Assembly: GCF_002210105.1 (NCBI RefSeq)
Contig: NZ_AQQU01000008.1
Span: forward strand, 1 to 64,000
Direction: 5' to 3'
DNA length: 64,000 bases
From: Oceanicola sp. 22II-s10i
GTDB lineage: Bacteria; Pseudomonadota; Alphaproteobacteria; Rhodobacterales; Rhodobacteraceae
Shown: one piece after another, positions 1-64,000 of the stretch
Layout of the letters: every line of letters starts with the position of its first letter
Position numbering within the stretch: position 1 is the first letter of the stretch
Program-made: the position numbers and the translations under genes
Notes under the pieces: generated by a model
Told to the model about the DNA's origin: nothing
What the model saw: the letters and a program-made list of their open reading frames with translations, nothing else
Database searches by the model: none

Positions 1-2
1 GG

Positions 3-1130
3 TCAGAGCGGCGCGGTGCGGTAAAGCCGGACCTTGAGGCCGCCATGCGGGATCGGCGGGCCGATCTCGGCGAAATTCAGCCCGGTCGCCTTGGCCAGCC
101 CGCCGTCGCTGGTCACGAGGCCAAGCCGCCAGCCCGGCAGCTTTTCGCGCAGGGTCTGGCCGAGCCCGCCGTAGAGCGCGAACAACAGGTTCCGGTTGCC
201 GATCCGGTCGCCGTAAGGCGGGTTCACCATGACGAGGCCGGGCGGACCGTCGGGCCGTTCCAGCGCACCGACGGGGTGGCAGGCAAAGCGGGTCAGGGCG
301 GCGACGCCCGCGCGCTCGGCATTCTGGGTCGCCATGCCGACCGCGCCCTGGTCGCGGTCGGATCCGTAGAAGCGCAGGTCCGGAGTGCCGGGCTTGTCGG
401 CCGCGGCTTTCATCGCGGTCCATGCCTGCGGATCGAAGGATGCGAAATCCTCGAAGGCGAAGCGGCGCGACCGGCCGGGGGCGAGCCCGGCGGCGATCTC
501 GGCCGCCTCGATCGGGAAGGTGCCCGAGCCGCACATCGGGTCCATCACGGGTTCCGATCCGTCGTAGCCGCACTGGCGCAGGAACAGTGCTGCCATCGTC
601 TCGCGGATCGGGGCCTTGCCGACGGCCAGCTTGTGGCCGCGCCGGTGCAGCGCCTCGCCCGAGGTGTCGAGCGAGATGGTGCAGAGGTCGTCCTCGATCC
701 GGACCATGATCTTGAGCGCGGCCTCGGCGCTGACTGTTGCGCCGAGCGTTTCCGTGATCGCCCGTTCCACCCGCTGCGCGGCGGCGCCTGCGTGGTAGAT
801 GCGCGACTTGCGGCTGGTCGCTTCGACCTTCACCGGCAGATCCGGGCGCAGCACACCGGCCCAGTCCACCTTGCGCGCGCGCTTGTCGAGCTGGGCGAGG
901 TGCATCGCGCGGAACTCGGCGATCCGCACCAGCACCCGCGTCGCGCCGCGCAGCCACAGGTTCGCGCGCCAGACCTCGGGCCAGCCGCCTTGCGCGGTCA
1001 CGCCGCCCGCGACGGCGGTTGCATCCGCAAAGCCAAGCTCGCGCGCCTCCTCGGCGAGCGTCGCTTCCAGCCCCGGCGGGCAGGTCAGGAACAGGCCGAG
1101 GGCCGGTTCAGACGGCGATGAAGTGGACAT
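3..1130 (-). CDS. THUMP-domain class I SAM-dependent RNA methyltransferase (RlmL/YpsC type)
   Basis: Predicted to methylate guanosine N2 in 23S rRNA, like the N-terminal half of E. coli RlmL. A THUMP-like RNA-binding region covers about residues 40-155. The SAM-binding motif MDPMCGSGTF lies near residues 196-205 and the catalytic NPPYG near 303-307, the signature of amino-group N-methyltransferases. About 375 residues matches single-domain bacterial members. I chose ATG 1130 because the N-terminus (MSTSSPSEPALG) fits relatives; ATG 1157 is open in the same frame and neither start has a clear ribosome site. It overlaps the 3' end of the upstream gene by 23 bases, so the two are probably co-transcribed. 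The exact target base cannot be read from sequence. Confidence 0.85.
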   Translation of the reverse strand: MSTSSPSEPALGLFLTCPPGLEATLAEEARELGFADATAVAGGVTAQGGWPEVWRANLWLRGATRVLVRIAEFRAMHLAQLDKRARKVDWAGVLRPDLPVKVEATSRKSRIYHAGAAAQRVERAITETLGATVSAEAALKIMVRIEDDLCTISLDTSGEALHRRGHKLAVGKAPIRETMAALFLRQCGYDGSEPVMDPMCGSGTFPIEAAEIAAGLAPGRSRRFAFEDFASFDPQAWTAMKAAADKPGTPDLRFYGSDRDQGAVGMATQNAERAGVAALTRFACHPVGALERPDGPPGLVMVNPPYGDRIGNRNLLFALYGGLGQTLREKLPGWRLGLVTSDGGLAKATGLNFAEIGPPIPHGGLKVRLYRTAPL

Positions 1131-1983
1131 CGGGGATGCGTTCGATTTCAAAGACATCCTCGTCGTAACGCTCGCTCAGCATGTCGACATAGGCTTCGTC
1201 CCAGCCGGGCAGGTCCAGTTCCTCTTCGATCTCGTCCTCGATCGCGAATTTGTCGAGGAACGCGGCGATCACCCGGCGTTTCTGGCGTTCAGTCATGACC
1301 GGGTGCGCATGCAGATAGGCCCGGAACCGCTGCATGCCTTCCTTGGACATGATGTCCGCCAGCAAGTCGAAGCCGCCGATGATCTTGGTCCCGTGTTCCA
1401 GACCCGCGACCTCGCGGATGATGGAGCCCCAGATCAGCGGCGTGTCCTCGTTGCACCAGACCGTGATCTCGATCTCGGGGTGGGCGGCGCGGATACGGGC
1501 GATCAGTTCGGACCAGCGCAGCAGCGCCGGATCGGTGCCGTCGAGGAAGGTCAGGAAATCGTCGTGCGGGCTCTCGGCGAAGAGGGCGGGCAGGTAGGTG
1601 GCCGGGTTGCGGATGCCGAGGCAGAGCGTCAGGTGATCACTGCCGAAAAGCTCCGCCAGATCGGTCAGGCGCTGTTCGGCGCGCGGGTAGAGCAGGCCGC
1701 CGCTGACAGCGAGCTTGGGCACGCAGAAGAAGTTCTCGTCCGACAGCAGCACCCGCGTCGCACCGTCCTGTTCCACGATCTGGTCCAGCAGGATGTCACG
1801 CGCACCGTCTGCGGGGGCATCCTTGATCATCGCCTTGACCGTGTCCCGCAGCAGCTTGCGATAGCGCGAGGGGCCGGGCACCGCGATGCCCTTTTGCAGG
1901 AACAGGTCCTTGTTCTTGAGCAGGCACTTCACCAGGCGGTCTACGTCGGTGCAATGTGCGCCCGCGTGCAGGACGATTTCCAT
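1108..1983 (-). CDS. Conserved hypothetical protein, possible sulfotransferase-like fold
   Basis: 291 residues, no signal peptide and no membrane segment. The N-terminus MEIVLHAGAHCTD resembles the beta strand plus short loop that opens sulfotransferase-like nucleotide-fold proteins, but no full PAPS-binding motif is visible, so the function is unassigned. The C-terminal third is acidic (EDEIEEELDLPGWDEAY). It precedes and overlaps the RNA methyltransferase gene, suggesting one transcript, and is divergent from the ABC permease with an 88-base shared upstream region. Codon use resembles its neighbours. Confidence 0.7.
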   Translation of the reverse strand: MEIVLHAGAHCTDVDRLVKCLLKNKDLFLQKGIAVPGPSRYRKLLRDTVKAMIKDAPADGARDILLDQIVEQDGATRVLLSDENFFCVPKLAVSGGLLYPRAEQRLTDLAELFGSDHLTLCLGIRNPATYLPALFAESPHDDFLTFLDGTDPALLRWSELIARIRAAHPEIEITVWCNEDTPLIWGSIIREVAGLEHGTKIIGGFDLLADIMSKEGMQRFRAYLHAHPVMTERQKRRVIAAFLDKFAIEDEIEEELDLPGWDEAYVDMLSERYDEDVFEIERIPDVHFIAV

Positions 1984-2071
1984 GGCGTGCCCTTATTCCC
2001 CGGATCCCGGCGTCCGGCTGGTTGCGCCTTCTATATCGCGGGGCGGCTGGACAGTAAAAGCGGTTTGGGGC

Positions 2072-3751
2072 ATGGGGCTTGGCATGGTGGACGTTCCGAC
2101 ACAGGCGGCGCAGGGGCGGCGAATCTTCTGGCCTTCGGCTTGGTCCGTCGGCGCGGGGCTGATCGCCGCGCTGGTGGTCGCGCCGATCGTTTCGGTGTTC
2201 GTGATCGCGGCCGCGCCGTTCTGGTCGGGGGCCGAGAACATCTGGCCGCACCTGATCTCCACGACCCTGCCGCGCTACCTGTCGAACACGCTGTGGCTGA
2301 TGGCCGGTGTCGGCCTGCTGACCGCCTGCATGGGGACCGGGGCGGCGTGGATCGTGGCGCGATACCGGTTTCCGGGCGACAGGTGGCTGGAATACCTGCT
2401 GCTGCTGCCGCTGGCGATCCCAGCCTATGTCGGGGCCTATGCGCTGGTCGATTTCCTGGAATACGCGGGCCCGGTTCAGAGCGGTCTGCGCAGCCTGATG
2501 GGCTGGAAAACGGCGCGCGACTACTGGTTTCCGGAGATCCGGTCGCTGGGTGCTGCCGTTCTGGTCCTGGCGGCGGCACTGTATCCCTACGTCTACCTGC
2601 TGGCGCGGGCGGCGTTCCGCGAACAGGCCGGGGCGGGCGAAGAGGTGGCGATGTCGCTGGGCGTCGGCGCCTTTGGCCGGTTCCGGCGCGTCGGGCTGCC
2701 GCTGGCGCGGCCCGCCATCGCGACCGGCGTGGCCGTGGTGATGATGGAGACGGTGAACGATTTCGGCACCGTCGACTATTTCGCGGTGCAGACGCTGACG
2801 ACCGGCATCTTCTCCACCTGGCTGGAAAAGAACAACGCGGGCGGGGCGGCGCAGATCGCCTGTGTCATCCTCGCGCTCGTCGTGGCGCTGGTGATGATCG
2901 AGAAGCTGTCGCAGCGCCGGTCGCGGTTCTACAACATGGCGCGGGGCCATCGCCCGGTGGAAAAGGTGCGGTTGTCGGGCCGGGCCGGGTGGCTGGCCTG
3001 CGTGCTGTGCTGCATTCCGCTGCTGATCGGGTTCGTCCTGCCCGCCGGGGTGATCCTGAGGCACGCGGTCGACAATGCCGAGGCCTGGCTCGACCCCGGC
3101 CTGCTGCTGGCGTTCCGGCACACGATCACCGTCGGCGGCATCGCCGCGCTGGTGACGGTGGGGGCGGCGGTGTTCCTTGTCTACGGTGTGCGGCTGTCGG
3201 GGCGGCGGTTTCCGCGGCTGATGCTGCCGCTCACGTCGATCGGCTATGCCGCGCCGGGGGCTGTGCTGGGGGTCGGGATCCTCGTGCCGCTTGCCGCCGC
3301 CGATCACCGGCTGGCCGACACGGTCGAGGGCGCGACGGGGTTCGACATCGGTCTGGTGATGACCGGATCGGCCTTCGCGCTGGTGCTGGCCTATTCGGTC
3401 CGGTTCTTCGCCATCGCCGGCGGGGCGGCGGATTCGGGGTTCGGGCGCGTGTCACCGTCGCTGCCGATGGCGGCACAGTCGCTGGGGCGGACACGGGGGC
3501 AGGTGCTGCGGTCGATCTATTTCCCGCTGGTGCGCGGCACGCTGGCCTCGGCACTGCTGCTGGTCTTTGTCGACTGCGTCAAGGAACTGCCCGCGACGAT
3601 GCTGCTGAGGCCCTTCAACTACGACACGCTGGCCACGCGGGTGCACGATCAGGCCTCGCTGGAGAACCTCGGGCAGGCGGCCCCGGCGGCGATCCTCGTG
3701 ATCCTCGTGGGGCTGGCCGCCGTGGCATTGCTGGCCCGCGCCAACCGCTGA
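2072..3751 (+). CDS. Iron(III)-type ABC transporter permease, fused two-domain (FbpB/SfuB family)
   Basis: Inner-membrane permease with about 12 hydrophobic segments in two homologous halves, as in ferric-iron importers, where one polypeptide forms the whole channel. Each half has an EAA-type coupling loop: EEVAMSLGVGAFGRFRRVGLP in the first and AAQSLGRTRGQVLRSIYFP in the second. About 559 residues is usual for the family. ATG 2084 is an alternative start and has a GGGG six bases upstream. No ATPase or binding-protein gene is adjacent, so its partners must lie elsewhere. The substrate (iron) is inferred from family only. Confidence 0.85.
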   Translation: MGLGMVDVPTQAAQGRRIFWPSAWSVGAGLIAALVVAPIVSVFVIAAAPFWSGAENIWPHLISTTLPRYLSNTLWLMAGVGLLTACMGTGAAWIVARYRFPGDRWLEYLLLLPLAIPAYVGAYALVDFLEYAGPVQSGLRSLMGWKTARDYWFPEIRSLGAAVLVLAAALYPYVYLLARAAFREQAGAGEEVAMSLGVGAFGRFRRVGLPLARPAIATGVAVVMMETVNDFGTVDYFAVQTLTTGIFSTWLEKNNAGGAAQIACVILALVVALVMIEKLSQRRSRFYNMARGHRPVEKVRLSGRAGWLACVLCCIPLLIGFVLPAGVILRHAVDNAEAWLDPGLLLAFRHTITVGGIAALVTVGAAVFLVYGVRLSGRRFPRLMLPLTSIGYAAPGAVLGVGILVPLAAADHRLADTVEGATGFDIGLVMTGSAFALVLAYSVRFFAIAGGAADSGFGRVSPSLPMAAQSLGRTRGQVLRSIYFPLVRGTLASALLLVFVDCVKELPATMLLRPFNYDTLATRVHDQASLENLGQAAPAAILVILVGLAAVALLARANR

Positions 3752-3851
3752 AAGCGCTGTCGCACTGGGGCGGAAAATTTCTGTCCGATCCCTGCAATTT
3801 TTCCCTTGCAGCCGTCCGCCCAAGCCAATAGATGATCCCTCACCCAAGGAC

Positions 3852-3926
3852 GCGGGCGTAGCTCAGGGGTAGAGCATAACCTTGCCAAGGTTAGGGTCGT
3901 GAGTTCGAATCTCATCGCCCGCTCCA
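3852..3926 (+). tRNA. tRNA-Gly (GCC)
   Basis: Full cloverleaf: acceptor GCGGGCG pairs with CGCCCGC at 3916-3922, the anticodon loop TTGCCAA places GCC at 3884-3886, the T arm carries GTTCGAAT, and CCA is encoded at 3924-3926. It stands alone between the ABC permease and the receiver gene. Confidence 0.97.
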
Positions 3927-3931
3927 ATTAA

Positions 3932-3960
3932 ACAAAGGGTCTGAACCGTCAGCCCTTTGT
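3932..3960. terminator. Possible bidirectional terminator after tRNA-Gly
   Basis: ACAAAGGG at 3932-3939 pairs perfectly with CCCTTTGT at 3953-3960 around a 13-base loop. It lies just 3' of the tRNA and faces the convergent receiver gene. There is no long T run, so it may be weak or Rho-assisted. Confidence 0.5.
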
Positions 3961-4006
3961 GACTTCTCTCAGGATCAGAAACAGGCCCTGCCGCCACCCA
4001 CCGTCG

Positions 4007-4390
4007 CTAGACGTGTGGCGGTGTGACCATCGACTGCACCTCGCGGACCACGCGGGCCACCGGGACCGGTTTGACCAGCACGACAGGGCGGGGCGACATT
4101 GGCGCGGCCGAGGCGTCGAGAATTGAATCGTCTCCGGTGAGAAAGAGGAACGGGATCCCGCGGTCCCACAGGGCCTGTGCCACCGGGCCGCTTGTCTGGC
4201 CACCGGCCAGCGACAGGTCCAGCGTCGCACCGTCCAGACCGCTGTTCGCTGCGGCGATTTCGGCGATGGCGGCGTCCACGGTGGCGTGCGGGCCCACGAC
4301 CTCGAACCCGGCATCCGACAGGATCCGTTTCAGCAGAGCGGCATAAAGGAATTCGTCCTCGACCACCAGAATCCTGGGGCGTCGCGTCAT
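4007..4390 (-). CDS. Single-domain response regulator (CheY-like receiver)
   Basis: 127 residues, a receiver domain alone with no output domain. Acidic pair E11/D12, probable phospho-acceptor D58 in LDLSLAGG, T84 and K107 are at the expected places. The start (MTRRPRILVVEDE) overlaps the kinase stop by four bases (ATGA type), so the two are translationally coupled and almost certainly cognate. With no output domain it probably acts by protein contact or as a phosphate sink, as is common for receivers paired with HWE kinases in alphaproteobacteria (family knowledge). Confidence 0.9.
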   Translation of the reverse strand: MTRRPRILVVEDEFLYAALLKRILSDAGFEVVGPHATVDAAIAEIAAANSGLDGATLDLSLAGGQTSGPVAQALWDRGIPFLFLTGDDSILDASAAPMSPRPVVLVKPVPVARVVREVQSMVTPPHV

Positions 4391-5832
4391 GTCGGTGCAG
4401 GCATGGTGGCGGGGAAGCGCAGTTCGTAGACGATTCCGTCGGGCCGGTAGGAAAACGACGCATGTGCACCGAGTTCGCGTGGCACCAGTTCGGTCAGCAG
4501 CAGCTTGCCGAAGCCGTCGCCGTCCTCCGTCGTCTCCGGCAGGGGGTGGTCGGCATGTTCCGACCAGACAAGGCTCAGCTCGTTCGGGCCCCGGCCGGAG
4601 CCGCATTCGATGGTCACAACGCCGTCTTCCGAGGCAAAGGCGCCATGCTTGACCGCGTTGTTGGTCAGTTCGTGCAGCGCCAGAACGATGGTCGAGGCGG
4701 TCGCGGCCTCAAGCTCGGCATCCGCGCCGCGCAGGGTCACGCGGTCGTGGATTTCCGGACCCAGCTGATCCAGTTCCTGCCGGACAAGGTCGTGCAGCGG
4801 CCGCGGCATTGCCGAACCGGCGACGAGGTGCAGGTTGGCCCGCCCGATCGCTTCCAGCCGCAGTTGCAGCCGGTCGAGCAGGTCGTCCTTGTCGCTGGCG
4901 TTGTAGGCCGAGAAGGCGGCGACCGCCTGAACGATGGCCAGCAGGTTCTTGACCCGGTGGCGCAGTTCAGAGACCAGCAGTTCCTGCCGGTCGCGCCACA
5001 TCTGCTGTTCGGTCACCTCGAAGGTCATCGCCATCACGCCGGCGACCGCGCCGCTGCGCGTCCGGTAAGGTTCCGCCACGCCGGAAAAGTATCGCCGCCG
5101 CGTCTGGCCGTCGGGGCGGGTTTCCAGATAGCTGGTTGTCTGCGCGATCTGCGCCTTGCCGGTCTGGAACGCGGCGTCCAGCAGTTTGTGCGCGCCCGGA
5201 TTCTCCCCCAGAACGCAGCGCTCGGCCAGCGTGCTGCCCAGGGGTTCGACCCCCGGATGCCATGTGCGGAATTCGTCGTTTGCGAAGATGCAGGTATGCT
5301 CCGGGCCGCGGTGGATGCCGACGGCGAAGGGCGCGTTCGACAGCAGGTCCCTGAGCAGCGTCTCGTTGTCGTCCAGCAGGGAATAGGCATCGTCGCCGCC
5401 CGGCGGGACAACGGGGCCGGTTCCGGTGAACTGAAGGATACAGCCGGTTACACCGCCGGTCGTGTCGTGGCAGGCGGCGACGCGCAGGTCCTCGCCCGAA
5501 GCCGTCCGGCGGGTACGCGATCCTGCGCCGACCATGACTTCCCGCATCTCGTTGTCCAGACCCCTGGTCCCGAGAGTTTCGGTCAGACTGTCGGCGGATT
5601 GGCCGATCAGGTCGGCGGTGATGCCCGGACGGGTCAGGGCCTGTGACGTGATGAAGCGGATGGTCAGGTTACGGTCCGCGACGATCACCGGGACACCCGC
5701 TGCGCGCAGGATCGACGCCGCGTCCGGCTGGGCGGCGGGAATGTCCGTTCGGCGGTCCAGCGACCCTGTGCAGCCATCCGCCATTCGTGGTGGATCCGGA
5801 TCTTTCGGAAGGGTTCTGGATCCCTCCCGCAT
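4387..5832 (-). CDS. HWE-family sensor histidine kinase with two PAS-like sensor regions
   Basis: Cytoplasmic sensor kinase of about 481 residues. PAS-like segments lie near residues 40-135 and 155-275. The H-box ELRHRVKNLLAIVQAV places the phospho-His near 292, the N-box HELTNNAVKHG is at about 387-397, and the W-x-E (LVWSEH) that defines HWE kinases is at about 423-425. There is no transmembrane segment, so the signal is probably internal (redox, light or ligand through PAS). ATG 5832 was chosen; a TATACT -10-like element lies close before it, and ATG 5784 is an alternative. It is coupled to the downstream receiver and divergent from rpoE, sharing its control region. Confidence 0.88.
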   Translation of the reverse strand: MREGSRTLPKDPDPPRMADGCTGSLDRRTDIPAAQPDAASILRAAGVPVIVADRNLTIRFITSQALTRPGITADLIGQSADSLTETLGTRGLDNEMREVMVGAGSRTRRTASGEDLRVAACHDTTGGVTGCILQFTGTGPVVPPGGDDAYSLLDDNETLLRDLLSNAPFAVGIHRGPEHTCIFANDEFRTWHPGVEPLGSTLAERCVLGENPGAHKLLDAAFQTGKAQIAQTTSYLETRPDGQTRRRYFSGVAEPYRTRSGAVAGVMAMTFEVTEQQMWRDRQELLVSELRHRVKNLLAIVQAVAAFSAYNASDKDDLLDRLQLRLEAIGRANLHLVAGSAMPRPLHDLVRQELDQLGPEIHDRVTLRGADAELEAATASTIVLALHELTNNAVKHGAFASEDGVVTIECGSGRGPNELSLVWSEHADHPLPETTEDGDGFGKLLLTELVPRELGAHASFSYRPDGIVYELRFPATMPAPT

Positions 5833-5934
5833 TGCGACAGTCACAGTATACCATCCAAAGCGTTTCGCCGCGCCTCCCCAAATCTGGTGGGTCAGATGCC
5901 CGCTCCGGCGGTGATGGAAAATTTCGCCGCGTGT

Positions 5935-5963
5935 TGATCCGCCTGTCGTCTGCCTGCGTATCC
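5935..5963 (+). promoter_or_regulatory. Putative RpoE (ECF) promoter of rpoE-chrR
   Basis: TGATCC at 5935-5940, 17 bases, then GTATCC at 5958-5963. TGATCC is the -35 element described for Rhodobacter sphaeroides RpoE. Predicted start near 5970, giving a leader of about 86 bases before the GTG start. Implies autoregulation. Confidence 0.65.
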
Positions 5964-6055
5964 GGTTTATGCTTGTCCAGACCACAGCCATGAACGACAA
6001 AACCGCGCGCGGCCTGGCCGCCGTGCGGTCTATGCCGCGTAAGGAGGGGGACAGG

Positions 6056-6616
6056 GTGCAGTCGACGCCACGCGAGTTGTCGCAGGAAACGGTCTGGATG
6101 CTGGCGGTGCGCGACCGGCGCGACCGGATGGCGTTTGCCGCCCTGTTCGATCATTTCGCGCCGCGTCTCAAAGGTTTCGTGATGCGATCCGGCACTCCTG
6201 CCGAACAGGCGGAAGAAATCGTGCAGGACGTGATGCTCAAGGTCTGGCGCAAGGCCGATCTGTTCGATCCGCATCGGGCGCAGGTGTCGTCCTGGATCTA
6301 CCAGATCGCCCGCAACCGGCAGATCGACGTGTTGCGCAAGGAAAGCCGCCCGGTGCCCGAGGAACTGGCCGAGGACCCGGATGCCGAGCCGGACGCCGGC
6401 CAGATACTCGCGCTGGAGCAGGAAACCGATCACCTGCGCCGCGCCCTGACCGGGCTGAAGCCCGAGCAGCGCGAGGTGATCGAGAAAGCCTACCTGGGTG
6501 AACTCACCCACCAGGAGATTAGTGACCAGACCGGGCTGCCGCTCGGGACCGTGAAATCACGGATCCGGATCGGCCTCGACCGTCTGCGGAAGGAGTTGAA
6601 GGACCTACAGCCATGA
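6056..6616 (+). CDS. rpoE: ECF RNA polymerase sigma factor RpoE (ChrR-controlled, singlet-oxygen type)
   Basis: Directs RNA polymerase to stress promoters; the R. sphaeroides counterpart is released from ChrR by singlet oxygen. Region 2 is seen as FAALFDHFAPRLKGFV to DVMLKVWRKADLFDP, and region 4 as LTHQEISDQTGLPLGTVKSRI with a clear helix-turn-helix. I chose GTG 6056 because GGAGG ends eight bases before it; upstream in-frame ATGs (5969, 5990, 6032) lack a ribosome site, and 5969 would precede the predicted transcription start. This gives 186 residues, near the family norm. The stop overlaps the chrR start (ATGA), the usual sigma/anti-sigma coupling. Divergent from the HWE kinase. Confidence 0.92.
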   Translation: MQSTPRELSQETVWMLAVRDRRDRMAFAALFDHFAPRLKGFVMRSGTPAEQAEEIVQDVMLKVWRKADLFDPHRAQVSSWIYQIARNRQIDVLRKESRPVPEELAEDPDAEPDAGQILALEQETDHLRRALTGLKPEQREVIEKAYLGELTHQEISDQTGLPLGTVKSRIRIGLDRLRKELKDLQP

Positions 6617-7248
6617 GTGAAATCCGTCACCATGTCACCGATGCCATGCTGGCTGCCTATGCGGCCGGATCGTTGCCGCACCCCTTTGCCGTACTCGTCT
6701 CGGCCCATGTCTCAATGTGCCCGGACTGCCGCGCCGCGCTCGAGGCGCATCAGGCGGTCGGCGGCGTTCTGCTGGATCAGGCCGCGCCCGTCGCGCTGTC
6801 CGGCGGGTTGAAGGCCGATATCCTGTCTCGTCTCGACGATGAGTTCCCGTCCGAGCCGGTCTATGCCCGCTCCGGGGTCTATCCCGGACCGATCATGCAG
6901 ACGCTCAAGGGCCGCGCCCCGCGCTGGAAGTCGCTGGGCATGGGGGTCCGGCAGGACATCCTGTCCGAAAACGCCGAGGGATCGGTGCGGCTCCTCTACA
7001 TCCCGCCGGGGCAGGCGGTGCCGGATCACGGCCACAACGGGCTGGAACTGACGCTGGTCCTGCAGGGCAGTTTCAGCGACGAGACCGGGCGCTTCGGTCC
7101 CGGCGATCTGGAGATCGCGGACGAGGAACTGGAACACACGCCGGTCGCCGATCCGGGCGAGGCCTGCATCTGCGTGGCCGCGACGGACGCCCGCCTGCGG
7201 TTCCGTTCCGCCCTGCCGCGTCTGCTGCAGCCGTTCTTCCGTATCTGA
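6613..7248 (+). CDS. chrR: ChrR-family zinc-binding anti-sigma factor with C-terminal cupin
   Basis: Holds RpoE inactive until singlet oxygen appears. The N-terminal anti-sigma domain has the expected zinc ligands H7, H32, C36 and C39 (HV...SAHVSMCPDC). The C-terminal cupin carries H139, H141, E145 and H175 (PDHGHNGLELTL ... LEHTP), matching the second metal site known in R. sphaeroides ChrR. 211 residues is the typical length. Start fixed by the four-base overlap with rpoE. It ends four bases before the convergent SDR gene. Confidence 0.93.
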   Translation: MSEIRHHVTDAMLAAYAAGSLPHPFAVLVSAHVSMCPDCRAALEAHQAVGGVLLDQAAPVALSGGLKADILSRLDDEFPSEPVYARSGVYPGPIMQTLKGRAPRWKSLGMGVRQDILSENAEGSVRLLYIPPGQAVPDHGHNGLELTLVLQGSFSDETGRFGPGDLEIADEELEHTPVADPGEACICVAATDARLRFRSALPRLLQPFFRI

Positions 7249-7251
7249 AGC

Positions 7252-7977
7252 TCAGCGGCCCCGGTAGACGACGATATCCGGCAGCATGTCGATCAGCCGG
7301 ATCACCCAAGCGAAGGGAATGGGAAAGTCGGTGCGGAAGCGCCGGCTTTTCATCGCCTTGAGCACCTTGGCCGCCGCATCCTCGGGCGTCATCAGCTGCG
7401 GCATCCGGAATTCATTCTTGTCGGTCAGCCGCGTCTTGATGAAGCCGGGATTGACCAGCCGCACCGTGACCCCGGTGTCGCGCAGATCGTGGCGCAGGGT
7501 TTCGGCGAGGCTGACGAGCCCCGCCTTGCTGGCGGAATAGCCGATCGAGGCGGGCAGGCCGTGGTATCCGGCCAGTGACCCGATCAGCGTGATGTCGCCG
7601 CGCCCGGCCCGGACCATGCCCGGCACGACCTCGCCCAGAACCCGCATCGCGCCGGTGAAATTCACATCCGCCACCTTCAGCGCCGTTTCGGTGTCCCAGT
7701 CACGGGCGGCCATCGGCTCGTAGGCGCCCGCGCCATAGATCACGCCATCCACGTTCCCCGCTTCCGCGACCGCTGCCCGGACCGAGGCAAGGTCGGTCAC
7801 GTCGAGGGGCAGGGCGCGCGCGTCGGGCAGGTCGTCGGCGAGCGACTTGAGCCGGTCCTCGCTGCGGGCCGACAGGACAAGTCGCGCACCCTCGGCCGCA
7901 AGCTGGCGGGCAAGGTCACGGCCCAGGCCTTCGCTTGCGCCGATCAGCCAGTAGGTCTTGCCGGTAAAGGCGGTCAT
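7252..7977 (-). CDS. Short-chain dehydrogenase/reductase, probable RpoE-regulon member
   Basis: Classical SDR of 241 residues. The cofactor motif GASEGLG is at about 13-19, NAG is replaced by YGAGAY, and the catalytic triad is S134, Y147, K151 (S-x12-Y-x3-K). Substrate unknown. Its start overlaps the end of the DUF1365 gene by four bases, so it is the second gene of a two-gene operon behind the RpoE-like promoter at 8759-8787. Similar SDR, DUF1365 and flavoprotein genes occur together in the R. sphaeroides singlet-oxygen regulon (recalled, not checked). Confidence 0.88.
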   Translation of the reverse strand: MTAFTGKTYWLIGASEGLGRDLARQLAAEGARLVLSARSEDRLKSLADDLPDARALPLDVTDLASVRAAVAEAGNVDGVIYGAGAYEPMAARDWDTETALKVADVNFTGAMRVLGEVVPGMVRAGRGDITLIGSLAGYHGLPASIGYSASKAGLVSLAETLRHDLRDTGVTVRLVNPGFIKTRLTDKNEFRMPQLMTPEDAAAKVLKAMKSRRFRTDFPIPFAWVIRLIDMLPDIVVYRGR

Positions 7978-8753
7978 GGTGTGGCCCCCTTGGCGTGCTC
8001 GTTGTCCGAGGTCAGCGGTTCGGGCGCGGGCGCGGCGCTGAGGAACGGCGCGCGCTTGATCCAGAGGATCACCGCCTGCCAGTGGATCAGCGCCAGCACC
8101 CTCAGTGCGCCCATCGGACGGCGCAGGGCTGCACGGGCCAGCGAGCGGTTCGTCGCCGGGGCAAGCGGGCCGTCCAGCGTGGCCAGCACGCCTTCCTTTC
8201 CGTTTTCGTAGGCGATGCGGATATGCACCTCGGTCGCGCTCATGCCGAAGTTGAAGATGTAGCGCCCTGCAACCTCTTGGAAGGGCGAGACATGCATCAG
8301 CTTGGTCGCGACCAGCCGGTCGTCGCGCCGGATCGGGCGAAAGTCCTCGTGCGCGCAGAAATAGCAGTGCCGTCCGCCGAAGGTGTTGTTCACCTCGGCC
8401 ACGAAGGCGAAGGGCTGACCGTCACGCAGGGCGATCCAGAAGCTGACGGGATTGAAATGAAACCAGAGGAAACTCGGCTGGGTCAGAAGCAGAAGCTCCG
8501 CGCCCTCCAAGGGAAATCCGCGCCGTTCCAGTTCCCCGCGGAACCAGGCCGTGCCGGTGCCGTCGCCGCGCGGGCCGCCGTGCCGGGCACTGTGCAGCGA
8601 CCACAGGTTGAACCGGTTCCGGGACAACAGGGCAGGGTCCTCCTGCGGGTCGTCCAGATCGCAAAGCACGTAGTCCACGCCGTAGCGGAATGCGTTGCGG
8701 ATGCCGCCGCGCCGCGCGTGATAGGTTTGTCCCTGAAGATGCCGTGTCACCAT
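7974..8753 (-). CDS. DUF1365 family protein
   Basis: 259 residues. The N-terminus TYHARRGGIRNAFRYGVDYVLCDLDD and internal FWFHFNPVSFW with RHCYFCAHEDF are typical of DUF1365, a family of unknown biochemistry found beside flavin amine-oxidase-like proteins and lipid-modifying enzymes. There is a weak hydrophobic stretch near residues 220-235. The predicted RpoE -10 ends six bases before the ATG, so the message may be leaderless. Transcribed with the SDR gene and divergent from the flavoprotein. Confidence 0.88.
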   Translation of the reverse strand: MVTRHLQGQTYHARRGGIRNAFRYGVDYVLCDLDDPQEDPALLSRNRFNLWSLHSARHGGPRGDGTGTAWFRGELERRGFPLEGAELLLLTQPSFLWFHFNPVSFWIALRDGQPFAFVAEVNNTFGGRHCYFCAHEDFRPIRRDDRLVATKLMHVSPFQEVAGRYIFNFGMSATEVHIRIAYENGKEGVLATLDGPLAPATNRSLARAALRRPMGALRVLALIHWQAVILWIKRAPFLSAAPAPEPLTSDNEHAKGATP

Positions 8754-8758
8754 ATACC

Positions 8759-8787
8759 AACTACGCTTCGGGCAGCCGTTTGGTTCA
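8759..8787 (-). promoter_or_regulatory. Putative RpoE promoter of the DUF1365-SDR operon
   Basis: On the minus strand, TGAACC (8787-8782), 17 bases, GTAGTT (8764-8759). Same geometry as the rpoE element. Predicted start of transcription falls on or next to the ATG at 8753. Confidence 0.55.
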
Positions 8788-8849
8788 GCGCCGGCGGGAA
8801 TAATGGGGCAGGGCCCGTACGCGGGCTTACCAGAATTTTTGTCCGGGTT

Positions 8850-8878
8850 TGAACTATTTGCCGTCGGGCACCGTAACT
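8850..8878 (+). promoter_or_regulatory. Putative RpoE promoter of the flavin oxidoreductase gene
   Basis: TGAACT at 8850-8855, 17 bases, GTAACT at 8873-8878. Third member of the same layout, 30 bases before the ATG at 8908. Confidence 0.5.
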
Positions 8879-8907
8879 ACGGGGTAACACATTAAAAAGA
8901 GAGCCCG

Positions 8908-10227
8908 ATGACCTTTCACGATCCTCGTCCGCCGCGCCGCCGTATCGCCATTGTCGGCAGCGGGATATCGGGCCTCTCGGCCGCGTATTACCTGTCCCCC
9001 GATCATGACGTGACCCTGTACGAAGCCGACACCCGGCTGGGTGGTCATGCACGCACGGTCGTGGCCGGGCTGAACGGGGATCAGCCGGTGGATACCGGGT
9101 TCATCGTGTTCAACTACGCCACCTATCCCCATCTGACCCGCCTCTTCGACGAGCTGGGCGTACCGGTCACCAAGAGCGACATGAGCTTCAGCGCCTCGAT
9201 CGACGGCGGACGGATCGAATACGGGCTGACCAACCTGCGGACGCTGACGGCACAGCGCCGCAACCTGCTGCGGCCGGGATATTACCGGATGATGTCGGAC
9301 ATCATGCGGTTCGGCCGCGAGGCAGAGGCCGCGGCGCGTGACGATGAGATGACCATCGGCGAGCTTGTGCGCGACCTGAAGATGGGCCGCTGGTTCAGCG
9401 ACAATTTCCTGATGCCGATGTGCGGCGCCATCTGGTCGACCCCGCTGCGCGAGGTCGATCAGTTCCCCGCGCAGTCGCTCGTCCGCTTCTTTCGAAACCA
9501 TGCCCTGTTCGCGCAGACCCCGGACCACCAGTGGTGGACCGTGAGGGGCGGCAGCGTGGAATATGTCCGCCGCCTGAAGGATGCGCTGACCGTGCGCGGC
9601 TGCCGCATCCTGACAGGCACCCCGGTACATGAGGTCCGGCGCGGCCCCGAAGGCGTGGTCGTGAAGGCCGGAGAGGGCGCGCGATCCGAGCGGTTCGACG
9701 AGATCGTCTTTGCCTGCCATTCTGATCAGGCCCTCCGCATTCTCGGTGACCAGGCGAGTGTCGAGGAACGCTCGGCGCTTGGAGACATCCGGTATCAGAC
9801 GAACCGCGCGGTCCTGCACCGTGATCCCTCGCAGATGCCCAAGCGGCGCGCCTGCTGGGCCAGCTGGGCCTACCGCTCGCAGGACGGGGCAATCGGCGTG
9901 ACCTACTGGATGAACAAGCTGCAGAACATCCCTGAGTCCGACCCGCTGTTCGTGACGCTCAACCCGTCATCCGAGATCGCCCCGGACATGATATATGATA
10001 GCGTGGACTTCGCGCATCCCATGTTCGACCGCGCGGCGCTGAGCGCGCAGACCCGGATCGGCGCGATGCAGGGACAGCAGAATACGTGGTTCGCGGGCGC
10101 TTATCTGGGCAACGGCTTCCACGAGGATGGAATTGCGAGTGCCGTGAAGGTGGTCGACCGCATCCGCGCGCTGCATCCGCTGCAATCCGCATCCCCGGAG
10201 CTGCGTCCGGATCTCGCTGCCGAGTAA
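8908..10227 (+). CDS. FAD-dependent amine-oxidase-like oxidoreductase
   Basis: 439 residues with an N-terminal Rossmann FAD motif VGSGISGLSAAYYL (about residues 15-28) followed by the acidic ribose-binding YEADTRLGGHART. The C-terminal FAD motif is FAGAYLGNGFHEDGIASA. This is the NAD(P)-binding, squalene/phytoene-desaturase-like branch of the amine oxidase superfamily, usually beside DUF1365. Linked here to the RpoE-ChrR response, so a role in oxidised or modified lipid metabolism is plausible but inferred. Divergent from DUF1365, and a 25-base palindrome follows 59 bases after the stop. Confidence 0.88.
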   Translation: MTFHDPRPPRRRIAIVGSGISGLSAAYYLSPDHDVTLYEADTRLGGHARTVVAGLNGDQPVDTGFIVFNYATYPHLTRLFDELGVPVTKSDMSFSASIDGGRIEYGLTNLRTLTAQRRNLLRPGYYRMMSDIMRFGREAEAAARDDEMTIGELVRDLKMGRWFSDNFLMPMCGAIWSTPLREVDQFPAQSLVRFFRNHALFAQTPDHQWWTVRGGSVEYVRRLKDALTVRGCRILTGTPVHEVRRGPEGVVVKAGEGARSERFDEIVFACHSDQALRILGDQASVEERSALGDIRYQTNRAVLHRDPSQMPKRRACWASWAYRSQDGAIGVTYWMNKLQNIPESDPLFVTLNPSSEIAPDMIYDSVDFAHPMFDRAALSAQTRIGAMQGQQNTWFAGAYLGNGFHEDGIASAVKVVDRIRALHPLQSASPELRPDLAAE

Positions 10228-10286
10228 CCCGGCCCCGGCATCCCTGTCGGATATATTTTTCATTTGCAGTGCGTTGCAAAGGTTCT

Positions 10287-10311
10287 CCACTCGACCGCAT
10301 CGGTCGAGTGG
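10287..10311. terminator. Perfect 11-bp inverted repeat; possible terminator
   Basis: CCACTCGACCG (10287-10297), loop CAT, CGGTCGAGTGG (10301-10311). No T run follows. It lies in the 342-base gap between the flavoprotein and the next regulator. The rest of that gap (to 10569) is AT-richer than average, with several T runs near 10409-10455, and has no convincing ORF; a promoter for the response regulator is expected there but not clearly seen. Confidence 0.45.
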
Positions 10312-10569
10312 ATCGATCAGCCGTGTCGAATCCCATAATCTGGGACTGTGGGCAAAAAACACGCTATGATTGTGTTTGGACCCCGTTCCGGCGACCTTGG
10401 GGCGACTTTTTTCACGTTTGTCGGACAATTTTTTAAGAATTGGGCACATTTTTGCCGAATTTGCCTGTTAGTAAAATTTCAAGAGGCCCCCGAAAGCCGG
10501 GCCAGATCGGACGGCCCGGCAAGAGGCTGCATCATCTGTTCCGGCTGGGTATTGAGTGCGAGATCGAAC

Positions 10570-11664
10570 ATGAGACTACTGATTGTAGACGACGAACCCA
10601 GCATCCTTGAATTGCTCGGCGTGGCCCTGAGGGCTCTTGGCAGTTACAAGGTGAAGACTGCCACATCGGCACGTCAGGCGCTGGAGATGATTGCCGACAA
10701 GCCACGGGAATTCGACGCCTTTCTGCTGGATATCCAGATGCCCGGCATGGACGGCATCGAACTGTGCTCGGAAATCCGGCGTAATCAGCACTATCGGTCC
10801 GCCCCGATCCTCATGCTGACGGCAATGTCCCAGATGAGCTACGTCGAGAAGGCGTTCGAAGCCGGGGCGACGGACTATGTCACCAAGCCGTTCAACTTCG
10901 ACGATCTCAAGAGCCGTCTGAACACCGCGCGCAAACAGAAATATTCCAAGGCCGCGACCAATTCGGCCGAGGCGACGCCGTCCATGATGCGGTCGGTGTT
11001 CAACAACGACCATCAGGATTATTCCGAAGAGCTCGACTTCTCCAAGGTCGAGCGGTTCATCGGCTCCACCGAGTTCGAAAACTACGTCCGCCAGATGACG
11101 CTGGCCAAGGCGCCGCACATCTGTGCCTTTGCCGTGCGGGTTGCGAACGGTGCCAATATCGCGGCCTCGGCTGCCTCGATGGACTTCTACAACCTGTTCC
11201 ACCGCGTCGCCTCGGCCATCTCGGCCGGCACGTCGGCGGCCGGCAGCCTGCTGGCCTATCGTGGCAACGGCCTGTTCATCTGCGCCGAGCACGGAATGCG
11301 GCGCACGGATACGACGAAGCTCGAGGCGGACATCGCCGCCGAGATGGCGCGGATCGGCGGCAACACCGAAGTCGCCCAGATCGCAGTTGGCCTGCATGTG
11401 GACATGGAGACCTTCGACGCCCAGGCCGGTAAGCGCCTGATCGATGCCGCGATTGCCCGTGCAGAAGCGCGCACGCCCGCCGTGGTTCAGACCCGCACCC
11501 CCGAACCGCCCCGCGCGGCCCCGGTCGCAGAGACGCTGCCGGAAATGCCGCGCGTCGTTCCGGTTCGCTACGAACAGCGCGCGGAACGGCCCGCCGCGCC
11601 CCGCCAGCGCCCGGACCGTCGCGCCTATGAGCAGATGCTTCTCGACTCGCTTCGCAACGTCTGA
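10570..11664 (+). CDS. Response regulator with receiver and uncharacterised C-terminal region
   Basis: 364 residues. Receiver at 1-120 with D7/D8, phospho-acceptor D54 (FLLDIQMPGMDG), T84 and K106. Residues 150-300 form a globular region I do not recognise; its layout (VRQMTLAKAPHICAFAVRVANG, LLAYRGNGLFICAEHG) vaguely recalls a degenerate cyclase/GGDEF-like fold, but no GGDEF is present. A proline/arginine-rich linker and a short conserved tail (YEQMLLDSLRNV) finish it. ATG 10570 directly precedes the receiver; the longer open frame upstream has no family support. 21 bases before the kinase gene, so one operon. Confidence 0.85.
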   Translation: MRLLIVDDEPSILELLGVALRALGSYKVKTATSARQALEMIADKPREFDAFLLDIQMPGMDGIELCSEIRRNQHYRSAPILMLTAMSQMSYVEKAFEAGATDYVTKPFNFDDLKSRLNTARKQKYSKAATNSAEATPSMMRSVFNNDHQDYSEELDFSKVERFIGSTEFENYVRQMTLAKAPHICAFAVRVANGANIAASAASMDFYNLFHRVASAISAGTSAAGSLLAYRGNGLFICAEHGMRRTDTTKLEADIAAEMARIGGNTEVAQIAVGLHVDMETFDAQAGKRLIDAAIARAEARTPAVVQTRTPEPPRAAPVAETLPEMPRVVPVRYEQRAERPAAPRQRPDRRAYEQMLLDSLRNV

Positions 11665-11685
11665 GCCGGGGCGGGAGGGCGCGTC

Positions 11686-13125
11686 ATGAATACCACGATT
11701 GCCAATCGCAGGATCATTCGCTTTCTCGAGCGGCTGTTCCTCAGCCCGACGCGACAGCAGATCGTCGACTACACGACCACGATCAGCAAGCTGCTGTTCC
11801 AGCGGCACGGCATTTTCCTGTCCGCCACGGTGCTTGCTGCCGTATATGTCGACGCGACCAAGGCGATCCTGTGCTATTCCATGGTCCTTCTGGCCGAGGT
11901 GCTGGACCTGCGCCTGGCCCGCAAGGTGTCCAACTGGGAAGGCAAGGACCCCAAGACCGCCCGCCGTATCGCCTGGCAAATCCTGTTCAACACGCTCGTC
12001 AGCGCGCTGGCGATCACCGCCTTCGTGGTCCAGATCGCGCTGGAGCAGAGGGTAGGGGGGCACTTCACCCCGCTGTTCTTCCTGTTCGCCGCCGCGCTGT
12101 TCTGCGCCATGAACAACCACCAGATCCTCGGGGCGCTTATCCTGCGGCTGACGATCTATGCTTTCGCCTTCGGCTTCATCGCGCTGATCGACATCATCCG
12201 CTACGCGCCGCCGCTGTCCTCGTACATCTGGCTGCAGTTCTTCACCGTCGCCTTCGTGATGTACTTCATCCTGGACGTGTCCCGGCTCTATCTCGGGATG
12301 TACAAGAAGAACCTCGCGCATCTGGAGTCGCTCGAAGAAGAGCATGAGAAGGTCAAGGCCGCCTTCCGCGTGAAATCCAACTTCGTCTCGACGGTCAGCC
12401 ACGAGCTGCGGACGCCCCTGACCTCGATCAAGGGCTCGCTCGACCTGATGGCCGCGGGCTCGCTCGGGCCGGTGCCGGACCATCTGAAATCGGTCCTCGA
12501 CCTCGCCGGGCGGAATTGCGAACGGCTCTCCGCGCTGATCAACGACATCCTGGACGTTCAGAGCCTCGAGGCCGGTCGCTTCGTGAGCGAGCTGAAGCCG
12601 CTGTCGGTTGAGGATTTCGTGCACGAGGCGGTTCAGGTGAACTACGGCTTCGCTGACAAGCACGGCGTCTATCTGGATTACCAGCGACCCGAAACGGATA
12701 CGATGATCCTCGGTGACCGGCGCCGCCTGATTCAGGTCATGACGAACCTCATGTCCAATGCCGTGAAATTCTCGGAACGCGGCGATGCCGTGACCATCCG
12801 TACCGAAGCGCATGGCGACAAGGCCGTCATCTTTGTCGAGGACAACGGAATCGGCATTCCCGCCGACGCCCGCGAGAAGGTCTTTGCGCAATTCGAGCAG
12901 GTGGACAATTCCGATCGCCGCAGCCACAGCGGCACGGGCCTGGGCATGAACATCACGCGTCAGATTGTCGATCTGCACAAAGGGGTCATCGACTTCGCCT
13001 CCGAGCAAGGGGTGGGGACGACCTTCATGGTGGCATTCTCGCGCTGGACGCCCGAGCATGCCGGCGCAGAGATCAAGATGCACCCGCATGCCGAAAAGTT
13101 GAGGGCGCTGCCGGCGGCCGAGTGA
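11686..13125 (+). CDS. Membrane-bound sensor histidine kinase
   Basis: 479 residues. About six hydrophobic segments lie between residues 40 and 205, with no large periplasmic domain, so the sensor is probably within the membrane. The DHp H-box VSHELRTPLTSIKGS has phospho-His H239. The HATPase has N-box NLMSNAVKF (about 354-362), DNGIG (386-390) and GTGLG (416-420), so it looks catalytically complete. A GGGAGG ribosome site precedes ATG 11686. Partner of the upstream response regulator; the luxI-like gene follows 157 bases later on the same strand. Confidence 0.92.
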   Translation: MNTTIANRRIIRFLERLFLSPTRQQIVDYTTTISKLLFQRHGIFLSATVLAAVYVDATKAILCYSMVLLAEVLDLRLARKVSNWEGKDPKTARRIAWQILFNTLVSALAITAFVVQIALEQRVGGHFTPLFFLFAAALFCAMNNHQILGALILRLTIYAFAFGFIALIDIIRYAPPLSSYIWLQFFTVAFVMYFILDVSRLYLGMYKKNLAHLESLEEEHEKVKAAFRVKSNFVSTVSHELRTPLTSIKGSLDLMAAGSLGPVPDHLKSVLDLAGRNCERLSALINDILDVQSLEAGRFVSELKPLSVEDFVHEAVQVNYGFADKHGVYLDYQRPETDTMILGDRRRLIQVMTNLMSNAVKFSERGDAVTIRTEAHGDKAVIFVEDNGIGIPADAREKVFAQFEQVDNSDRRSHSGTGLGMNITRQIVDLHKGVIDFASEQGVGTTFMVAFSRWTPEHAGAEIKMHPHAEKLRALPAAE

Positions 13126-13183
13126 ACTTCGGCTCATACCAACCTAATCACAAAAGATTATCAGGGCGGATGGTCACAGTCTG

Positions 13184-13198
13184 TGCAACCCTGTTGCA
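13184..13198. promoter_or_regulatory. Inverted repeat upstream of the luxI-like gene
   Basis: TGCAAC (13184-13189), CCT, GTTGCA (13193-13198), about 85 bases before the start. Spacing and symmetry would suit a dimeric regulator, possibly a LuxR-type protein encoded elsewhere. Not a close match to a textbook lux box. Confidence 0.4.
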
Positions 13199-13282
13199 TA
13201 AATGTGCCTCCCGCCAGAGGAATCTTGTGTGTGGCAGAATCAAGGCGTAGTTGTGTAGACATTGTGGTGGGGGGAACAGTTA

Positions 13283-14065
13283 ATGTTTCCAGAACCGGAC
13301 TGGCTACGGCAATACGCAATGCATCATCACAGAGATCTGGGCCGCATATCGCGCGCGCATCTGGTTTTTCCCGAAATTGCGTCGGATTCTTCTGAATCAC
13401 GGCCGATTTTGATCGAACGCGCCGCTGCCGCTAAGTCAACTTCACTGCGGGACGAGGTGATAGATAAGACCGGTTCGGTCAAGGTCACCGCAATGTCGTT
13501 TCAAAACATGACGCAATACGGCGATCTGTTTGTTGAATTCATGCGTGCGCGGCGCGCGGTGTTCATCGACCGGCTGAAGTGGAACCTCCAGCAGACCGAT
13601 GGAATGGAATTCGATCAATACGACACACCGGAGGCTCGCTGGGTCGCGGTCCATGAATACGGTCGCGTTCTGGGCGGGATCCGCCTTATGCCGACCACCG
13701 CGCGCTGCGCGATCTACAGCTACATGCTGCGCGACGCGCAGAAGGGGCTGCTGGACGACATTCCCCGCGACGTCCTCTTCTTCGACGCGCCCGAAGATCC
13801 CCGGACATGGGAGGCGACGCGCCTTTTCATTTCGGACGATGTCGAGGCCGAGCGACGGTCGCTGGTGCAGCGCATGCTGATGATCGCGATGCAGTCCACG
13901 GCCGCACAGGCCGGTGCAACCAGCGTCATAGGGATCGTGCCCTCCGTCTTTGCCCGCTGGCTGAAGCGGATCGGCATGGAAGCCTCGCCGGTCGGGCCGA
14001 AGTTCAGCATCGACGGGACCTGGAGCCAGGCGGCACTGTTCCCCTTGCGGCACCGTGTGCAGTAG
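13283..14065 (+). CDS. Acyl-homoserine-lactone synthase (LuxI family), solo
   Basis: Makes an acyl-homoserine lactone from SAM and an acyl carrier. All usual LuxI residues are present with family-like spacing: R90, F94, W100, D111, D114, R134, E177, R180 (numbering from ATG 13283). About 65 extra residues precede the conserved core. ATG 13283 has a G-rich ribosome site nine bases upstream; ATG 13493 would give a canonical length of about 190 residues and is possible. No luxR is nearby; instead a kinase/response-regulator pair lies upstream. It ends about 170 bases before the integrated element. Confidence 0.85.
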   Translation: MFPEPDWLRQYAMHHHRDLGRISRAHLVFPEIASDSSESRPILIERAAAAKSTSLRDEVIDKTGSVKVTAMSFQNMTQYGDLFVEFMRARRAVFIDRLKWNLQQTDGMEFDQYDTPEARWVAVHEYGRVLGGIRLMPTTARCAIYSYMLRDAQKGLLDDIPRDVLFFDAPEDPRTWEATRLFISDDVEAERRSLVQRMLMIAMQSTAAQAGATSVIGIVPSVFARWLKRIGMEASPVGPKFSIDGTWSQAALFPLRHRVQ

Positions 14066-14209
14066 GCATCAACACGCTGACGGGGTGGTCGTGCCCTCCG
14101 TTCCATGGATGGCGGCCCGGTGCATACGACAGCAGAGCGCGCGATCGCTTGAAGCTATCGCGTTTCCTGCGGAACCTCGGTGACATTGTTTCTCGGTGAG
14201 GAGGTTTGC

Positions 14210-14232
14210 CACTTTCCGTTCCACGGAAAGTG
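14210..14232. repeat. Hairpin beside the left attachment repeat
   Basis: CACTTTCCG (14210-14218), loop TTCCA, CGGAAAGTG (14224-14232): perfect 9-bp stem ending two bases before the att core. It could be a terminator for the luxI-like gene or part of the recombination site. Confidence 0.5.
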
Positions 14233-14234
14233 CA

Positions 14235-14248
14235 TGGTGCCCCCAGAG
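14235..14248 (+). repeat. Left attachment-site repeat of the integrated element
   Basis: TGGTGCCCCCAGAG, identical to 18418-18431, which is the 3' end of tRNA-Thr. The flanking bases differ, so the shared core is exactly 14 bp. Confidence 0.85.
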
Positions 14249-14392
14249 GGCGTCCAAGCCCTATATCTTGATGCCCCGTCCTGCTCTGAGTTGACGCGAT
14301 AGCCATAAAAACATGGCCCAATCGTGTTCCGCGCTATTCCATCACGGCCCATCATACCCCATATCTTGAGGGGGATTGAAAAGGGGATGAAA

Positions 14393-15592
14393 ATGACCCG
14401 CGCCTTGAACCGTCTCAGCGCCGCAGCGCTCAAGTCCGCGCCGGTCGGCAAACATGCCGATGGCGGCGGCCTCTGGCTCGTCAAGCGACCGGATGGCGGT
14501 GCGCAATGGGTTCTGCGCGTCACGCCCCACGGCAGGCGGCGCGAAATGGGGCTGGGTTCCTTCCCTGACGTTTCGCTCAAAGCTGCGCGGGAGAGTGCTG
14601 AGAAGTGCAGGGCAATGGTCCGCAGCGGTCTGGACCCGATCAAGGAGCGGGAACGGGAACGCCGGGAGGCCGCTCGGAATATCCATATGCTTGCCGATAT
14701 CGCGCTGGACGCCTTCGAAAGCCGCAAGGCCGAATTGAAGGGCGACGGGAAGGCAGGGCGCTGGTTCTCTCCGCTGGAACTGCATGTGCTGCCCAAGCTG
14801 GGAAAGGTGCCGGTGGCGGATATCGACCAGAAGGATATCCGCGACACTCTCGCCCCCATCTGGCACACCAAGGCGGACACCGCTCGGAAAGCGATGAACC
14901 GGTTGGGCATCGTCATGCGCTACGCGGCGGCGTTGGGGCTGGAAGTGGATCTGCAGGCCACCGACAAGGCAAAGGCGCTTCTGGGCAAGCAGCGGCACAC
15001 CGTCACCAATGTGCCAGCTATGAACTGGCGTGACGTGCCCGCGTTTTATCAGTCGCTCGGCGGATCGGTCACGGAACTGGCGTTGCGGTTGCTCATCCTT
15101 ACTGCGGTCCGGTCCTACCCCCTGCGGTTCCTGCATGTGGACCAGATCGAGGGGGACGTTTGGGTGATACCCGCAGCGGCCATGAAAGGTCGACTGGGGA
15201 CGACAAGTGACTTTCGGGTGCCCTTGTCCGCTGAGGCGCAACGCGTTGTGTCAGAGGCCCGGAAATTCGCGCGCGATGGGTATCTTTTCCCCGGCCTGCG
15301 GCGGGGTGTGATTTCCGACATGACGATGACGGCTTTCATGGACCGGCGCGGTTTGGTCGAGCGGCCCCACGGGTTTCGGTCGTCGTTCCGCGACTGGACG
15401 GCGGAAGCAACGAACACGCCGCGCGAAGTGGCGGAAACCTGTCTTGGGCATGTCAGCGGGGGCGCGGTCGAACGGGCATATCGACGGACGGATTTTCTAG
15501 AGCAGAGGCGGGCGGTGATGGAGCGCTGGGCGCTGGTAATTACCAATAGGGTTGATATTGCAATACTGAACCGGGGGGGCGATGCCGCTTAG
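14393..15592 (+). CDS. int: Tyrosine-type site-specific integrase (P4 family)
   Basis: 399 residues. The N-terminal DUF4102-like arm-binding domain (LSAAALKSAPVGKHADGGGLWL) and central SAM-like domain lead to a catalytic domain. Visible catalytic signs: an Arg in ILTAVRS, then HGFRSSFRDW, LGH in CLGHVSG and Y in AYRRTD. I chose ATG 14393 because GGGG lies six bases upstream; ATG 14387 is close by. It probably recombines the tRNA-Thr 3' end, given the flanking repeats. The next gene overlaps its stop by 11 bases. Confidence 0.92.
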   Translation: MTRALNRLSAAALKSAPVGKHADGGGLWLVKRPDGGAQWVLRVTPHGRRREMGLGSFPDVSLKAARESAEKCRAMVRSGLDPIKERERERREAARNIHMLADIALDAFESRKAELKGDGKAGRWFSPLELHVLPKLGKVPVADIDQKDIRDTLAPIWHTKADTARKAMNRLGIVMRYAAALGLEVDLQATDKAKALLGKQRHTVTNVPAMNWRDVPAFYQSLGGSVTELALRLLILTAVRSYPLRFLHVDQIEGDVWVIPAAAMKGRLGTTSDFRVPLSAEAQRVVSEARKFARDGYLFPGLRRGVISDMTMTAFMDRRGLVERPHGFRSSFRDWTAEATNTPREVAETCLGHVSGGAVERAYRRTDFLEQRRAVMERWALVITNRVDIAILNRGGDAA

Positions 15593-16289
15593 TCCTCCGC
15601 TTGGTGGATGGGGCTGTCCAGATTGGAAGGACCCATCCGCATACGACAACAACCAGAACTGGTCCGATGAAAGGTGGCGCTGGGAATTTCTAAGGCGCAG
15701 TCACTCTGTTCGAGGGACTTACCATATGCAGGCATGCAAGGAATGGAGACGCAGTTGTCCCGGCATGCCAATTCCCAAGGATATTTTTTGGCACGAGCGC
15801 TATTCGGATATGACTATCGGCATTCCCCCGAGTATCGCCGCTTCAATAGGATACCCGTCGCTTCCCAACCCAGTTTATGCCGACAGCTTTCTATTGTTGG
15901 AGCAATGGTCGGATCACGACCATAGGTATCTGCAGGCGCGACGCATCTATCCGCTTGATTTTGCGAAGGAGCATAAACTTAAGTTCGGGGGCAGTGAAAT
16001 TATGTCACCCACTCAGATCGGCATCGTTTTCGATCCAAACCAACCGATAGAGCCTCAGGTGCGCAACTTAGAGAGTTTCCTGCTTTCGCTTCGACATCAT
16101 TCCATCAAGACACGAAAAAAGCTCCATAAATCAAAGATGTCGAAGTATCTAAGGATTCTAGATGCGAGGGAGCAGGGTGCCAGCTGGGCCGATTGCGCGG
16201 GCTCCATTTTGTCGTTCGATACGGTGGCAACTCCACAGACTGCAGCGGACACGTTCAAGCAAGCTAGAGCGTTCCAAGCCTCGTTGTGA
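15582..16289 (+). CDS. DUF6499/transcriptional-regulator-like protein of the island
   Basis: 235 residues. The N-terminal PDWKDPSAY ... RWRWEFLRRS resembles the short domain seen in regulators of alphaproteobacterial conjugative and integrative elements. The middle and C-terminus are unrecognised, with a basic segment (TRKKLHKSKMSKYLRILDAREQG) that may be a DNA-binding helix-turn-helix. It overlaps the integrase stop by 11 bases, so it is probably coupled. Clearly lower GC and different codon use from the chromosome, a sign of transfer. Confidence 0.65.
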   Translation: MPLSPPLGGWGCPDWKDPSAYDNNQNWSDERWRWEFLRRSHSVRGTYHMQACKEWRRSCPGMPIPKDIFWHERYSDMTIGIPPSIAASIGYPSLPNPVYADSFLLLEQWSDHDHRYLQARRIYPLDFAKEHKLKFGGSEIMSPTQIGIVFDPNQPIEPQVRNLESFLLSLRHHSIKTRKKLHKSKMSKYLRILDAREQGASWADCAGSILSFDTVATPQTAADTFKQARAFQASL

Positions 16290-16369
16290 TTTTAGGCCCC
16301 CCTTCTTTTCCCAATCTTCAAAATCAATCTTCTGTTCCACGGTGCGCCATACCAAACTGTGGAGACGAA

Positions 16370-16540
16370 ATGACCTACCTCACCTTCAACGACCTCAGGT
16401 CCAAACTCGGCAACCGGGGACGGACCACGATTTACCGAGACGTCGAACTGGGCCGTCTGCCCAAACCCATCAAGATCGGTTCCCGCCTCTACTGGGCGGA
16501 ATCTGAAATCGACGCGGCTCTGGCCGCAGCGGCAGAATAA
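16370..16540 (+). CDS. AlpA-like MerR-type helix-turn-helix protein (putative excisionase/regulator)
   Basis: 56 residues: LTFNDLRSKLGNRGRTTIYRDVELGRLPKPIKIG, then a wing SRLYWAESEIDAAL. This matches AlpA/excisionase-like proteins, which in P4-type elements activate integrase or promote excision. A GGAG site lies five bases before ATG 16370. Small, complete and well positioned for element control. Confidence 0.8.
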   Translation: MTYLTFNDLRSKLGNRGRTTIYRDVELGRLPKPIKIGSRLYWAESEIDAALAAAAE

Positions 16541-16648
16541 GACCCGCCCCACCCAAGCAATGCGCTTGGGCGATGGGGACGGGAATGTTCTCTGGAAAAA
16601 ACGCCCAAACCCTACGCCCAGCGCCTTCCGAAATCAAGGAGGCCTGAT

Positions 16649-16957
16649 ATGGCTCACTCAACTGACTGGGGCGCGAAGCCCTTTACCTTCATCCAGCCTG
16701 ACGAGACCCGGCTTTCGGTCATTGTGAAAGGCCGTGACCGCTGGGCGCTGGAATGTCTCATCGCCGCAGGCAAACGCGGCTGCACGCCCATCGACACCCC
16801 CGGACCCCGTTGGAGCGGATACGTCTGGAAGTTGCGGGAGATGGGGATCCAGATCGAGACCGTCACGGAGCCGCACAGCGGGCCGTTTTCCGGCACTCAC
16901 GCCCGCTATGTCCTGCACAGCCAGCCGGTGGCGCAAGACGGCGGGGTTCCGGCATGA
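16649..16957 (+). CDS. Small winged-helix-like protein of the island
   Basis: 102 residues. The core FIVKGRDRWALECLIAAG-type stretch (actual residues 26-43) followed by GPRWSGYVWKLREMGIQIET looks like a winged helix with a recognition helix, as in small hypothetical regulators of Rhodobacterales islands. AGGAGG lies just before ATG 16649. Its stop overlaps the next start (ATGA), opening a tightly coupled three-gene set. Confidence 0.65.
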   Translation: MAHSTDWGAKPFTFIQPDETRLSVIVKGRDRWALECLIAAGKRGCTPIDTPGPRWSGYVWKLREMGIQIETVTEPHSGPFSGTHARYVLHSQPVAQDGGVPA

Positions 16958-17079
16958 ACCGCGCCCCCAACACCCCGTCATCGCGCGATGCTTGGGAAGC
17001 GCGTCTTTTTTACCGGCATAGCCTGCCGCGCTGGTTCGCCCGGACACACGCTGACCTTCGCAACGGGCGGCCCGACTGA
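16954..17079 (+). CDS. 41-residue hypothetical protein of the island
   Basis: MNRAPNTPSSRDAW... to NGRPD, 41 residues, basic and rich in Trp, Arg and His. No known family. Support is positional: it starts in the stop of the previous gene (ATGA) and its own stop overlaps the next start (TGATG), an arrangement hard to get by chance. Confidence 0.55.
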   Translation: MNRAPNTPSSRDAWEARLFYRHSLPRWFARTHADLRNGRPD

Positions 17080-17540
17080 TGGCGAAACCCTACAAGCATC
17101 ACAAAAGGGGGGCTGGGCGTCACGTCCAGCTTCCTGAATGGCTGCAGGCCAGCGAGGCATGGGCGACCATGAAGCCCGGCCCAAGGGCGCTCTACATCGA
17201 ACTGAAACGGCGGTTCAACGGCACGAACAACGGGCAGATCATCCTTAGTCACCGGGACGCGGCTCAGGCCCTTGCCGTGCATCGCAATACGGTCGGCCCG
17301 TGGTTCGATGAACTGCAGCAACGGGGGTTCATCCGCATGACGCAGGCCCCTCACCTCGGTCCCGCCGGTATCGGCAAGGCGTCTATCTGGGCGCTGGAGG
17401 AACTGCCGACGCAAGCCGGTCATCTGCCATCCAAGGCGTTCATGTCTTGGCGGGTGAATAAAAAGCCCCGCACAAAAACTGGGACGTCCCGTCACAAACA
17501 CTGTGACGCATCGGCGGGTATTGCGGCGAAACTGGCGTGA
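17079..17540 (+). CDS. Helix-turn-helix protein of the island, possible replication or control protein
   Basis: 153 residues. Basic start (KPYKHHKRGAGRH), then a winged-helix segment LSHRDAAQALAVHRNTVGPWFDELQQRGFI typical of proteins that read DNA in phage and plasmid modules. The C-terminus is basic and probably disordered (KKPRTKTGTSRHKHC). No catalytic motif. Third gene of the coupled set beginning at 16649; 168 non-coding bases follow before the zinc-ribbon gene. Confidence 0.65.
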   Translation: MAKPYKHHKRGAGRHVQLPEWLQASEAWATMKPGPRALYIELKRRFNGTNNGQIILSHRDAAQALAVHRNTVGPWFDELQQRGFIRMTQAPHLGPAGIGKASIWALEELPTQAGHLPSKAFMSWRVNKKPRTKTGTSRHKHCDASAGIAAKLA

Positions 17541-17708
17541 ACCGTCCGGAAAACTGTGACGTGCGGTGTATGACTTTCGATGCCGCGCGGCCCAAGAAAC
17601 CGGACACATATACATCTAGCCAAGGGCAGTGGTTCTTTCCGGGCGAGCGATGCGACTGGTTCGACGGGGCAACTTGCCAGTCGATTTGGATAAAATAGGG
17701 GAAAATAG

Positions 17709-18314
17709 ATGGGCGGATGCGGTAGCGGCACATACCTGCGCTGGGGCGGGCGCATGACGGTCGAAGATATGAAACCCCTGCGGATCGGAGTGCTGGCGAA
17801 AGACGGCTGGCTGCACTCCGGGCGAACTTCGAAATACAGTTGGACGGTGAACGGAGAGCCGGAGGGCGACATACGGGTGACGGCACGCGATGGCCACGTC
17901 AGGCTGAATTATCGGCATCGGAAGGGCGGCGATTGGGAATCGAAAAACTACCGGGTTCGGATCGAATACACGCCTTGCCACTTTGGCGGATCGCGACCTT
18001 GGTTCATCTGCCCAGCGCTAGGATGCGGAAAGCGGACAGGGACACTCTACGGCGGCACGATATTCGCGTGTCGCAGGTGCCACCAGCTTGCATACCCATC
18101 GGAGAACGAGAGCCGTAGGGACCGTGCTATCCGGAAAGCGGACAAGCTGCGAAAGCAGCTAGGCTGGCCTCCTGGCATTTTCGAAGGGGCGGGTTGGGGA
18201 AAACCTCGATACATGCACCGAGCCACATATCAGAAGCTGGCGACTGAATACGAGGCGCTTGAGGCCAAAGCGTTGACCGAAACGATGGCTTGGCTGGCGA
18301 TGTATCGAAATTAG
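17709..18314 (+). CDS. Zinc-ribbon hypothetical protein of the island
   Basis: 201 residues. The N-terminal GGCGSGTYLRWGG is characteristic of a family common in phage and island regions. The zinc-ribbon pair is CPALGCGKRTGTLY followed by FACRRCHQLAYPSE. After that comes a basic helical region (RRDRAIRKADKLRKQLGW) suited to nucleic-acid binding. GGGGAAA precedes the ATG. Function not established. It is the last gene before the right attachment repeat. Confidence 0.7.
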   Translation: MGGCGSGTYLRWGGRMTVEDMKPLRIGVLAKDGWLHSGRTSKYSWTVNGEPEGDIRVTARDGHVRLNYRHRKGGDWESKNYRVRIEYTPCHFGGSRPWFICPALGCGKRTGTLYGGTIFACRRCHQLAYPSENESRRDRAIRKADKLRKQLGWPPGIFEGAGWGKPRYMHRATYQKLATEYEALEAKALTETMAWLAMYRN

Positions 18315-18369
18315 GCCGGAGAGCACTCACCAGCTACAGACGGGGGGATTCGGAGGGGGATAGAAGAAC

Positions 18370-18387
18370 CAGTTAGTCAATTAACTG
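18370..18387. repeat. Inverted repeat near the right end of the element
   Basis: CAGTTA (18370-18375) and TAACTG (18382-18387) in an AT-rich segment just inside the right attachment repeat. Candidate recombination-accessory site or weak terminator. Confidence 0.35.
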
Positions 18388-18417
18388 TATGATTTTCAAA
18401 GTCTTATTGAATTTAAT

Positions 18418-18431
18418 TGGTGCCCCCAGAG
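18418..18431 (+). repeat. Right attachment-site repeat (tRNA-Thr 3' end)
   Basis: TGGTGCCCCCAGAG; encodes the CCA end and acceptor 3' strand of tRNA-Thr and matches 14235-14248 exactly. Confidence 0.85.
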
Positions 18432-18493
18432 AGACTCGAACTCCCGACCCACTGATTACAAATCAGTTGCTCTACCAGCTGAGCTATAGGGGC
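18418..18493 (-). tRNA. tRNA-Thr (TGT)
   Basis: Minus strand. Acceptor GCCCCTA (18493-18487) pairs with TGGGGGC, the anticodon loop TTTGTAA gives TGT (18460-18458), the T arm has GTTCGAG, and CCA is encoded. The 3' end forms the right border of the integrated element and remains functional. Confidence 0.96.
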
Positions 18494-18930
18494 AATGCGA
18501 GGCACTTAGCACCGGCACCGGCACCGCACAAGCGGCAAGCCGCAGGGAAAGGGAAACGGGCGGCGGCGCCCCATCAACTCAGCCGCCGTCCGCCCCATAT
18601 GCCGACGGGAACCCCCGATCCGCACATGATTCACCCGTCCGGTCGCGCCTTTTGCGCGCCGGTCTGCGGCCACCGTGGGCTACCTTCCCCAAGTGCTTGG
18701 TGAACCGGCCCAGGCCGCGGTGACCGGCCTGTCCGTGCCTGCAGGATGCGGGATCGGTGGGTGTGGATCCAGTCTTGACCTGTGGATAACGGGCCGTCAG
18801 GGGCCAAGCCTGCCTGAGGTAAGGAAAACATCTGGGGATTCGGTTGGCGTGCGGCGCCGACCATTCAGGCCGCGCAGGGCGGATCGGCGGAATCCGGCGG
18901 ACCGGGCCCGTCCGCGACCGGGCGCTCGGA
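18494..18930. other. 437-base gap without a supported gene
   Basis: Contains a short ACCGGC tandem run near 18510-18530 and GC-rich sequence. Short ORFs here have no recognisable family or ribosome site. It should hold the tRNA-Thr promoter (reading leftwards) and the 3' flank of the DUF2314 gene. No terminator with a T run is evident. Confidence 0.4.
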
Positions 18931-19440
18931 TCACCGGAGCCAGGCGGAAGGAACCGGGGTCTCGGACAGGGGATGGCCGGTGGTCGCGCCCTCGGATGCG
19001 GGGGTGTCGGTCATCCCGGCGCGTTCGACGTAGCTGCCGTAGCGCTTGCCGTCGTCCAGGTCGATCCGCCAGTCGATGATGCGATACTGGTGGAACGCCA
19101 CCTTCTGCCCGACCATGAAGCCCTCAAGCCGGGTCGGAAGGCCCTCGATATGGCCTTCGAAATTCATTGCGTCGAGGCGGTAGAAGGGGGCGACCCAGAT
19201 CGGCTCCCGCTCCGGCCCCTCACCGATCAGGATCATGATCCGCGACCCGTCAATGCCTTCGCCAGAGCGGTCGAAGACATGCGCCAGAAAGATCGGCAGG
19301 GTTTCCTGCGCCATGGCGACCGCCTGGGCCAGTCCGGGATCGGACGGGCGCAGGTAATCCACCGGATCCTGAGCCCGCAAAGGCATCGCGGGTGCCGCGA
19401 CAGTGAGGGCGAGGGCGACGATCTGCGCGATGCGGCTCAT
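18931..19440 (-). CDS. DUF2314-like secreted protein
   Basis: 169 residues. The signal peptide MSRIAQIVALALTVAAPAMPLRA ends before AQDP, so it is probably periplasmic. The body (FWVAPFY-type stretch WVAPFYRLDAMNFEGHIEGLP, VGQKVAFHQYRIIDWRID) fits DUF2314, of unknown function. Its ATG overlaps the pyruvate carboxylase stop by four bases, so it is the distal gene of that operon. Confidence 0.75.
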   Translation of the reverse strand: MSRIAQIVALALTVAAPAMPLRAQDPVDYLRPSDPGLAQAVAMAQETLPIFLAHVFDRSGEGIDGSRIMILIGEGPEREPIWVAPFYRLDAMNFEGHIEGLPTRLEGFMVGQKVAFHQYRIIDWRIDLDDGKRYGSYVERAGMTDTPASEGATTGHPLSETPVPSAWLR

Positions 19441-22400
19441 TCGTATTCCAGAAGCAGGTCCTTGGCGTCGATCTGCGCACCGGCCGTGACATGGATCGCC
19501 TTGATCCGGCCCGACCGGTCCGCGTGCAGGCCAGTCTCCATCTTCATCGCCTCGATGGTCAAGAGAAGGTCGCCCTGCTTGACCTCGGTTCCCTGCGACA
19601 CTGCCAGAGAAGCCACAACCCCCGGCATCGGCGCCGCGACATGATCGGCATTCGCCGGGTCGGCCTTGGGCCGCGACTTGGAGGCCCCGGTGGCCTTGCG
19701 GTCGGGCACGCGGATGATGCGGGGCTGGCCGTTCAGTTCGAAGAACACGCGGACCTCGCCATCGTCCTGAGTCTCGCCCACGGTCTGCAGCCGGATTTCC
19801 AGCGTCTTGCCGGGGTCGATCTCGGCCGTGATCTCCTCGCCCGCGTCCATGCCGTAGAAGAAGGTCCGCGTCGGCAGCACCCGGACCGGGCCGTAGGTGG
19901 CGTGGCGCCTGGCGTAGTCCTCGAAGACCTTGGGATACATCAGGTAGCCGTTCAGGTCCTCGTCGTCGATCGCCTCGCCGTCCAGCTTGGCCGTGATCTC
20001 GGCCCGCTTTTCATCAAGATCGACGGGGGCGAGGTGCTTGCCCGGACGCTCGGTGTTCGGGGTCTCGCCCTTGAGCGCCTTTTTCACGATCGCTTCGGGG
20101 AAGCCGCCCGGCGGCTGGCCGAGGTTGCCCTTCATCATGTCGATCACGCTGTCGGGGAAGGAGACGTCCTTGCCCGGGTTCTCCACATCCGCGCGCGTCA
20201 GCCCCTGGCTGACCATCATCAGGGCCATATCGCCCACGACCTTGGAGGAGGGCGTGACCTTCACGATGTCACCGAACATCTGGTTCACGTCGGCATAGGT
20301 CTCGGCCACCTCGTGCCAGCGCTCCTCCAGACCCATGCTGCGCGCCTGCGCCTTGAGGTTGGTGAACTGTCCGCCCGGCATCTCGTGCAGGTAGACCTCC
20401 GAGGCGGGGGCCTGCATCCCGCTTTCGAAGGCCGCATACTGGCCGCGCACCGCTTCCCAGTAGTTCGAGATCTCGCGCACCGCCGTGATGTCGATGGACG
20501 ACTTGCGGTGCCCGTGCTTGATCGCCTCCAGCACCGAGCCGAAGGTCGGCTGGCTGGTGTTGCCCGACAGGCTGTCCATCGCCACGTCCACCACGTCGAC
20601 CCCCTTGGCGGCGGCGGCGAGGATGGTCGAGATCGCGGCGCCGCTGGTGTCGTGGGTGTGGAAGTGGATCGGCAGATCCACGGCGTCCTTGAGGGCGGGG
20701 AAGAGCTTTTCCGCCACCGCCGCCGTCATGACGCCGGCCATGTCCTTGATCCCCAGCACATGCGCGCCGGCGGCCTGCAACTCCTTGGCCATGTTGACGT
20801 AATACTTGATGTCGTATTTGGCGCGGGCCGGGTCCAGCGCATCGCCGGTGTAGCAGATCGTGCCCTCGCAGATCTTGCCCGACTCCTGCACGGCGTCCAT
20901 CGCGACGCGCATGTTCTCGACCCAGTTCAGGCTGTCGAAGACGCGGAACACGTCGACGCCGGTCTCGGCCGCCTGCCGCACGAATTCCTGCACCACGTTA
21001 TCGGGGTAGTTGGTGTAGCCCACGCCGTTCGAGGCGCGCAGCAGCATCTGGGTCAGCAGGTTCGGCATCGCCGCGCGCAGGTCGCGCAGCCGCTGCCATG
21101 GGCATTCCTGAAGGAAGCGATAGGCCACGTCGAAGGTCGCGCCGCCCCAGCATTCGACGCTGAACAGTTGCGGCATGTTGGCGGCATAGGCGGGGGCCAC
21201 CTTGATCATGTCGAGGCTGCGCATCCGGGTCGCCAGCAGCGACTGGTGTCCGTCGCGCATCGTGGTGTCGGTGAACAGCAGTTCCTGCTGCGCCTTCATC
21301 CAGTCGGCGACGGCCTTCGGACCCTTTTCCTCAAGCAGATTGCGGCTGCCGTATTGCAGGCGGTCGGTGCGGAGTTCGGGCAGGCGCGGGGGCTTGAGAT
21401 CGGGGTGCGGGCGGGGGCGGCCCTGCACCTCGGGGTGGCCATTGACGGTGATGTCCGCGATGTAGGTCAGCACCTTGGTGCCCCGGTCGCGGCGCTGCGC
21501 GAAGTCGAAGAGCTCGGGCGTCGTGTCGATGAACTTCGTCGTGTACTGGTTTGAAAGGAATACGGGATGTTTCAGCAGGTTCTCGACGAAGGCGATGTTC
21601 GTACTGACGCCCCGGATGCGGAATTCACGCAGCGCGCGGTCCATCCGGGCGATGGCCTTTTCCGGGGTCTGGGCATGCGCGGTGACCTTGACCAGCAGTG
21701 AATCGTAGTAGCGGGTGATGACGCCACCCGCATAGGCCGTGCCGCCGTCCAGACGGATGCCCATGCCGGTGGCGGAGCGGTAGGCGGTCAGGCGGCCGTA
21801 ATCGGGTATGAAGTTGTTCTGCGGGTCCTCGGTGGTGATCCGGGTCTGCAGCGCGTGGCCGTTCAGCGTGACATCACCCTGCGAGGCCTTGCCGGTCGCC
21901 TCCTGGATCGTCTTGCCCTCGGAAATCAAGATCTGGGCCTGCACGATGTCGATGCCGGTGACTTCCTCCGTCACCGTGTGTTCGACCTGCACGCGGGGGT
22001 TCACCTCGATGAAGTAGAACTGGTCCGTCTCCATATCCATCAGGAACTCGACGGTGCCCGCGCATTCGTACCCCACATGGGCGCAGATCTTGCGGCCCAG
22101 CTCGCAGATCTCGGCCCGCTGAGCCTCGGTCAGGTAGGGGGCGGGGGCGCGTTCGACGACCTTCTGGTTGCGGCGCTGGACGGAGCAATCGCGTTCGAAC
22201 AAATGGTAGATGTTGCCGTGCCGGTCGCCGAGGATCTGCACCTCGACGTGGCGGGCGCGGGTGATCATCTTTTCCAGATAGCCCTCGCCATTGCCGAAGG
22301 CGGCCTCGGCCTCGCGCCGGCCTTCCAGAACCTTTTCAGGCAGTTCCTTGGCGTTGTTGATGGGGCGCATGCCGCGTCCGCCGCCGCCCCATGACGCCTT

Positions 22401-22880
22401 GAGCATCAGCGGGAAGCCGATCTCCTCGGCCTCCTTGGTGATCGCCGCCATGTCGTCGCCCAGCACCTCGGTCGCGGGGATCACCGGCACGCCCGCCGCG
22501 ATCGCGACCCGCCGCGCAGAAGCCTTGTCGCCAAGCGCGCGCATCGTTTCGGCGCGGGGGCCGATGAAGGTGATGCCGGCGGCGTCGCAGGCCTCGACCA
22601 GTTCGGGGTTCTCGGACAGCAGGCCATAGCCCGGATGGATCGCGTCGGCACCCGACATCTTGGCGACGCGGATGATCTCGGGGATCGACAGGTAGGCGGC
22701 GACGGGACCGAGGCCCGCGCCAATGCGATAGGCCTCGTCGGCCTTGAAGCGGTGCAGGCCCAGCTTGTCCTCTTCGGCAAAGACGGCGACCGTCTTTTTC
22801 CCCATCTCGTTCGCGGCCCGCATGATGCGGATGGCGATCTCGCCACGGTTGGCGACGAGGATTTTCTTGAACTCGGGCAT
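19437..22880 (-). CDS. pyc: Pyruvate carboxylase
   Basis: Converts pyruvate, bicarbonate and ATP to oxaloacetate (anaplerosis). 1147 residues, the normal single-chain length. Biotin carboxylase at about 1-450 (KILVANRGEIAIRIMRA, HPGYGLLSENPE, ATP-grasp Gly-rich loop KASWGGGGRGMR). Carboxyltransferase at about 530-800 (FTDTTMRDGHQSLLATRMR, metal ligands HFHTHDTSG). The C-terminal biotinyl domain has Lys in EAMKME. ATG 22880 has AAGGA eight bases upstream. A cluster of TTTGC sites lies in the promoter region. Confidence 0.97.
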   Translation of the reverse strand: MPEFKKILVANRGEIAIRIMRAANEMGKKTVAVFAEEDKLGLHRFKADEAYRIGAGLGPVAAYLSIPEIIRVAKMSGADAIHPGYGLLSENPELVEACDAAGITFIGPRAETMRALGDKASARRVAIAAGVPVIPATEVLGDDMAAITKEAEEIGFPLMLKASWGGGGRGMRPINNAKELPEKVLEGRREAEAAFGNGEGYLEKMITRARHVEVQILGDRHGNIYHLFERDCSVQRRNQKVVERAPAPYLTEAQRAEICELGRKICAHVGYECAGTVEFLMDMETDQFYFIEVNPRVQVEHTVTEEVTGIDIVQAQILISEGKTIQEATGKASQGDVTLNGHALQTRITTEDPQNNFIPDYGRLTAYRSATGMGIRLDGGTAYAGGVITRYYDSLLVKVTAHAQTPEKAIARMDRALREFRIRGVSTNIAFVENLLKHPVFLSNQYTTKFIDTTPELFDFAQRRDRGTKVLTYIADITVNGHPEVQGRPRPHPDLKPPRLPELRTDRLQYGSRNLLEEKGPKAVADWMKAQQELLFTDTTMRDGHQSLLATRMRSLDMIKVAPAYAANMPQLFSVECWGGATFDVAYRFLQECPWQRLRDLRAAMPNLLTQMLLRASNGVGYTNYPDNVVQEFVRQAAETGVDVFRVFDSLNWVENMRVAMDAVQESGKICEGTICYTGDALDPARAKYDIKYYVNMAKELQAAGAHVLGIKDMAGVMTAAVAEKLFPALKDAVDLPIHFHTHDTSGAAISTILAAAAKGVDVVDVAMDSLSGNTSQPTFGSVLEAIKHGHRKSSIDITAVREISNYWEAVRGQYAAFESGMQAPASEVYLHEMPGGQFTNLKAQARSMGLEERWHEVAETYADVNQMFGDIVKVTPSSKVVGDMALMMVSQGLTRADVENPGKDVSFPDSVIDMMKGNLGQPPGGFPEAIVKKALKGETPNTERPGKHLAPVDLDEKRAEITAKLDGEAIDDEDLNGYLMYPKVFEDYARRHATYGPVRVLPTRTFFYGMDAGEEITAEIDPGKTLEIRLQTVGETQDDGEVRVFFELNGQPRIIRVPDRKATGASKSRPKADPANADHVAAPMPGVVASLAVSQGTEVKQGDLLLTIEAMKMETGLHADRSGRIKAIHVTAGAQIDAKDLLLEYE

Positions 22881-22936
22881 GGGGTGCGTCCTTTGCTTGC
22901 CGGACATGGGGCCGGGGGCCGCCATATTTCCGCACA

Positions 22937-23017
22937 GCAAACGACACGCTGCGGCGCGGCGCAAGGGGCCATTTTGCTAATTGCTAAGTTTGCACTTCGG
23001 TATTTGCAGTTTGCAAA
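22937..23017. promoter_or_regulatory. Cluster of TTTGC/GCAAA sites upstream of pyc
   Basis: GCAAA at 22937-22941; TTTGC at 22973-22977, 22989-22993 and 23003-23007; palindrome TTTGCAAA at 23010-23017. TTTGC-based motifs are bound by ScfR/RamB-type regulators of acyl-CoA and C2/C3 metabolism (recalled). The cluster lies between divergent pyc and the small ORF at 23085. Confidence 0.45.
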
Positions 23018-23084
23018 TTCATGCGCCTGCTTGGGAAAGTATTAACTGCCTTGGTGATGCGTTAACGATTTGTTAGCTTTTCGC

Positions 23085-23534
23085 ATGCCCTTGGAAACCG
23101 AGTTGACCGCCATCCTCTGCAGCCTGCTTCTTCAGGGGCAGGTCGAAGTGCGCCACGACTACGTGGCGGCCGGGCAGGACCGTCACATCCGGGTGGATTG
23201 CGAGACCGCAACGCATGTCGTCGAGGTCGGTTTCGACGGCCAGCGATCATCCTATGACAGTATTCATCAGGCCCTGTTCGCGGCCGAGCTGACCGGAAAA
23301 CTGCCGATGGTCGTGATCATCGACCGGGACGGGCAGGAGGAAGCGGTCCAGTACCAGAACCGCCGTGTCGCGCGGCGGGTCGGGATGAGTTACCTGACCG
23401 TGTCCGAGGCGTTCCTGATCCGCTGGCAGATGACCCAGCCCTTTCGCGAAGGACAGCCAGTGCCGCTGTTCGGGATGGACCCGGCAGCGCTGGATGCCGT
23501 CAACAGCCTGCGTGCGGGGCGGCCCGGCGGGTGA
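23085..23534 (+). CDS. Conserved hypothetical protein, possible PD-(D/E)xK-like fold
   Basis: 149 residues from ATG 23085 (an in-frame TTG lies at 23070). No signal peptide. The segment HIRVDCETATHVVEVGFDGQ has the D...E-x-V layout of nuclease-like folds, but the full catalytic set is not certain. Related small proteins seem frequent in Rhodobacteraceae genomes (impression, not searched). Divergent from pyc and convergent with the FMN oxidase, four bases apart. Confidence 0.6.
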   Translation: MPLETELTAILCSLLLQGQVEVRHDYVAAGQDRHIRVDCETATHVVEVGFDGQRSSYDSIHQALFAAELTGKLPMVVIIDRDGQEEAVQYQNRRVARRVGMSYLTVSEAFLIRWQMTQPFREGQPVPLFGMDPAALDAVNSLRAGRPGG

Positions 23535-23538
23535 TCCG

Positions 23539-24678
23539 TCAGATCAGCTTCTCCCAGATCCGGCCGCGCGCTTCTTCCGGCCGGGTGATGCCCATCTGGA
23601 TCAGGCCGGAGGTCATGTCCTCGGTCAGGATATGCGTCACCTGTTCCGCCCCGCGCGCGCCGAAGGCGGCGACACCCCAGAGCCACGCACGGCCCAGCAT
23701 CACCATGTCGGCCCCGAGCGCGATGGCACGCAGCACGTCGAGCCCCGATTCCGTGGCCCCGTCGTAGATCAGCGGATAGTCCGGACCGACCGCCTTGCGG
23801 ATCAGAGGCAGGGCGACAGCAGATCCCGGACCGCCGTCGAACTGGCGTCCACCGTGGTTCGAGACCCAGACCGCATCGACGCCGAGATCGCGCAGCATCA
23901 CCGCTTCGGACGGGACCAGAACGCCCTTGGCGACGATCGGGCCCTCCCACATGTCACGCAGGCGTTTCAGCAGCTCCGGATCGGGCGCGGCATGGGGGGC
24001 GAGGCCGACATGGCGGGCCGGTTCGTGCGGCGAGGCGTATTTCGCCAGACCCCGGACGGTCGGCGTGCCGGCCTTGGCCACGGCCATCGCCCAGTGCGGG
24101 CGCAGCACGGACTGCATGAACAGGCGCGGCGTGATCCGGGGCGGGGTCTGCAGGCCGCCGCGCCGCTGGCGTTCGCGCCGCGAGGGGCCGGGGACGTCGA
24201 CTGTCAGCGTCAGGGTGTGGAACCCGGCATCCTTGGCACGCTTCAGCAGGTCGGCGCAGTGTTCCATGTCGCGCGGCGGGTAAAGCTGGAACCAGCCCTG
24301 ATCGCCGATATGCGGGGCCAGATCCTCGACCGAGGCGGCGGCGACGGTGGACAGGCCGAAGGGCAGGTTCCGCTTGACCGCGTTCTGCGCCAGCATCACC
24401 TCTGCGCCGGGCCAGAAGAGCCCGGTCATCCCGACGGGCGATACGCCGAACGGCGCGGCATAGGTCCGCCCGAGGAAGGTCGTCGTCAGGTCCGGCACCG
24501 TCCGGCCCTTCAGCACGGCGGGGGCGAGGATGACCTCGTCCAGCGCCTGCCGCGACCGGCGCAGGGCGAGATCGTCGCCGGTGCCGCTGTCGAGGTATTC
24601 CCAGGCAAAATGCGGAAGCCGCCGCTTGGCGCGGCGGCGGAGGTCGGGGATGGTCGGGTAGGAGAGATCGAGTTCCAT
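23539..24678 (-). CDS. FMN-dependent alpha-hydroxy-acid oxidase/dehydrogenase (L-lactate dehydrogenase-like)
   Basis: 379 residues, TIM-barrel FMN enzyme. Visible: N-terminal substrate/FMN Tyr in FAWEYLDSGTGDD, GVSPVGMTGLFWPGAE, catalytic VSNHGGRQFDGGP (His and Arg) and phosphate-binding DGATESGLDVLRAIALGADMVMLGR. Oxidises a 2-hydroxy acid to the 2-oxo acid; lactate is the commonest substrate but is not proven. Stands alone. The nearby pyc would suit lactate feeding. Confidence 0.88.
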   Translation of the reverse strand: MELDLSYPTIPDLRRRAKRRLPHFAWEYLDSGTGDDLALRRSRQALDEVILAPAVLKGRTVPDLTTTFLGRTYAAPFGVSPVGMTGLFWPGAEVMLAQNAVKRNLPFGLSTVAAASVEDLAPHIGDQGWFQLYPPRDMEHCADLLKRAKDAGFHTLTLTVDVPGPSRRERQRRGGLQTPPRITPRLFMQSVLRPHWAMAVAKAGTPTVRGLAKYASPHEPARHVGLAPHAAPDPELLKRLRDMWEGPIVAKGVLVPSEAVMLRDLGVDAVWVSNHGGRQFDGGPGSAVALPLIRKAVGPDYPLIYDGATESGLDVLRAIALGADMVMLGRAWLWGVAAFGARGAEQVTHILTEDMTSGLIQMGITRPEEARGRIWEKLI

Positions 24679-24842
24679 GGCCGCGCGACTGTGTTGCGGG
24701 GCCGGGGTTTTGGCAAGAGCCCTCGGCGCGCCGCTTCACTCGTGAAGCCTCTCGTCGCGCCTGATGGCATGCCTCGCGCGACGCGTGGAACATAGCGGGA
24801 ACGCATCTTTAACAATTGCGCCGGACGCGCTATAGTCGGAGG

Positions 24843-27266
24843 ATGAGCAGTCACGATGAAATGGACGCCTTCGAAGGCGCCGCAGCCGCCTCTCTGTCAT
24901 CCCGCGCGATGGCCGCACGGCCCATGCCCTATCTGGATGACCTGAACCCCGCGCAGCGCGCGGCGGTCGAGGCGCTGGACGGGCCGGTGCTGATGCTGGC
25001 CGGGGCAGGGACGGGCAAGACCAAGGCGCTGACCGCGCGGATCGTCCACCTGCTGGCGTCAGGCAAGGCGCGGCCCAACGAGATCCTAGCCGTGACCTTC
25101 ACCAACAAGGCCGCGCGCGAGATGAAGAACCGCGTCGGTCGGATGCTGGGCGAGGCGGTGGAGGGGATGCCGTGGCTGGGCACCTTCCACGCGATCTGCG
25201 TCAAGCTGCTGCGCCGCCACGCGGAACTGGTGGGGCTGAAGTCGAACTTCACCATCCTCGACACCGACGACCAGCTGCGCCTGCTCAAGCAGCTGATCGC
25301 GGCCAACAACATCGACGAGAAGCGCTGGCCCGCGCGGCAGCTGTCGGGGATCATCGACAACTGGAAGAACCGTGCGTGGACGCCCGAGAAGGTCCCGGCG
25401 GCCGAGGCCTCGGCCTTCAACAACCGCGGGACGGAGCTTTACGATCAGTACCAGACCCGCCTGCGCGAGCTGAACGCGACGGATTTCGGCGACCTGCTGT
25501 TGCACATGGTCACGATCTTCCAGACGCATGAGGATGTTCTGGCGCAGTATCAGCGCTGGTTCCGTTACATCCTCGTCGACGAATACCAGGACACCAACGT
25601 CGCGCAGTATCTGTGGCTGCGGCTGCTGGCCGGGGCGCATCACAACATCTGTTGCGTGGGAGACGACGACCAGTCGATCTATGGCTGGCGCGGGGCCGAG
25701 GTGGGCAACATCCTGCGGTTCGAAAAGGATTTTCCGGGCGCCAAGGTGGTGCGGCTGGAACAGAATTACCGCTCGACCCCGCATATCCTCGCCGCCGCCT
25801 CGGGCGTGATCCGGGGCAACAAGGGGCGGCTCGGCAAGGAGCTGTGGACCGAGGCCGAGGAGGGCGAGAAGGTCCGACTGATCGGCCACTGGGACGGCGA
25901 GGAAGAGGCGCGCTGGATCGGCGAGGAGGTCGAGGCGATGCAGAAGGGCACGCGCGGCCTGCGCCCCCTCAGTCTCGACGACATGGCGATCCTCGTCCGC
26001 GCCTCGCACCAGATGCGGGCGTTCGAGGACCGGTTCCTGACGATCGGTCTGCCGTATCGCGTCATCGGCGGCCCGCGATTCTACGAGCGGCTCGAGATCA
26101 GGGACGCGATGGCCTATTTCCGGCTGGTGGTCAGCCCCGACGACGATCTGGCGTTCGAGCGGATCGTGAACACCCCCAAGCGGGGGCTGGGCGACAAGGC
26201 GCAACAGACGATCCAGCGGGTGGCCCGCGACAACGGGGTGAGCCTTGTCGACGGCGCGCGGCTGTGTGTGGACGAGGGGCACATCGGCGGCAAGGGGGCC
26301 GGCCAGCTCAGGGCGCTGGTCGAGGGGCTGGACCGCTGGAACGCGTTCACGCGGGGGCCGCTGCGCCGGATCAACGTCGGGGATGAACTGCTGGATGACG
26401 GTGCCGCCGAGACCTTCGAATATGGCCCGCCCGAGATGAGCCATGTGGAACTGGCCGAGATCATCCTCGACGAATCCGGCTACACCGCGATGTGGCAGAA
26501 CGACAAGACGCCCGAGGCGCCGGGACGGCTGGAGAACCTCAAGGAACTCGTGAAAGCCCTTGAAAGCTTTGAGAATCTTCAGGGCTTCCTCGAACACGTC
26601 GCGCTGATCATGGACAACGAACAGGGCGAGGACGGCGAGAAGGTGTCGATCATGACCCTGCACGCCGCCAAGGGGCTGGAGTTCCCGGCGGTGTTCCTGC
26701 CGGGCTGGGAGGACGGGCTGTTCCCCTCGCAGCGCTCGATGGACGAGGCGGGGCTGAAGGGCCTCGAGGAGGAGCGGCGGCTGGCCTATGTCGGCATCAC
26801 GCGGGCTGAGGAGATCTGCACAATCACCTTCGCCGGCAACCGCCGCGTCTATGGCCAGTGGCAGTCCGCGCTGCCCTCGCGCTTCATCGACGAGCTGCCC
26901 GAGGAACACGTGGACGTGCTGACCCCGCCGGGGCTTTACGGCGGCGGCTACGGGGCGGCGGGCATGCAAAGCCAGATCCACGAAAAAGCCGCGCGGGCGG
27001 ATGTCTACAACTCGCCCGGCTGGAAGCGGATGCAGTCCCGCCAGCAGGCGCGCCCGATGGCGCAGCCGCAGGAAGTGCGCAACCAGGTGATCGATTCCAC
27101 CGCGATCAGCGCCTACACCGTCGGCGACCGGGTGTTTCACCAGAAGTTCGGCTATGGCGCGATCACCGGGATCGAGGGCGACAAGCTGGACATCGCCTTC
27201 GAGAAGGCCGGCCAGAAAAAGGTCGTCGCCAAGTTCGTCATGGGCGCGGATGACGTGCCGTTCTGA
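24843..27266 (+). CDS. uvrD: ATP-dependent DNA helicase UvrD/PcrA
   Basis: SF1 3'-5' helicase of about 807 residues. Motifs in order: Walker A AGAGTGKTKALTAR, Ia TFTNKAAREM, II DEYQDTN, III DDDQSIYGWRGA, IV RLEQNYRST, V TLHAAKGLEFPAVFLPG and VI EERRLAYVGITRA. The C-terminal UvrD Tudor-like segment VGDRVFHQKFGYGAITGIEGDKL is present. An apparent insert of about 25 residues (RGPLRRINVGDELLDDGAAE) precedes the ELAEIILDESGYT block. ATG 24843 lies immediately after GGAGG, which is unusually close; the next in-frame ATG is 24861. Confidence 0.95.
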   Translation: MSSHDEMDAFEGAAAASLSSRAMAARPMPYLDDLNPAQRAAVEALDGPVLMLAGAGTGKTKALTARIVHLLASGKARPNEILAVTFTNKAAREMKNRVGRMLGEAVEGMPWLGTFHAICVKLLRRHAELVGLKSNFTILDTDDQLRLLKQLIAANNIDEKRWPARQLSGIIDNWKNRAWTPEKVPAAEASAFNNRGTELYDQYQTRLRELNATDFGDLLLHMVTIFQTHEDVLAQYQRWFRYILVDEYQDTNVAQYLWLRLLAGAHHNICCVGDDDQSIYGWRGAEVGNILRFEKDFPGAKVVRLEQNYRSTPHILAAASGVIRGNKGRLGKELWTEAEEGEKVRLIGHWDGEEEARWIGEEVEAMQKGTRGLRPLSLDDMAILVRASHQMRAFEDRFLTIGLPYRVIGGPRFYERLEIRDAMAYFRLVVSPDDDLAFERIVNTPKRGLGDKAQQTIQRVARDNGVSLVDGARLCVDEGHIGGKGAGQLRALVEGLDRWNAFTRGPLRRINVGDELLDDGAAETFEYGPPEMSHVELAEIILDESGYTAMWQNDKTPEAPGRLENLKELVKALESFENLQGFLEHVALIMDNEQGEDGEKVSIMTLHAAKGLEFPAVFLPGWEDGLFPSQRSMDEAGLKGLEEERRLAYVGITRAEEICTITFAGNRRVYGQWQSALPSRFIDELPEEHVDVLTPPGLYGGGYGAAGMQSQIHEKAARADVYNSPGWKRMQSRQQARPMAQPQEVRNQVIDSTAISAYTVGDRVFHQKFGYGAITGIEGDKLDIAFEKAGQKKVVAKFVMGADDVPF

Positions 27267-27362
27267 CGGCGCGGGCAGGGTGAGGAATACCTGACTGGAG
27301 GGCAGGGCGCGGCGGAGCTAGGCTGGACGCATTACATTATTTCGTCTGCCAGAGCTTTTCCG

Positions 27363-27482
27363 ATGTCTTTTTATCATCTCGTCTGCATTGCTGCGTTCAT
27401 TATTGCCCTTATCGCCGGCTATCCTGCCAGCGCCACCCCCGACACGCCCGCACCGCATGACCCTGCGGTGCGCGTGGTCTGA
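27363..27482 (+). CDS. Possible 39-residue secreted or membrane peptide
   Basis: MSFYHLVCIAAFIIALIAG followed by YPASATPDTPAPHD to the stop. It has a hydrophobic helix and an ASA-type cleavage site, then a Pro/Asp-rich tail. No clear ribosome site. It occupies most of the gap between uvrD and the tRNA-Asp pair. Could be chance. Confidence 0.3.
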   Translation: MSFYHLVCIAAFIIALIAGYPASATPDTPAPHDPAVRVV

Positions 27483-27625
27483 CGGGCGGGAAACGGTTTG
27501 TCCGCCCACCCGGAGCGGCCCCGCGGACAGGACCGGACATCAGCTGTCAGAACCCGCTTGACGCGCCCCGCCGGTGCCCCTAGAACGCCCTCCACGTCCG
27601 GGCCTTTGCCTGGGCGGGCAGATGC

Positions 27626-27702
27626 GCGGTTGTAGCTCAGTCGGTTAGAGTACCGGCCTGTCACGCCGGGGGTCGCGGGTTCGAGCCCCGTCAACCGCGC
27701 CA
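27626..27702 (+). tRNA. tRNA-Asp (GTC), first copy
   Basis: Acceptor GCGGTTG pairs with CAACCGC (27692-27698); anticodon GTC at 27660-27662; CCA encoded. Identical to the copy 107 bases downstream. Confidence 0.97.
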
Positions 27703-27732
27703 CTGTCCCGCCCCTTGGTCCCGACGCGATGC

Positions 27733-27809
27733 GCGGTTGTAGCTCAGTCGGTTAGAGTACCGGCCTGTCACGCCGGGGGTCGCGGGTTCGAGCCCCGTCA
27801 ACCGCGCCA
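27733..27809 (+). tRNA. tRNA-Asp (GTC), second copy
   Basis: Base-for-base identical to the first copy, and the identity extends about five bases upstream (GATGC), so it is a recent tandem duplication or is kept identical by gene conversion. Only about 30 bases separate the copies, so they are probably co-transcribed. Confidence 0.97.
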
Positions 27810-28032
27810 CTTATCCAACGACGTCATGTGTCTCAGCGCCGCCTGTCCTTCGCGGGCCGTGCGCGCGTCTTCATGCCCTGCCATGATGCCATACGTCGCT
27901 TTCTGCAAACCTGTGCCTGCAATATACGTATAGGTTTTTGTCGATATGAACCGATTTGCGCCCGCCCATTGCCCGATTTCGCCCCGAGATTGACCGCCGC
28001 TCGTACGGGAGCGAAAGAAACCTGAGGCAGAA

Positions 28033-29178
28033 ATGCGAACCTATGAATTCCTCGCGCGGAAGAATTTTCCGCGCACATACACTGGCAAGGTCCTATTCGT
28101 CAGCTTTGTCGGCGTGCACGTGCCGATGTTCGGGGCGGTCACCTATGCTCTTCTGGCGGACAACACGCCCTTCATGGAGCAGATCGACGTGCTGATCGCG
28201 ATGCTGGTCGCCACGCTGGTCGGCACGGCCGGGACGATGTTCCTCATGAACGAACTGCTGGCGCCGGTCCGTGTCGCGTCGGACGCGGCCCGCGATTACC
28301 TCGAAACCGGGCGCACGCCGCGTCTGCCGACGCGCTACACCGATGGCGCCGGGGTGCTGCTGGCCTCGACGCAGGAGGCGATCACCCGTCTCGACGGCGC
28401 GGTCACGACCGCCGAGGCGCAGCGTGACCGGATCGCCCAACATCACAACGCGCGGTTCAGCGCGCTGGCGGGCATGAGCCACGATTTCCGCACGCCTCTG
28501 ACCGTGATCCAGGGCTTTGCACAACTGATGAAGTCCGAGGCGATCAGCCCCTATGGCGGTGCCGCCTACCGCGATGTCGCCAAGTCGATCGAGGGATCGA
28601 GCGAACAGCTGATGTCCACGCTGCAGGCCGTTCTGGACCTGTCTCAGGCCGAGGCACGGACGGAATTCGACGCCACGAGCGAGTCGCTGGACATCGTGCG
28701 CCTTGCGGACCGTGCCGTGTCGCAGTCGCATTTCCATGCCGATCGCCGGGGCGTCCGCGTTGCCGTGACAGCACCCGAGGTGCTGTTCCATGACACCAGC
28801 GGCGAGGCGTTCGGCGATCTTGTCGGCGCGATGCTGCAGGCCGGGATCTCGGCCGTGCCGGAAGGCGGCGAGGTCGGACTGGACCTCGAAAGCATCGGCG
28901 GCACGAGCCGCATCCGCATGACCGCATTCGACGCGGCGCTGTCGGTGGAGGATGTCCCCGTTTCGCTCAAGCACACGATCGGCGGCCTGTCCCGCGCCAA
29001 CGGCGATGTCGTGCGCGGCACCGGGCACACCACGCCGATGACCCTGCGCCTGTCGCTGATCGAATCGTTCTGCCACGCGATGAACGGCAAGGTCAGGCTG
29101 GAGCAGTCGGACGACGGGTTCAGCCTGACGGTCGACCTTCTCGGGAGCGAAGAGTCCCTCGCCATCGCGGCCGAGTGA
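28033..29178 (+). CDS. Membrane sensor histidine kinase with a degenerate ATPase domain
   Basis: 381 residues. Two transmembrane helices (about 20-42 and 52-74) with almost no periplasmic loop, a HAMP-like linker, then H-box MSHDFRTPLTVIQGF with H150. The expected N-box is replaced by VGAMLQAGISAVPEGG and no DxGxG or GxGxG box is clear, so ATP binding may be lost or altered. It may act as a phosphatase, phosphotransfer protein or pseudokinase. No response regulator is adjacent. Confidence 0.8.
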   Translation: MRTYEFLARKNFPRTYTGKVLFVSFVGVHVPMFGAVTYALLADNTPFMEQIDVLIAMLVATLVGTAGTMFLMNELLAPVRVASDAARDYLETGRTPRLPTRYTDGAGVLLASTQEAITRLDGAVTTAEAQRDRIAQHHNARFSALAGMSHDFRTPLTVIQGFAQLMKSEAISPYGGAAYRDVAKSIEGSSEQLMSTLQAVLDLSQAEARTEFDATSESLDIVRLADRAVSQSHFHADRRGVRVAVTAPEVLFHDTSGEAFGDLVGAMLQAGISAVPEGGEVGLDLESIGGTSRIRMTAFDAALSVEDVPVSLKHTIGGLSRANGDVVRGTGHTTPMTLRLSLIESFCHAMNGKVRLEQSDDGFSLTVDLLGSEESLAIAAE

Positions 29179-29226
29179 ACCTGCCCTACGGAAAAGACAG
29201 AGCCGCGGCGGGAAACTGCCGCGGCT

Positions 29227-30033
29227 TCAGTATGTATAGCCCAGTTCGGCTTCCTGCTCCGCATCGACCCGGCTGCGCAGGAAATCGAGATCGCTGCCGC
29301 TCAGCGCGTTCGGCGTCTCGGGGCGGTTGTCGACGGCGGCCTTGAACTTGGAGCCGAGGCGCCTTGCGATCCCGCGGAATTCGCCCTCCCGAGCCGACAG
29401 CCCGAACGCCGCAATGAAGGCATCCACGGTCCCGGCGGGATCGGCGGTCAGCTCCTCCATCCGCAGGATCGCGATATTGCAGTCCCGTTCGGCGTAACTC
29501 AGCAGCGCGGCCAGCTTGGCGCGGCGCAGGGCAAAGATGTCGGCAAAGCGCCGCCCGGTCAGCGGATCGCGGTCGTGCTGCAGCGGCTGTCCGGTCAGGC
29601 CGAGGCGACCGGCCTCCTCGAAATAACGGTCGCGGTCGACGATGGTGTCCCATTCCGCGCGGATGAAATCCGGAAACGCCATGCGCTGCAGGGCAGGGGT
29701 CGTGTGCCAGGGCTTGGCGTGCATCGACCGCGCCCAGTCCGCCGCATTGCGCACGCAGCAGACGATCACGGTGTCGGCGGGAACCGCCGTCATCTGCGGA
29801 AAGCCGTGTTTCCAGCCAAGCGCCTCGGTCGGTTTGAGCTCCGTGTTCCGCCCCAGAACCCGCTTGGCGAAGTTCGTCCCCGAGGACCGTTCGCCCATCA
29901 CTTGGAACCGTGTCACCGGCGTGCCGGTCACGTGGGCGAAGTGGCGGCCTGTGGTGGCGAAATCCTGGGGCAGCAGGGCGGCATCCTCCGGCAGTGCACG
30001 CGGGTCACGCGGCGTATGCCATCGAATTTCCAC
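29227..30033 (-). CDS. Sulfotransferase-like protein
   Basis: 268 residues. The motif QVMGERSSGTNFAKRVLG (about 45-61) resembles the 5'-phosphosulfate loop of PAPS-dependent sulfotransferases, and VIVCCVRNAADWARSMH the 3'-phosphate-binding strand and Arg. The target is probably a surface glycan, inferred from the divergent glycosyltransferase gene. Start is GTG 30033 with AGGAG five bases upstream. Confidence 0.7.
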   Translation of the reverse strand: MEIRWHTPRDPRALPEDAALLPQDFATTGRHFAHVTGTPVTRFQVMGERSSGTNFAKRVLGRNTELKPTEALGWKHGFPQMTAVPADTVIVCCVRNAADWARSMHAKPWHTTPALQRMAFPDFIRAEWDTIVDRDRYFEEAGRLGLTGQPLQHDRDPLTGRRFADIFALRRAKLAALLSYAERDCNIAILRMEELTADPAGTVDAFIAAFGLSAREGEFRGIARRLGSKFKAAVDNRPETPNALSGSDLDFLRSRVDAEQEAELGYTY

Positions 30034-30108
30034 GATTCTCCTGTAGCCGCAACCGCGCTATGCTGGGGCAACGACCCCGCAGAGGGCCAACAAACGAAAG
30101 ACGAGCAG

Positions 30109-30987
30109 ATGCAATCCACCGCGTGCGCGATCACGATGCTGCGTGACGATCTCTTCTTCCTCGAGATCTGGCTGCGCCACTACGGCGAAATGCTGGGCCG
30201 CGAGAACTGCTACGTCATCGCCCACGGGCGCGAGCCCGAGGTGCTGGAGATGGCAAAGGGATGCAACATCGTTGGCATTCCCGGCGATCATCACAAGAAC
30301 TTCGACATGAAGCGCTGGCGGTTGATGAACAACCTCGTGATGGGGCTGAACGCCTATTACAAGCACGTCATCGTCGGCGACGTGGACGAGCTGGTCGTCG
30401 TCGACCCGGCCGAAGGCAAGACGCTGCTGGAGTGGCTGGAGGGCGCGCCGGATCGCCGGATCTACACCCCTGTCGGGCTTGAGGTCCTGCACATGATCGA
30501 TCGCGAGGAGGAACCGGTCGGGGATCGCGTGCTCGGCCCCCGCCGCCATGTCCGGGTCGCGCCGCATTATTCCAAGCCATGCATCGTTTCGGTCGGGACC
30601 AAGATCGCGCGGGGCGGGCATTTCACCCAGTTCGAAAAACTGTTCACGCCCGATCCGCTGTATCTGTTCCACCTGAAGTTCGTGGACTTCGGCGCCTACA
30701 CGGCCGTCATGGACCGCCGCAACGCGGTCACTCAGGCGGTGAATGTCGAGAACATCCGCGACGCCGCCATCGGCCGCCACTGGTTCGCCGAGGCGCGGGG
30801 CGAGGACCGGGCGGTGTTCGACGCCTTCACCGCGATGCCGCTGCAGGCGGAGTTCAACATGCGCCCGGTGCGCAGGGCGATGCACCGCAGCTGGCAGGAA
30901 CGCGGCAAGACCGGGTTCTGGCAGTTCGACCGCCCGGATTACGAGCAGCTCTACCAGTTGCCCGAACGGTTCAACGGCGCGCTCTAG
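30109..30987 (+). CDS. Glycosyltransferase family 2-like protein
   Basis: 292 residues from ATG 30109. N-terminal fold ACAITMLRDDLFFLEIWLRHY resembles DUF23/GT2-type transferases, with a DxD metal motif at D91/D93 (VGDVDELVVVDP). No transmembrane segment. Divergent from the sulfotransferase-like gene with a 75-base gap, so a joint role in a sulfated surface glycan is possible. Its TAG stop overlaps the stop of the convergent hydrolase (shared CTAG). Confidence 0.78.
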   Translation: MQSTACAITMLRDDLFFLEIWLRHYGEMLGRENCYVIAHGREPEVLEMAKGCNIVGIPGDHHKNFDMKRWRLMNNLVMGLNAYYKHVIVGDVDELVVVDPAEGKTLLEWLEGAPDRRIYTPVGLEVLHMIDREEEPVGDRVLGPRRHVRVAPHYSKPCIVSVGTKIARGGHFTQFEKLFTPDPLYLFHLKFVDFGAYTAVMDRRNAVTQAVNVENIRDAAIGRHWFAEARGEDRAVFDAFTAMPLQAEFNMRPVRRAMHRSWQERGKTGFWQFDRPDYEQLYQLPERFNGAL

Positions 30988-31859
30988 AGCGTCTGGCGGG
31001 ACAGGAAGGCCAGCATCGCGGCCGCCGTTTCGTCAGGCGCGGTGTCCGGGAAGAAATGTCCGCCGGGGATGCCCTCGGCCTCCGTATCGGTGCAGCGGTC
31101 CGCCCAAGTCGCGGGGACGTCGAAGGCCTTGGCCATAGCACCGTCCGCGCCATAGAGCACCAGCGTCGGGCAGGCGATCCGCCGCCCGAGGTCGGCCGCG
31201 TCGAGATCGAAATCCACCTCCAGCGCCGCGCGGTAATCGTTGCACATGCCCCTGATCGTATCGGGGTCGCGCCACGCCGCCCGGTAGGCGGCCAGCTGTG
31301 CGGGGTCGAAATCCTCCAGCCGCGCCGCGCCCCAGCCGAGCAGGCAACTTTCGAAGAACGCGTCCGGGTCCGCCGCGATCATCCGTTCGGGAAAGGGTTC
31401 GGGCTGGGCAAGGAAGAACCAGTGGTAGTAGCTCTGCGCAACCCGCCGGTCGAGCGGGTCGAGCAGCCGGTGCGTCGGCACGATGTCCATGACCTGCAGC
31501 GAGGCGACCGCGGCGGGGTGATCCAGCGCCATCCGGTGCGCCGTGCGTCCGCCCCGGTCATGCCCCGCCACGTGGAACCGGTCGACCCCCAGATGCGCCA
31601 TCAGCGCCACCTGATCCCGCGCCATCTCTCGAAAGCTGTAATCGGTCACGGCGGGCGGCTTGGACGATCCGCCATAGCCGCGCAGGTCGGCGGCCACGAC
31701 GTGGTAACGCCCGGCCAGCCGCGACGCGATGTCGGACCACAGCGCGCGGGTCTGCGGAAAGCCGTGCAGCAGCAGCAGGGGCGGACCCTCGCCGCCAGCG
31801 GAATAGGCGATCCGCTGGCCGTTCACCTGCGCGACGGCATCCCGGAATCCGGGGATCAT
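30984..31859 (-). CDS. Alpha/beta hydrolase with haloacetate (fluoroacetate) dehalogenase signature
   Basis: 291 residues. Nucleophile D101 in GHDRGGR, followed by R102 and R105, acid D125, the halide-pocket pair H146/W147 (YYHWFF), Y209 and general base H268. This set and its spacing agree with the fluoroacetate dehalogenase of Rhodopseudomonas palustris as I recall it. The oxyanion segment HGFPQT is present. Activity on real halo-acids is inferred; some relatives are epoxide or ester hydrolases. ATG 31859 overlaps the M20 peptidase stop by four bases. Confidence 0.85.
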   Translation of the reverse strand: MIPGFRDAVAQVNGQRIAYSAGGEGPPLLLLHGFPQTRALWSDIASRLAGRYHVVAADLRGYGGSSKPPAVTDYSFREMARDQVALMAHLGVDRFHVAGHDRGGRTAHRMALDHPAAVASLQVMDIVPTHRLLDPLDRRVAQSYYHWFFLAQPEPFPERMIAADPDAFFESCLLGWGAARLEDFDPAQLAAYRAAWRDPDTIRGMCNDYRAALEVDFDLDAADLGRRIACPTLVLYGADGAMAKAFDVPATWADRCTDTEAEGIPGGHFFPDTAPDETAAAMLAFLSRQTL

Positions 31860-33229
31860 TTCGTCAGAGCGTCCAGCACCCGTGCCCACGACCGCATCCC
31901 CTTGTGGAACGACTCGAGGTCGTATTTCTCGTTCGGGGAATGGATCTGGTCGTCGTCCTTGCCGAAGCCGATCAGCATCGCGTCCATCCCGAGGATCGAC
32001 TTGAAATACCCCGCGATCGGGATCGACCCGCCGCAGCCGACATAGGCGGCATCCATCGGCCATTCGTCGGACAGGGCCTGCTTGGCCTTCTCGAAGGCCG
32101 GGTCCTCGATCGACATCTGGCCTGCGGGCGAGGCGCCATGCGCCTTGAATTCCACCTGCACATCGGGCGGCAGCATCCCCTCGACATGCTTGCGGAAGTT
32201 CTTGCGGATCTCGTGCGGGTCCTGCGTGCCGACCAGCCGGAAGGAAATCTTGGCATGCGCCTCGCCCGGCAGGACGGTCTTGAACCCGTCGCCGGTGTAG
32301 CCGCCCCAGATGCCGTTCACCTCGCAGGTCGGGCGCGACCAGATCATCTCCAGCGGGCGGCGGCCCTTTTCACCGGCGGGGACCGACAGGCCGACGCTGC
32401 CCAGGAACCCCTCGGCGTCGAATTTCAGGTCGTCCCAGCTGGCGAGGATCTCGTTGCTCAGTTCCGGCACGCCGTCATAGAAGCCGGGGATCGTGACCCG
32501 GCCCTGATCGTCGTGCAGGTTGGCGATGACGTTTGACAGCACCCGGATCGGGTTCATCGCGACACCGCCATACATGCCGGAATGCAGGTCGCGGGTGGCG
32601 GCCTTGATCGTCAGCTCCTCGCCCAGCATACCGCGCAGCATGGTGATGATCGCGGGGGTGGAGCTTTCGAACAGCCCGGTGTCGCAGATCAGCGCGATGT
32701 CGGCTTTCAGCTCTTCCGCGTTCTCCTTCATGAAGGGGATCAGCGAGGGCGATCCGCTTTCCTCCTCGCCCTCGAAGAAGAAGGTGATGCGGCAGGGCAG
32801 GGTGCCGTTCTCTTCCTTCCACGCGCGGCAGGCCTCGACGAAGGTCATAAGCTGGCCCTTGTCGTCCGACGATCCGCGGCCGCGGATCACCTTGCCGGCG
32901 GGCGTCTCCTCGATCGCAGGGTCGAAGGGGGCGCGGTTCCAGAGGTTCAGCGGATCGACCGGCTGCACGTCGTAGTGGCCGTAGAACAGGATGTGCGGGC
33001 CGTCGCCCTCCACGTGGCCCACGACCATCGGGTGTCCCGGTGTCGGGCGCTTCTCGGCCTGAATGCCGATCGAGGCGAGGTCGGCAACCAGCCAGTCCGC
33101 CGCACGGTCGCAGTCGGCCTTGTAGGCGGGATCGGTCGAAACCGAGGGGATGCGCAGCAGGTCGAGCAGCCGCTCGGTCGCGGCGGGCAGGTCTGCGTCA
33201 AGGCGGGAAAGGACGGCGTCGAGGGACAT
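31856..33229 (-). CDS. M20 family metallopeptidase (dipeptidase-like)
   Basis: 457 residues. Zinc ligands and catalytic residues in order: H in FYGHYDVQP, D in GSSDDKGQ, general base and ligand EE in EGEEESGSPS, D in CDTGLF, and His in DDDQIHSPNEKYD. The dimerisation lid lies at about 195-350. Cytosolic, probably cleaving dipeptides or acyl-amino acids; exact substrate unknown. Operon with the alpha/beta hydrolase. Confidence 0.9.
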   Translation of the reverse strand: MSLDAVLSRLDADLPAATERLLDLLRIPSVSTDPAYKADCDRAADWLVADLASIGIQAEKRPTPGHPMVVGHVEGDGPHILFYGHYDVQPVDPLNLWNRAPFDPAIEETPAGKVIRGRGSSDDKGQLMTFVEACRAWKEENGTLPCRITFFFEGEEESGSPSLIPFMKENAEELKADIALICDTGLFESSTPAIITMLRGMLGEELTIKAATRDLHSGMYGGVAMNPIRVLSNVIANLHDDQGRVTIPGFYDGVPELSNEILASWDDLKFDAEGFLGSVGLSVPAGEKGRRPLEMIWSRPTCEVNGIWGGYTGDGFKTVLPGEAHAKISFRLVGTQDPHEIRKNFRKHVEGMLPPDVQVEFKAHGASPAGQMSIEDPAFEKAKQALSDEWPMDAAYVGCGGSIPIAGYFKSILGMDAMLIGFGKDDDQIHSPNEKYDLESFHKGMRSWARVLDALTK

Positions 33230-33292
33230 GCGGAGGCTCCATTCTGCTTCGCGCCCGACCCTAGCACCCGCCGGTCCCGTGTCCAGACGGGC

Positions 33293-33619
33293 TCAGCTCA
33301 TCACGAGGCAGAGCCCCGCGATCACCAGCGCCGCGCCGCATCCCTGCACAAAGGTCAGCCCCTCGCCGTAGGTATGGGCAAGGACCATGACAAGGACCGT
33401 CTCGGCGGCAAGGATCAGGACATAGACGATTGCGAGCGACGCCTGTCGCAGAAGGATGATCTCGGCAATGACGGCGACGGTCAGGCCGATCACGACCATG
33501 CCCGTCGCCGCGGAATGCCATGCCGTGGCAGCCGCCTTCATGCCGGCGGTGGCCATGACATACCCTGCGGCTGACATAAGGATCAGCACCAGGGTCGGCG
33601 CAGTCAGTATGTTTTGCAT
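33293..33619 (-). CDS. Small four-helix membrane protein (SMR/EamA-like)
   Basis: 108 residues with four hydrophobic helices. LIAAETVLVM-like and RQASLAIVYVLILAAETV segments resemble small multidrug-resistance proteins, but the conserved SMR Glu in helix 1 is absent, so drug export is not supported. Divergent from hemA, separated by the 389-base hemA control region. Confidence 0.65.
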   Translation of the reverse strand: MQNILTAPTLVLILMSAAGYVMATAGMKAAATAWHSAATGMVVIGLTVAVIAEIILLRQASLAIVYVLILAAETVLVMVLAHTYGEGLTFVQGCGAALVIAGLCLVMS

Positions 33620-33820
33620 TGAATCTTCGTCTGAAAAAGGCGGGGCAGAATGTGTAACCCCTTGGCTGTATGAAAGAAGTCTGCGCCGGTTTTCGGGTGA
33701 CGCAAAGTAAGGAATTCCTTGCCTTCCAGGCCGACTCGCCGTGTCCAGCAGCGGTGCCGGACGTTCCGCGATAAGTTGAAGGGGCCTTGTACCTTTTTGT
33801 CGCGGTCAAATGACAGAGCC

Positions 33821-33841
33821 TTGGATATTCAGTATTTCCAA
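33821..33841. promoter_or_regulatory. 21-bp imperfect palindrome in the hemA control region
   Basis: TTGGATATTC/AGTATTTCCAA halves: arms TTGGA and TCCAA are perfect and most inner positions also pair. It sits about 30 bases before the FNR-type box. Regulator unknown. The rest of the 389-base gap 33620-34008 holds AT-rich promoter-like sequence and no gene. Confidence 0.4.
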
Positions 33842-33871
33842 TATCTTAGGGGTGCGGTCTTTGTGGTCGAC

Positions 33872-33885
33872 TTGACCTGCATCAA
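33872..33885 (+). promoter_or_regulatory. FnrL-type binding site upstream of hemA
   Basis: TTGAC-CTGC-ATCAA, one base off the FNR consensus TTGAT-N4-ATCAA. hemA is a known FnrL target in Rhodobacter, where low oxygen raises tetrapyrrole supply. Confidence 0.75.
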
Positions 33886-34008
33886 GGTGTCGCCGACGTC
33901 ATCGCCTTAAGAAGGTTGTGGAAAACACGCGCGACTTATATCCATTCCAAAAATTCGCGGCCCCCTATGGGCCCGCGGCGCGCATCTCGGACGAACGGAG
34001 GCAGCCCC

Positions 34009-35232
34009 GTGGACTACATCGCCAATCTCGACAAGGCGCTCAACGACCTTCATGACGAAGGCCGGTATCGCACCTTTATCGACATCGTCCGGCACAAGGG
34101 CACCTTTCCGCATGCCACGTGGCACCGGCCCGACGGCACCGAACAGGACGTGACCGTCTGGTGCGGGAACGACTACCTCGGGATGGGTCAGCACCCCGTT
34201 GTCCTCGCCGCCATGCACGAGGCGCTGGACGAGGCGGGCGCAGGCTCCGGCGGGACGCGCAACATCTCGGGCACGACCGTCTATCACAAGCAGCTCGAGG
34301 CCGAACTGGCTGACCTGCACCGCAAGGAAGCGGCGCTGGTCTTCACCTCGGCCTACATCGCCAACGACGCGACGCTGTCGACGCTGCCCAAACTGTTCCC
34401 CGGTCTCATCATATATACCGACGCGCTGAACCACGCCTCGATGATCGAGGGCATCCGCCGCAACGGCGGGGCCAAGCGCATCTTCCGTCACAACGACGTC
34501 GCGCATCTGCGGGAACTGCTGGAAAAGGACGACCCGGCGGCGCCCAAGCTGATCGCCTTTGAATCGGTCTATTCGATGGACGGCGATTTCGGCCCGATCG
34601 AGGCGATCTGCGATCTGGCTGACGAGTTCAACGCCCTCACCTATATCGACGAGGTCCACGCGGTCGGCATGTACGGCGCGCGGGGCGGCGGCGTGTCCGA
34701 GCGTGACGGCCTGGCGCATCGCATCGACATCATCAACGGCACGCTGGCAAAGGCCTATGGCGTGATGGGCGGCTACATCGCCGCGTCCGAGAAAATGGTC
34801 GACGCGATAAGGTCTTACGCGCCGGGCTTCATCTTCACCACCTCTATCCCGCCCGCGGTTGCGGCGGGGGCGGCGGCCTCGGTCCGGCACCTGAAAACCG
34901 ACCAGGCGCTGCGAGAGCGGCACCAGACCCAGGCCAGCATTCTCAAGATGCGGCTCAAGGGCATGGGCCTGCCGATCATCGACCACGGCAGCCACATCGT
35001 GCCCGTGATCGTGGGCAATCCGGTGCACACCAAGATCCTCAGCGACATGCTGCTGGAACGGCACGGTATCTACGTCCAGCCGATCAATTACCCCACCGTG
35101 CCGCGCGGAACGGAGCGTCTGCGCTTCACGCCGTCGCCGGTGCACGGCCCGAAAGAGATCGACAAACTGATCCGCGCAATGGACGAGTTGTGGTCGCATT
35201 GTGCGCTGAATCGCGCTGATATGGCGGGATAA
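34009..35232 (+). CDS. hemA: 5-aminolevulinate synthase
   Basis: Condenses glycine with succinyl-CoA, the first step of tetrapyrrole synthesis in alphaproteobacteria. 407 residues, the usual length. Visible: glycine loop [24 protein letters not shown]-lysine region [14 protein letters not shown], and [11 protein letters not shown]. Start is GTG 34009, with GGAGG seven bases upstream and the expected N-terminus ([20 protein letters not shown]). A longer frame upstream has no family support. Probably oxygen-controlled through the FnrL box. Confidence 0.96.
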
Positions 35233-35347
35233 CTCTTCGTTAGGCTTACAATTGCCTTGCCCTGTGTTAGCCTTAGCTAAATAAGACCTCGACTCGAATC
35301 GTGGGGACGGTTCATGGGTCAGCAACACATATGGGGCAGTCGGGACG

Positions 35348-36589
35348 ATGCGGCGTAGAGGCCAGCCAGACATCGAAACCACCACGGAAACTCCTCGGGG
35401 CTTTGACGATTTCGATCTCAGGCTCGGGGACATCCTGCGTGGCGAGCGAGCGACGCTCGGCAAGTCCCTTCTGGACGTGCAGCGTGAGCTCAGGATCAAG
35501 GCGCCCTACATCGCCGCGATCGAGAACTGCGATCCCGAAGCCTTCGACACACCCGGTTTCATCGCGGGCTATGTGCGGTCCTACGCGCGCTACCTGAACA
35601 TGAACCCCGACGAGGTCTTCGCGGCCTTCTGCGCGGAAAGCGGTTTTGAAACGCCGCATGGCGTCTCTGCCGCCGCGTCGTCGAAACGCCCCGACAGCAT
35701 TGGCCGCAAGCAGCCGACTGTTAAGGAACCGTTCCTCGGTTCCGCAACGCCGTTCACGCCGGTGTCGGACGGGTTCCTGTCCCGCATCGAACCCTCGGCC
35801 ATCGGCTCGGCCTTCGTGCTGGTCGCGCTGATCGCGGGCCTCGGCTATGGCGGCTGGACCGTCCTGAACGAAGTGCAGCGGGTTCAGGTCGCCCCGTCCG
35901 AGAACACCCCGGACGTGTTGACCGATCTCGATCCGCTTGCAGGCGCCACCCGGCCCAAGCCCGAAGACGTCGCCAGCGCCAATACGCAGTCCGGCGTCTT
36001 TACGCCGCCCGCCGAGGCGCTGGACCGGCTCTACCGCCCGCAGGCGCTGGACGTCCCGGTCATGGTCGCCCGCGACGCGCCGATCTCCACCCTCGACCCG
36101 GCGCGGTCCGGCAGCTTTGCCGATGCGGATCCCGCGCGGCGTGGCACCGATCCGACGGTCGTGGACAGCGCCATCATGCGCGCCATGGCCGCAGCCGGGG
36201 ACACCGGACCGTCGTCACCGACCCCGCAGGTCGTGGAAAGCCCGGCACCGGGTGTCGCGCTGTTCGCGGTCCGCCCGGCATGGGTGCGGGTGCAGGCCGC
36301 CAACGGTTCGATCATCTTCGAAAAGATCCTCGACGCGGGCGAGACCTATGACCTGCCGCAGACCGAGGACGCCCCCGTCCTGCGGGCGGGCATGTCCGGT
36401 TCGATCTACTTCCGCGTCAATGGCGACCTCTACGGTCCGGCGGGCGATGGCACCGCCACGATCCGCGACGTCGCCCTGTCGGTCAACGCGCTGACCGACC
36501 GCTACGCGGTGGCCGACCTGACCAACGACTCCGTCGCCGCCAAGGTGGTGGCCGAGGCGCAGTTCACGCAGCCCTCGCCGCAACAGTGA
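35348..36589 (+). CDS. RodZ-like protein (HTH, one TM helix, DUF4115)
   Basis: 413 residues. An N-terminal helix-turn-helix of the RodZ type ([41 protein letters not shown]) is followed by a TM helix near residues 155-178, a long periplasmic Pro/Asp-rich linker, and a DUF4115 domain ([27 protein letters not shown]). RodZ links MreB to the cell-wall machinery. Placed directly before ispG, a gene order often seen in proteobacteria. Codon use as neighbours. Confidence 0.88.
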
Positions 36590-36665
36590 TCGGGGCGGCA
36601 TTGCGCCGCCCGCCGACACGGTCTATCTCAGCCGCAACAGCCCGTCCGAACAGGAGCCGCCGCTC

Positions 36666-37811
36666 ATGTCGCTGAACCCCGTCCGTCCCTGGCGCAACAT
36701 CGAACGCCGCAAGAGCCGCCGCATCATGGTGGGCGACGTCCCCGTGGGGGACGGCGCGCCGATCACCGTGCAGACGATGACGAACACCATCACCTCGGAC
36801 GTGAAAGCCACCGTCGCGCAGGTGCAGGCCGCCGCCGATGCGGGCGCGGACATCGTCCGCGTCTCGGTCCCGGACGAGGCGTCGTCGAAGGCGCTGAAGG
36901 AAATCGTGCGCGAAAGCCCGGTGCCGATCGTCGCCGACATCCACTTCCACTACCGCCGCGGCATCGAGAGCGCCGAAGCGGGCGCGGCCTGCCTGCGGAT
37001 CAACCCCGGCAACATCGGCTCGCCCGAGCGGGTGCGCGAGGTCATCAAGGCCGCCCGCGACCACGGCTGTTCCATGCGGATCGGCGTGAACGCCGGGTCG
37101 CTGGAAAAGCACCTGCTGGACAAGTACGGCGAGCCCTGTCCCGACGCGATGGTCGAGAGCGGGCTGGAACACATCCGCATCCTGCAGGACAACGATTTCC
37201 ACGAATTCAAGATCAGCGTGAAGGCGTCCGACGTCTTCATGGCCGCCGCCGCCTACCAGCAACTGGCCGACGCCACCGACGCGCCGATCCACCTCGGGAT
37301 CACCGAGGCAGGCGGGCTGATGTCCGGCACGGTGAAAAGCGCGATCGGGCTGGGGCAGCTTCTGTGGATGGGCATCGGCGATACGCTGCGGGTGTCGCTC
37401 TCGGCCGATCCGGTAGAAGAGGTGAAGGCCGGGTTCGAGATCCTCAAGGCGCTCGGCCTCCGGCACCGGGGTGTGAACATCATTTCCTGCCCCTCCTGCG
37501 CGCGTCAGGGCTTTGACGTCATCAAGACTGTCGAGGCGCTGGAAAAGCGGCTGGAGCATGTGAAGACGCCGATGTCGCTGTCGATCATCGGCTGCGTGGT
37601 CAACGGGCCGGGCGAGGCGCTGATGACCGACGTGGGCTTTACCGGGGGCGGTGCCGGGAACGGGATGGTCTACCTCGCGGGCAAGCAATCGCACCGGATG
37701 TCGAACGACCGGATGATCGACCATATCGTCGAAGAGGTCGAGAAGAAGGCCGAGGAGATCGATGCCCGGATGGCCGCCGAGAAGGCCGCGTCCGAGCAGG
37801 CGGCGGAGTAG
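36666..37811 (+). CDS. ispG: 4-hydroxy-3-methylbut-2-enyl diphosphate synthase
   Basis: Penultimate enzyme of the MEP isoprenoid pathway, an iron-sulfur enzyme. 381 residues. The TIM-barrel opens with [27 protein letters not shown] and GITEAGG are typical; 4Fe-4S ligands are in [11 protein letters not shown] and [11 protein letters not shown]. The GGAGCC site upstream fits ATG 36666. Downstream lies a Rhodobacterales-type intergenic repeat. Confidence 0.97.
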
Positions 37812-37814
37812 GGG

Positions 37815-37866
37815 ACGGGCCTGCGGCCCGTGCCTCCGGCGGGAGTTTATCCGGCCAGATGAAGCA
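37815..37866. repeat. Intergenic hairpin repeat with a GGAGT..CCAGATGAAGC tail, copy 1
   Basis: ACGGGC-CTGCG-GCCCGT stem, then CTCC-GGCG-GGAG, followed by GTTTATCCGGCCAGATGAAGC. A similar composite (hairpin, GTATTT, CCAGAAGAAGC) recurs at 54622-54677. It probably ends the ispG transcript. Confidence 0.5.
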
Positions 37867-37868
37867 GA

Positions 37869-38246
37869 TCAGGCCAGTTCGGGGTCGTCGAGGTCGGTCT
37901 GGATCCAGCGGTCGTTCTGGTGGATGTCGACGGTAACCAGCTTGCCGGGGCCGAGGTTGTGGAACTTGTGCGGGATGTTCGCGGGGCCGAGCACGACGTC
38001 CCCGGTCTCAGCTTCCAGCTTGGTGTCGCCCACGGTGAACAGCGCGCGGCCCTCGCGGATCACGAAGACCTCGTCATAGGGGTGGACGTGCCACTTGGGG
38101 CCGACCCCGACCTCGTCCGTTTCATAGAACAGCACCGTCACGCCGGTGCCGAGGCGATAGCCCTCGGCCGCGCCGCGCCATGCGCCGGGCCAGAGTTCGG
38201 GGCGGCGGGACCAGTCCTGCCAGGTGAGCTTGCCGGGGGTCGACAT
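37869..38246 (-). CDS. Cupin-domain protein
   Basis: 125 residues. A single cupin with metal-site residues in KWHVHPYDEVFVIREG (H-x-H-x4-E type) and the second motif PANIPHKFHNLG. Substrate unknown; small cupins may be isomerases, oxygenases or sensors. ATG 38246 has GAGGA eight bases upstream. It lies behind the two DsbA-like genes on the same strand, ten bases after the second. Confidence 0.75.
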   Translation of the reverse strand: MSTPGKLTWQDWSRRPELWPGAWRGAAEGYRLGTGVTVLFYETDEVGVGPKWHVHPYDEVFVIREGRALFTVGDTKLEAETGDVVLGPANIPHKFHNLGPGKLVTVDIHQNDRWIQTDLDDPELA

Positions 38247-38256
38247 CGGGGAATCC

Positions 38257-38919
38257 TCAGTAGCGGGCGATGTAGTGTTCCAGCACCGCCGCCGGGACAT
38301 GGCCGCGCACGAACATGTCCGGAAAGACATAGCTGGGCGCCATGTCGAGGCCGAGCCGTTCGGCGCTGACCGCCTCGTCGCGCATCCGCTCGGCCTTGGC
38401 GGCGGGGATGTTCGCGATGGCCGTCCAGCTCCTGGCGAGCCGTTCGGGGCCGAACAGCTCGACCGCGCCGAGGCGGGCGATGGTCTTGGGGTCAGTGTCG
38501 AGCGGGCGGAGTTCGATGCGCAGCCCGCGATGGCGGCGGGTCAGGTCGATCAGGTCCGACAGGGCGGCGGCGCAGTCGGCGCAGTTGCCGGCCATGAAGA
38601 CCGCGATGGTCAGGCGGGGCCAGCTGGAGCCGAAGCCACGGTCTGTCTGCGAGAAGAGCCAGTAGGCCTCGTCCCGGATGATCTGCTGGTCGCGGGCGAT
38701 TTCGTCGGCGTAGTCCGGAGCGGGCGGAGCAGGCACCGGCGCGGCGGGCTCCGGTTCCGCGCCGTCGAGCGCACGGAGGATGAGTTCGGGTTCGTCCAGC
38801 AGCAGCGCCCGCACCTCGGCCCGGAAGGCCGCGCGTTCGTCGATTGTCAGCGGCAGCCCTTCGGCCGCCGCCTGCGATGCGGCGAGACCGAGACCTAGGG
38901 CAGCCGCCCGGCCGATCAT
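38257..38919 (-). CDS. DsbA-like thioredoxin-fold protein (second of tandem pair)
   Basis: 220 residues, signal-peptide-like start (MIGRAAALGLGLAASQAAAEG). The redox motif CADC sits in VFMAGNCADCAAAL. The N-terminal segment ERAAFRAEVRALLLDEPELILRAL repeats that of the neighbour, so the two are paralogues, but this copy has a longer Pro-rich linker and a shorter helical domain. Probably a periplasmic disulfide oxidase or isomerase. Start overlaps the preceding stop (ATGA). Confidence 0.75.
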   Translation of the reverse strand: MIGRAAALGLGLAASQAAAEGLPLTIDERAAFRAEVRALLLDEPELILRALDGAEPEPAAPVPAPPAPDYADEIARDQQIIRDEAYWLFSQTDRGFGSSWPRLTIAVFMAGNCADCAAALSDLIDLTRRHRGLRIELRPLDTDPKTIARLGAVELFGPERLARSWTAIANIPAAKAERMRDEAVSAERLGLDMAPSYVFPDMFVRGHVPAAVLEHYIARY

Positions 38920-39665
38920 TCGGACCGCGCGTCCGCCACGACCTGCGCCATCACCTCGCCGGGAACGTAGCCGCGCACCATTTCGGAGCCGATCACGAAG
39001 GTCGGGGTGCCGCTGATCTGCAGCCGCTGCGCCAGCGCGCGGGTCTTGGCGATTTCCTCGGTCACTTCGGGATTGTTCATCGCGTCGAGGATCGGGGCGG
39101 GGTCGATGCCCAGACTTTCGGCAAGGCGCGTGAGCGAGGTTTCATCGGGCTGGCCGCCGAAGGTCATCAGCGCGTCGTGGACGGCGTGATAGGCCTCGTC
39201 GCCCGCAACCTGCTTGGTCGCGATGGCAAAGCGCGAGGCGACGACCGAGGCTTCGCCGAGGATCGGGAATTCCTTCACCACGAACCGGATGTTGCCGTCT
39301 TCGCTGAGCAGGGCGTTCACCTCGTCGAAGGCCTTGCGGCAGTAGCCGCAGCGATAGTCCATGAACTCGACGATGGTCACGTCGCCGTCCGGATTGCCGC
39401 CGACCCAGGAAAAACCGTCGTCAAAGATCGCATCCGCGTTGACCTCGACCAGGGTCTTGTCAGCCTGCGCCTTGTCTGCCGCCTGCCGTTCCTCCAGCAC
39501 CTGCACCGCCTCCATGATGACCTGCGGGTTTTCCATCAGGTAGGCGCGGACTTCGGCCCGGAACGCCTCGCGCTCGGCATCGGTCATGCTGGTGAGGTCC
39601 AGCGCGAGGGCCGGCGCGGCGGTGCCGAGCATGAGGGCTGCGGCGAGAGAGGCGAGGCGGGTCAT
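38916..39665 (-). CDS. DsbA family periplasmic disulfide-bond protein
   Basis: 249 residues. Signal peptide MTRLASLAAALMLGTAAPALALDL, an N-terminal helical segment (AEREAFRAEVRAYLMENPQVIMEAVQ), then a thioredoxin fold with CGYC (EFMDYRCGYCRKAF), helical insert, and cis-Pro loop SGTPTFVIG. Resembles ScsC/BdbD-type proteins. AGGAG lies six bases before ATG 39665. First gene of the dsb pair. Confidence 0.88.
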   Translation of the reverse strand: MTRLASLAAALMLGTAAPALALDLTSMTDAEREAFRAEVRAYLMENPQVIMEAVQVLEERQAADKAQADKTLVEVNADAIFDDGFSWVGGNPDGDVTIVEFMDYRCGYCRKAFDEVNALLSEDGNIRFVVKEFPILGEASVVASRFAIATKQVAGDEAYHAVHDALMTFGGQPDETSLTRLAESLGIDPAPILDAMNNPEVTEEIAKTRALAQRLQISGTPTFVIGSEMVRGYVPGEVMAQVVADARSE

Positions 39666-39880
39666 GAAGAACTCCTGACTGGTTGGTGGCGACAGACCAT
39701 ATTCCTGCGCAAAAGCCAACCGGCTTGGGCGGGGGTGCCGGGAAAACCGGCAGGGCGGCGCGAGACCCGGCAGGGGGACTGTTTCCCGGTAAACATTCCG
39801 GGTATCTGCCCGCCTCAGGTTGACCTCGCCGTTCCCCGCGCGCGAGGCTGGACGCACAGCGGAAACTATCGGAGAGCTTC

Positions 39881-41032
39881 ATGCGCGTATCAAGGCGTGG
39901 CCTTGTCGATCCCTTTATTGTGATGGACGTGATCAAGGCTGCACAGCAGGCAGAGGACGAAGGCCGCAAGATCATTCACATGGAGGTCGGACAGCCCGGC
40001 ACATCCGCGCCGCAGGGCGCGTTGGATGCCGTGGCGGGGGCGATGCAGGACGGCGATCCGATGGGCTATTCGGTGACGCTGGGGCTTGATGCGCTGCGGA
40101 CGCGGATCGCGCAGCTCTATGGCGACTGGTATGACGTCGACCTGAACCCGGAGCGGATCGTGGTGACGCCGGGATCGTCCGGGGCGTTCACGCTGGCCTT
40201 CACCTCGCTCTTCGATGCGGGCGAAAAGGTGGGCATCGGTGCGCCGGGCTATCCGTCATACCGGCAGATCCTCAAGGCGCTCAGCCTTGAGCCGGTGGTC
40301 ATCGAAACCGCCGAGAATGCGCGCTACCAGCCGGTGCCGGAAGATGTCGCGGCCTACGGGTTGAACGGGCTGCTGGTCGCATCGCCGTCGAACCCGGCGG
40401 GCACGATGCTGGGGCGCGAGGCGCTCGGCGCGCTGATGGAGGCCTGCTCGGACGCCGACGCGGCTTTCATCTCGGACGAGATTTACCACGGGCTGGAATA
40501 CGAGATGCCGTCGGTATCGGCGCTGGAGATCTCGGATGACGCCTATGTCATCAACTCCTTCTCCAAGTACTTCTCGATGACCGGGTGGCGGATCGGCTGG
40601 ATGGTGGTCCCCGAGGATCACATCCGCCGGGTCGAACGGATCGCGCAGCACATGTATATCTGCGCGCCCCATGTCAGCCAGGTCGCGGCGCTGGCGGCGA
40701 TGGACTGTGAGGCGGAGCTGGACACCTACCTCGACACCTATGCGCGGAACCGGGCGCTGATGCTGGACGGGCTGCCGCGGGCCGGGTTTCGCCGGATCGC
40801 GCCGCCGGACGGCGGGTTCTACGTCTATGCGGATGTCAGCGACCTGACCGACGACAGCCGCGTCTTCGCGCGCGAGATACTGGACGAGGCCGGGGTGGCG
40901 GTGACGCCGGGGCTGGACTTCGACCCGACGCGGGGCAAGGGCACGCTGCGTTTCTCCTATGCCGCCAGCACCGACGACATCCGCGAGGGGCTGGACCGGC
41001 TGGCGACCTTCATGGACGCGCGGGCCGGCTAG
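39881..41032 (+). CDS. PLP-dependent aminotransferase, class I/II
   Basis: 383 residues, fold type I. Substrate segment GQPGTSAPQGALD, cofactor site TPGSSGAF, ASPSNPAGT, SDEIYHGLEY, and the Schiff-base Lys in NSFSKYFSMTGWRIGW. The C-terminal Arg is in TLRFSYA. Probably an aromatic or branched amino-acid aminotransferase; substrate unproven. Convergent with the small ORF at 41034. Confidence 0.88.
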   Translation: MRVSRRGLVDPFIVMDVIKAAQQAEDEGRKIIHMEVGQPGTSAPQGALDAVAGAMQDGDPMGYSVTLGLDALRTRIAQLYGDWYDVDLNPERIVVTPGSSGAFTLAFTSLFDAGEKVGIGAPGYPSYRQILKALSLEPVVIETAENARYQPVPEDVAAYGLNGLLVASPSNPAGTMLGREALGALMEACSDADAAFISDEIYHGLEYEMPSVSALEISDDAYVINSFSKYFSMTGWRIGWMVVPEDHIRRVERIAQHMYICAPHVSQVAALAAMDCEAELDTYLDTYARNRALMLDGLPRAGFRRIAPPDGGFYVYADVSDLTDDSRVFAREILDEAGVAVTPGLDFDPTRGKGTLRFSYAASTDDIREGLDRLATFMDARAG

Positions 41033-41033
41033 G

Positions 41034-41252
41034 CTAGACCCGTTCCCGGCCAAGCGCGACCAGCCGGTCGCGCAGGCCCGTGGCGCGCATGTCGCCGCAG
41101 TCGAGCGCGAGGATGTAGGCCTGCGTCAGGAAGAACGGGCCTTCGTCCGGCAGCGCGCCATCTGCGGCCTGCTGGTAGAGCCCGACCAGCGCCGCCCGGT
41201 CCCCCGCCGCATGCGCGGCGAGGATCGCGGCGTCCAGCTCAGGCGGCTGCAT
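41034..41252 (-). CDS. 72-residue hypothetical protein behind the Rieske oxygenase
   Basis: MQPPELDAAILAAHAAGDRA then a helical LVGLYQQAADGAL and YILALDCGD, giving an all-helical TPR-like prediction. Starts 14 bases inside the Rieske gene, so co-translated. No known family; probably an accessory factor of that oxygenase. Confidence 0.6.
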   Translation of the reverse strand: MQPPELDAAILAAHAAGDRAALVGLYQQAADGALPDEGPFFLTQAYILALDCGDMRATGLRDRLVALGRERV

Positions 41253-42387
41253 CGGCCCCGGCCATCCGGCCGGCCACCCAATCGTGGAAGCAATGCGTCG
41301 GCCCGTCCATCGCGGGCGAGAAGCGGCCGCCGTCGAAACCGGGCGCGGCGCGGCCCGCCTGCATCCCCTCGACGACGAAGATGTCCTCCTCGAAAACCGT
41401 CTTCCACAGCGCCGCGTTCTGCGCACGAAGCGCGGGGTCGGTGTCGGGCGTGGCGTAATAGAGATGGATATGCTCCACCGTTCGGCCCTGACCGTCCGGG
41501 CGCAGGATGATCGCGAAGGCATGGTCGCGGTGCACACCGAACAGCACGTTCGGATAGAGCGCGGCATATTCTGCGGCGGTGTCCCACTTGGCGGGCAGGG
41601 CGGGGAAGTCGGGGAAAGTCGCCCCGTCCGCGCCGCGCAGCTGGCGGTAAAGGGTCGAGCCCTGGCCGGAATAGAGCCCCGGCGCCTCGATGTTGTAGTG
41701 ATCCTCCAGCCGGGAATAGGCGTTCAGGCCGGGATGGACCCACGGCAGGTGATAGCTCTCGCAGTAGTTCTCGACCGCCAGCTTCCAGTTCGACCGGACC
41801 TCGAGCGTGAAGCGGCTTTCCGCGCCGCCGTGGTAGAGCGGGGCGTCGAAGTCGGACCAGCGGGCGATCAGGTCGCGCTGCGCCTCGTCGAAGGGCAGGG
41901 CCGTGCCGGAGAGGTTGACGAAGACCACGTCCCGCCAGACATGCGACCGGACCTCGATCAGGCCGAGCGCGTCGCGGTCGATGGCCTCGTGCGTGTTCAT
42001 GCCGGGGCCGCCGACATGGGGCGTGGCGACCAGCCGGCCGTCCGTGCCGTAGCACCATGAATGATAGGGGCAGCGGATCGCGCCCTCGATCTTGCGGGGC
42101 TCGGAGATGAGGATCATCCCGCGGTGACGGCAGATGTTCTGGAACACCCGGACCGCCCCGTCACGCCCGCGCAGCAGCAGCAGCGGCACGCCGAGGAAGT
42201 CGACCGGCAGGGCATCGCCGTTCTCCGGGACTTCGGCGGCGGTGGCGAGGCCGGCCCACTGGTCGAAGAACAGCCGTTGGCGTTCGGCGTTGTGGACGGC
42301 GGGATCGGTGTAGTGCCGGTTCGGCAGGCCATGCGCGGTGGCGACAGGCTGACGGATGGCGCTCAGGTCATTGAAGGTGTCGGGCAT
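41239..42387 (-). CDS. Rieske non-haem iron oxygenase, alpha subunit
   Basis: 382 residues. Rieske 2Fe-2S ligands in CRHRG and CPYHSW; mononuclear iron ligands in ENYCESYHLPWVHPGL plus a later Asp. Of the aromatic-ring-hydroxylating/quaternary-amine monooxygenase group (choline, betaine and carnitine type enzymes are near relatives), substrate unknown. ATG 42387 has AAGGGGA about 11 bases upstream; upstream ATG 42423 has no site. No reductase gene is adjacent, so electrons must come from elsewhere. Confidence 0.85.
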   Translation of the reverse strand: MPDTFNDLSAIRQPVATAHGLPNRHYTDPAVHNAERQRLFFDQWAGLATAAEVPENGDALPVDFLGVPLLLLRGRDGAVRVFQNICRHRGMILISEPRKIEGAIRCPYHSWCYGTDGRLVATPHVGGPGMNTHEAIDRDALGLIEVRSHVWRDVVFVNLSGTALPFDEAQRDLIARWSDFDAPLYHGGAESRFTLEVRSNWKLAVENYCESYHLPWVHPGLNAYSRLEDHYNIEAPGLYSGQGSTLYRQLRGADGATFPDFPALPAKWDTAAEYAALYPNVLFGVHRDHAFAIILRPDGQGRTVEHIHLYYATPDTDPALRAQNAALWKTVFEEDIFVVEGMQAGRAAPGFDGGRFSPAMDGPTHCFHDWVAGRMAGADAAA

Positions 42388-42496
42388 GGTCGGATCGTCC
42401 CCTTGGATGATCCATTGGGCCATGCCCCGGCGCGCGGCGCGTGTCGCACCGCGACCTGTTTTGCCCGGTCGCGACATGCGCGGCCGGGCGTTGGCG

Positions 42497-43318
42497 TCAG
42501 TTGAACGGCTCTTTCAGCCGCAGCAGCCGCTGGTGGAAGGCCGGCAGCATCTCGGGCTGGACGAAGCCCGACGACCGGGCCGCGCGCAATGCAGCGCCGA
42601 AATCATGGCCGAGGTGTTCATAGACCATCCGGGTGGCGCGGTGTCCGGCGATGGTTTCGGCCACCGTCCGGGTGACATAGCCGACCCAGAAGTTGTTTTC
42701 GAACGCCGGCACGCGGCTGAGGAAGTTGAACGTGCAGGTGATGGCGCCCTTGCGCGAGATCAGCGCGGCCACGCCCTCTTCCTGTTTCAGGAAGATGCCG
42801 CGGAATTCGCGGGTCTGCGGGCTGGCATCCAGACCCTGCTGGGACATCGCCTCTTTCGCCTCGTAGCCGCGGACGAAGGAATATCCGTCGGCGCGGAAGA
42901 CATAGACGAGACCGGTCACGGCCAGTTCCGCGTCCACGAAGCTGCGGCGCGAGAAGCGGTAGATGCCGCCGGGCATCAGGTCCTCGGGCACGGCCGTCGA
43001 TTCGGAGCCGAGATAGGGCGAGATCGCCGGGTGATTCAGCAGGTCCGTCGCGATCGGGCTGAGGCTGTCCACCGGCTCCAGCAGGATGCGGGCGTCGGTT
43101 TCGAAGAAATGGCAGATGCGCAGCAGCACGTCCGGGCGGGGAAAGCTTTCACCCGAAAGGTAGCGATTATACTGCGTCCGGTTGATCCCGAGTTCGCGGC
43201 AAAGGCCCGCAATCGAGGGGTATCGGCCACTCAGATGGCGCAGGTTGGCGCCGAAGATGCCGCGAACTTCGACCGGATCGGACAGGTCGTTGTCGGGCCG
43301 CGTCAATATCCGGTTCAA
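42497..43318 (-). CDS. XRE-type helix-turn-helix regulator
   Basis: 273 residues. HTH at about 30-65 (PSIAGLCRELGINRTQYNRYLSGESFPRPDVLLRIC), then a long uncharacterised domain probably for ligand binding. I propose TTG 43318 as start since GGGAG lies seven bases upstream; ATG 43381 is open but has no ribosome site. It lies 109 bases upstream of the Rieske gene on the same strand, so it is a likely local regulator. Confidence 0.75.
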   Translation of the reverse strand: MNRILTRPDNDLSDPVEVRGIFGANLRHLSGRYPSIAGLCRELGINRTQYNRYLSGESFPRPDVLLRICHFFETDARILLEPVDSLSPIATDLLNHPAISPYLGSESTAVPEDLMPGGIYRFSRRSFVDAELAVTGLVYVFRADGYSFVRGYEAKEAMSQQGLDASPQTREFRGIFLKQEEGVAALISRKGAITCTFNFLSRVPAFENNFWVGYVTRTVAETIAGHRATRMVYEHLGHDFGAALRAARSSGFVQPEMLPAFHQRLLRLKEPFN

Positions 43319-43361
43319 TTTCTGTCTCCCGCGGTTGTCAGACGCCGGTTTGACCCGGCAA

Positions 43362-43413
43362 GTGACGCTACGTTGACACATTCTGTCGGTGTCTTGACGT
43401 TAAACAGCGTCAC
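43362..43413. promoter_or_regulatory. Inverted repeat in the XRE-regulator control region
   Basis: GTGACGCT (43362-43369) and AGCGTCAC (43406-43413), 36 bases apart, enclosing TTGACA and TTGACG elements. It may be the operator of the adjacent XRE regulator or a loop site serving both divergent genes. Confidence 0.45.
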
Positions 43414-43555
43414 GATTGATGTTATATAGCGCCATTCCGGTTGCAACGCGACACAAAAAACGAAATGGCGTCCGGGAATGAGGAATGTGCAGCAAGCGGC
43501 CTTTGGCGGAGAGTTATCCAAAAGGCGCAAGTTACTGACAGAATTGAGGAACACG

Positions 43556-43939
43556 ATGTTCGGTGTGGTTCTATGGAGTGACAGACGTGACGATCGCGCC
43601 GTCATCTGGTGCGAAGATCACGGGGATCTGGCGTATTTCAATGCCAGAGAGGACGCGCTGGACGCCACTCCGGAGCTCGATCCGGGCGATCTGGTGCAGT
43701 TTGACGTCACGGAAACCGGCCGGCTGCGGCGCGCGCGCAACCCGCGCCTGGTGGCCGAGGATCAATATCCCACCCTCGCGGGTGATCTGAAAACGCTCCG
43801 GCAGGGCCCTGGGATCAGGACCGAGCCGACCCCGCAGCCTGAGTCTCCCAGGGCTGAAAGGGCGATCGTTCTGCCGTTCAGCGGCAGAACCGGACGGTCA
43901 CGGGTCGGGGTCGCCCGTGGCCGTCGGACTGGCAGTTAG
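43556..43939 (+). CDS. Cold-shock-like (OB-fold) conserved protein
   Basis: 127 residues from ATG 43556 (GAGGA five bases upstream). FGVVLWSDRRDDRAVIWCEDHGDLAYFN and LDPGDLVQFDVTETGRLRRARNP follow the cold-shock fold, with the RNP-like segment altered. The C-terminus is basic and disordered (GRTGRSRVGVARGRR). Likely nucleic-acid binding; role unknown. Convergent with ilvN. Confidence 0.65.
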   Translation: MFGVVLWSDRRDDRAVIWCEDHGDLAYFNAREDALDATPELDPGDLVQFDVTETGRLRRARNPRLVAEDQYPTLAGDLKTLRQGPGIRTEPTPQPESPRAERAIVLPFSGRTGRSRVGVARGRRTGS

Positions 43940-43940
43940 C

Positions 43941-44504
43941 TCAGCGGGCGCCGCGCGACAGCGCGGCGACACCGGTGCGCGCCATCTCGAGCAGGCCGAG
44001 CGGGCGCATCAGGTCGGCGAAGGCGTCGATCTTTTCCGGGGTGCCGGTGATCTCGAAGACAAAGCTCGACAGCGTCGAATCGACCACGTTGGCGCGGAAG
44101 ATGTCCGCCAGCCGCAGCGCCTCGACCCGCTTGTCGCCGTCGCCCGACACTTTCAGCAGCGCCAGTTCCCGCTCGACCGACGGCCCCTCGACGGTCAGGT
44201 CATGCACCTCGTGCACCGGCACGATCCGGCCGAGCTGCGCCTTGATCTGTTCGATCACCTGAGGGGTGCCGCGGGTGACGATGGTGATCCGGCTCAGGTG
44301 CCCGGTGTGATCCACCTCGGCGACCGTGAGGCTGTCGATGTTGTAGCCCCGGCCCGAGAACAGTCCGATCACGCGGGCTAGAACCCCTGCCTCGTTGTCG
44401 ACGAGCACCGCGAGGGTGTGGGTTTCGATCACGTCCGAGAACGTGGGGCGAAGGTTGTAGGCCGAATGCTTGGTCGAGCCCTTCTTGATCTGGAGTGCGT
44501 TCAT
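43941..44504 (-). CDS. ilvN: Acetolactate synthase small (regulatory) subunit
   Basis: 187 residues. The ACT domain at about 26-100 (TLAVLVDNEAGVLARVIGLFSGRGYNIDSLTVAEVD) binds valine for feedback inhibition; the C-terminal domain follows. AGAGGA lies nine bases before ATG 44504. Downstream of ilvB, separated by 100 bases containing a large inverted repeat. Confidence 0.96.
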   Translation of the reverse strand: MNALQIKKGSTKHSAYNLRPTFSDVIETHTLAVLVDNEAGVLARVIGLFSGRGYNIDSLTVAEVDHTGHLSRITIVTRGTPQVIEQIKAQLGRIVPVHEVHDLTVEGPSVERELALLKVSGDGDKRVEALRLADIFRANVVDSTLSSFVFEITGTPEKIDAFADLMRPLGLLEMARTGVAALSRGAR

Positions 44505-44523
44505 CTTCGTTGTCCTCTGGCAG

Positions 44524-44600
44524 GTGGTGCGTGCAGAGCACGCACCCTACGGGCGGATGGCCGGTGTGGTGATGTAGGGTGCGTGCTCTGCACGCACCAC
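44524..44600. repeat. 27-bp perfect inverted repeat between ilvB and ilvN
   Basis: Arms at 44524-44550 and 44574-44600 are exact reverse complements around a 23-base loop. Each arm is itself near-palindromic (GTGCGTGC AGA GCACGCAC). The type resembles REP/BIME elements. As RNA it would form a very stable stem between two cistrons. Confidence 0.8.
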
Positions 44601-44604
44601 GGCC

Positions 44605-46359
44605 TCACACCAGCACCGCGCCCCCTTCCTTGATCGCGTCCTTGGTGCTCGCATCGCCGAGCAGCATCTTGTTGTGCGGCTCGCCCGACGGGATCATCGG
44701 GAAGCAGTTCTCGTGCTTCTCAACGAGGCAGTCGAAGATCACCGGCCCGTCGTAGTTGATCATCTCCATGATCGCGTCGTCGAGGTCGGCGGGGTCGGTG
44801 CACAGGATGCCCTTGGCCCCGAACGCCTCGGCCAGCTTCACGAAGTCGGGCAGCGCCTCGGACCAGGAGTGGGAATAGCGTTCGCCGTGCAGCAGCTCCT
44901 GCCACTGGCGGACCATGCCGAGCCGTTCGTTGTTCAGGATGAACTGCTTGACCGGCAGGCGGAACTGCACCGCCGTGCCCATCTCCTGCATGTTCATCAG
45001 CCACGACGCCTCGCCCGCGACGTTGATCACGAGGCTTTCGGGATGCGCCATCTGCACTCCGATCGAGGCCGGGAAGCCATAACCCATCGTCCCGAGGCCG
45101 CCCGAGGTCATCCAGCGGTTCGGTTCGTCGAAGGTCAGGTATTGCGCGGCCCACATCTGGTGCTGGCCGACCTCGGTCGTGATGTAGCGGTCGCGGCCCT
45201 TGGTCAGCTCTTCGAGACGCTGCAACGCATACTGCGGCTTGATCGTCTTGGCGGAGTTCGTGAACTTCAGGCAGTCCACCTTCTTCCACTCGTCGATCTT
45301 GCCCCACCACTTGGCCAGACCCTCGCGGTTCATCTTGCGCCCGCGGGCCTTCCAGACCTTGAGGATGTCCTCCAGCACATGGGCCACGTCGCCGACGATC
45401 GGGATGTCGACGCGGATGACCTTGTTGATCGACGAGGGGTCGATATCGATATGCGCCTTGGTCGAGTTCGGCGAGAAGGCGTCGATGCGGCCGGTGATCC
45501 GGTCGTCGAACCGCGCGCCGATGTTGATCATCAGGTCGCAGTCGTGCATCGCCATGTTGGCCTCGTAGAGGCCGTGCATCCCCAGCATCCCGAGCCAGTT
45601 CTTGCCCGACGCCGGGTAGGCGCCAAGGCCCATGAGCGTCGAGGTGATCGGCGCGCCGGTGGCGTCCACCAGTTCGCGGAGCAGCTGGCTGGCCGCGGGG
45701 CCGGAGTTGATGACGCCGCCGCCGGTGTAGAAGATCGGCCGCTTCGCGGTTTCGAGGGCGGCGACCAGCTCGGTGATCTCTTCCATGTCGCCCTTGACCT
45801 GCGGGTTGTAGCGATAGGTCGAGCCCTTGGGCGGCGCGGTATAGGTGCCGGATGCGAACTGGACGTCCTTGGGAATGTCGATCAGCACCGGGCCGGGGCG
45901 GCCGGTGGTCGCGACATGGAACGCCTGATGCAGGACGCCGGGCAGGGCGTCCGTTTCCTTGACCAGCCAGTTGTGCTTGGTGCAGGGGCGGGTGATGCCG
46001 ACGGTGTCGGCCTCCTGGAACCCGTCCGAGCCGATCATGAAGGTCGGGACCTGCCCGGTCAGTACGACGATCGGGATCGAGTCGAGCAGCGCGTCGGCCA
46101 GCCCGGTGACGGCATTCGTCGCACCGGGACCCGAGGTCACCAGAACGACGCCCGGCTTGCCGGTCGAGCGGGCATAGCCTTCGGCCGCGTGGACCGCGCC
46201 CTGTTCGTGGCGGACGAGGATGTGACGGATGTCGTTCTGCTGAAAGACCTCGTCATAGATCGGCAGGACGGCGCCGCCCGGATAGCCGAATACCGTGTCC
46301 ACACCCTGATCCTTGAGGGCCTGAACCACCATTTTGGCGCCTGTCATCTGGCGTGTCAT
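44605..46359 (-). CDS. ilvB: Acetolactate synthase large (catalytic) subunit
   Basis: Makes acetolactate or acetohydroxybutyrate for Val, Leu and Ile. 584 residues, thiamine-diphosphate enzyme: YPGGAVLPIYDE with catalytic Glu in HEQGAVHAAEGYAR, GPGATNAVTG, ThDP-Mg motif GEASWLMNMQEMGTAVQF...NN. ATG 46359 has GGAG eight bases upstream. Preceded by a leader-peptide attenuator. Confidence 0.97.
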   Translation of the reverse strand: MTRQMTGAKMVVQALKDQGVDTVFGYPGGAVLPIYDEVFQQNDIRHILVRHEQGAVHAAEGYARSTGKPGVVLVTSGPGATNAVTGLADALLDSIPIVVLTGQVPTFMIGSDGFQEADTVGITRPCTKHNWLVKETDALPGVLHQAFHVATTGRPGPVLIDIPKDVQFASGTYTAPPKGSTYRYNPQVKGDMEEITELVAALETAKRPIFYTGGGVINSGPAASQLLRELVDATGAPITSTLMGLGAYPASGKNWLGMLGMHGLYEANMAMHDCDLMINIGARFDDRITGRIDAFSPNSTKAHIDIDPSSINKVIRVDIPIVGDVAHVLEDILKVWKARGRKMNREGLAKWWGKIDEWKKVDCLKFTNSAKTIKPQYALQRLEELTKGRDRYITTEVGQHQMWAAQYLTFDEPNRWMTSGGLGTMGYGFPASIGVQMAHPESLVINVAGEASWLMNMQEMGTAVQFRLPVKQFILNNERLGMVRQWQELLHGERYSHSWSEALPDFVKLAEAFGAKGILCTDPADLDDAIMEMINYDGPVIFDCLVEKHENCFPMIPSGEPHNKMLLGDASTKDAIKEGGAVLV

Positions 46360-46399
46360 CTGATCATCTCCGTCCTGCGCTTGCCAGCTTATCGGTAAC

Positions 46400-46427
46400 A
46401 AAAAACCCCCGGATTTCGGTCCGGGGG
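46400..46427 (-). terminator. Attenuator terminator of ilvBN
   Basis: Minus strand: CCCCCGGA (46427-46420), six-base loop, TCCGGGGG (46413-46406), then six T (46405-46400). It lies between the leader peptide and ilvB. A competing stem, 46427-46435 with 46465-46473 (GCGCATGGG/CCCATGCGC), shares its first base. Confidence 0.9.
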
Positions 46428-46457
46428 CGCATGGGTGTCCGTTAGGGATTACCGGTA

Positions 46458-46505
46458 TCACCGGCCCATGCGCCAAGCTCCTACGATTACGACTAGGGTC
46501 ATCAT
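46458..46505 (-). CDS. ilvL: ilvBN leader peptide
   Basis: MMTLVVIVGAWRMGR, 15 residues, with Leu-Val-Val-Ile-Val in positions 4-8. Ribosome stalling at these codons when branched-chain aminoacyl-tRNA is scarce should prevent formation of the downstream terminator. A predicted sigma-70 promoter lies about 30-60 bases upstream. Confidence 0.88.
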   Translation of the reverse strand: MMTLVVIVGAWRMGR

Positions 46506-46540
46506 GTCCCGTGAGTCCCAAGGGTTTCCGTTGTCGGCGG

Positions 46541-46569
46541 ACCATAGGCGGAGGTTTTCGGGGCGTCAA
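46541..46569 (-). promoter_or_regulatory. Sigma-70 promoter of ilvL-ilvBN
   Basis: TTGACG (46569-46564), 17 bases, TATGGT (46546-46541) on the minus strand. Predicted start near 46534, about 29 bases before the leader peptide. Confidence 0.75.
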
Positions 46570-46701
46570 CAGCGAATGAAACGGAAAAAGTGTCGCGAGG
46601 TGGCGATTTTCTTTCCGTTTGTTGCGTCGAGCGCTTGTTTGGCGACATTTCGATAAAGCGTATGGCCTGTCCGGTGGCGATTCCGCCGGTGCAGGCGTCG
46701 C

Positions 46702-47154
46702 TCAGCGCGCTTCGAGGATGCGTTTGATGTTCTCCAGCCCCTGCATGGACTCCGTATCCATCCGGGCGATCATCTCGTCCGTCGGCGGCTTGGGCCGTGA
46801 CGGGTTGCGCATGACGCGGGTAAATCGGGTGCCTTCGGGCAGCGGGTCGAACTGGTAGTGGACGACGATTGGGCCGATGAAATCGGTCTGCGTGATCCCG
46901 ATCCACTGGCGCGGGTGGTCGCAGACGATCACCACCCAGTCCAGAACCACCGGCGCGGTGCGGGTCGACCAGTGTTCCCGGAACGTGTCGCCGAACCGCA
47001 TCGGCCGGTTGTCGCATTCCAGTTCGTGCGAGGACGCCAGCCATTCCGGCCAGGTCTTGGGGTTGCTGACGTAGTCGAACACCGTTGCGGGATCGGTTGC
47101 GATGACGATGGAGTGGCTCCGCTGGAACGGGTGGCGCGGGGTGTCGGTGGTCAT
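46702..47154 (-). CDS. SRPBCC-family (START-like) protein
   Basis: 150 residues. Begins FQRSHSIVIATDPATVFDYVSNPKTWPEWLASSHE and contains VVHYQFDPLPEGTRFTRV, the helix-grip pattern of polyketide-cyclase/lipid-binding proteins. Ligand unknown. Lies between the ilv promoter and the preT control region, alone on its strand. Confidence 0.8.
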   Translation of the reverse strand: MTTDTPRHPFQRSHSIVIATDPATVFDYVSNPKTWPEWLASSHELECDNRPMRFGDTFREHWSTRTAPVVLDWVVIVCDHPRQWIGITQTDFIGPIVVHYQFDPLPEGTRFTRVMRNPSRPKPPTDEMIARMDTESMQGLENIKRILEAR

Positions 47155-47317
47155 GGCATGCTCCGTCTGCTGGTGTGACTTTCATTGGGGCAGGGGCCGT
47201 CTGCGCGGTCAACAGGCGGACATGGATGTGTTTGCGGGCCGGCGCCGTGGAGCCGGGTGTGAGAATGCCGAGAATTTCGGCAATGCGGCGCTTCCACGTG
47301 GGGCTTCGGTGTATTCC

Positions 47318-47346
47318 GTAAATTTACCATTTGATAAAAAATCAAA
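47318..47346. promoter_or_regulatory. Two palindromes upstream of preT
   Basis: GTAAATTTAC (47318-47327) and TTTGAT-AAAAA-ATCAAA (47330-47346), 42-70 bases before the preT start in an AT-rich stretch. The second is FNR-like but has a five-base spacer instead of four. Regulator unknown; not a RutR consensus. Confidence 0.45.
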
Positions 47347-47387
47347 CCGTGTCAGGCTGACGGAAAGAGTTGCGACAGGGACCGGAC

Positions 47388-48722
47388 ATGACCAACAGCC
47401 CTCTGACACCCGGCATCGTGCCGGGGCGCCTGCCTGCCGACGAGATCGCGCGCGGCTTTTCCGATCTGCATCCGCCGATGGACCAGCACGAGGCGCAGGT
47501 GGCGGCCGACCGCTGCTACTTCTGTCACGACGCGCCCTGCATGACGGCCTGTCCGACCTCGATCGACATTCCGCTGTTCATCCGGCAGATCTCGACCGGC
47601 ACGCCCGAGGCGGCGGCGAAGACGATCTTCGACCAGAACATCCTCGGCGGCATGTGCGCCCGCGTCTGCCCGACCGAAACCCTGTGCGAGGAAGCCTGCG
47701 TCCGGATGACCGCCGAAGGCGATCCGGTGGAGATCGGGCGGCTTCAGCGTCACGCCACGGACACGCTGATGGCGAAGAATACACATCCCTACGCGCGGGC
47801 GGCGGCGACGGGCAAGACCGTGGCCGTGGTCGGTGCTGGTCCTGCCGGTCTGGCCTGTGCGCACCGGCTGGCGATGAAGGGTCATGACGTGGTGATGTTC
47901 GACGCGCGGCCCAAGCCGGGCGGGCTGAACGAATTCGGCATCGCGGCTTACAAGAGCACCAATGACTTCGCGCAGAAGGAGGTCGACTGGCTGCTCTCCA
48001 TCGGCGGCATCAAGGTGGAGACGGGCAGGGCGCTCGGCTCCGGCCTCGACCTGAACCAGCTTCAGCAGGACTACGATGCCGTCTTCCTCGGGATCGGGCT
48101 GGCCGGTGTGAACGCGCTCGGAGTGCCGGGGGCTGATCTGGATGGCGTCGCGGATGCGGTCGACTTCATCTCGGACCTGCGCCAGTCGGACGATCTGAGC
48201 AAGCTGCCCGTGGGGCGCAACGTGGTGGTGATCGGCGGCGGCATGACGGCCGTCGACGCGGCGGTGCAGTCGCGTCTGCTGGGGGCCGACAGCGTGACGA
48301 TTGCTTACCGCCGGGGGGCAGACCGCATGGGCGCCTCGCAGTTCGAGCGGGATCTTGCGGCGTCCAAGGGCGTGCGCATCCTGACGAACCTGCAGCCCGT
48401 GGCCGTGCATGGTGACGGTGCCGCGACCGAGATGGAACTGGAATATACGACCGAGGAAGGCAGCCGTCTGATCGGCACCGGCGAGACGGTGCGCATCCCG
48501 GCAGACCAGGTGTTCCGCGCCATCGGCCAAGCGCTGGAGGGCGAGCTGGCGGGGCTCGAAATTCGCAAGGGCAAGATTGCGGTTGGTGAAAATGGCCGCA
48601 CCACTTTGCCAGGAGTGTGGGCAGGGGGCGATTGTGCCTTGGGTGGAGAGGATCTGACTGTTACGGCTGTCGCCCAAGGTCGCGACGCGGCCGAGGACAT
48701 CCATACCCATCTTACGAATTGA
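47388..48722 (+). CDS. preT: NAD(P)-dependent dihydropyrimidine dehydrogenase, PreT subunit
   Basis: 444 residues. N-terminal Cys-rich 4Fe-4S segment (CYFCHDAPCMTACP and CARVCPTETLCEEAC), FAD motif VAVVGAGPAGLACAHRLA, NAD motif VVVIGGGMTAVDAAVQ, and a C-terminal GGDCALGGEDL. Works with PreA to reduce uracil and thymine at the expense of NAD(P)H. ATG 47388 has AGGGA upstream. First gene of the pyrimidine cluster. Confidence 0.93.
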   Translation: MTNSPLTPGIVPGRLPADEIARGFSDLHPPMDQHEAQVAADRCYFCHDAPCMTACPTSIDIPLFIRQISTGTPEAAAKTIFDQNILGGMCARVCPTETLCEEACVRMTAEGDPVEIGRLQRHATDTLMAKNTHPYARAAATGKTVAVVGAGPAGLACAHRLAMKGHDVVMFDARPKPGGLNEFGIAAYKSTNDFAQKEVDWLLSIGGIKVETGRALGSGLDLNQLQQDYDAVFLGIGLAGVNALGVPGADLDGVADAVDFISDLRQSDDLSKLPVGRNVVVIGGGMTAVDAAVQSRLLGADSVTIAYRRGADRMGASQFERDLAASKGVRILTNLQPVAVHGDGAATEMELEYTTEEGSRLIGTGETVRIPADQVFRAIGQALEGELAGLEIRKGKIAVGENGRTTLPGVWAGGDCALGGEDLTVTAVAQGRDAAEDIHTHLTN

Positions 48723-48728
48723 GGATTC

Positions 48729-49067
48729 ATGACCCTTTCCAGAACCATCGCCCCGATTATCTCCGCACCCCTTCTTTGCATGGGGCTTGCCGCTCCGGCC
48801 AGTGCCCTGTCGGTCGATGTAGAAAGCGCCCCCCAGAGCCTGACCATACCTTCGAATGACGTGGCCAATGCCGTGATGGGCTGCGGCGCGGGCCAGCTTG
48901 TCTCGGGCGGCTACGCGCTGACTTCGGGGCCGGCGGATCGCACCGCTTTCAGCTTCATTGCCAGCTTTTCGCCCGTGCCGGGCCTCTGGACGATCCGCGT
49001 CCAGAACAATAGCGCCGAGGACATCACCGTCGACTTCGACATGTCGGTCCTCTGCCTGAGCGAATAG
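48729..49067 (+). CDS. Small secreted protein of unknown function
   Basis: 112 residues. Signal peptide MTLSRTIAPIISAPLLCMGLAAPASA, then SVDVESAPQ and a beta-rich mature part with two Cys. Ribosome site GAGG four to five bases before the ATG. Seven bases after preT, so co-transcribed, yet an exported protein has no obvious place in a cytosolic pathway. The 208 bases that follow (49068-49275) contain no supported gene. Confidence 0.65.
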   Translation: MTLSRTIAPIISAPLLCMGLAAPASALSVDVESAPQSLTIPSNDVANAVMGCGAGQLVSGGYALTSGPADRTAFSFIASFSPVPGLWTIRVQNNSAEDITVDFDMSVLCLSE

Positions 49068-49275
49068 ATCACCCGGCGGGTCCCGCATGGCGGGGCCCGT
49101 CTCCAACCGGAAGAGCCACGACAGAATGCCTGTTCCGTCCGCGTCAGACTGCACCGCGCCCGCCATCGGCCCCCGGACGGCCGTGCGTGAGGCCGGCGTC
49201 CGCCGGGTGAAGATTTCCGACAGCGCGGCCAACCTGCGCCCGCTGCACTCCAGCCGCCACGAGGGAACCTGAGAC

Positions 49276-50580
49276 ATGGCCGACCTGACATCCGATTTTC
49301 TGGGCATCAAATCCCCGAACCCGTTCTGGCTGGCCTCGGCGCCGCCGACGGACAAGGAATACAACGTCCGCCGCGCATTCGAGGCCGGATGGGGCGGTGT
49401 CGTGTGGAAGACGCTGGGCGAGGAAGGCCCGCCGGTGGTCAACGTCAACGGCCCGCGCTACGGCGCGATCTGGGGCGCGGACCGGCGGCTGCTGGGGCTG
49501 AACAACATCGAATTGATCACCGACCGCGATCTCTACACGAACCTCGAGGAGATCAAGCGGGTCAAGGCCGACTATCCCGACCGGGCGATCATCGTCTCGA
49601 TCATGGTCCCCTGCGAGGAGGAAAGCTGGAAGAAGATCCTGCCGCTTGTCGAGGACACCGGCGCGGACGGGATCGAGCTGAACTTCGGCTGCCCCCACGG
49701 GATGAGCGAGCGGGGCATGGGATCTGCCGTCGGGCAGGTGCCCGAATACATCGAGATGGTGACGCGGTGGTGCAAGCAGTACTACTCCAAACCCGTCATC
49801 GTGAAGCTGACGCCCAACATCACCGATATCCGCAAACCGGCGACGGCGGCGAAGATGGGCGGGGCGGATGCGGTCAGCCTGATCAACACGATCAATTCGA
49901 TCACTCATGTCGATCTGGACCTGATGGCGCCGGAACCGACCATCGACGGCAAGGGCTCGCACGGCGGCTATTGCGGACCGGCGGTCAAGCCGATCGCGCT
50001 GTCCATGGTGTCCGAGATCGCCCGCCACCCTGAAACGCGCGGCCTGCCGATCAGCGGCATCGGCGGCGTGACCACGTGGCGCGACGCGGCGGAGTTCATG
50101 GTGCTGGGCGCGGGCAACGTGCAGGTCTGCACGGCGGCGATGACCTATGGCTTCAAGGTCGTGCAGGAGATGATCAGCGGCCTGTCGCAGTGGATGGACG
50201 AGAAGGGCTATGAAAGCACCGCCGATTTCGTCGGCAAGGCCGTCCCGAACGTGACCGACTGGCAGTATCTGAACCTGAACTACGTGACCAAGGCCAGGAT
50301 CGACCAGGACGCCTGCATCAAGTGCGGCCGCTGCTATGCTGCCTGCGAGGACACCAGCCACCAGGCGATCGCGATGAAAGAAGGCCGGGTGTTCGAGGTG
50401 ATGGACGACGAATGCGTGGCCTGCAACCTCTGCGTCAACGTCTGCCCGGTCGAGGATTGCATCACCATGGTCGAGATGCCCAAGGGCGACACCGACCCGC
50501 GCACGGGTCGCCAGGTCGGCGACTATGCCAACTGGACCACGCATCCGAACAACCCGATGTCGGTCAAGGCGGCGGAGTAG
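49276..50580 (+). CDS. preA: NAD-dependent dihydropyrimidine dehydrogenase, PreA subunit
   Basis: 434 residues. Dihydroorotate-dehydrogenase-like FMN barrel (FWLASAPPTDKEYNVRRAFEAGWGGVVWKT, ELNFGCPHGMSERGMG, IKLTPN-like VKLTPNITDI) with two C-terminal 4Fe-4S clusters (CIKCGRCYAAC and CVACNLCVNVCP). Binds and reduces uracil/thymine with PreT. Clear ribosome site GAGGGAA before ATG 49276. Confidence 0.95.
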   Translation: MADLTSDFLGIKSPNPFWLASAPPTDKEYNVRRAFEAGWGGVVWKTLGEEGPPVVNVNGPRYGAIWGADRRLLGLNNIELITDRDLYTNLEEIKRVKADYPDRAIIVSIMVPCEEESWKKILPLVEDTGADGIELNFGCPHGMSERGMGSAVGQVPEYIEMVTRWCKQYYSKPVIVKLTPNITDIRKPATAAKMGGADAVSLINTINSITHVDLDLMAPEPTIDGKGSHGGYCGPAVKPIALSMVSEIARHPETRGLPISGIGGVTTWRDAAEFMVLGAGNVQVCTAAMTYGFKVVQEMISGLSQWMDEKGYESTADFVGKAVPNVTDWQYLNLNYVTKARIDQDACIKCGRCYAACEDTSHQAIAMKEGRVFEVMDDECVACNLCVNVCPVEDCITMVEMPKGDTDPRTGRQVGDYANWTTHPNNPMSVKAAE

Positions 50581-50593
50581 GTCCGCCACCGTG

Positions 50594-52480
50594 TCACCGG
50601 GGGGCGTAAGGGGCCACTTCGCCCTCGCGCCCCGACGCGATCAGCGCCTCAACGAGCGGGGGGTGCAGCTCTGACCGGCGAGGTTCGGCCCGCAGGGCGC
50701 TGAGGTAGGCATCGGCGGCGGCGTCGTGATTGCCGCGGACGCTTTCGATCTGTGCGATCAGCCGCCATGCGGCCCACGCCGTGTCCCGCCCGACCGTCAC
50801 GTGCCGCGCCTGTTCGAGCGCTTCGACCAGCGCACCGGTATTCGCGAGCATGATCGCCAAATTCATCCGGGCGACGGGAAAATCCGGCCAGTCGGATACA
50901 ACGGCGCGCAACTGGTCCAGTCCCTCGTCTGTCGCGCCAAGCCGGAAATTGGCCACCGCCATTGCCATCCGGCCGGTCGGGTTTTCCGGATCGATGGCCA
51001 GGATCCGCTCAGCCGCAGCAAGCGCTTCGGCAAACGCGCCCTGGGCGAGGCGGCTCTCGGCGAGCCGGACCCAAGGTGCGGCAAAGTTCCAGTTGCTGGA
51101 TGTCAGGAGCCGTTCGAGGATGTCCGACGCGTACTCCGCCCCGAGACCCGCGTTGCTTATCAGCGCCATCACCTGCTGGATCGCGCCTTCGTTCCCCGAC
51201 AGACCGCTGTCGCGGAACAGCATGACCTCGGTGACGTCTGCCGGGACCTTGGACGCGGCCGCGATCAGTTTTGCGGGATCCGCGGGCGGACGGCCGATGC
51301 GGTGGTCTGTCATGGTCACGTGGACGACATCGTTGGTACGCCGCTCGGGCATGTGGCAAGTGGTGCAGTCCGCGGCGGCGTCGATCTGCGGATGCGCGGC
51401 GGGTGGCGGCACCTGCACCTGACCCGCCGCATCCGTCTGATGGCAGGTCAGGCAGGCGGCGCGGTAATGAGCCGCGCGATCTTCGGGTTTCACCTTCACA
51501 TGGGGATCGTGGCAGGTCAGACAGCCGATTTTCCCCTCGCTTTCGGTAAAGCATGCGCTCTGTTCCATCCTGTAGGGATGGTGATTTATGTCGAACCGAT
51601 CTTCGGTTGCGCGGGTGCCGTCTACGATGTCAATCGGCGTGACATAGTCCGAAAGCGGCTCGCCGGGGCGGAATGAAAAGACGCCCCGGTCGCCGCGCAG
51701 CGGAGAGGCTACGGCGACACTGGGCTGCAGGTGGCAGGAATAGCAGATCTCCTGTCGACGCTCCGCCGGCAGGTCGGCGGGGTTCGTGATCGAGCCCATG
51801 ATTTCCGCGAATGCAGCGGTCCCGGAGGTGGCGAGCGTGACGTGGCGGGCGCCGGGGCCGTGGCACCGCTGACAGCCGATGCCCTCGGGCATGTGTTCGG
51901 GATAGTGTTGCGGGTATCCCGGCAGGTCTGTCACGGCCGAAAGGTCGGGAACGGCGTTGTGGCAGGCGAGACACCGGAATTCCGCCTGCCGCTGCAGGCC
52001 CGGCTGATTGGCGAATTCGTAGCCGGGCGGCATGCCCCAGCCCCGTTCCTGCGTATACCAGGCCAACGGAAGCTCGGTCAGGGTGCCGTCCGGGTGTTGC
52101 ACGATATAGGTCCGGGCATGGTTGCCCGAGCCGAGGATCCAGTCCACTTCGGCCTCGTAGACATCGGACAGGCTGCCATCGGGCAGGGTGCGGAACTGGC
52201 GGAAACGGTAGGTGCCGTCCACAAGGCTCATGTCATAGGACAGGCCGCTTGTCGCGTGATGGAGGGGCGGGGCATCGAAATCCTCGATCACCTCGGCGCC
52301 ATCGGCGGCGTAAAAGCTCTTCGACATCGCGACATTGGCGTAACTGTCGGCGATCTGAACGTGGCAGGCCGCGCATTCCGCGTCATCGACATAGCCGCTC
52401 GCCGCGTCCTGCGCGGTCGCGGCCGTGCCCGCCAACGCCATGATCACCTGGACAAGTGCCGCTGTCAGCTGGTGTCGCAC
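50594..52480 (-). CDS. Heptaheme c-type cytochrome with C-terminal TPR-like repeats
   Basis: 628 residues with a signal peptide (QLTAALVQVIMALAGTAATAQD). Seven CxxCH haem motifs: CAACH, CLACH, CQRCH, CYSCH, CLTCH, CLTCH, CTTCH. The C-terminal 200 residues form TPR-like helical repeats (LAESRLAQGAFAEALAAAERILAIDPENP). Periplasmic. Start is GTG 52480, with GGAGG about five bases upstream. Related proteins of this haem-plus-TPR layout occur in other bacteria but have no settled role. Interrupts the pyrimidine cluster on the opposite strand and is followed on its own strand by nothing. Confidence 0.82.
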   Translation of the reverse strand: MRHQLTAALVQVIMALAGTAATAQDAASGYVDDAECAACHVQIADSYANVAMSKSFYAADGAEVIEDFDAPPLHHATSGLSYDMSLVDGTYRFRQFRTLPDGSLSDVYEAEVDWILGSGNHARTYIVQHPDGTLTELPLAWYTQERGWGMPPGYEFANQPGLQRQAEFRCLACHNAVPDLSAVTDLPGYPQHYPEHMPEGIGCQRCHGPGARHVTLATSGTAAFAEIMGSITNPADLPAERRQEICYSCHLQPSVAVASPLRGDRGVFSFRPGEPLSDYVTPIDIVDGTRATEDRFDINHHPYRMEQSACFTESEGKIGCLTCHDPHVKVKPEDRAAHYRAACLTCHQTDAAGQVQVPPPAAHPQIDAAADCTTCHMPERRTNDVVHVTMTDHRIGRPPADPAKLIAAASKVPADVTEVMLFRDSGLSGNEGAIQQVMALISNAGLGAEYASDILERLLTSSNWNFAAPWVRLAESRLAQGAFAEALAAAERILAIDPENPTGRMAMAVANFRLGATDEGLDQLRAVVSDWPDFPVARMNLAIMLANTGALVEALEQARHVTVGRDTAWAAWRLIAQIESVRGNHDAAADAYLSALRAEPRRSELHPPLVEALIASGREGEVAPYAPR

Positions 52481-52530
52481 CGGAACCTCCTCTGGCGCTT
52501 CCGTAGTCCGGCGGGCCGGTCTGCCCCAGT

Positions 52531-53148
52531 CTAGTCCGGGCGCAGCAGCCTTGTGAACATGGTGGCAAGATAGTCTTCGGCATCCGGGAACGGGTCCCCG
52601 GCCGCGGATCCAAGGACGGCGCGGACCTGCACGTCGAAATCGGCGTAATGCTGGGTCAGCGACCAGATCGAGAAAATCAGGTGGTGCGGGTTGGCGGGCT
52701 TGATCCGCCCGGCGTCCATCCACCCCTGGATCAGTGCGGCCTTTTCATCGACCAGCGATTTCAGATCGGTTTCCAGCAAGGGCAGGATGTTGCTTGCGCC
52801 ATGCAGGATCTCGTTTGCGAAAAGCCGGCTCTCGCGCGGGCGTTCGCGGCTGAGTTCCAGCTTGCGCTGAACATAGGCCAGTATCTCGTCGAGCGGGTCA
52901 CCGCCTTCGTCCACTTCGCGCAGAGGATCGAGCCATGTGTCCATGAGGGTGGACAGGAGGTAGGTGTGGATCGCTTCCTTGGACGGGAAGTAGTAGAGCA
53001 GGTTCGGTTTCGACAGCCCCGCCTCGCGGGCGATCTGGTCCACCGTCGCGCCCCGGAACCCGTTGGAGGAAAACACCTCGAGCGCGGCTTCGGCGATCAG
53101 GCCGACGTTGCGTTTCTGAATCCGGGTGGTCGCGACGGGTAGGTTCAT
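52531..53148 (-). CDS. rutR: RutR-like TetR-family regulator of pyrimidine catabolism
   Basis: 205 residues. The N-terminal HTH (LEVFSSNGFRGATVDQIAREAGLSKPNLLYYFPSKEAIHTYLL) and C-terminal stretch DLKSLVDEKAALIQGWMDAGRI...LTQHYADFDVQV closely follow E. coli RutR as I recall it. RutR binds uracil or thymine and then releases DNA. Divergent from the amidohydrolase gene, whose upstream region holds a RutR-type operator, which supports the call. Confidence 0.88.
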   Translation of the reverse strand: MNLPVATTRIQKRNVGLIAEAALEVFSSNGFRGATVDQIAREAGLSKPNLLYYFPSKEAIHTYLLSTLMDTWLDPLREVDEGGDPLDEILAYVQRKLELSRERPRESRLFANEILHGASNILPLLETDLKSLVDEKAALIQGWMDAGRIKPANPHHLIFSIWSLTQHYADFDVQVRAVLGSAAGDPFPDAEDYLATMFTRLLRPD

Positions 53149-53313
53149 CCAGCTATCCTGCTACGCCTGAAAATGCTTTTCCCGCCAATGTTTCGCCTGA
53201 GCCCGCGTTTGTCCAGCCAAGCTGAAAATTTGGTCAGCCTGCGCGGCAGAGCGGTGCGATGCGCGGACATCGGGCGATTTCCTTGACTGCGGTCCGCTCC
53301 GTGTTAGCGTGGC

Positions 53314-53331
53314 TTTGACCTTTTGGTCAAA
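53314..53331. promoter_or_regulatory. RutR-type operator
   Basis: TTTGACC-TTTT-GGTCAAA, an 18-bp perfect palindrome apart from the spacer. The E. coli RutR consensus is TTGACCA-NN-TGGTCAA, so 12 of the 14 fixed bases agree. It lies 30 bases before the amidohydrolase start. A half site, TTTGGTCA, occurs near 53230. Confidence 0.82.
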
Positions 53332-53360
53332 TGCACCCGGAAGACCAGCAAGGAGTGCCG

Positions 53361-54611
53361 ATGCCCGCCCCCGGAGAAAACCTGAAGATCAACGGCGACC
53401 GCCTGTGGGACAGCCTGATGGAAATGGCCAAGGTCGGTCCCGGAATCGCGGGCGGCAACAACCGCCAGACGCTGACCGACGCCGACGCCGAGGGCCGCGC
53501 CCTGTTCCAGAAATGGTGCGAGGAGGCGGGTTGCGAGATGGGGCTCGACACGATGGGCAACATGTTCGCGATGCGGCCGGGCACAGACCCCGACGCACTG
53601 CCGGTCTACGTGGGCAGCCACCTCGACACCCAGCCGACGGGCGGGAAATACGACGGTGTTCTGGGGGTGCTGGGCGCGCTGGAACTGGTGCGCACGCTGA
53701 ATGATCTGGGGATCAAGACGAAACATCCGATCGTCGCGACCAACTGGACGAACGAAGAGGGCACCCGATATGCCCCCGCGATGCTGTCCTCGGGCGTCTT
53801 CGCGGGCGTGCATACCGAGGACTGGGGCAAGTCGCGCGTCGATGCGGCGGGCAAGTCGTTCGGCGACGAGCTGAAGCGGATCGGCTGGGAAGGCGACGAA
53901 CCGGTCGGATCGCGCAAGATGAAGGCGTTCTTCGAGCTGCATATCGAACAGGGCCCTATCCTTGAGGCCGAGGAGAAGGACATCGGCATCGTCACGCACG
54001 GGCAGGGCCTGTCGTGGATCCAGGTGACGATCACGGGGCGCGACGCGCATACCGGGTCCACGCCGATGCCGATGCGAAAGAACGCGGGGCTGGGGATGGC
54101 CAAGGTGCTGCAGCTGGTCGACGAGATCGCGTGGAGCCACGCGCCCCACGCCGTCGGCGCGGCGGGCCATATCGACGTCTATCCCAATTCGCGCAACGTG
54201 ATCCCCGGCAAGGTTGTCTTCACCGTCGACTTCCGCTCGCCCGAGCTGAGCGTCATCGAGGATATGGAGGCGCGGCTGAAGGAGGGCGCGGCAAAGATCT
54301 GCGAGGAGATGGGGCTGGGGATCGAGTTCGAGAAGGTCGGGGGCTTCGACCCGGTGAAGTTCGACGAGGGTTGTGTCGGGGCGCTGCGATCGGCTGCGGA
54401 ACGGCTGGGCTATTCGCACCGCGACATCATCTCGGGCGCCGGGCACGACGCCTGCTGGATCAACCAGGTCGCGCCGACGGCGATGGTCATGTGTCCCTGC
54501 GTCGACGGGCTGAGCCACAACGAGGCCGAGGAGATCACCAAGGAATGGGCCGCCGCGGGCGCGGACGTGCTGTTGCATGCCGTGGTCGAGACGGCGGAGA
54601 TCGTGGAGTAG
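53361..54611 (+). CDS. Zn-dependent N-carbamoyl-beta-alanine amidohydrolase (beta-ureidopropionase-like)
   Basis: 416 residues, M20-type amidohydrolase. Metal ligands in GSHLDTQPTGGKYDG, NEEGTRYAP and GHDACWI, plus HIEQGPILE. Third step of the reductive pathway: releases ammonia, CO2 and beta-alanine (or 3-aminoisobutyrate). Allantoate and L-carbamoylases are close relatives, but its neighbours favour the pyrimidine role. ATG 53361 has AAGGAG five bases upstream; ATG 53331 overlaps the operator. Confidence 0.9.
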   Translation: MPAPGENLKINGDRLWDSLMEMAKVGPGIAGGNNRQTLTDADAEGRALFQKWCEEAGCEMGLDTMGNMFAMRPGTDPDALPVYVGSHLDTQPTGGKYDGVLGVLGALELVRTLNDLGIKTKHPIVATNWTNEEGTRYAPAMLSSGVFAGVHTEDWGKSRVDAAGKSFGDELKRIGWEGDEPVGSRKMKAFFELHIEQGPILEAEEKDIGIVTHGQGLSWIQVTITGRDAHTGSTPMPMRKNAGLGMAKVLQLVDEIAWSHAPHAVGAAGHIDVYPNSRNVIPGKVVFTVDFRSPELSVIEDMEARLKEGAAKICEEMGLGIEFEKVGGFDPVKFDEGCVGALRSAAERLGYSHRDIISGAGHDACWINQVAPTAMVMCPCVDGLSHNEAEEITKEWAAAGADVLLHAVVETAEIVE

Positions 54612-54621
54612 GGTGGAGAGG

Positions 54622-54677
54622 CCGGGGGGCTGCCTGCCCCCCGGACCCCCCGAAAGTATTTGAAACCAGAAGAAGCA
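54622..54677. repeat. Intergenic hairpin repeat, copy 2
   Basis: CCGGGGGGC (54622-54630), TGCCT, GCCCCCCGG (54636-54644), then ACCCCCCGAAAGTATTTG and CCAGAAGAAGC. Same composite layout as 37815-37866. Lies between the amidohydrolase and hydA. Confidence 0.55.
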
Positions 54678-54712
54678 GGGGGCGCGGTGGCGACCCCGAA
54701 GGGAGTTTCAGG

Positions 54713-56173
54713 ATGAGCAAGGTCATCAAGGGCGGCACGATCGTCACGGCGGACCGCCAGTTCGAGGGCGATATCCGGATCGAGGGCGAAACGATCGCCG
54801 AGATCGGGGAGAACCTGAAGGGCGACGAATACGTCGATGCGGAAGGGGCCTATGTGATCCCCGGCGGGATCGACCCGCATACGCATCTGGAGATGCCGTT
54901 CATGGGGACGACGGCGGCCGAGACCTTCGAGACGGGGACATGGGCCGCGGCCTGTGGCGGGACGACGATGGTCGTGGATTTCTGCCTGCCGGGCGAAGAC
55001 GGGTCGATCAAGAACGCGATCAACGAATGGCACCGCAAGTCGGCGCCGCAGATCTGTTCCGACATCGGTTACCACATGGCGATCACCGGCTGGAACGAGC
55101 TGATCTTCGACGAGATGAAATACGCCGTCGACAACGGGGTGAACTCGTTCAAGCACTTCATGGCCTACAAGGGCGCGCTGATGGTCGAGGACGACGAGAT
55201 GTTCGCCTCGTTCTCGCGCTGCCGGGAGCTGGGCGCACTGCCGATGGTCCATGCGGAGAACGGCGACCTCGTGGACCTGATGCAGAAGAAGTTCCTGGCC
55301 GAGGGCAAGACCGGGCCGGAATGGCACGCGCGGTCCCGTCCGCCGGAGTTCGAGGGCGAGGCGGCGAACCGGGCGATCACAATCGCGGATGCGGCGGGGA
55401 CGCCGCTCTATATCGTGCACGTGTCCTGCGAGCAGGCGCACGAGGCGATCCGGCGGGCGCGGCAGAAGGGGATGCGCGTCTATGGCGAGCCCCTGGCGCA
55501 GTTCCTGACGCTGGATGACGACGAATACCTCAGCAAGGACTGGCTGCATTCGGCGCAGCGGGTCATGTCGCCGCCGTTCCGGGGCAAGGAGCATCAGGAC
55601 GGGCTCTGGGCCGGGCTGCAGGCGGGGTCGCTGCAGGTGGTGGCGACGGACCACGCGGCGTTCAATTCGGATCAGAAGAAGATGGGGGTCGGGGACTTTA
55701 CCAAGATCCCCAACGGGACCAACGGGTTGGAGGAAAGACTTGGCGTGCTCTGGACGCGGGGCGTGGAGACCGGACGGCTGACGCCCGAGGAATTCGTCGC
55801 CGTCACCTCGACCAACATCGCCAAGATCCTGAACATGTACCCGCGCAAGGGTGCGCTGGTGCCCGGGGCGGATGCGGATATCGTGGTGTGGGATCCGAAG
55901 ATCTCCAAGACGATCAGCGCGTCGAACCATCACTCGATCCTCGATTACAACGTGTTCGAGGGCTTCGAGGTGACGGCGCAGCCGCGTTACACGATCAGCC
56001 GGGGCGAGGTGATCTGGGCCTGGGGCCAGAACAGCCAGCCGCAGCCGGGCCGGGGCCGGTTCGTGCCGCGTCCGGCGTTCTCGTCGGCCGCGAAGGCGCT
56101 GTCGCGCTGGAAGGAACTGAACTCGCCGCGCAGCGTGCAGCGCGATCCGATGAACATCCCGGCGGGGATCTGA
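54713..56173 (+). CDS. hydA: Dihydropyrimidinase
   Basis: 486 residues. Opens the ring of dihydrouracil/dihydrothymine. Metal ligands: DPHTHLEM (two His), carboxylated Lys in FKHFMAYKGAL, His in VHAENGD, His in YIVHVSCEQ, and Asp in ATDHAAF. C-terminal beta domain with GADADIVVWDP. ATG 54713 follows GGGAGTTTCAGG. Second step between PreTA and the amidohydrolase. Confidence 0.95.
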   Translation: MSKVIKGGTIVTADRQFEGDIRIEGETIAEIGENLKGDEYVDAEGAYVIPGGIDPHTHLEMPFMGTTAAETFETGTWAAACGGTTMVVDFCLPGEDGSIKNAINEWHRKSAPQICSDIGYHMAITGWNELIFDEMKYAVDNGVNSFKHFMAYKGALMVEDDEMFASFSRCRELGALPMVHAENGDLVDLMQKKFLAEGKTGPEWHARSRPPEFEGEAANRAITIADAAGTPLYIVHVSCEQAHEAIRRARQKGMRVYGEPLAQFLTLDDDEYLSKDWLHSAQRVMSPPFRGKEHQDGLWAGLQAGSLQVVATDHAAFNSDQKKMGVGDFTKIPNGTNGLEERLGVLWTRGVETGRLTPEEFVAVTSTNIAKILNMYPRKGALVPGADADIVVWDPKISKTISASNHHSILDYNVFEGFEVTAQPRYTISRGEVIWAWGQNSQPQPGRGRFVPRPAFSSAAKALSRWKELNSPRSVQRDPMNIPAGI

Positions 56174-56178
56174 TGCGC

Positions 56179-56592
56179 TCAGCCCGGCACCAGCGCGTCC
56201 AGTTCGGGCAGGAGGACGACGCTCTCCTGCTCGTTCGGGTCGGTGCGGGCGATGACGGCGACGGCGGGGCTGTCGGACAGGTTGACCGGCAGGTGCGGCA
56301 CGCCGGCGGGGATGTAGATCAGATCGCCGGCCGTGACGTCCATGCGATGCTCCAGCCGGTCGCCCCACCACATGCTGGCCGCGCCCTCGATCACGTAGAT
56401 CGCGGTTTCATGGGTGGCGTGCTTGTGCGCCTTGGCGCGGGCGCCGGGCGGGATCGTCAGCAGGTGCATGCAGAGCCCCTGCGCGCCGGTGGTTTCGCGG
56501 GCGATGCCTTCGAAGTAATCAAACCCCTGACGGCCGGAATAGGTGCCGCCGGGGCGGACCTTGTGGCAGGCGGGCGGGTTCTGGACTGTCAT
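56179..56592 (-). CDS. Cupin-domain protein inside the pyrimidine cluster
   Basis: 137 residues. A cupin with RAKAHKHATHETAIYVIEGAASMWWG (metal His/Glu) and PAGVPHLPVNLSD. Opposite strand to the cluster, six bases after hydA and 45 bases before the ABC ATPase. Substrate unknown; the W-rich pocket could accept a small ring compound. Confidence 0.75.
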   Translation of the reverse strand: MTVQNPPACHKVRPGGTYSGRQGFDYFEGIARETTGAQGLCMHLLTIPPGARAKAHKHATHETAIYVIEGAASMWWGDRLEHRMDVTAGDLIYIPAGVPHLPVNLSDSPAVAVIARTDPNEQESVVLLPELDALVPG

Positions 56593-56637
56593 GGCCGACT
56601 CCCTCTGGCGTGACTGGACGGGCGGAATTTACCACGG

Positions 56638-57459
56638 ATGACGAGTGCGGGGATGACGGAAGTGACTGAGACGGCAGGGACGGCGGCGCCGGTGATCGCG
56701 GCACGCGGGCTGGACCTGACGTTCCAGACGAACGACGGGCCGGTGCATGCGCTGAAGGGCGTGGACCTGGATATCGGCAAGGGCGACTTCGTCAGTTTCA
56801 TCGGGCCGTCGGGCTGCGGCAAGACGACCTTCCTGCGGTGCATCGCGGCGCTTGAGACGCCGACCGGCGGGACGCTGACCGTGAACGGGATGACGCCGGA
56901 CGAGGCGCGGCGGGCGCGGGCCTATGGCTATGTCTTTCAGGCGGCGGGGCTCTATCCGTGGCGGACCATCGCGGGGAACATCAAGCTGCCGCTTGAGATC
57001 ATGGGGTTTTCCAGGGCCGAGCGCGAAGAACGCGTGAAGAAGGTTCTGGAACTGGTTGATCTGGAAGGATTCGGCGGCAAGTTCCCCTGGCAGCTGTCGG
57101 GCGGGATGCAGCAGCGGGCCTCCATCGCGCGGGCGCTGAGTTTCGACGCGGACATCCTGCTGATGGACGAACCCTTCGGCGCGCTGGACGAAATCGTGCG
57201 CGATCACCTGAACGAGGAACTGCTGAAGCTGTGGTCGCGGACCGGCAAGACCATCGGCTTCGTCACCCATTCGATCCCCGAGGCGGTCTATCTGTCGACG
57301 CGGATCGTGGTGATGTCGCCGCGTCCGGGGCGGATCACCGACGTGATCGAGAGCCCGCTGCCGCGCGAGCGTCCGCTGGACATAAGGGACACGCCGGAAT
57401 TCCTTGAAATCGCACACAGAGTCCGGGAAGGGCTGCGGGCGGGGCATGCCTATGACTGA
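56638..57459 (+). CDS. ABC transporter ATPase (nitrate/sulfonate/pyrimidine type)
   Basis: 273 residues. Walker A GPSGCGKTT, Q-loop VFQAAGLYPWRT, signature LSGGMQQR, Walker B ILLMDEPFGALDE, switch His in THSIPEA. Family of SsuB/TauB/ThiZ-type importers. ATG 56638 is used; 56653 is a close alternative. Shares its operon with the permeases and binding protein. Confidence 0.93.
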   Translation: MTSAGMTEVTETAGTAAPVIAARGLDLTFQTNDGPVHALKGVDLDIGKGDFVSFIGPSGCGKTTFLRCIAALETPTGGTLTVNGMTPDEARRARAYGYVFQAAGLYPWRTIAGNIKLPLEIMGFSRAEREERVKKVLELVDLEGFGGKFPWQLSGGMQQRASIARALSFDADILLMDEPFGALDEIVRDHLNEELLKLWSRTGKTIGFVTHSIPEAVYLSTRIVVMSPRPGRITDVIESPLPRERPLDIRDTPEFLEIAHRVREGLRAGHAYD

Positions 57460-57883
57460 CGCGGCCGTCAGACGCGCGGGTCCGGTGGACGTCCCTGCGA
57501 TGGCCGCCATCGCCAACGCCTGGGTGGACGAGACCGACTGGATGCCGCGCGACATGCCGCCCGAGGGGATCACGCGGTTCATCCGGGACGCGCTGCCCGA
57601 ACGCGAGATCTGGGTCGCGGGCGAGCCGGTCTGCGGCTACCTCTCGCTCGATCCGGTGACGCTCAGGATCGGCGCGCTTTATGTCAGGGAGCGCGGACGC
57701 GGGGTTGGCAAGACGCTCATGGACCGGGTGAAGGACGGGCGCGACATGCTGTGGCTGCACACGCATGTGCCCAATCTGGACGCGCAGCGGTTCTATCGCC
57801 GCGAGGGGTTTGCCGAGGTGTCGCGCCATGCGGCGGAACCGCCCGAGACGGTGCCCGAGATCAGGATGGAGTGGCGGCGGTGA
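57452..57883 (+). CDS. GNAT-family N-acetyltransferase
   Basis: 143 residues. The acetyl-CoA motif is LYVRERGRGVGKTLMDRVKD, preceded by VCGYLSLDPVTLRIGALYV, and followed by LDAQRFYRREGFAEVSRH. Starts eight bases inside the ATPase gene and ends inside the start of the permease gene (GTGA), so it is a true operon member. Perhaps modifies a pathway amine such as beta-alanine; this is inference. Confidence 0.85.
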   Translation: MTDAAVRRAGPVDVPAMAAIANAWVDETDWMPRDMPPEGITRFIRDALPEREIWVAGEPVCGYLSLDPVTLRIGALYVRERGRGVGKTLMDRVKDGRDMLWLHTHVPNLDAQRFYRREGFAEVSRHAAEPPETVPEIRMEWRR

Positions 57884-58797
57884 GGCAGGTCTTTCCCGTC
57901 GTGGTCGTCGTCGCCGTCATCGTGGCGCTGTGGTATCTCGCCTGCGTGCCGATGAACATCCACACCGCCCTGACGGATGCGGAAAGGGCCGGGGTCGCGG
58001 TCACGCCCGAGGGCGCGGCGGTGCGGCGCGACATGTCGGCCATCGGGCTGGCGCTGGCCAATCCGGGGCAGTGGGGCGATACGCTGGCGCAGGATAAGCC
58101 GCGCCTGCCCGCCCCGCACCAGGTGGTGGCGGAGCTCTGGGACACCACGGTCGAGAAGAAGGTGACGTCCAAGCGCAGCCTGATCTACCACGGCTGGGTG
58201 ACCCTTTCGGCGACGCTTCTGGGCTTTGCCATCGGCACCGTGGCCGGGATCGTGCTGGCGGTCGGCATCGTGCATTCGCGGGCCATGGACATGAGCGTCA
58301 TGCCCTGGGCCATCGCCAGCCAGACCATCCCGATCCTCGCCATCGCGCCTATGATCATCGTGGTGCTGAACTCGGTGGGCGTTCAGGGGCTGGTGCCAAA
58401 GGCGATCATCAGCGCCTACCTTTCGTTCTTCCCGGTGGTCGTCGGAATGGTGAAGGGGCTCCGGTCCCCGGACGCGATGCAGTTCGACCTGCTCAGGACC
58501 TACAGCGCCAGCCGGGGCGAGACGTTCTGGAAGCTGCGGCTGCCGGCCTCGGTGCCTTATCTCTTCGCCTCCCTGAAGGTGGGGATCGCCGCCTCGCTGG
58601 TCGGGGCCATCGTGGGCGAGCTGCCGACCGGGGCGGTGCGTGGCCTCGGCGCGCGGCTGCTGACGGGGAGCTACTACGGGCAGACGATCCAGATATGGTC
58701 GGCGCTCTTCGCCACCGCGATCCTTGCCGCCATTCTGGTGGCCCTGATCGCCGGTATGGAGCGGGCGACGCTGCGGCGGATGGGGCTGGGGAGATGA
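57880..58797 (+). CDS. ABC transporter permease 1
   Basis: 305 residues with about six TM helices. The coupling loop DLLRTYSASRGETFWKLRLPASVPY is of the SsuC/TauC type. GTG 57880 is chosen because GGAG lies eight bases upstream and it overlaps the GNAT stop. A longer periplasmic or N-terminal segment (about residues 20-90) is more than the family minimum. Pairs with permease 2. Confidence 0.88.
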   Translation: MRQVFPVVVVVAVIVALWYLACVPMNIHTALTDAERAGVAVTPEGAAVRRDMSAIGLALANPGQWGDTLAQDKPRLPAPHQVVAELWDTTVEKKVTSKRSLIYHGWVTLSATLLGFAIGTVAGIVLAVGIVHSRAMDMSVMPWAIASQTIPILAIAPMIIVVLNSVGVQGLVPKAIISAYLSFFPVVVGMVKGLRSPDAMQFDLLRTYSASRGETFWKLRLPASVPYLFASLKVGIAASLVGAIVGELPTGAVRGLGARLLTGSYYGQTIQIWSALFATAILAAILVALIAGMERATLRRMGLGR

Positions 58798-58919
58798 GCG
58801 GCGTGGGCGGATATGGCGCAGGGCAGCGTCTGCCTGGGCTGGCGCTGGAGTGCTGCGAACAACAAATGCGCGGGAGTCGTGCTTTGCTCCGACCGTTTCA
58901 CATTCGGAAAGGTTTGAAG

Positions 58920-58967
58920 CGCCTGCCGGGGGGCAGGCAGGCGCTGCCCGGGACGATGTCCCGGGCG
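58920..58967. repeat. Two adjacent hairpins between the permease genes
   Basis: GCGCCTGCC (58920-58928) pairs with GGCAGGCGC (58937-58945), and GCCCGGGAC (58947-58955) with GTCCCGGGC (58959-58967). They lie in the 214-base gap 58798-59011, the only long gap in this transporter operon. No gene is seen there. Confidence 0.6.
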
Positions 58968-59011
58968 GGGGCGGAGTGTAGTTTGTCCTCCCTGGATGGG
59001 GAGAACCGCGC

Positions 59012-59857
59012 ATGACCCTCGTTGCCGCCGCCCTCGTGCTCTGGGCCCTCCTGTGGCTCCTGAACGTGCGCCTCGCCAATGGCTCGGCCTCCGGCACCCG
59101 CGCGGTGCAACTCGGCGTGCCGCTGATCTTCGGCCTGACGCTGCTGGTGATGTGGGAACTGATCGTGCGCGGCCTGAACGTGCCCGGCGTCATCCTGCCC
59201 GCCCCGACCGAGATCGTGGCGCGGATCAGCCGCGAAACCCCGACCCTCTGGGCGGATTTCCGGCAGACCTTCCTGAAGGGCGCGCTGTCGGGCTATGCCA
59301 TCGGCTGCACGGCGGCCTTCCTGACCGCGATCCTGATCGACCGCAGCGACTTCCTGCGCCGGGGCCTGCTGCCCGTCGGCAGTTTCGTCGCAGCACTGCC
59401 CATCGTCGGGACCGCGCCGATCCTCGTCATGTGGTACGGGTTCGACTGGCAGTCCAAGGCGGCGGTGGTCGTGCTGATGGTGTTCTTCCCGATGCTGGTG
59501 AACATCGTCGCGGGCCTGAGCGAGACCACCCAGATGCAGCGCGACCAGATGAAGACATGGGCCGCAAGCTATTGGCAGGGCTTCTGGAAACTGCGCCTGC
59601 CGGCGGCGATGCCCTTCATCTTCAACGGGCTGAAAATTTCATCGACGCTGGCGCTGATCGGCGCGATCGTGGCGGAATTCTTCGGCTCGCCCATTGTGGG
59701 GATGGGGTTCCGCATATCAACATCCGTCGGGCAACTCGCGCTCGACATGGTCTGGGCCGAGATCGTCGTGGCCGCTCTGGCCGGATCCGCCTTCTACGGT
59801 ATCGTGGCGCTCATCGAACGGTGGGTCACGTTCTGGCATCCGTCGCAACGGCGGTAA
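59012..59857 (+). CDS. ABC transporter permease 2
   Basis: 281 residues, six TM helices. Coupling loop MKTWAASYWQGFWKLRLPAAMPFIF, and VPGVILPAPTEIVARI typical of SsuC-like permeases. A second, different permease means the channel is probably a heterodimer, as in other pyrimidine-linked importers with NMT1/THI5 binding proteins. Confidence 0.9.
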   Translation: MTLVAAALVLWALLWLLNVRLANGSASGTRAVQLGVPLIFGLTLLVMWELIVRGLNVPGVILPAPTEIVARISRETPTLWADFRQTFLKGALSGYAIGCTAAFLTAILIDRSDFLRRGLLPVGSFVAALPIVGTAPILVMWYGFDWQSKAAVVVLMVFFPMLVNIVAGLSETTQMQRDQMKTWAASYWQGFWKLRLPAAMPFIFNGLKISSTLALIGAIVAEFFGSPIVGMGFRISTSVGQLALDMVWAEIVVAALAGSAFYGIVALIERWVTFWHPSQRR

Positions 59858-59886
59858 CGACAAGCAACTCAACAAGGGAGCTAATA

Positions 59887-60885
59887 ATGAAGAAACTTCT
59901 GGCCGGGGCCGCGATGGCCCTCGCACTGGCGACGGGGCCCGCGATGGCGGCCTCGCATGCCGACAATTCCGTCAAGCTGCAGCTGCAGTGGGTCACGCAG
60001 GCCCAGTTCGCGGGCTACTACGTGGCGCTGGAAAAGGGGTTCTACGAGGAAGAGGGCCTCGAGGTCACCATCCTGCCCGGCGGGCCTGACATCGCGCCGC
60101 CGCAGGTGCTGGCGGGCGGCGGGGCCGACGCGATGCTGAACTGGATGCCCTCGGCGCTGGCGGCACGCGAAAAGGGCCTTCCGGTGGTGAACATCGCGCA
60201 GCCGTTCAAGTCGTCGGGCCTGATGCTGACCTGCTGGAAGGACACCGGCATCACCGGGCCGCAGGACTTCAAGGGCAAGACCATCGGCGTCTGGTTCTTC
60301 GGCAACGAATATCCGTTCCTGTCGTGGATGTCCCAGGAAGGCATTTCCACCGATGGCGGCGATGACGGCGTGACGGTGCTCAAGCAGGGCTTCAACGTCG
60401 ATCCGCTGATCCAGCGTCAGGCGGACTGCATTTCGACCATGACCTACAACGAATACGGTCAGGTTCTGGATGCGGGCGTCAGCGAGGACGAGCTGGTGAC
60501 CTTCAAGTACGAGGACATGGGCGTGGCGACGCTCGAGGACGGGATCTACGTGCTCGAGGAGAACCTCAAGGACGAGATGTTCAAGGAGAAGATGGTCAAG
60601 TTCGTCCGCGCCTCGATGAAGGGCTGGAAATACGCCGAGGAGAACCCGGGCGAGGCCGCCGAGATCGTGCTGGAATATGACGAGACCGGCGCCCAGACCG
60701 AGGCCCACCAGAAGCGGATGATGGGCGAGATCGCCAAGCTGACTGCGGGCTCGAACGGCGCGCTGGCCGAAGAGGACTTCCAGCGGACCGTGGACACGCT
60801 GCTGGCGGGCGGGTCGGACCCGGTCATCAGCAAGCAGCCGGAAGGCGCCTGGACGCACGAGATCACGGACGCGGCGCTTCAGTAA
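59887..60885 (+). CDS. ABC substrate-binding protein, NMT1/THI5-like (pyrimidine-type)
   Basis: 332 residues. Signal peptide MKKLLAGAAMALALATGPAMA, then LQLQWVTQAQFAGYYVALEKGFYEEEGLEVTI, the hallmark of THI5/NMT1 proteins that bind pyrimidine-related ligands. Ribosome site AAGGGAG. Its place behind the ATPase and permease genes in the preTA-hydA region suggests it takes up uracil, thymine or a nucleobase precursor; a terminator follows. Confidence 0.9.
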   Translation: MKKLLAGAAMALALATGPAMAASHADNSVKLQLQWVTQAQFAGYYVALEKGFYEEEGLEVTILPGGPDIAPPQVLAGGGADAMLNWMPSALAAREKGLPVVNIAQPFKSSGLMLTCWKDTGITGPQDFKGKTIGVWFFGNEYPFLSWMSQEGISTDGGDDGVTVLKQGFNVDPLIQRQADCISTMTYNEYGQVLDAGVSEDELVTFKYEDMGVATLEDGIYVLEENLKDEMFKEKMVKFVRASMKGWKYAEENPGEAAEIVLEYDETGAQTEAHQKRMMGEIAKLTAGSNGALAEEDFQRTVDTLLAGGSDPVISKQPEGAWTHEITDAALQ

Positions 60886-60909
60886 CGCCCGCTGCGATCT
60901 GCAGGGAAG

Positions 60910-60935
60910 GGGCCGCGCGCTGCGTGGCCCTTTTT
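60910..60935 (+). terminator. Rho-independent terminator after the pyrimidine importer
   Basis: GGGCC (60910-60914) pairs with GGCCC (60926-60930), with an inner CGC/GCG pair, followed by TTTTT (60931-60935). It lies 24 bases after the stop and also faces the convergent PAS-like gene. Confidence 0.8.
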
Positions 60936-60949
60936 CGTTTCGCGCCGCC

Positions 60950-61540
60950 TTACAACTCGCCCAACAGGGACCGGACGCCCTCCAGCGCATCCTGCGTTTC
61001 GGTGGCTGCCGTTTCGAGTTCGGCCGCAAGGCTGGCCGCAACGGAAGTGTCCACACCCCGCTGTAGGAGGCGCGCGGCGCTGAGCGAAATCGACGTCAGG
61101 TTGGCGAGCTTGTGCATCAGGTCGCGCAGCCCGGCGTCGGGCGCGGCGTCCGGCGTGGTGTCCCCGGCGGGTGTGGCCAGCAGCAGGACCGTCGCGACCT
61201 CTGCGCCGTCATGCTCCAGCGGCAGCGCTTCCATCGTCCAGTGCGGGGAAGGCGCGCCCTGCGGGTGGCCGGCGAAGGTCACGCTGCGCCCGGCAAAGGC
61301 GGCCGCGACGGGATCCTGTCCGGCGGCATCCGTATCGGTCGTCCAGACCGCGCCGTGATGCTGACCGAACACGTCCGCGGCCCCTGACCCCAGCAGGTCG
61401 AGGCCACGTTGGTTCGTGGCGATGATGCGCCCCGCGCGGTCGATGAGCTGCGCGCTGATATTGGCGCGCTGCGCGATGTGATTGGTGATTTCGGCAACAG
61501 CCTGGGTGCTGAGCCCCTCTTTCGCAAGAATATGGTCCAT
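60950..61540 (-). CDS. PAS-like protein with a DHp-like helix but no ATPase domain
   Basis: 196 residues. Residues 25-125 look like a PAS fold (ANISAQLIDRAGRIIATNQRGLDLLG). The C-terminal LRDLMHKLANLTSISLSAARLLQRG resembles an H-box of HisKA_2/HWE kinases, with a His in MHKL, and then stops. No ATP-binding domain. It could receive or transfer phosphate, or simply dimerise. Confidence 0.65.
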   Translation of the reverse strand: MDHILAKEGLSTQAVAEITNHIAQRANISAQLIDRAGRIIATNQRGLDLLGSGAADVFGQHHGAVWTTDTDAAGQDPVAAAFAGRSVTFAGHPQGAPSPHWTMEALPLEHDGAEVATVLLLATPAGDTTPDAAPDAGLRDLMHKLANLTSISLSAARLLQRGVDTSVAASLAAELETAATETQDALEGVRSLLGEL

Positions 61541-61752
61541 GGCGTATCGGGTCGGGAGTGAACGGAAAGGCGTTCGCCTAAGACATCAGGCCGAATCGAT
61601 CAAGCCTGTCTTTCCCACAAATTCGTGCGCTTTCGTTGGGTAAGGCAGGGGACGGCAGGGCGGGGCGCGGGGAATTGATCATGATGGATTATCTTGTGGC
61701 GCACCCCCGCGCGGTCTAGTCTGGCCCGACTTTCGAAAGGGGAGACACCGCG

Positions 61753-62514
61753 CTGAGGGACGAAGCCGACAGGGAAGAGGTCAGGCGGCGGTCGCGCCCC
61801 GTGCGCGTGGCCGAGGCGATCAAGGAACTGGTCGTGGCGCAGGGTCTGCGCAAGGGCGACCGGCTGCCGGGCGAGGCAGAGCTGATGGAGCGCTTCGGCA
61901 TGGCCAAGGGCACCATCCGCGAAGCGATGCGCATCCTCGAGGCGCAGGGGCTGATCGTCACCCGGACCGGGCCCGGCGGCGGCAACTTCGTGCACGAGGT
62001 CTCGCAGGAACGGGCGCGGGCGTTGCTGGGCAACTACTTCTACTTCCGCGACCTGACGCTGCACGACATCTACCAGCTGCGCCGCCTGCTGGAACCGGAA
62101 CTGGCCGCGTCGCTGGCGGGCAGGCTGGACGAGGAGCGGCTGGTGCGGCTGGAGGCGGTGATCGCCACCTATCCGCGCCCCTCCACATCGGTCGAGGAGG
62201 AGCGCGAACAGCATGTGTCGTCGCTGCGGTTCCACCAGCTTCTGGCCAGTTTCGCGGGCAACGAACTGCTGGGGTTCCTGATCGGGTTCATGGCGCAGAT
62301 CCTGTCGGACCTGACGGTCTACCGAAAGCTCTACGAGCCGCCGAACCATGAACTGTGGGCCAAGGGCCGCGCCTATCAGATGGAACTGGTCGAGGCGCTG
62401 AGGATCGGCGATGCGGACCGGGCCCGTCTGGTGATGTCCGATCACATGGCCACTGCCGAGACGCTGATGGAGGGGCAGGAGGCCGAGGTTCTGAAACGAT
62501 TTATCGCGCAATGA
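61753..62514 (+). CDS. GntR-family (FadR subgroup) regulator, probable CTG start
   Basis: 253 residues if translated from CTG 61753, 237 from GTG 61801. N-terminal wHTH (RVAEAIKELVVAQGLRKGDRLPGEAELMERFGMAKGTIREAMRILEAQGLI) and C-terminal FCD helical domain. The frame has no ATG upstream; CTG 61753 follows GGAG at eight bases and restores the usual N-terminal length, while GTG 61801 has no ribosome site. Likely controls the TRAP operon that follows. Confidence 0.82.
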   Translation: MRDEADREEVRRRSRPVRVAEAIKELVVAQGLRKGDRLPGEAELMERFGMAKGTIREAMRILEAQGLIVTRTGPGGGNFVHEVSQERARALLGNYFYFRDLTLHDIYQLRRLLEPELAASLAGRLDEERLVRLEAVIATYPRPSTSVEEEREQHVSSLRFHQLLASFAGNELLGFLIGFMAQILSDLTVYRKLYEPPNHELWAKGRAYQMELVEALRIGDADRARLVMSDHMATAETLMEGQEAEVLKRFIAQ

Positions 62515-62734
62515 TTCAGTCACGTGCCGAACGAACGTTTTAATCGCCTGATGGCCTTGGCATTTACCTAACGTAATTCAAGGTCAGATCACGAAAATCT
62601 CAGAAACACCCCCGAAAATCGCACATTTGCCTAAAGTTTGATGTTTCGCGGTACGGAATTCGCCGCTAACTTCCGAACACTTGTAACAAAAGTGCGGGAC
62701 CCATACCCGCATAAGTGCAAACGGGAGGAAATTC

Positions 62735-63820
62735 ATGGATCGTCGGTCCTTTCTAAAGACGTCCGCGCTCGGCGGCGGTGCCGCTGCGGCAACCACGCTG
62801 GCCGCTCCGGCCATCGCGCAGGGCAACACGACTCTGACAATGGTCACCACCTGGCCGCGCGGGCTCGCCGGCGTGTGGGATTCGGTGGAACGCTTCGCCA
62901 ACAACTGCTCCGAGATGTCGGGCGGCAGCCTGACCATCGACGCCAAGGCCGGCGGCGAACTTGTGGGCGCGCTGGAAAGCTTTGACGCCGTGACCGCGGG
63001 TCAGGCGGACGTCTACCACGGCGCAGACTACTACTGGGTCGGTCAGCACCCCGCATGGGCGTTCTTCACCGCAGTTCCGTTCGGCATGACCGCGCCGGAA
63101 ATCATGGTGTGGTACTACGCACAGGACGGCATGGCGCTGCACCACGAACTGGGCGAAGTCTTCGGCATCAAGCCGTTCATCGCCGGTCAGACCGCGGCAC
63201 AGGGTGGCGGCTGGTATCGCAACCCGATCAACTCGGCAGACGATTTCAAGGGCCTCAAGTTCCGCATGCCCGGCCTCGGCGGCCAGGCGCTGGCGAAACT
63301 GGGCGCATCCGTCCAGAACATCCCCGGCGGCGAGATCTACCAGGCCCTGTCCACCGGCGCGCTGGACGGGACCGAGTGGATCGGCCCGTGGTCGGACGAG
63401 AAGCTGGGCCTGCAGGAGGTCTGCGACCACTACTATCCCGCGGGCTTCCACGAGCCGGGCGCGGCACTGTCCGTGGGCGTGAACCTCGACGTCTTCAACG
63501 GCCTGTCGCCCGAGCATCAGAAGATCATCGAAAAGGCCGCGGCCGACGCGCATCAGCACAACTATGCGGTGTTCATCGCGAACAACGGCCCGGCGCTGGC
63601 CCGCCTGCAGCAGGGCGGCACGCAGGTGCACGAGTTCACCGACGACGTCTGGGACGCCTTCGGCGCGGCCTCGAAAGAGGTTCTGGACGGCTTCATGGGT
63701 GACGAGATCTTCGCCAAGATCCGCAAGTCCGTGGACGAGTCGATGGCCAACACCGCAGGCTGGGTGTCCAAGTCGGACGGCACCTACACCCGCCAGCGGG
63801 CACGCGTGACCGGCTCGTGA
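62735..63820 (+). CDS. dctP: TRAP transporter substrate-binding protein (DctP family)
   Basis: 361 residues. Tat signal DRRSFLKTSALGGG and cleavage at AIAQG. DctP fold with NPINSADDFKGLKFRMPG and the Arg in the KFRMPG region for carboxylate binding. GGGAGG precedes ATG 62735. The 220-base gap before it contains the promoter region; no gene seen there. Ligand is probably an organic acid, taking the GntR neighbour into account. Confidence 0.92.
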   Translation: MDRRSFLKTSALGGGAAAATTLAAPAIAQGNTTLTMVTTWPRGLAGVWDSVERFANNCSEMSGGSLTIDAKAGGELVGALESFDAVTAGQADVYHGADYYWVGQHPAWAFFTAVPFGMTAPEIMVWYYAQDGMALHHELGEVFGIKPFIAGQTAAQGGGWYRNPINSADDFKGLKFRMPGLGGQALAKLGASVQNIPGGEIYQALSTGALDGTEWIGPWSDEKLGLQEVCDHYYPAGFHEPGAALSVGVNLDVFNGLSPEHQKIIEKAAADAHQHNYAVFIANNGPALARLQQGGTQVHEFTDDVWDAFGAASKEVLDGFMGDEIFAKIRKSVDESMANTAGWVSKSDGTYTRQRARVTGS

Positions 63821-63866
63821 CCGGCGCGCCCTGCAGAACTGAGGTCTGCGGGGACTGACAGATCAG

Positions 63867-63891
63867 GGCTGCGCACCACACGTGCGCAGCC
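63867..63891 (+). terminator. Hairpin between dctP and the small-permease gene
   Basis: GGCTGCGCAC (63867-63876), CACAC, GTGCGCAGCC (63882-63891): perfect 10-bp stem and no T run. Such stems commonly stabilise the binding-protein message and reduce read-through to the membrane genes. Confidence 0.65.
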
Positions 63892-63912
63892 TTATCACAT
63901 GGGGGACGCACG

Positions 63913-64000
63913 ATGCTGGATGCACTTGGCTGGCTCGCGACGAATATCGGCCTCGGATTCTACAACCTGTTCTACGCGCTGACCCACACCGGCCTCTGGC
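63913..64000 (+). CDS. TRAP transporter small permease (DctQ-like), cut by window end
   Basis: 29 residues visible: MLDALGWLATNIGLGFYNLF then YALTHTGLW, leading into a first membrane helix. Position directly after dctP fits DctQ. The frame is open to the end of the window. Confidence 0.6.
   Translation, partial: MLDALGWLATNIGLGFYNLFYALTHTGLW

Follow-up and report, generated by a model that had tools for sequence, protein, structure and literature searches.

A compact tRNA-Thr-associated element with a candidate replication initiator and iteron-like sites in Oceanicola sp. 22II-s10i

cfPICIs are defined by a set of their own capsid, portal and terminase genes. Elements of about 4 kb are probably under the size at which islands usually get called. 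Phage-inducible chromosomal minimalist islands (PICMIs) have been described in Vibrionaceae, where a gene overlaps int by 4 nt according to the account in PMC10803314. The element analyzed here lies in a 64,000-nucleotide stretch of Oceanicola sp. 22II-s10i DNA (the window). It and its relatives resemble PICMIs, as these are presented in PMC10803314, in their few genes (int, a gene that overlaps it, often by ATGA, then alpA, frequently a small gene, a replication gene and an accessory gene), in their marine hosts and in the absence of capsid remodelling genes. We assign a probability of roughly 55% to the reading that the element is an intact minimal PICI/PICMI-like phage satellite that has its own initiator and iteron origin and is without packaging genes. 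A phage satellite was one of three options raised in the preliminary description, together with a defence module and a decayed island, and is the best-fitting candidate of the three.

Limits, recombination genes and relatives of the element

The 4,183-bp element is bracketed by a 14-bp direct repeat, both copies of which were located (starting at 14235 and 18418; Table 1), as previously proposed for this tRNA-Thr gene. The right copy begins at the 3' end of the minus-strand tRNA. By our own arithmetic, the chance of a 14-mer match between stretches of ∼650 and ∼130 bp is ∼3e-4, and comparable repeats recur in relatives of the element. Comparison with a congener supports an empty tRNA-Thr site: in G015 the tRNA is directly followed by the hairpin that flanks the element, the alignment being confined to hairpin and tRNA and not continuing into the DNA further out, with a second partial core 117 bp away. 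Just inside the left end, the 8-mer core of the putative arm-type site CCCTATATCTTGA recurs in 11 of 35 elements, no more than 260 bp from their left end, and in 0 of 35 outside stretches.

Table 1. Features of the element and its flanks (window coordinates)
Feature	Position	Strand	Remarks
Hairpin CCACTTTCCG/CGGAAAGTG	14208..14234	.	Immediately outside element
Left att repeat TGGTGCCCCCAGAG, 14 bp	14235..14248	.	
Putative integrase arm-type site CCCTATATCTTGA	14259..14271	.	Near-repeat 14357-14369
P4-type tyrosine integrase, 422 aa from GTG	14324..15592	+	Pfam Arm-DNA-bind_3 9.4e-20, Phage_int_M 1.2e-14
235-aa protein	15582..16289	+	11-nt overlap with int; position of PICMI iolg
AlpA-like excisionase/regulator, 56 aa	16370..16540	+	Pfam Phage_AlpA 9.9e-6
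Winged-helix protein, 102 aa	16649..16957	+	Pfam HTH_91 5.5e-37
41-aa protein	16954..17079	+	Coupled by ATGA and TGATG overlaps
Winged-helix protein, 153 aa, candidate replication initiator	17079..17540	+	
Iteron-like site 1 AAAACTGGGAC	17475..17485	+	
Iteron-like site 2 AACACTGTGAC	17497..17507	+	
Iteron-like site 3 GAAACTGGCGT	17528..17538	+	Degenerate
53-aa ORF, probably not a gene	17537..17698	+	Self-match only
Iteron-like site 4 AAAACTGTGAC	17550..17560	+	
Iteron-like site 5 AGAAACCGGAC	17595..17605	+	
Conserved AT-rich box GGACACATATACATCTAGCCAAGGGCAG	17602..17629	+	After last iteron-like site
201-aa cysteine-rich (zinc-ribbon-like) cargo protein	17709..18314	+	Present in 13/46 loci
Right att repeat, 14 bp	18418..18431	.	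Within tRNA 3' end
tRNA-Thr(TGT)	18418..18493	-	Intact target

Pfam matches agree with the earlier assignment of a P4-type integrase and an AlpA-like protein. The 235-aa product, whose gene overlaps int, contains a WEFLRR motif and matches DUF6499 (E 0.043) and DUF2285 (E 0.012; FseA-like), both weakly and below cut-offs; its homologue in L121 matches DUF6499 at 2.5e-4, likewise below cut-off. At 26 of 76 loci, the overlap of a gene with int is exactly 4 nt. The integrase would recombine the 14-bp core with the tRNA-Thr 3' end, leaving the tRNA whole, the core probably comprising a ∼7-bp acceptor-stem arm and a 7-bp overlap. The 235-aa protein (FseA/iolg-like), together with AlpA, would turn the integrase to excision.

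Relatives of the 153-aa protein were present in 41 of 295 sampled Rhodobacteraceae genomes, and the element family, found in mostly marine bacteria, is apparently undescribed. The recurring gene order is integrase, a variable gene that often overlaps int, AlpA, a small winged-helix protein, the 153-aa winged-helix protein and cargo. A search for repeat-bounded relatives had been suggested previously, and its outcome favors a mobile element: repeats end at a tRNA at 37 of 67 loci, a count that took in tRNAs at the integrase-distal end only, most of the other 30 loci having no tRNA within the fetched stretch. At six loci a tRNA lies just upstream of the integrase. At the same tRNA, a congener has a relative of 4,195 bp that is flanked by a 16-bp repeat of its own, and 16 of 34 distinct repeat-bounded elements measure 3.8–5.1 kb. 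Relative to the G008 copy, dN of the element genes is far below dS (dN/dS ∼0.03–0.35; integrase, dN 0.09 and dS 1.3). The small size and lack of known cargo would fit a decayed island, the third option of the preliminary description, but the ORFs are intact, their architecture and repeats are conserved, the genes are under selection and many relatives are repeat-bounded. Decay was set aside on these grounds as a highly improbable explanation.

A candidate replication module

The coupled genes for 102, 41 and 153 residues are as first described. Among the small proteins counted earlier as five, the 102-aa product, present at 21 of 46 loci, proved to be a winged-helix protein, and the 53-aa ORF is probably not a gene, given that it overlaps a conserved DNA box and had no match other than itself when compared with the ORFs of 46 loci. 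Profile searches with 42 homologues of the 153-aa protein gave matches to phrog_186 (DnaD-like helicase loader) in 30, to phrog_270 (replication initiation) in 25 and to the O-like profile phrog_345 in 12; the window copy is not among the last, and its matches to initiator profiles are weak (1e-4), its Pfam matches being generic HTH. Members matched 22 profile families, none of them a terminase. Comparison by hhalign gave no link between the 153-aa family and lambda O or Nu1, and no relationship was detectable between the 102-aa and 153-aa profiles.

Five iteron-like sites surround the 3' end of the 153-aa gene at spacings of ∼2-3-2-4 helical turns. The real spacing score was reached by 0 of 150 random patterns at 20 viral-contig loci and at 62 other loci that were held out from pattern finding, with low scores at many loci of the window's own clade. 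A plain count of 10-mer repeats in the window was not significant (7 of 20 shuffles were as high). The pattern of the AT-rich box that follows the sites gave 11 genome matches, all 11 beside a gene of the 153-aa family, and the reversed pattern gave 0.

The earlier statement that the element has no replication gene is doubtful because the 153-aa protein looks initiator-like and iteron-like sites lie at the 3' end of its gene; judged from sequence, gene and sites are likely a replication module that was missed. Following excision, the 102/41/153-aa operon would initiate replication: the 153-aa protein would bind the phased sites, which lie within its own gene and immediately after it, beside the AT-rich box, and would recruit the helicase and primase of the host or of a helper. 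The same sites could instead serve an autoregulated transcription factor as operators, or form a partition site, in a non-replicating element, as might be expected of a protein that has only a winged-helix domain, generic Pfam HTH matches and little C-terminal domain. This alternative is rather improbable, since the position of the sites in and behind the gene and their helical phasing resemble the initiator/origin layouts of lambda and PICIs, and the family profile matches initiators.

Capsid-linked relatives, cargo and mode of spread

A neighboring clade of the 153-aa protein sits in viral contigs that also encode capsid and terminase. Of the 21 viral contigs bearing a 153-aa family gene, 17 have terminase, capsid or portal genes as well, these contigs being drawn from IMG/VR, which is by design enriched for capsid genes. 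Given this enrichment and the major tail protein present in L139, some capsid-bearing contigs may be phages rather than satellites. All capsid-bearing rows belong to the neighboring clade, as against 0 of 48 rows of the window's clade. Contigs of the neighboring clade often combine int, AlpA, the same initiator family, phased sites and head genes, and L158 also has the AT-rich box; single-sequence patterns for the 102-aa and 201-aa proteins found neither in the viral contigs.

In L151, L143, L142 and L145 the 153-aa family gene lies directly upstream of the large terminase, with no separate small terminase noticed, an arrangement that would suit a packaging specificity factor (small terminase) for which the phased sites are a cos or pac site and not an origin. 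Such a role is quite improbable: L139, L141, L148 and L157 contain a separate Terminase_4 small subunit, and the matched families include the helicase-loader profile and no terminase. We tentatively propose, at somewhat less than even odds, that the one-domain winged-helix initiator, the five 2-3-2-4-phased sites and the fixed AT-rich box constitute a separate, undescribed alphaproteobacterial phage-parasite replicon common to capsid-encoding elements and capsid-free elements of ∼4 kb. To our knowledge, the latter would rank with the smallest phage satellites.

Neither phage structural or lytic genes nor capsid, portal or terminase genes were found in the window element, and its eight proteins gave no match to relaxase or conjugation genes. 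PADLOC (E up to 1) returned only a weak mad1 match, by the AlpA protein, leaving the proposal of a defence module unsupported for the window copy; some larger relatives carry restriction-modification genes. The 201-aa protein would be a variable accessory gene, and the element seems to encode little beyond functions for its own insertion, excision and copying. Because no packaging or transfer gene is recognized in the element, a circle or concatemer would exit in helper-phage particles. Unlike the repeats at the tRNA, the family, the selection and the phased sites, which are documented here, excision, replication and helper use are steps that we infer, helper packaging being the weakest. A packaging site common to the element and two prophage-like regions of its own genome was sought, and the best exact match was 16 bp for each, against 14–15 bp in reversed controls. 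Searches of phage records found no match for the element DNA or for the 102-aa or 153-aa proteins; a DNA search of plasmids with the element gave five partial matches.

Two further modes of spread were weighed. The element could be plasmid-like and integrative, excising and replicating unaided; its spread would then be passive, through transformation or gene transfer agents, and need no dedicated helper phage. Its initiator-like gene, iteron-like sites and missing packaging gene are compatible with this, as is the 201-aa family, which has 24 plasmid records at E 1e-10 and has a Rep-like protein, weak or clear, as its neighbor in all three scanned small plasmids (L096, L098, L100); one copy, with a tRNA fragment, is on a Tritonibacter megaplasmid. 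By tblastn, however, the initiator was found on only three plasmid records, all of 0.36–1.7 Mb and none a small plasmid, and the neighboring clade is tied to capsid genes; we regard this mode as unlikely, if a serious possibility. Alternatively, a mobilizable element (IME) would excise and be moved by a conjugative helper via a short oriT. The integrase/AlpA pair and FseA-like protein do resemble regulators of conjugative elements, but the lack of a relaxase match in the eight proteins, the capsid-linked relatives and the candidate replication module make mobilization improbable.

If the phage-satellite reading is true, small hitch-hikers reside behind tRNA genes in about one-seventh of the genomes sampled from an abundant bacterial family, and the minimum DNA for a satellite becomes directly testable. 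The origin geometry would then provide a cargo-independent search signature that joins capsid-free with capsid-encoding elements.

Comparison with known systems

Charybdis elements, as reported in PMC12324425, are likewise ∼4.6 kb, marine and possible satellites; they differ in their archaeal hosts and in lacking hallmark proteins of viruses, transposons or plasmids, whereas the window element has a clear integrase. The PLE of Vibrio cholerae, as portrayed in PMC7145576, uses, like the element as proposed here, an iteron-binding initiator without a predicted helicase or primase, but this initiator is RepA_N, the integrase is a serine integrase and the PLE is 18 kb. Lambda similarly has iterons within its initiator gene O (J02459: 39034, 39054, 39078, 39101), with near-regular starts 20–24 bp apart in contrast to 22-32-22-44 in the element, and hhalign finds no link. 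Neighboring-clade contigs, not the window element, pair the initiator family with head genes and are in this respect cfPICI-like; neither the window element nor its clade yielded terminase, capsid or portal genes.

With PICIs, as characterized in PMC6092414, the window copy shares an integrase, an AlpA-type regulator, the absence of structural genes and repeats immediately 3' of a candidate replication gene, binding and function being predicted. It is about one-third of the usual 12–15 kb and has no recognized primase or helicase. Relative to PICMIs as defined in PMC10803314, the element belongs to another bacterial class. The DUF3987/DUF5906 primase is unmatched in all eight element proteins, and a winged-helix protein and iteron-like sites are present instead. 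For PICMIs, insertion at fis is an optional feature of the first model; the window element lies at tRNA-Thr.

Integration site and genes of the element

The preliminary description had placed a 14-bp direct repeat at tRNA-Thr, and both copies of TGGTGCCCCCAGAG were located; the first base of the right copy coincides with the 3' end of the minus-strand gene for tRNA-Thr(TGT). A hairpin lies just outside the left repeat, and in the congener G015 a hairpin directly follows the same tRNA; when the window flanks were joined in silico, hairpin and tRNA aligned with G015 through the junction. The G015 arrangement is accordingly read as the empty site. Two points limit this reading: nothing aligns between G015 and the window beyond the hairpin or beyond the tRNA, and G015 has a second partial core 117 bp to the left. 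The repeats show integration at the tRNA, and the putative empty site supports it. Judging from repeats of exactly 14 bp and from dyads at the left ends of elements, the core recombined by the integrase would be 7+7 bp. A second congener, G008, carries a related 4,195-bp element at the same tRNA with its own 16-bp repeat, which follows the G008 variant of the tRNA, and in the third, G011, ∼1.2 kb of other DNA separates the flanking gene and the tRNA. The element DNA is single-copy in the host genome.

Pfam bears out the P4-type integrase (Arm-DNA-bind_3, 9.4e-20) and the AlpA-like protein (AlpA, 9.9e-6) named from the sequence beforehand, and the 102-aa protein matches HTH_91 (5.5e-37). The 235-aa protein, whose reading frame overlaps int by 11 nt, gives sub-threshold Pfam matches alone, to DUF6499 and then DUF2285, in the order found in the excision activator FseA; its homologue at locus L121 matches DUF6499 at 2.5e-4, likewise below cut-off. 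According to excerpted text of PMC10359603, DUF6499 is recognised by the motif AWEFLRRN, to which WEFLRR in the 235-aa protein is close. By analogy with PICMI and FseA, excision would be carried out by AlpA and the 235-aa protein. The sole PADLOC match is a weak one, of the AlpA protein to mad1. Between the window and G008, dN/dS is ∼0.07 for int, ∼0.03 for alpA, ∼0.26 for the 102-aa gene, ∼0.18 for the 153-aa gene and ∼0.35 for the 201-aa gene, values that are rough at a dS of 1.2–1.9.

Coordinates of the repeats and of features in compared loci
Feature	Locus	Coordinates	Observation
Left 14-bp repeat	window	14235	
Right 14-bp repeat	window	18418	
Megaplasmid copy	L023, Tritonibacter mobilis	8001-12453	ends in a 3' tRNA-Thr fragment
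Long cargo ORFs	L071, 11.4-kb relative	6084-10930	putative; by our reading of the sequence, resemble ImuB/DnaE2
Phage-like genes	L174, host genome (C34)	7046-15833	portal, HNH, connector and terminase genes; order like viral contigs L139/L141

Repeat-bounded relatives and their distribution

The search for repeat-bounded relatives elsewhere, suggested at the outset, succeeded: of the 67 non-viral loci that encode an integrase, a repeat (threshold at least 12 bp; found lengths 14 to 51) pairs the integrase side with a downstream tRNA in 37, or in 34 distinct elements once three entries that repeat an already counted place (L119, L123 and L131) are allowed for. The search covered tRNAs downstream of the 153-aa gene, so that the distal tRNA position follows by construction; orientation was not imposed, and the tRNA 3' end faces the element in all 37. 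The targets are tRNAs for Thr, Ser, Leu, Arg, Ala, Phe, Met and Lys, and the L127 repeat lies 24 bp outside its tRNA. The elements measure 3.8 to 14 kb (≤5.1 kb in 16 of the 34), and the repeat is exactly 14 bp in 12. In six of the other 30 loci (L063, L077, L087, L089, L091 and L094) a tRNA lies shortly before the integrase gene, which is a second arrangement within the family, with a 14-bp repeat found in L077 only; 23 have no tRNA at either end within the stretch examined, and at L073 a tRNA is present and a repeat was not found. The stretch examined of megaplasmid L023 holds no full tRNA gene, and its fragment is possibly a secondary or carried-over site. Cargo in larger relatives includes a type IIG restriction enzyme in L093, putatively also in L133, which resembles it, and a cytosine methylase in L076.

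Relatives of the 153-aa protein were detected in 41 of 295 genomes of the host family, its own genome counted (41 of 294 genera; profile built from four homologues), and, at the level of the class, in 16 of 289 genomes (profile of 49 sequences). The 46 mapped loci, comprising the window, five found earlier and 40 fetched, encode the integrase in 42 cases, AlpA in 37, the 102-aa protein in 21 and the 201-aa protein in 13, with the same gene order wherever the genes are present except at L084, where alpA is more than 4 kb away. Four loci without the 102-aa family (L061, L074, L105 and L106) have another small protein (∼94–128 aa) between alpA and the 153-aa gene. Genome G162 contains four 153-aa homologues at different places (L056, L058, L063 and L084), and two Litoreibacter halocynthiae contigs, L109 and L110, each open within a copy of the gene; the two copies are nearly identical, so several copies of the element are probably present there.

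The 201-aa protein has a scattered distribution, with 4 of 61 genomes from the order encoding it, and its gene is broken in L072. Plasmids L096, L098 and L100 (7.3, 4.8 and 48 kb) each encode a homologue with a REP_ORF2-G2P/YagK-matching protein just upstream, the match being clear in L098 and weak in the other two; the arrangement in L101 looks similar, by resemblance. This position downstream of Rep-like proteins hints at a replication-linked role.

The 153-aa protein, its phased sites and the phage link

Among 42 homologues of the 153-aa protein, 30 match phrog_186 (DnaD-like helicase loader; best 8.3e-9), 25 phrog_270 (replication initiation; best 1.4e-9) and 12 phrog_345 (O-like); the window copy matches two helicase-loader families (1e-4 and 1e-3), and Pfam returns generic HTH families. 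Terminase, capsid or portal genes are present in 17 of the 21 viral contigs that carry a homologue (4.2 to 49 kb, most 6–18 kb; L149 and L150 seem to represent a single element). A rival reading makes the protein a small terminase; a separate small terminase in four contigs carrying a homologue speaks against this, and the 22 families matched by the 42 homologues include no terminase. Comparisons by hhalign with lambda O alone and with lambda Nu1 alone were both negative.

As a candidate initiator, the 153-aa protein is accompanied by five sites around its stop codon, spaced 22-32-22-44 (each ±1), a pattern derived from ten loci, some of them duplicates (window, L019, L020, L135, L136, L077, L067, L132, L075 and L083). 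Against 40 dinucleotide shuffles per locus, the spacing score exceeded z = 9 in 31 of 101 loci, duplicates included, and reached 5.7 in the window (0 of 40 shuffles as high); numerous members of the window's clade give weak or negative scores, to which degeneracy of the third site contributes. After removal of the ten source loci, the mean score was 92.2 in 20 viral-contig loci, compared with 54.6 (SD 2.8) for 150 random spacings, and 58.9, compared with 52.5 (SD 0.8), in 62 other loci, some of which (L076, L079, L080 and L082) belong to the strong neighbouring clade. No random spacing matched the real one in either set, whose members are homologues of the source loci and thus not independent by descent. 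The geometry is constant across elements and the unit sequence varies; by a simple 10-mer count the window did not stand out. Replication would start from these sites.

The last site is followed by GGACA-TAT-ACAT in 26 of 81 non-viral loci (L122 and L123 being duplicates), then mostly by CTAGCCATAGGCAG. A 22-base pattern of this AT-rich box, with one mismatch allowed, occurs at 11 places in 9 of 394 genomes (reversed control, 0), all adjoining a 153-aa gene homologue; the window box deviates (CCAAGGGCAG) and is absent from the 11. The exact 20-base pattern occurs in one viral contig, L158, beside a 153-aa homologue and upstream of portal and capsid genes.

In viral contig L146, PHROGs named seven genes (adaptor, head closure, HNH, large terminase, capsid, protease and portal). 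A scan of ten further ORFs yielded portals, connector, HNH and topoisomerase in L151, L144 and L141, and a major tail protein and tail-completion protein in L139, so some viral contigs may be tailed phages or pieces thereof. L080, from a Rhodobacteraceae genome, spans 10.2 kb, includes terminase and capsid genes, and lies at a tRNA-Lys with a 51-bp repeat. A tree was built from 90 homologues. Capsid genes were not detected in any of the 48 rows of the window clade, for some of which the stretch covered is short; the neighbouring clade of 31 rows, 17 with capsid genes, scattered, joins the window clade in an open fork with L158. Prophage-like regions of the host genome contain two terminase loci and are candidate helpers; the proposed packaging by a helper is the weakest step of the mechanism.

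Comparison with known satellites

Open-access papers place one kind of phage satellite in a roseobacter context, the Charybdis elements, which their abstract presents as another kind; those pairing phage satellite with rhodobacter have neither term in title or abstract, and none pairs cfPICI with Alphaproteobacteria. Broader open-access searches gave no such element among the matches listed, and a paper on Rhodobacteraceae prophages (PMC8224337) mentions neither satellite nor PICI. These negatives cover open-access papers and are not proof of novelty.

As excerpted from PMC10803314, PICMI115 has the order int, int-overlapping gene, alpA, small gene, prim and accessory gene; the window order is identical, with the primase replaced. 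In 26 of 76 loci, int and a gene of at least 90 aa share an overlap of exactly 4 nt (raw count, duplicates included). In the relevant excerpts, PICI origins have iterons and lie immediately 3' of the replication gene (PMC6092414), and PLE replication relies on an iteron-binding initiator that is not a predicted helicase or primase (PMC7145576). Since the window element departs from PICMI in the primase and from PICI in size, it is not filed as a member of either; it may nevertheless work like them.
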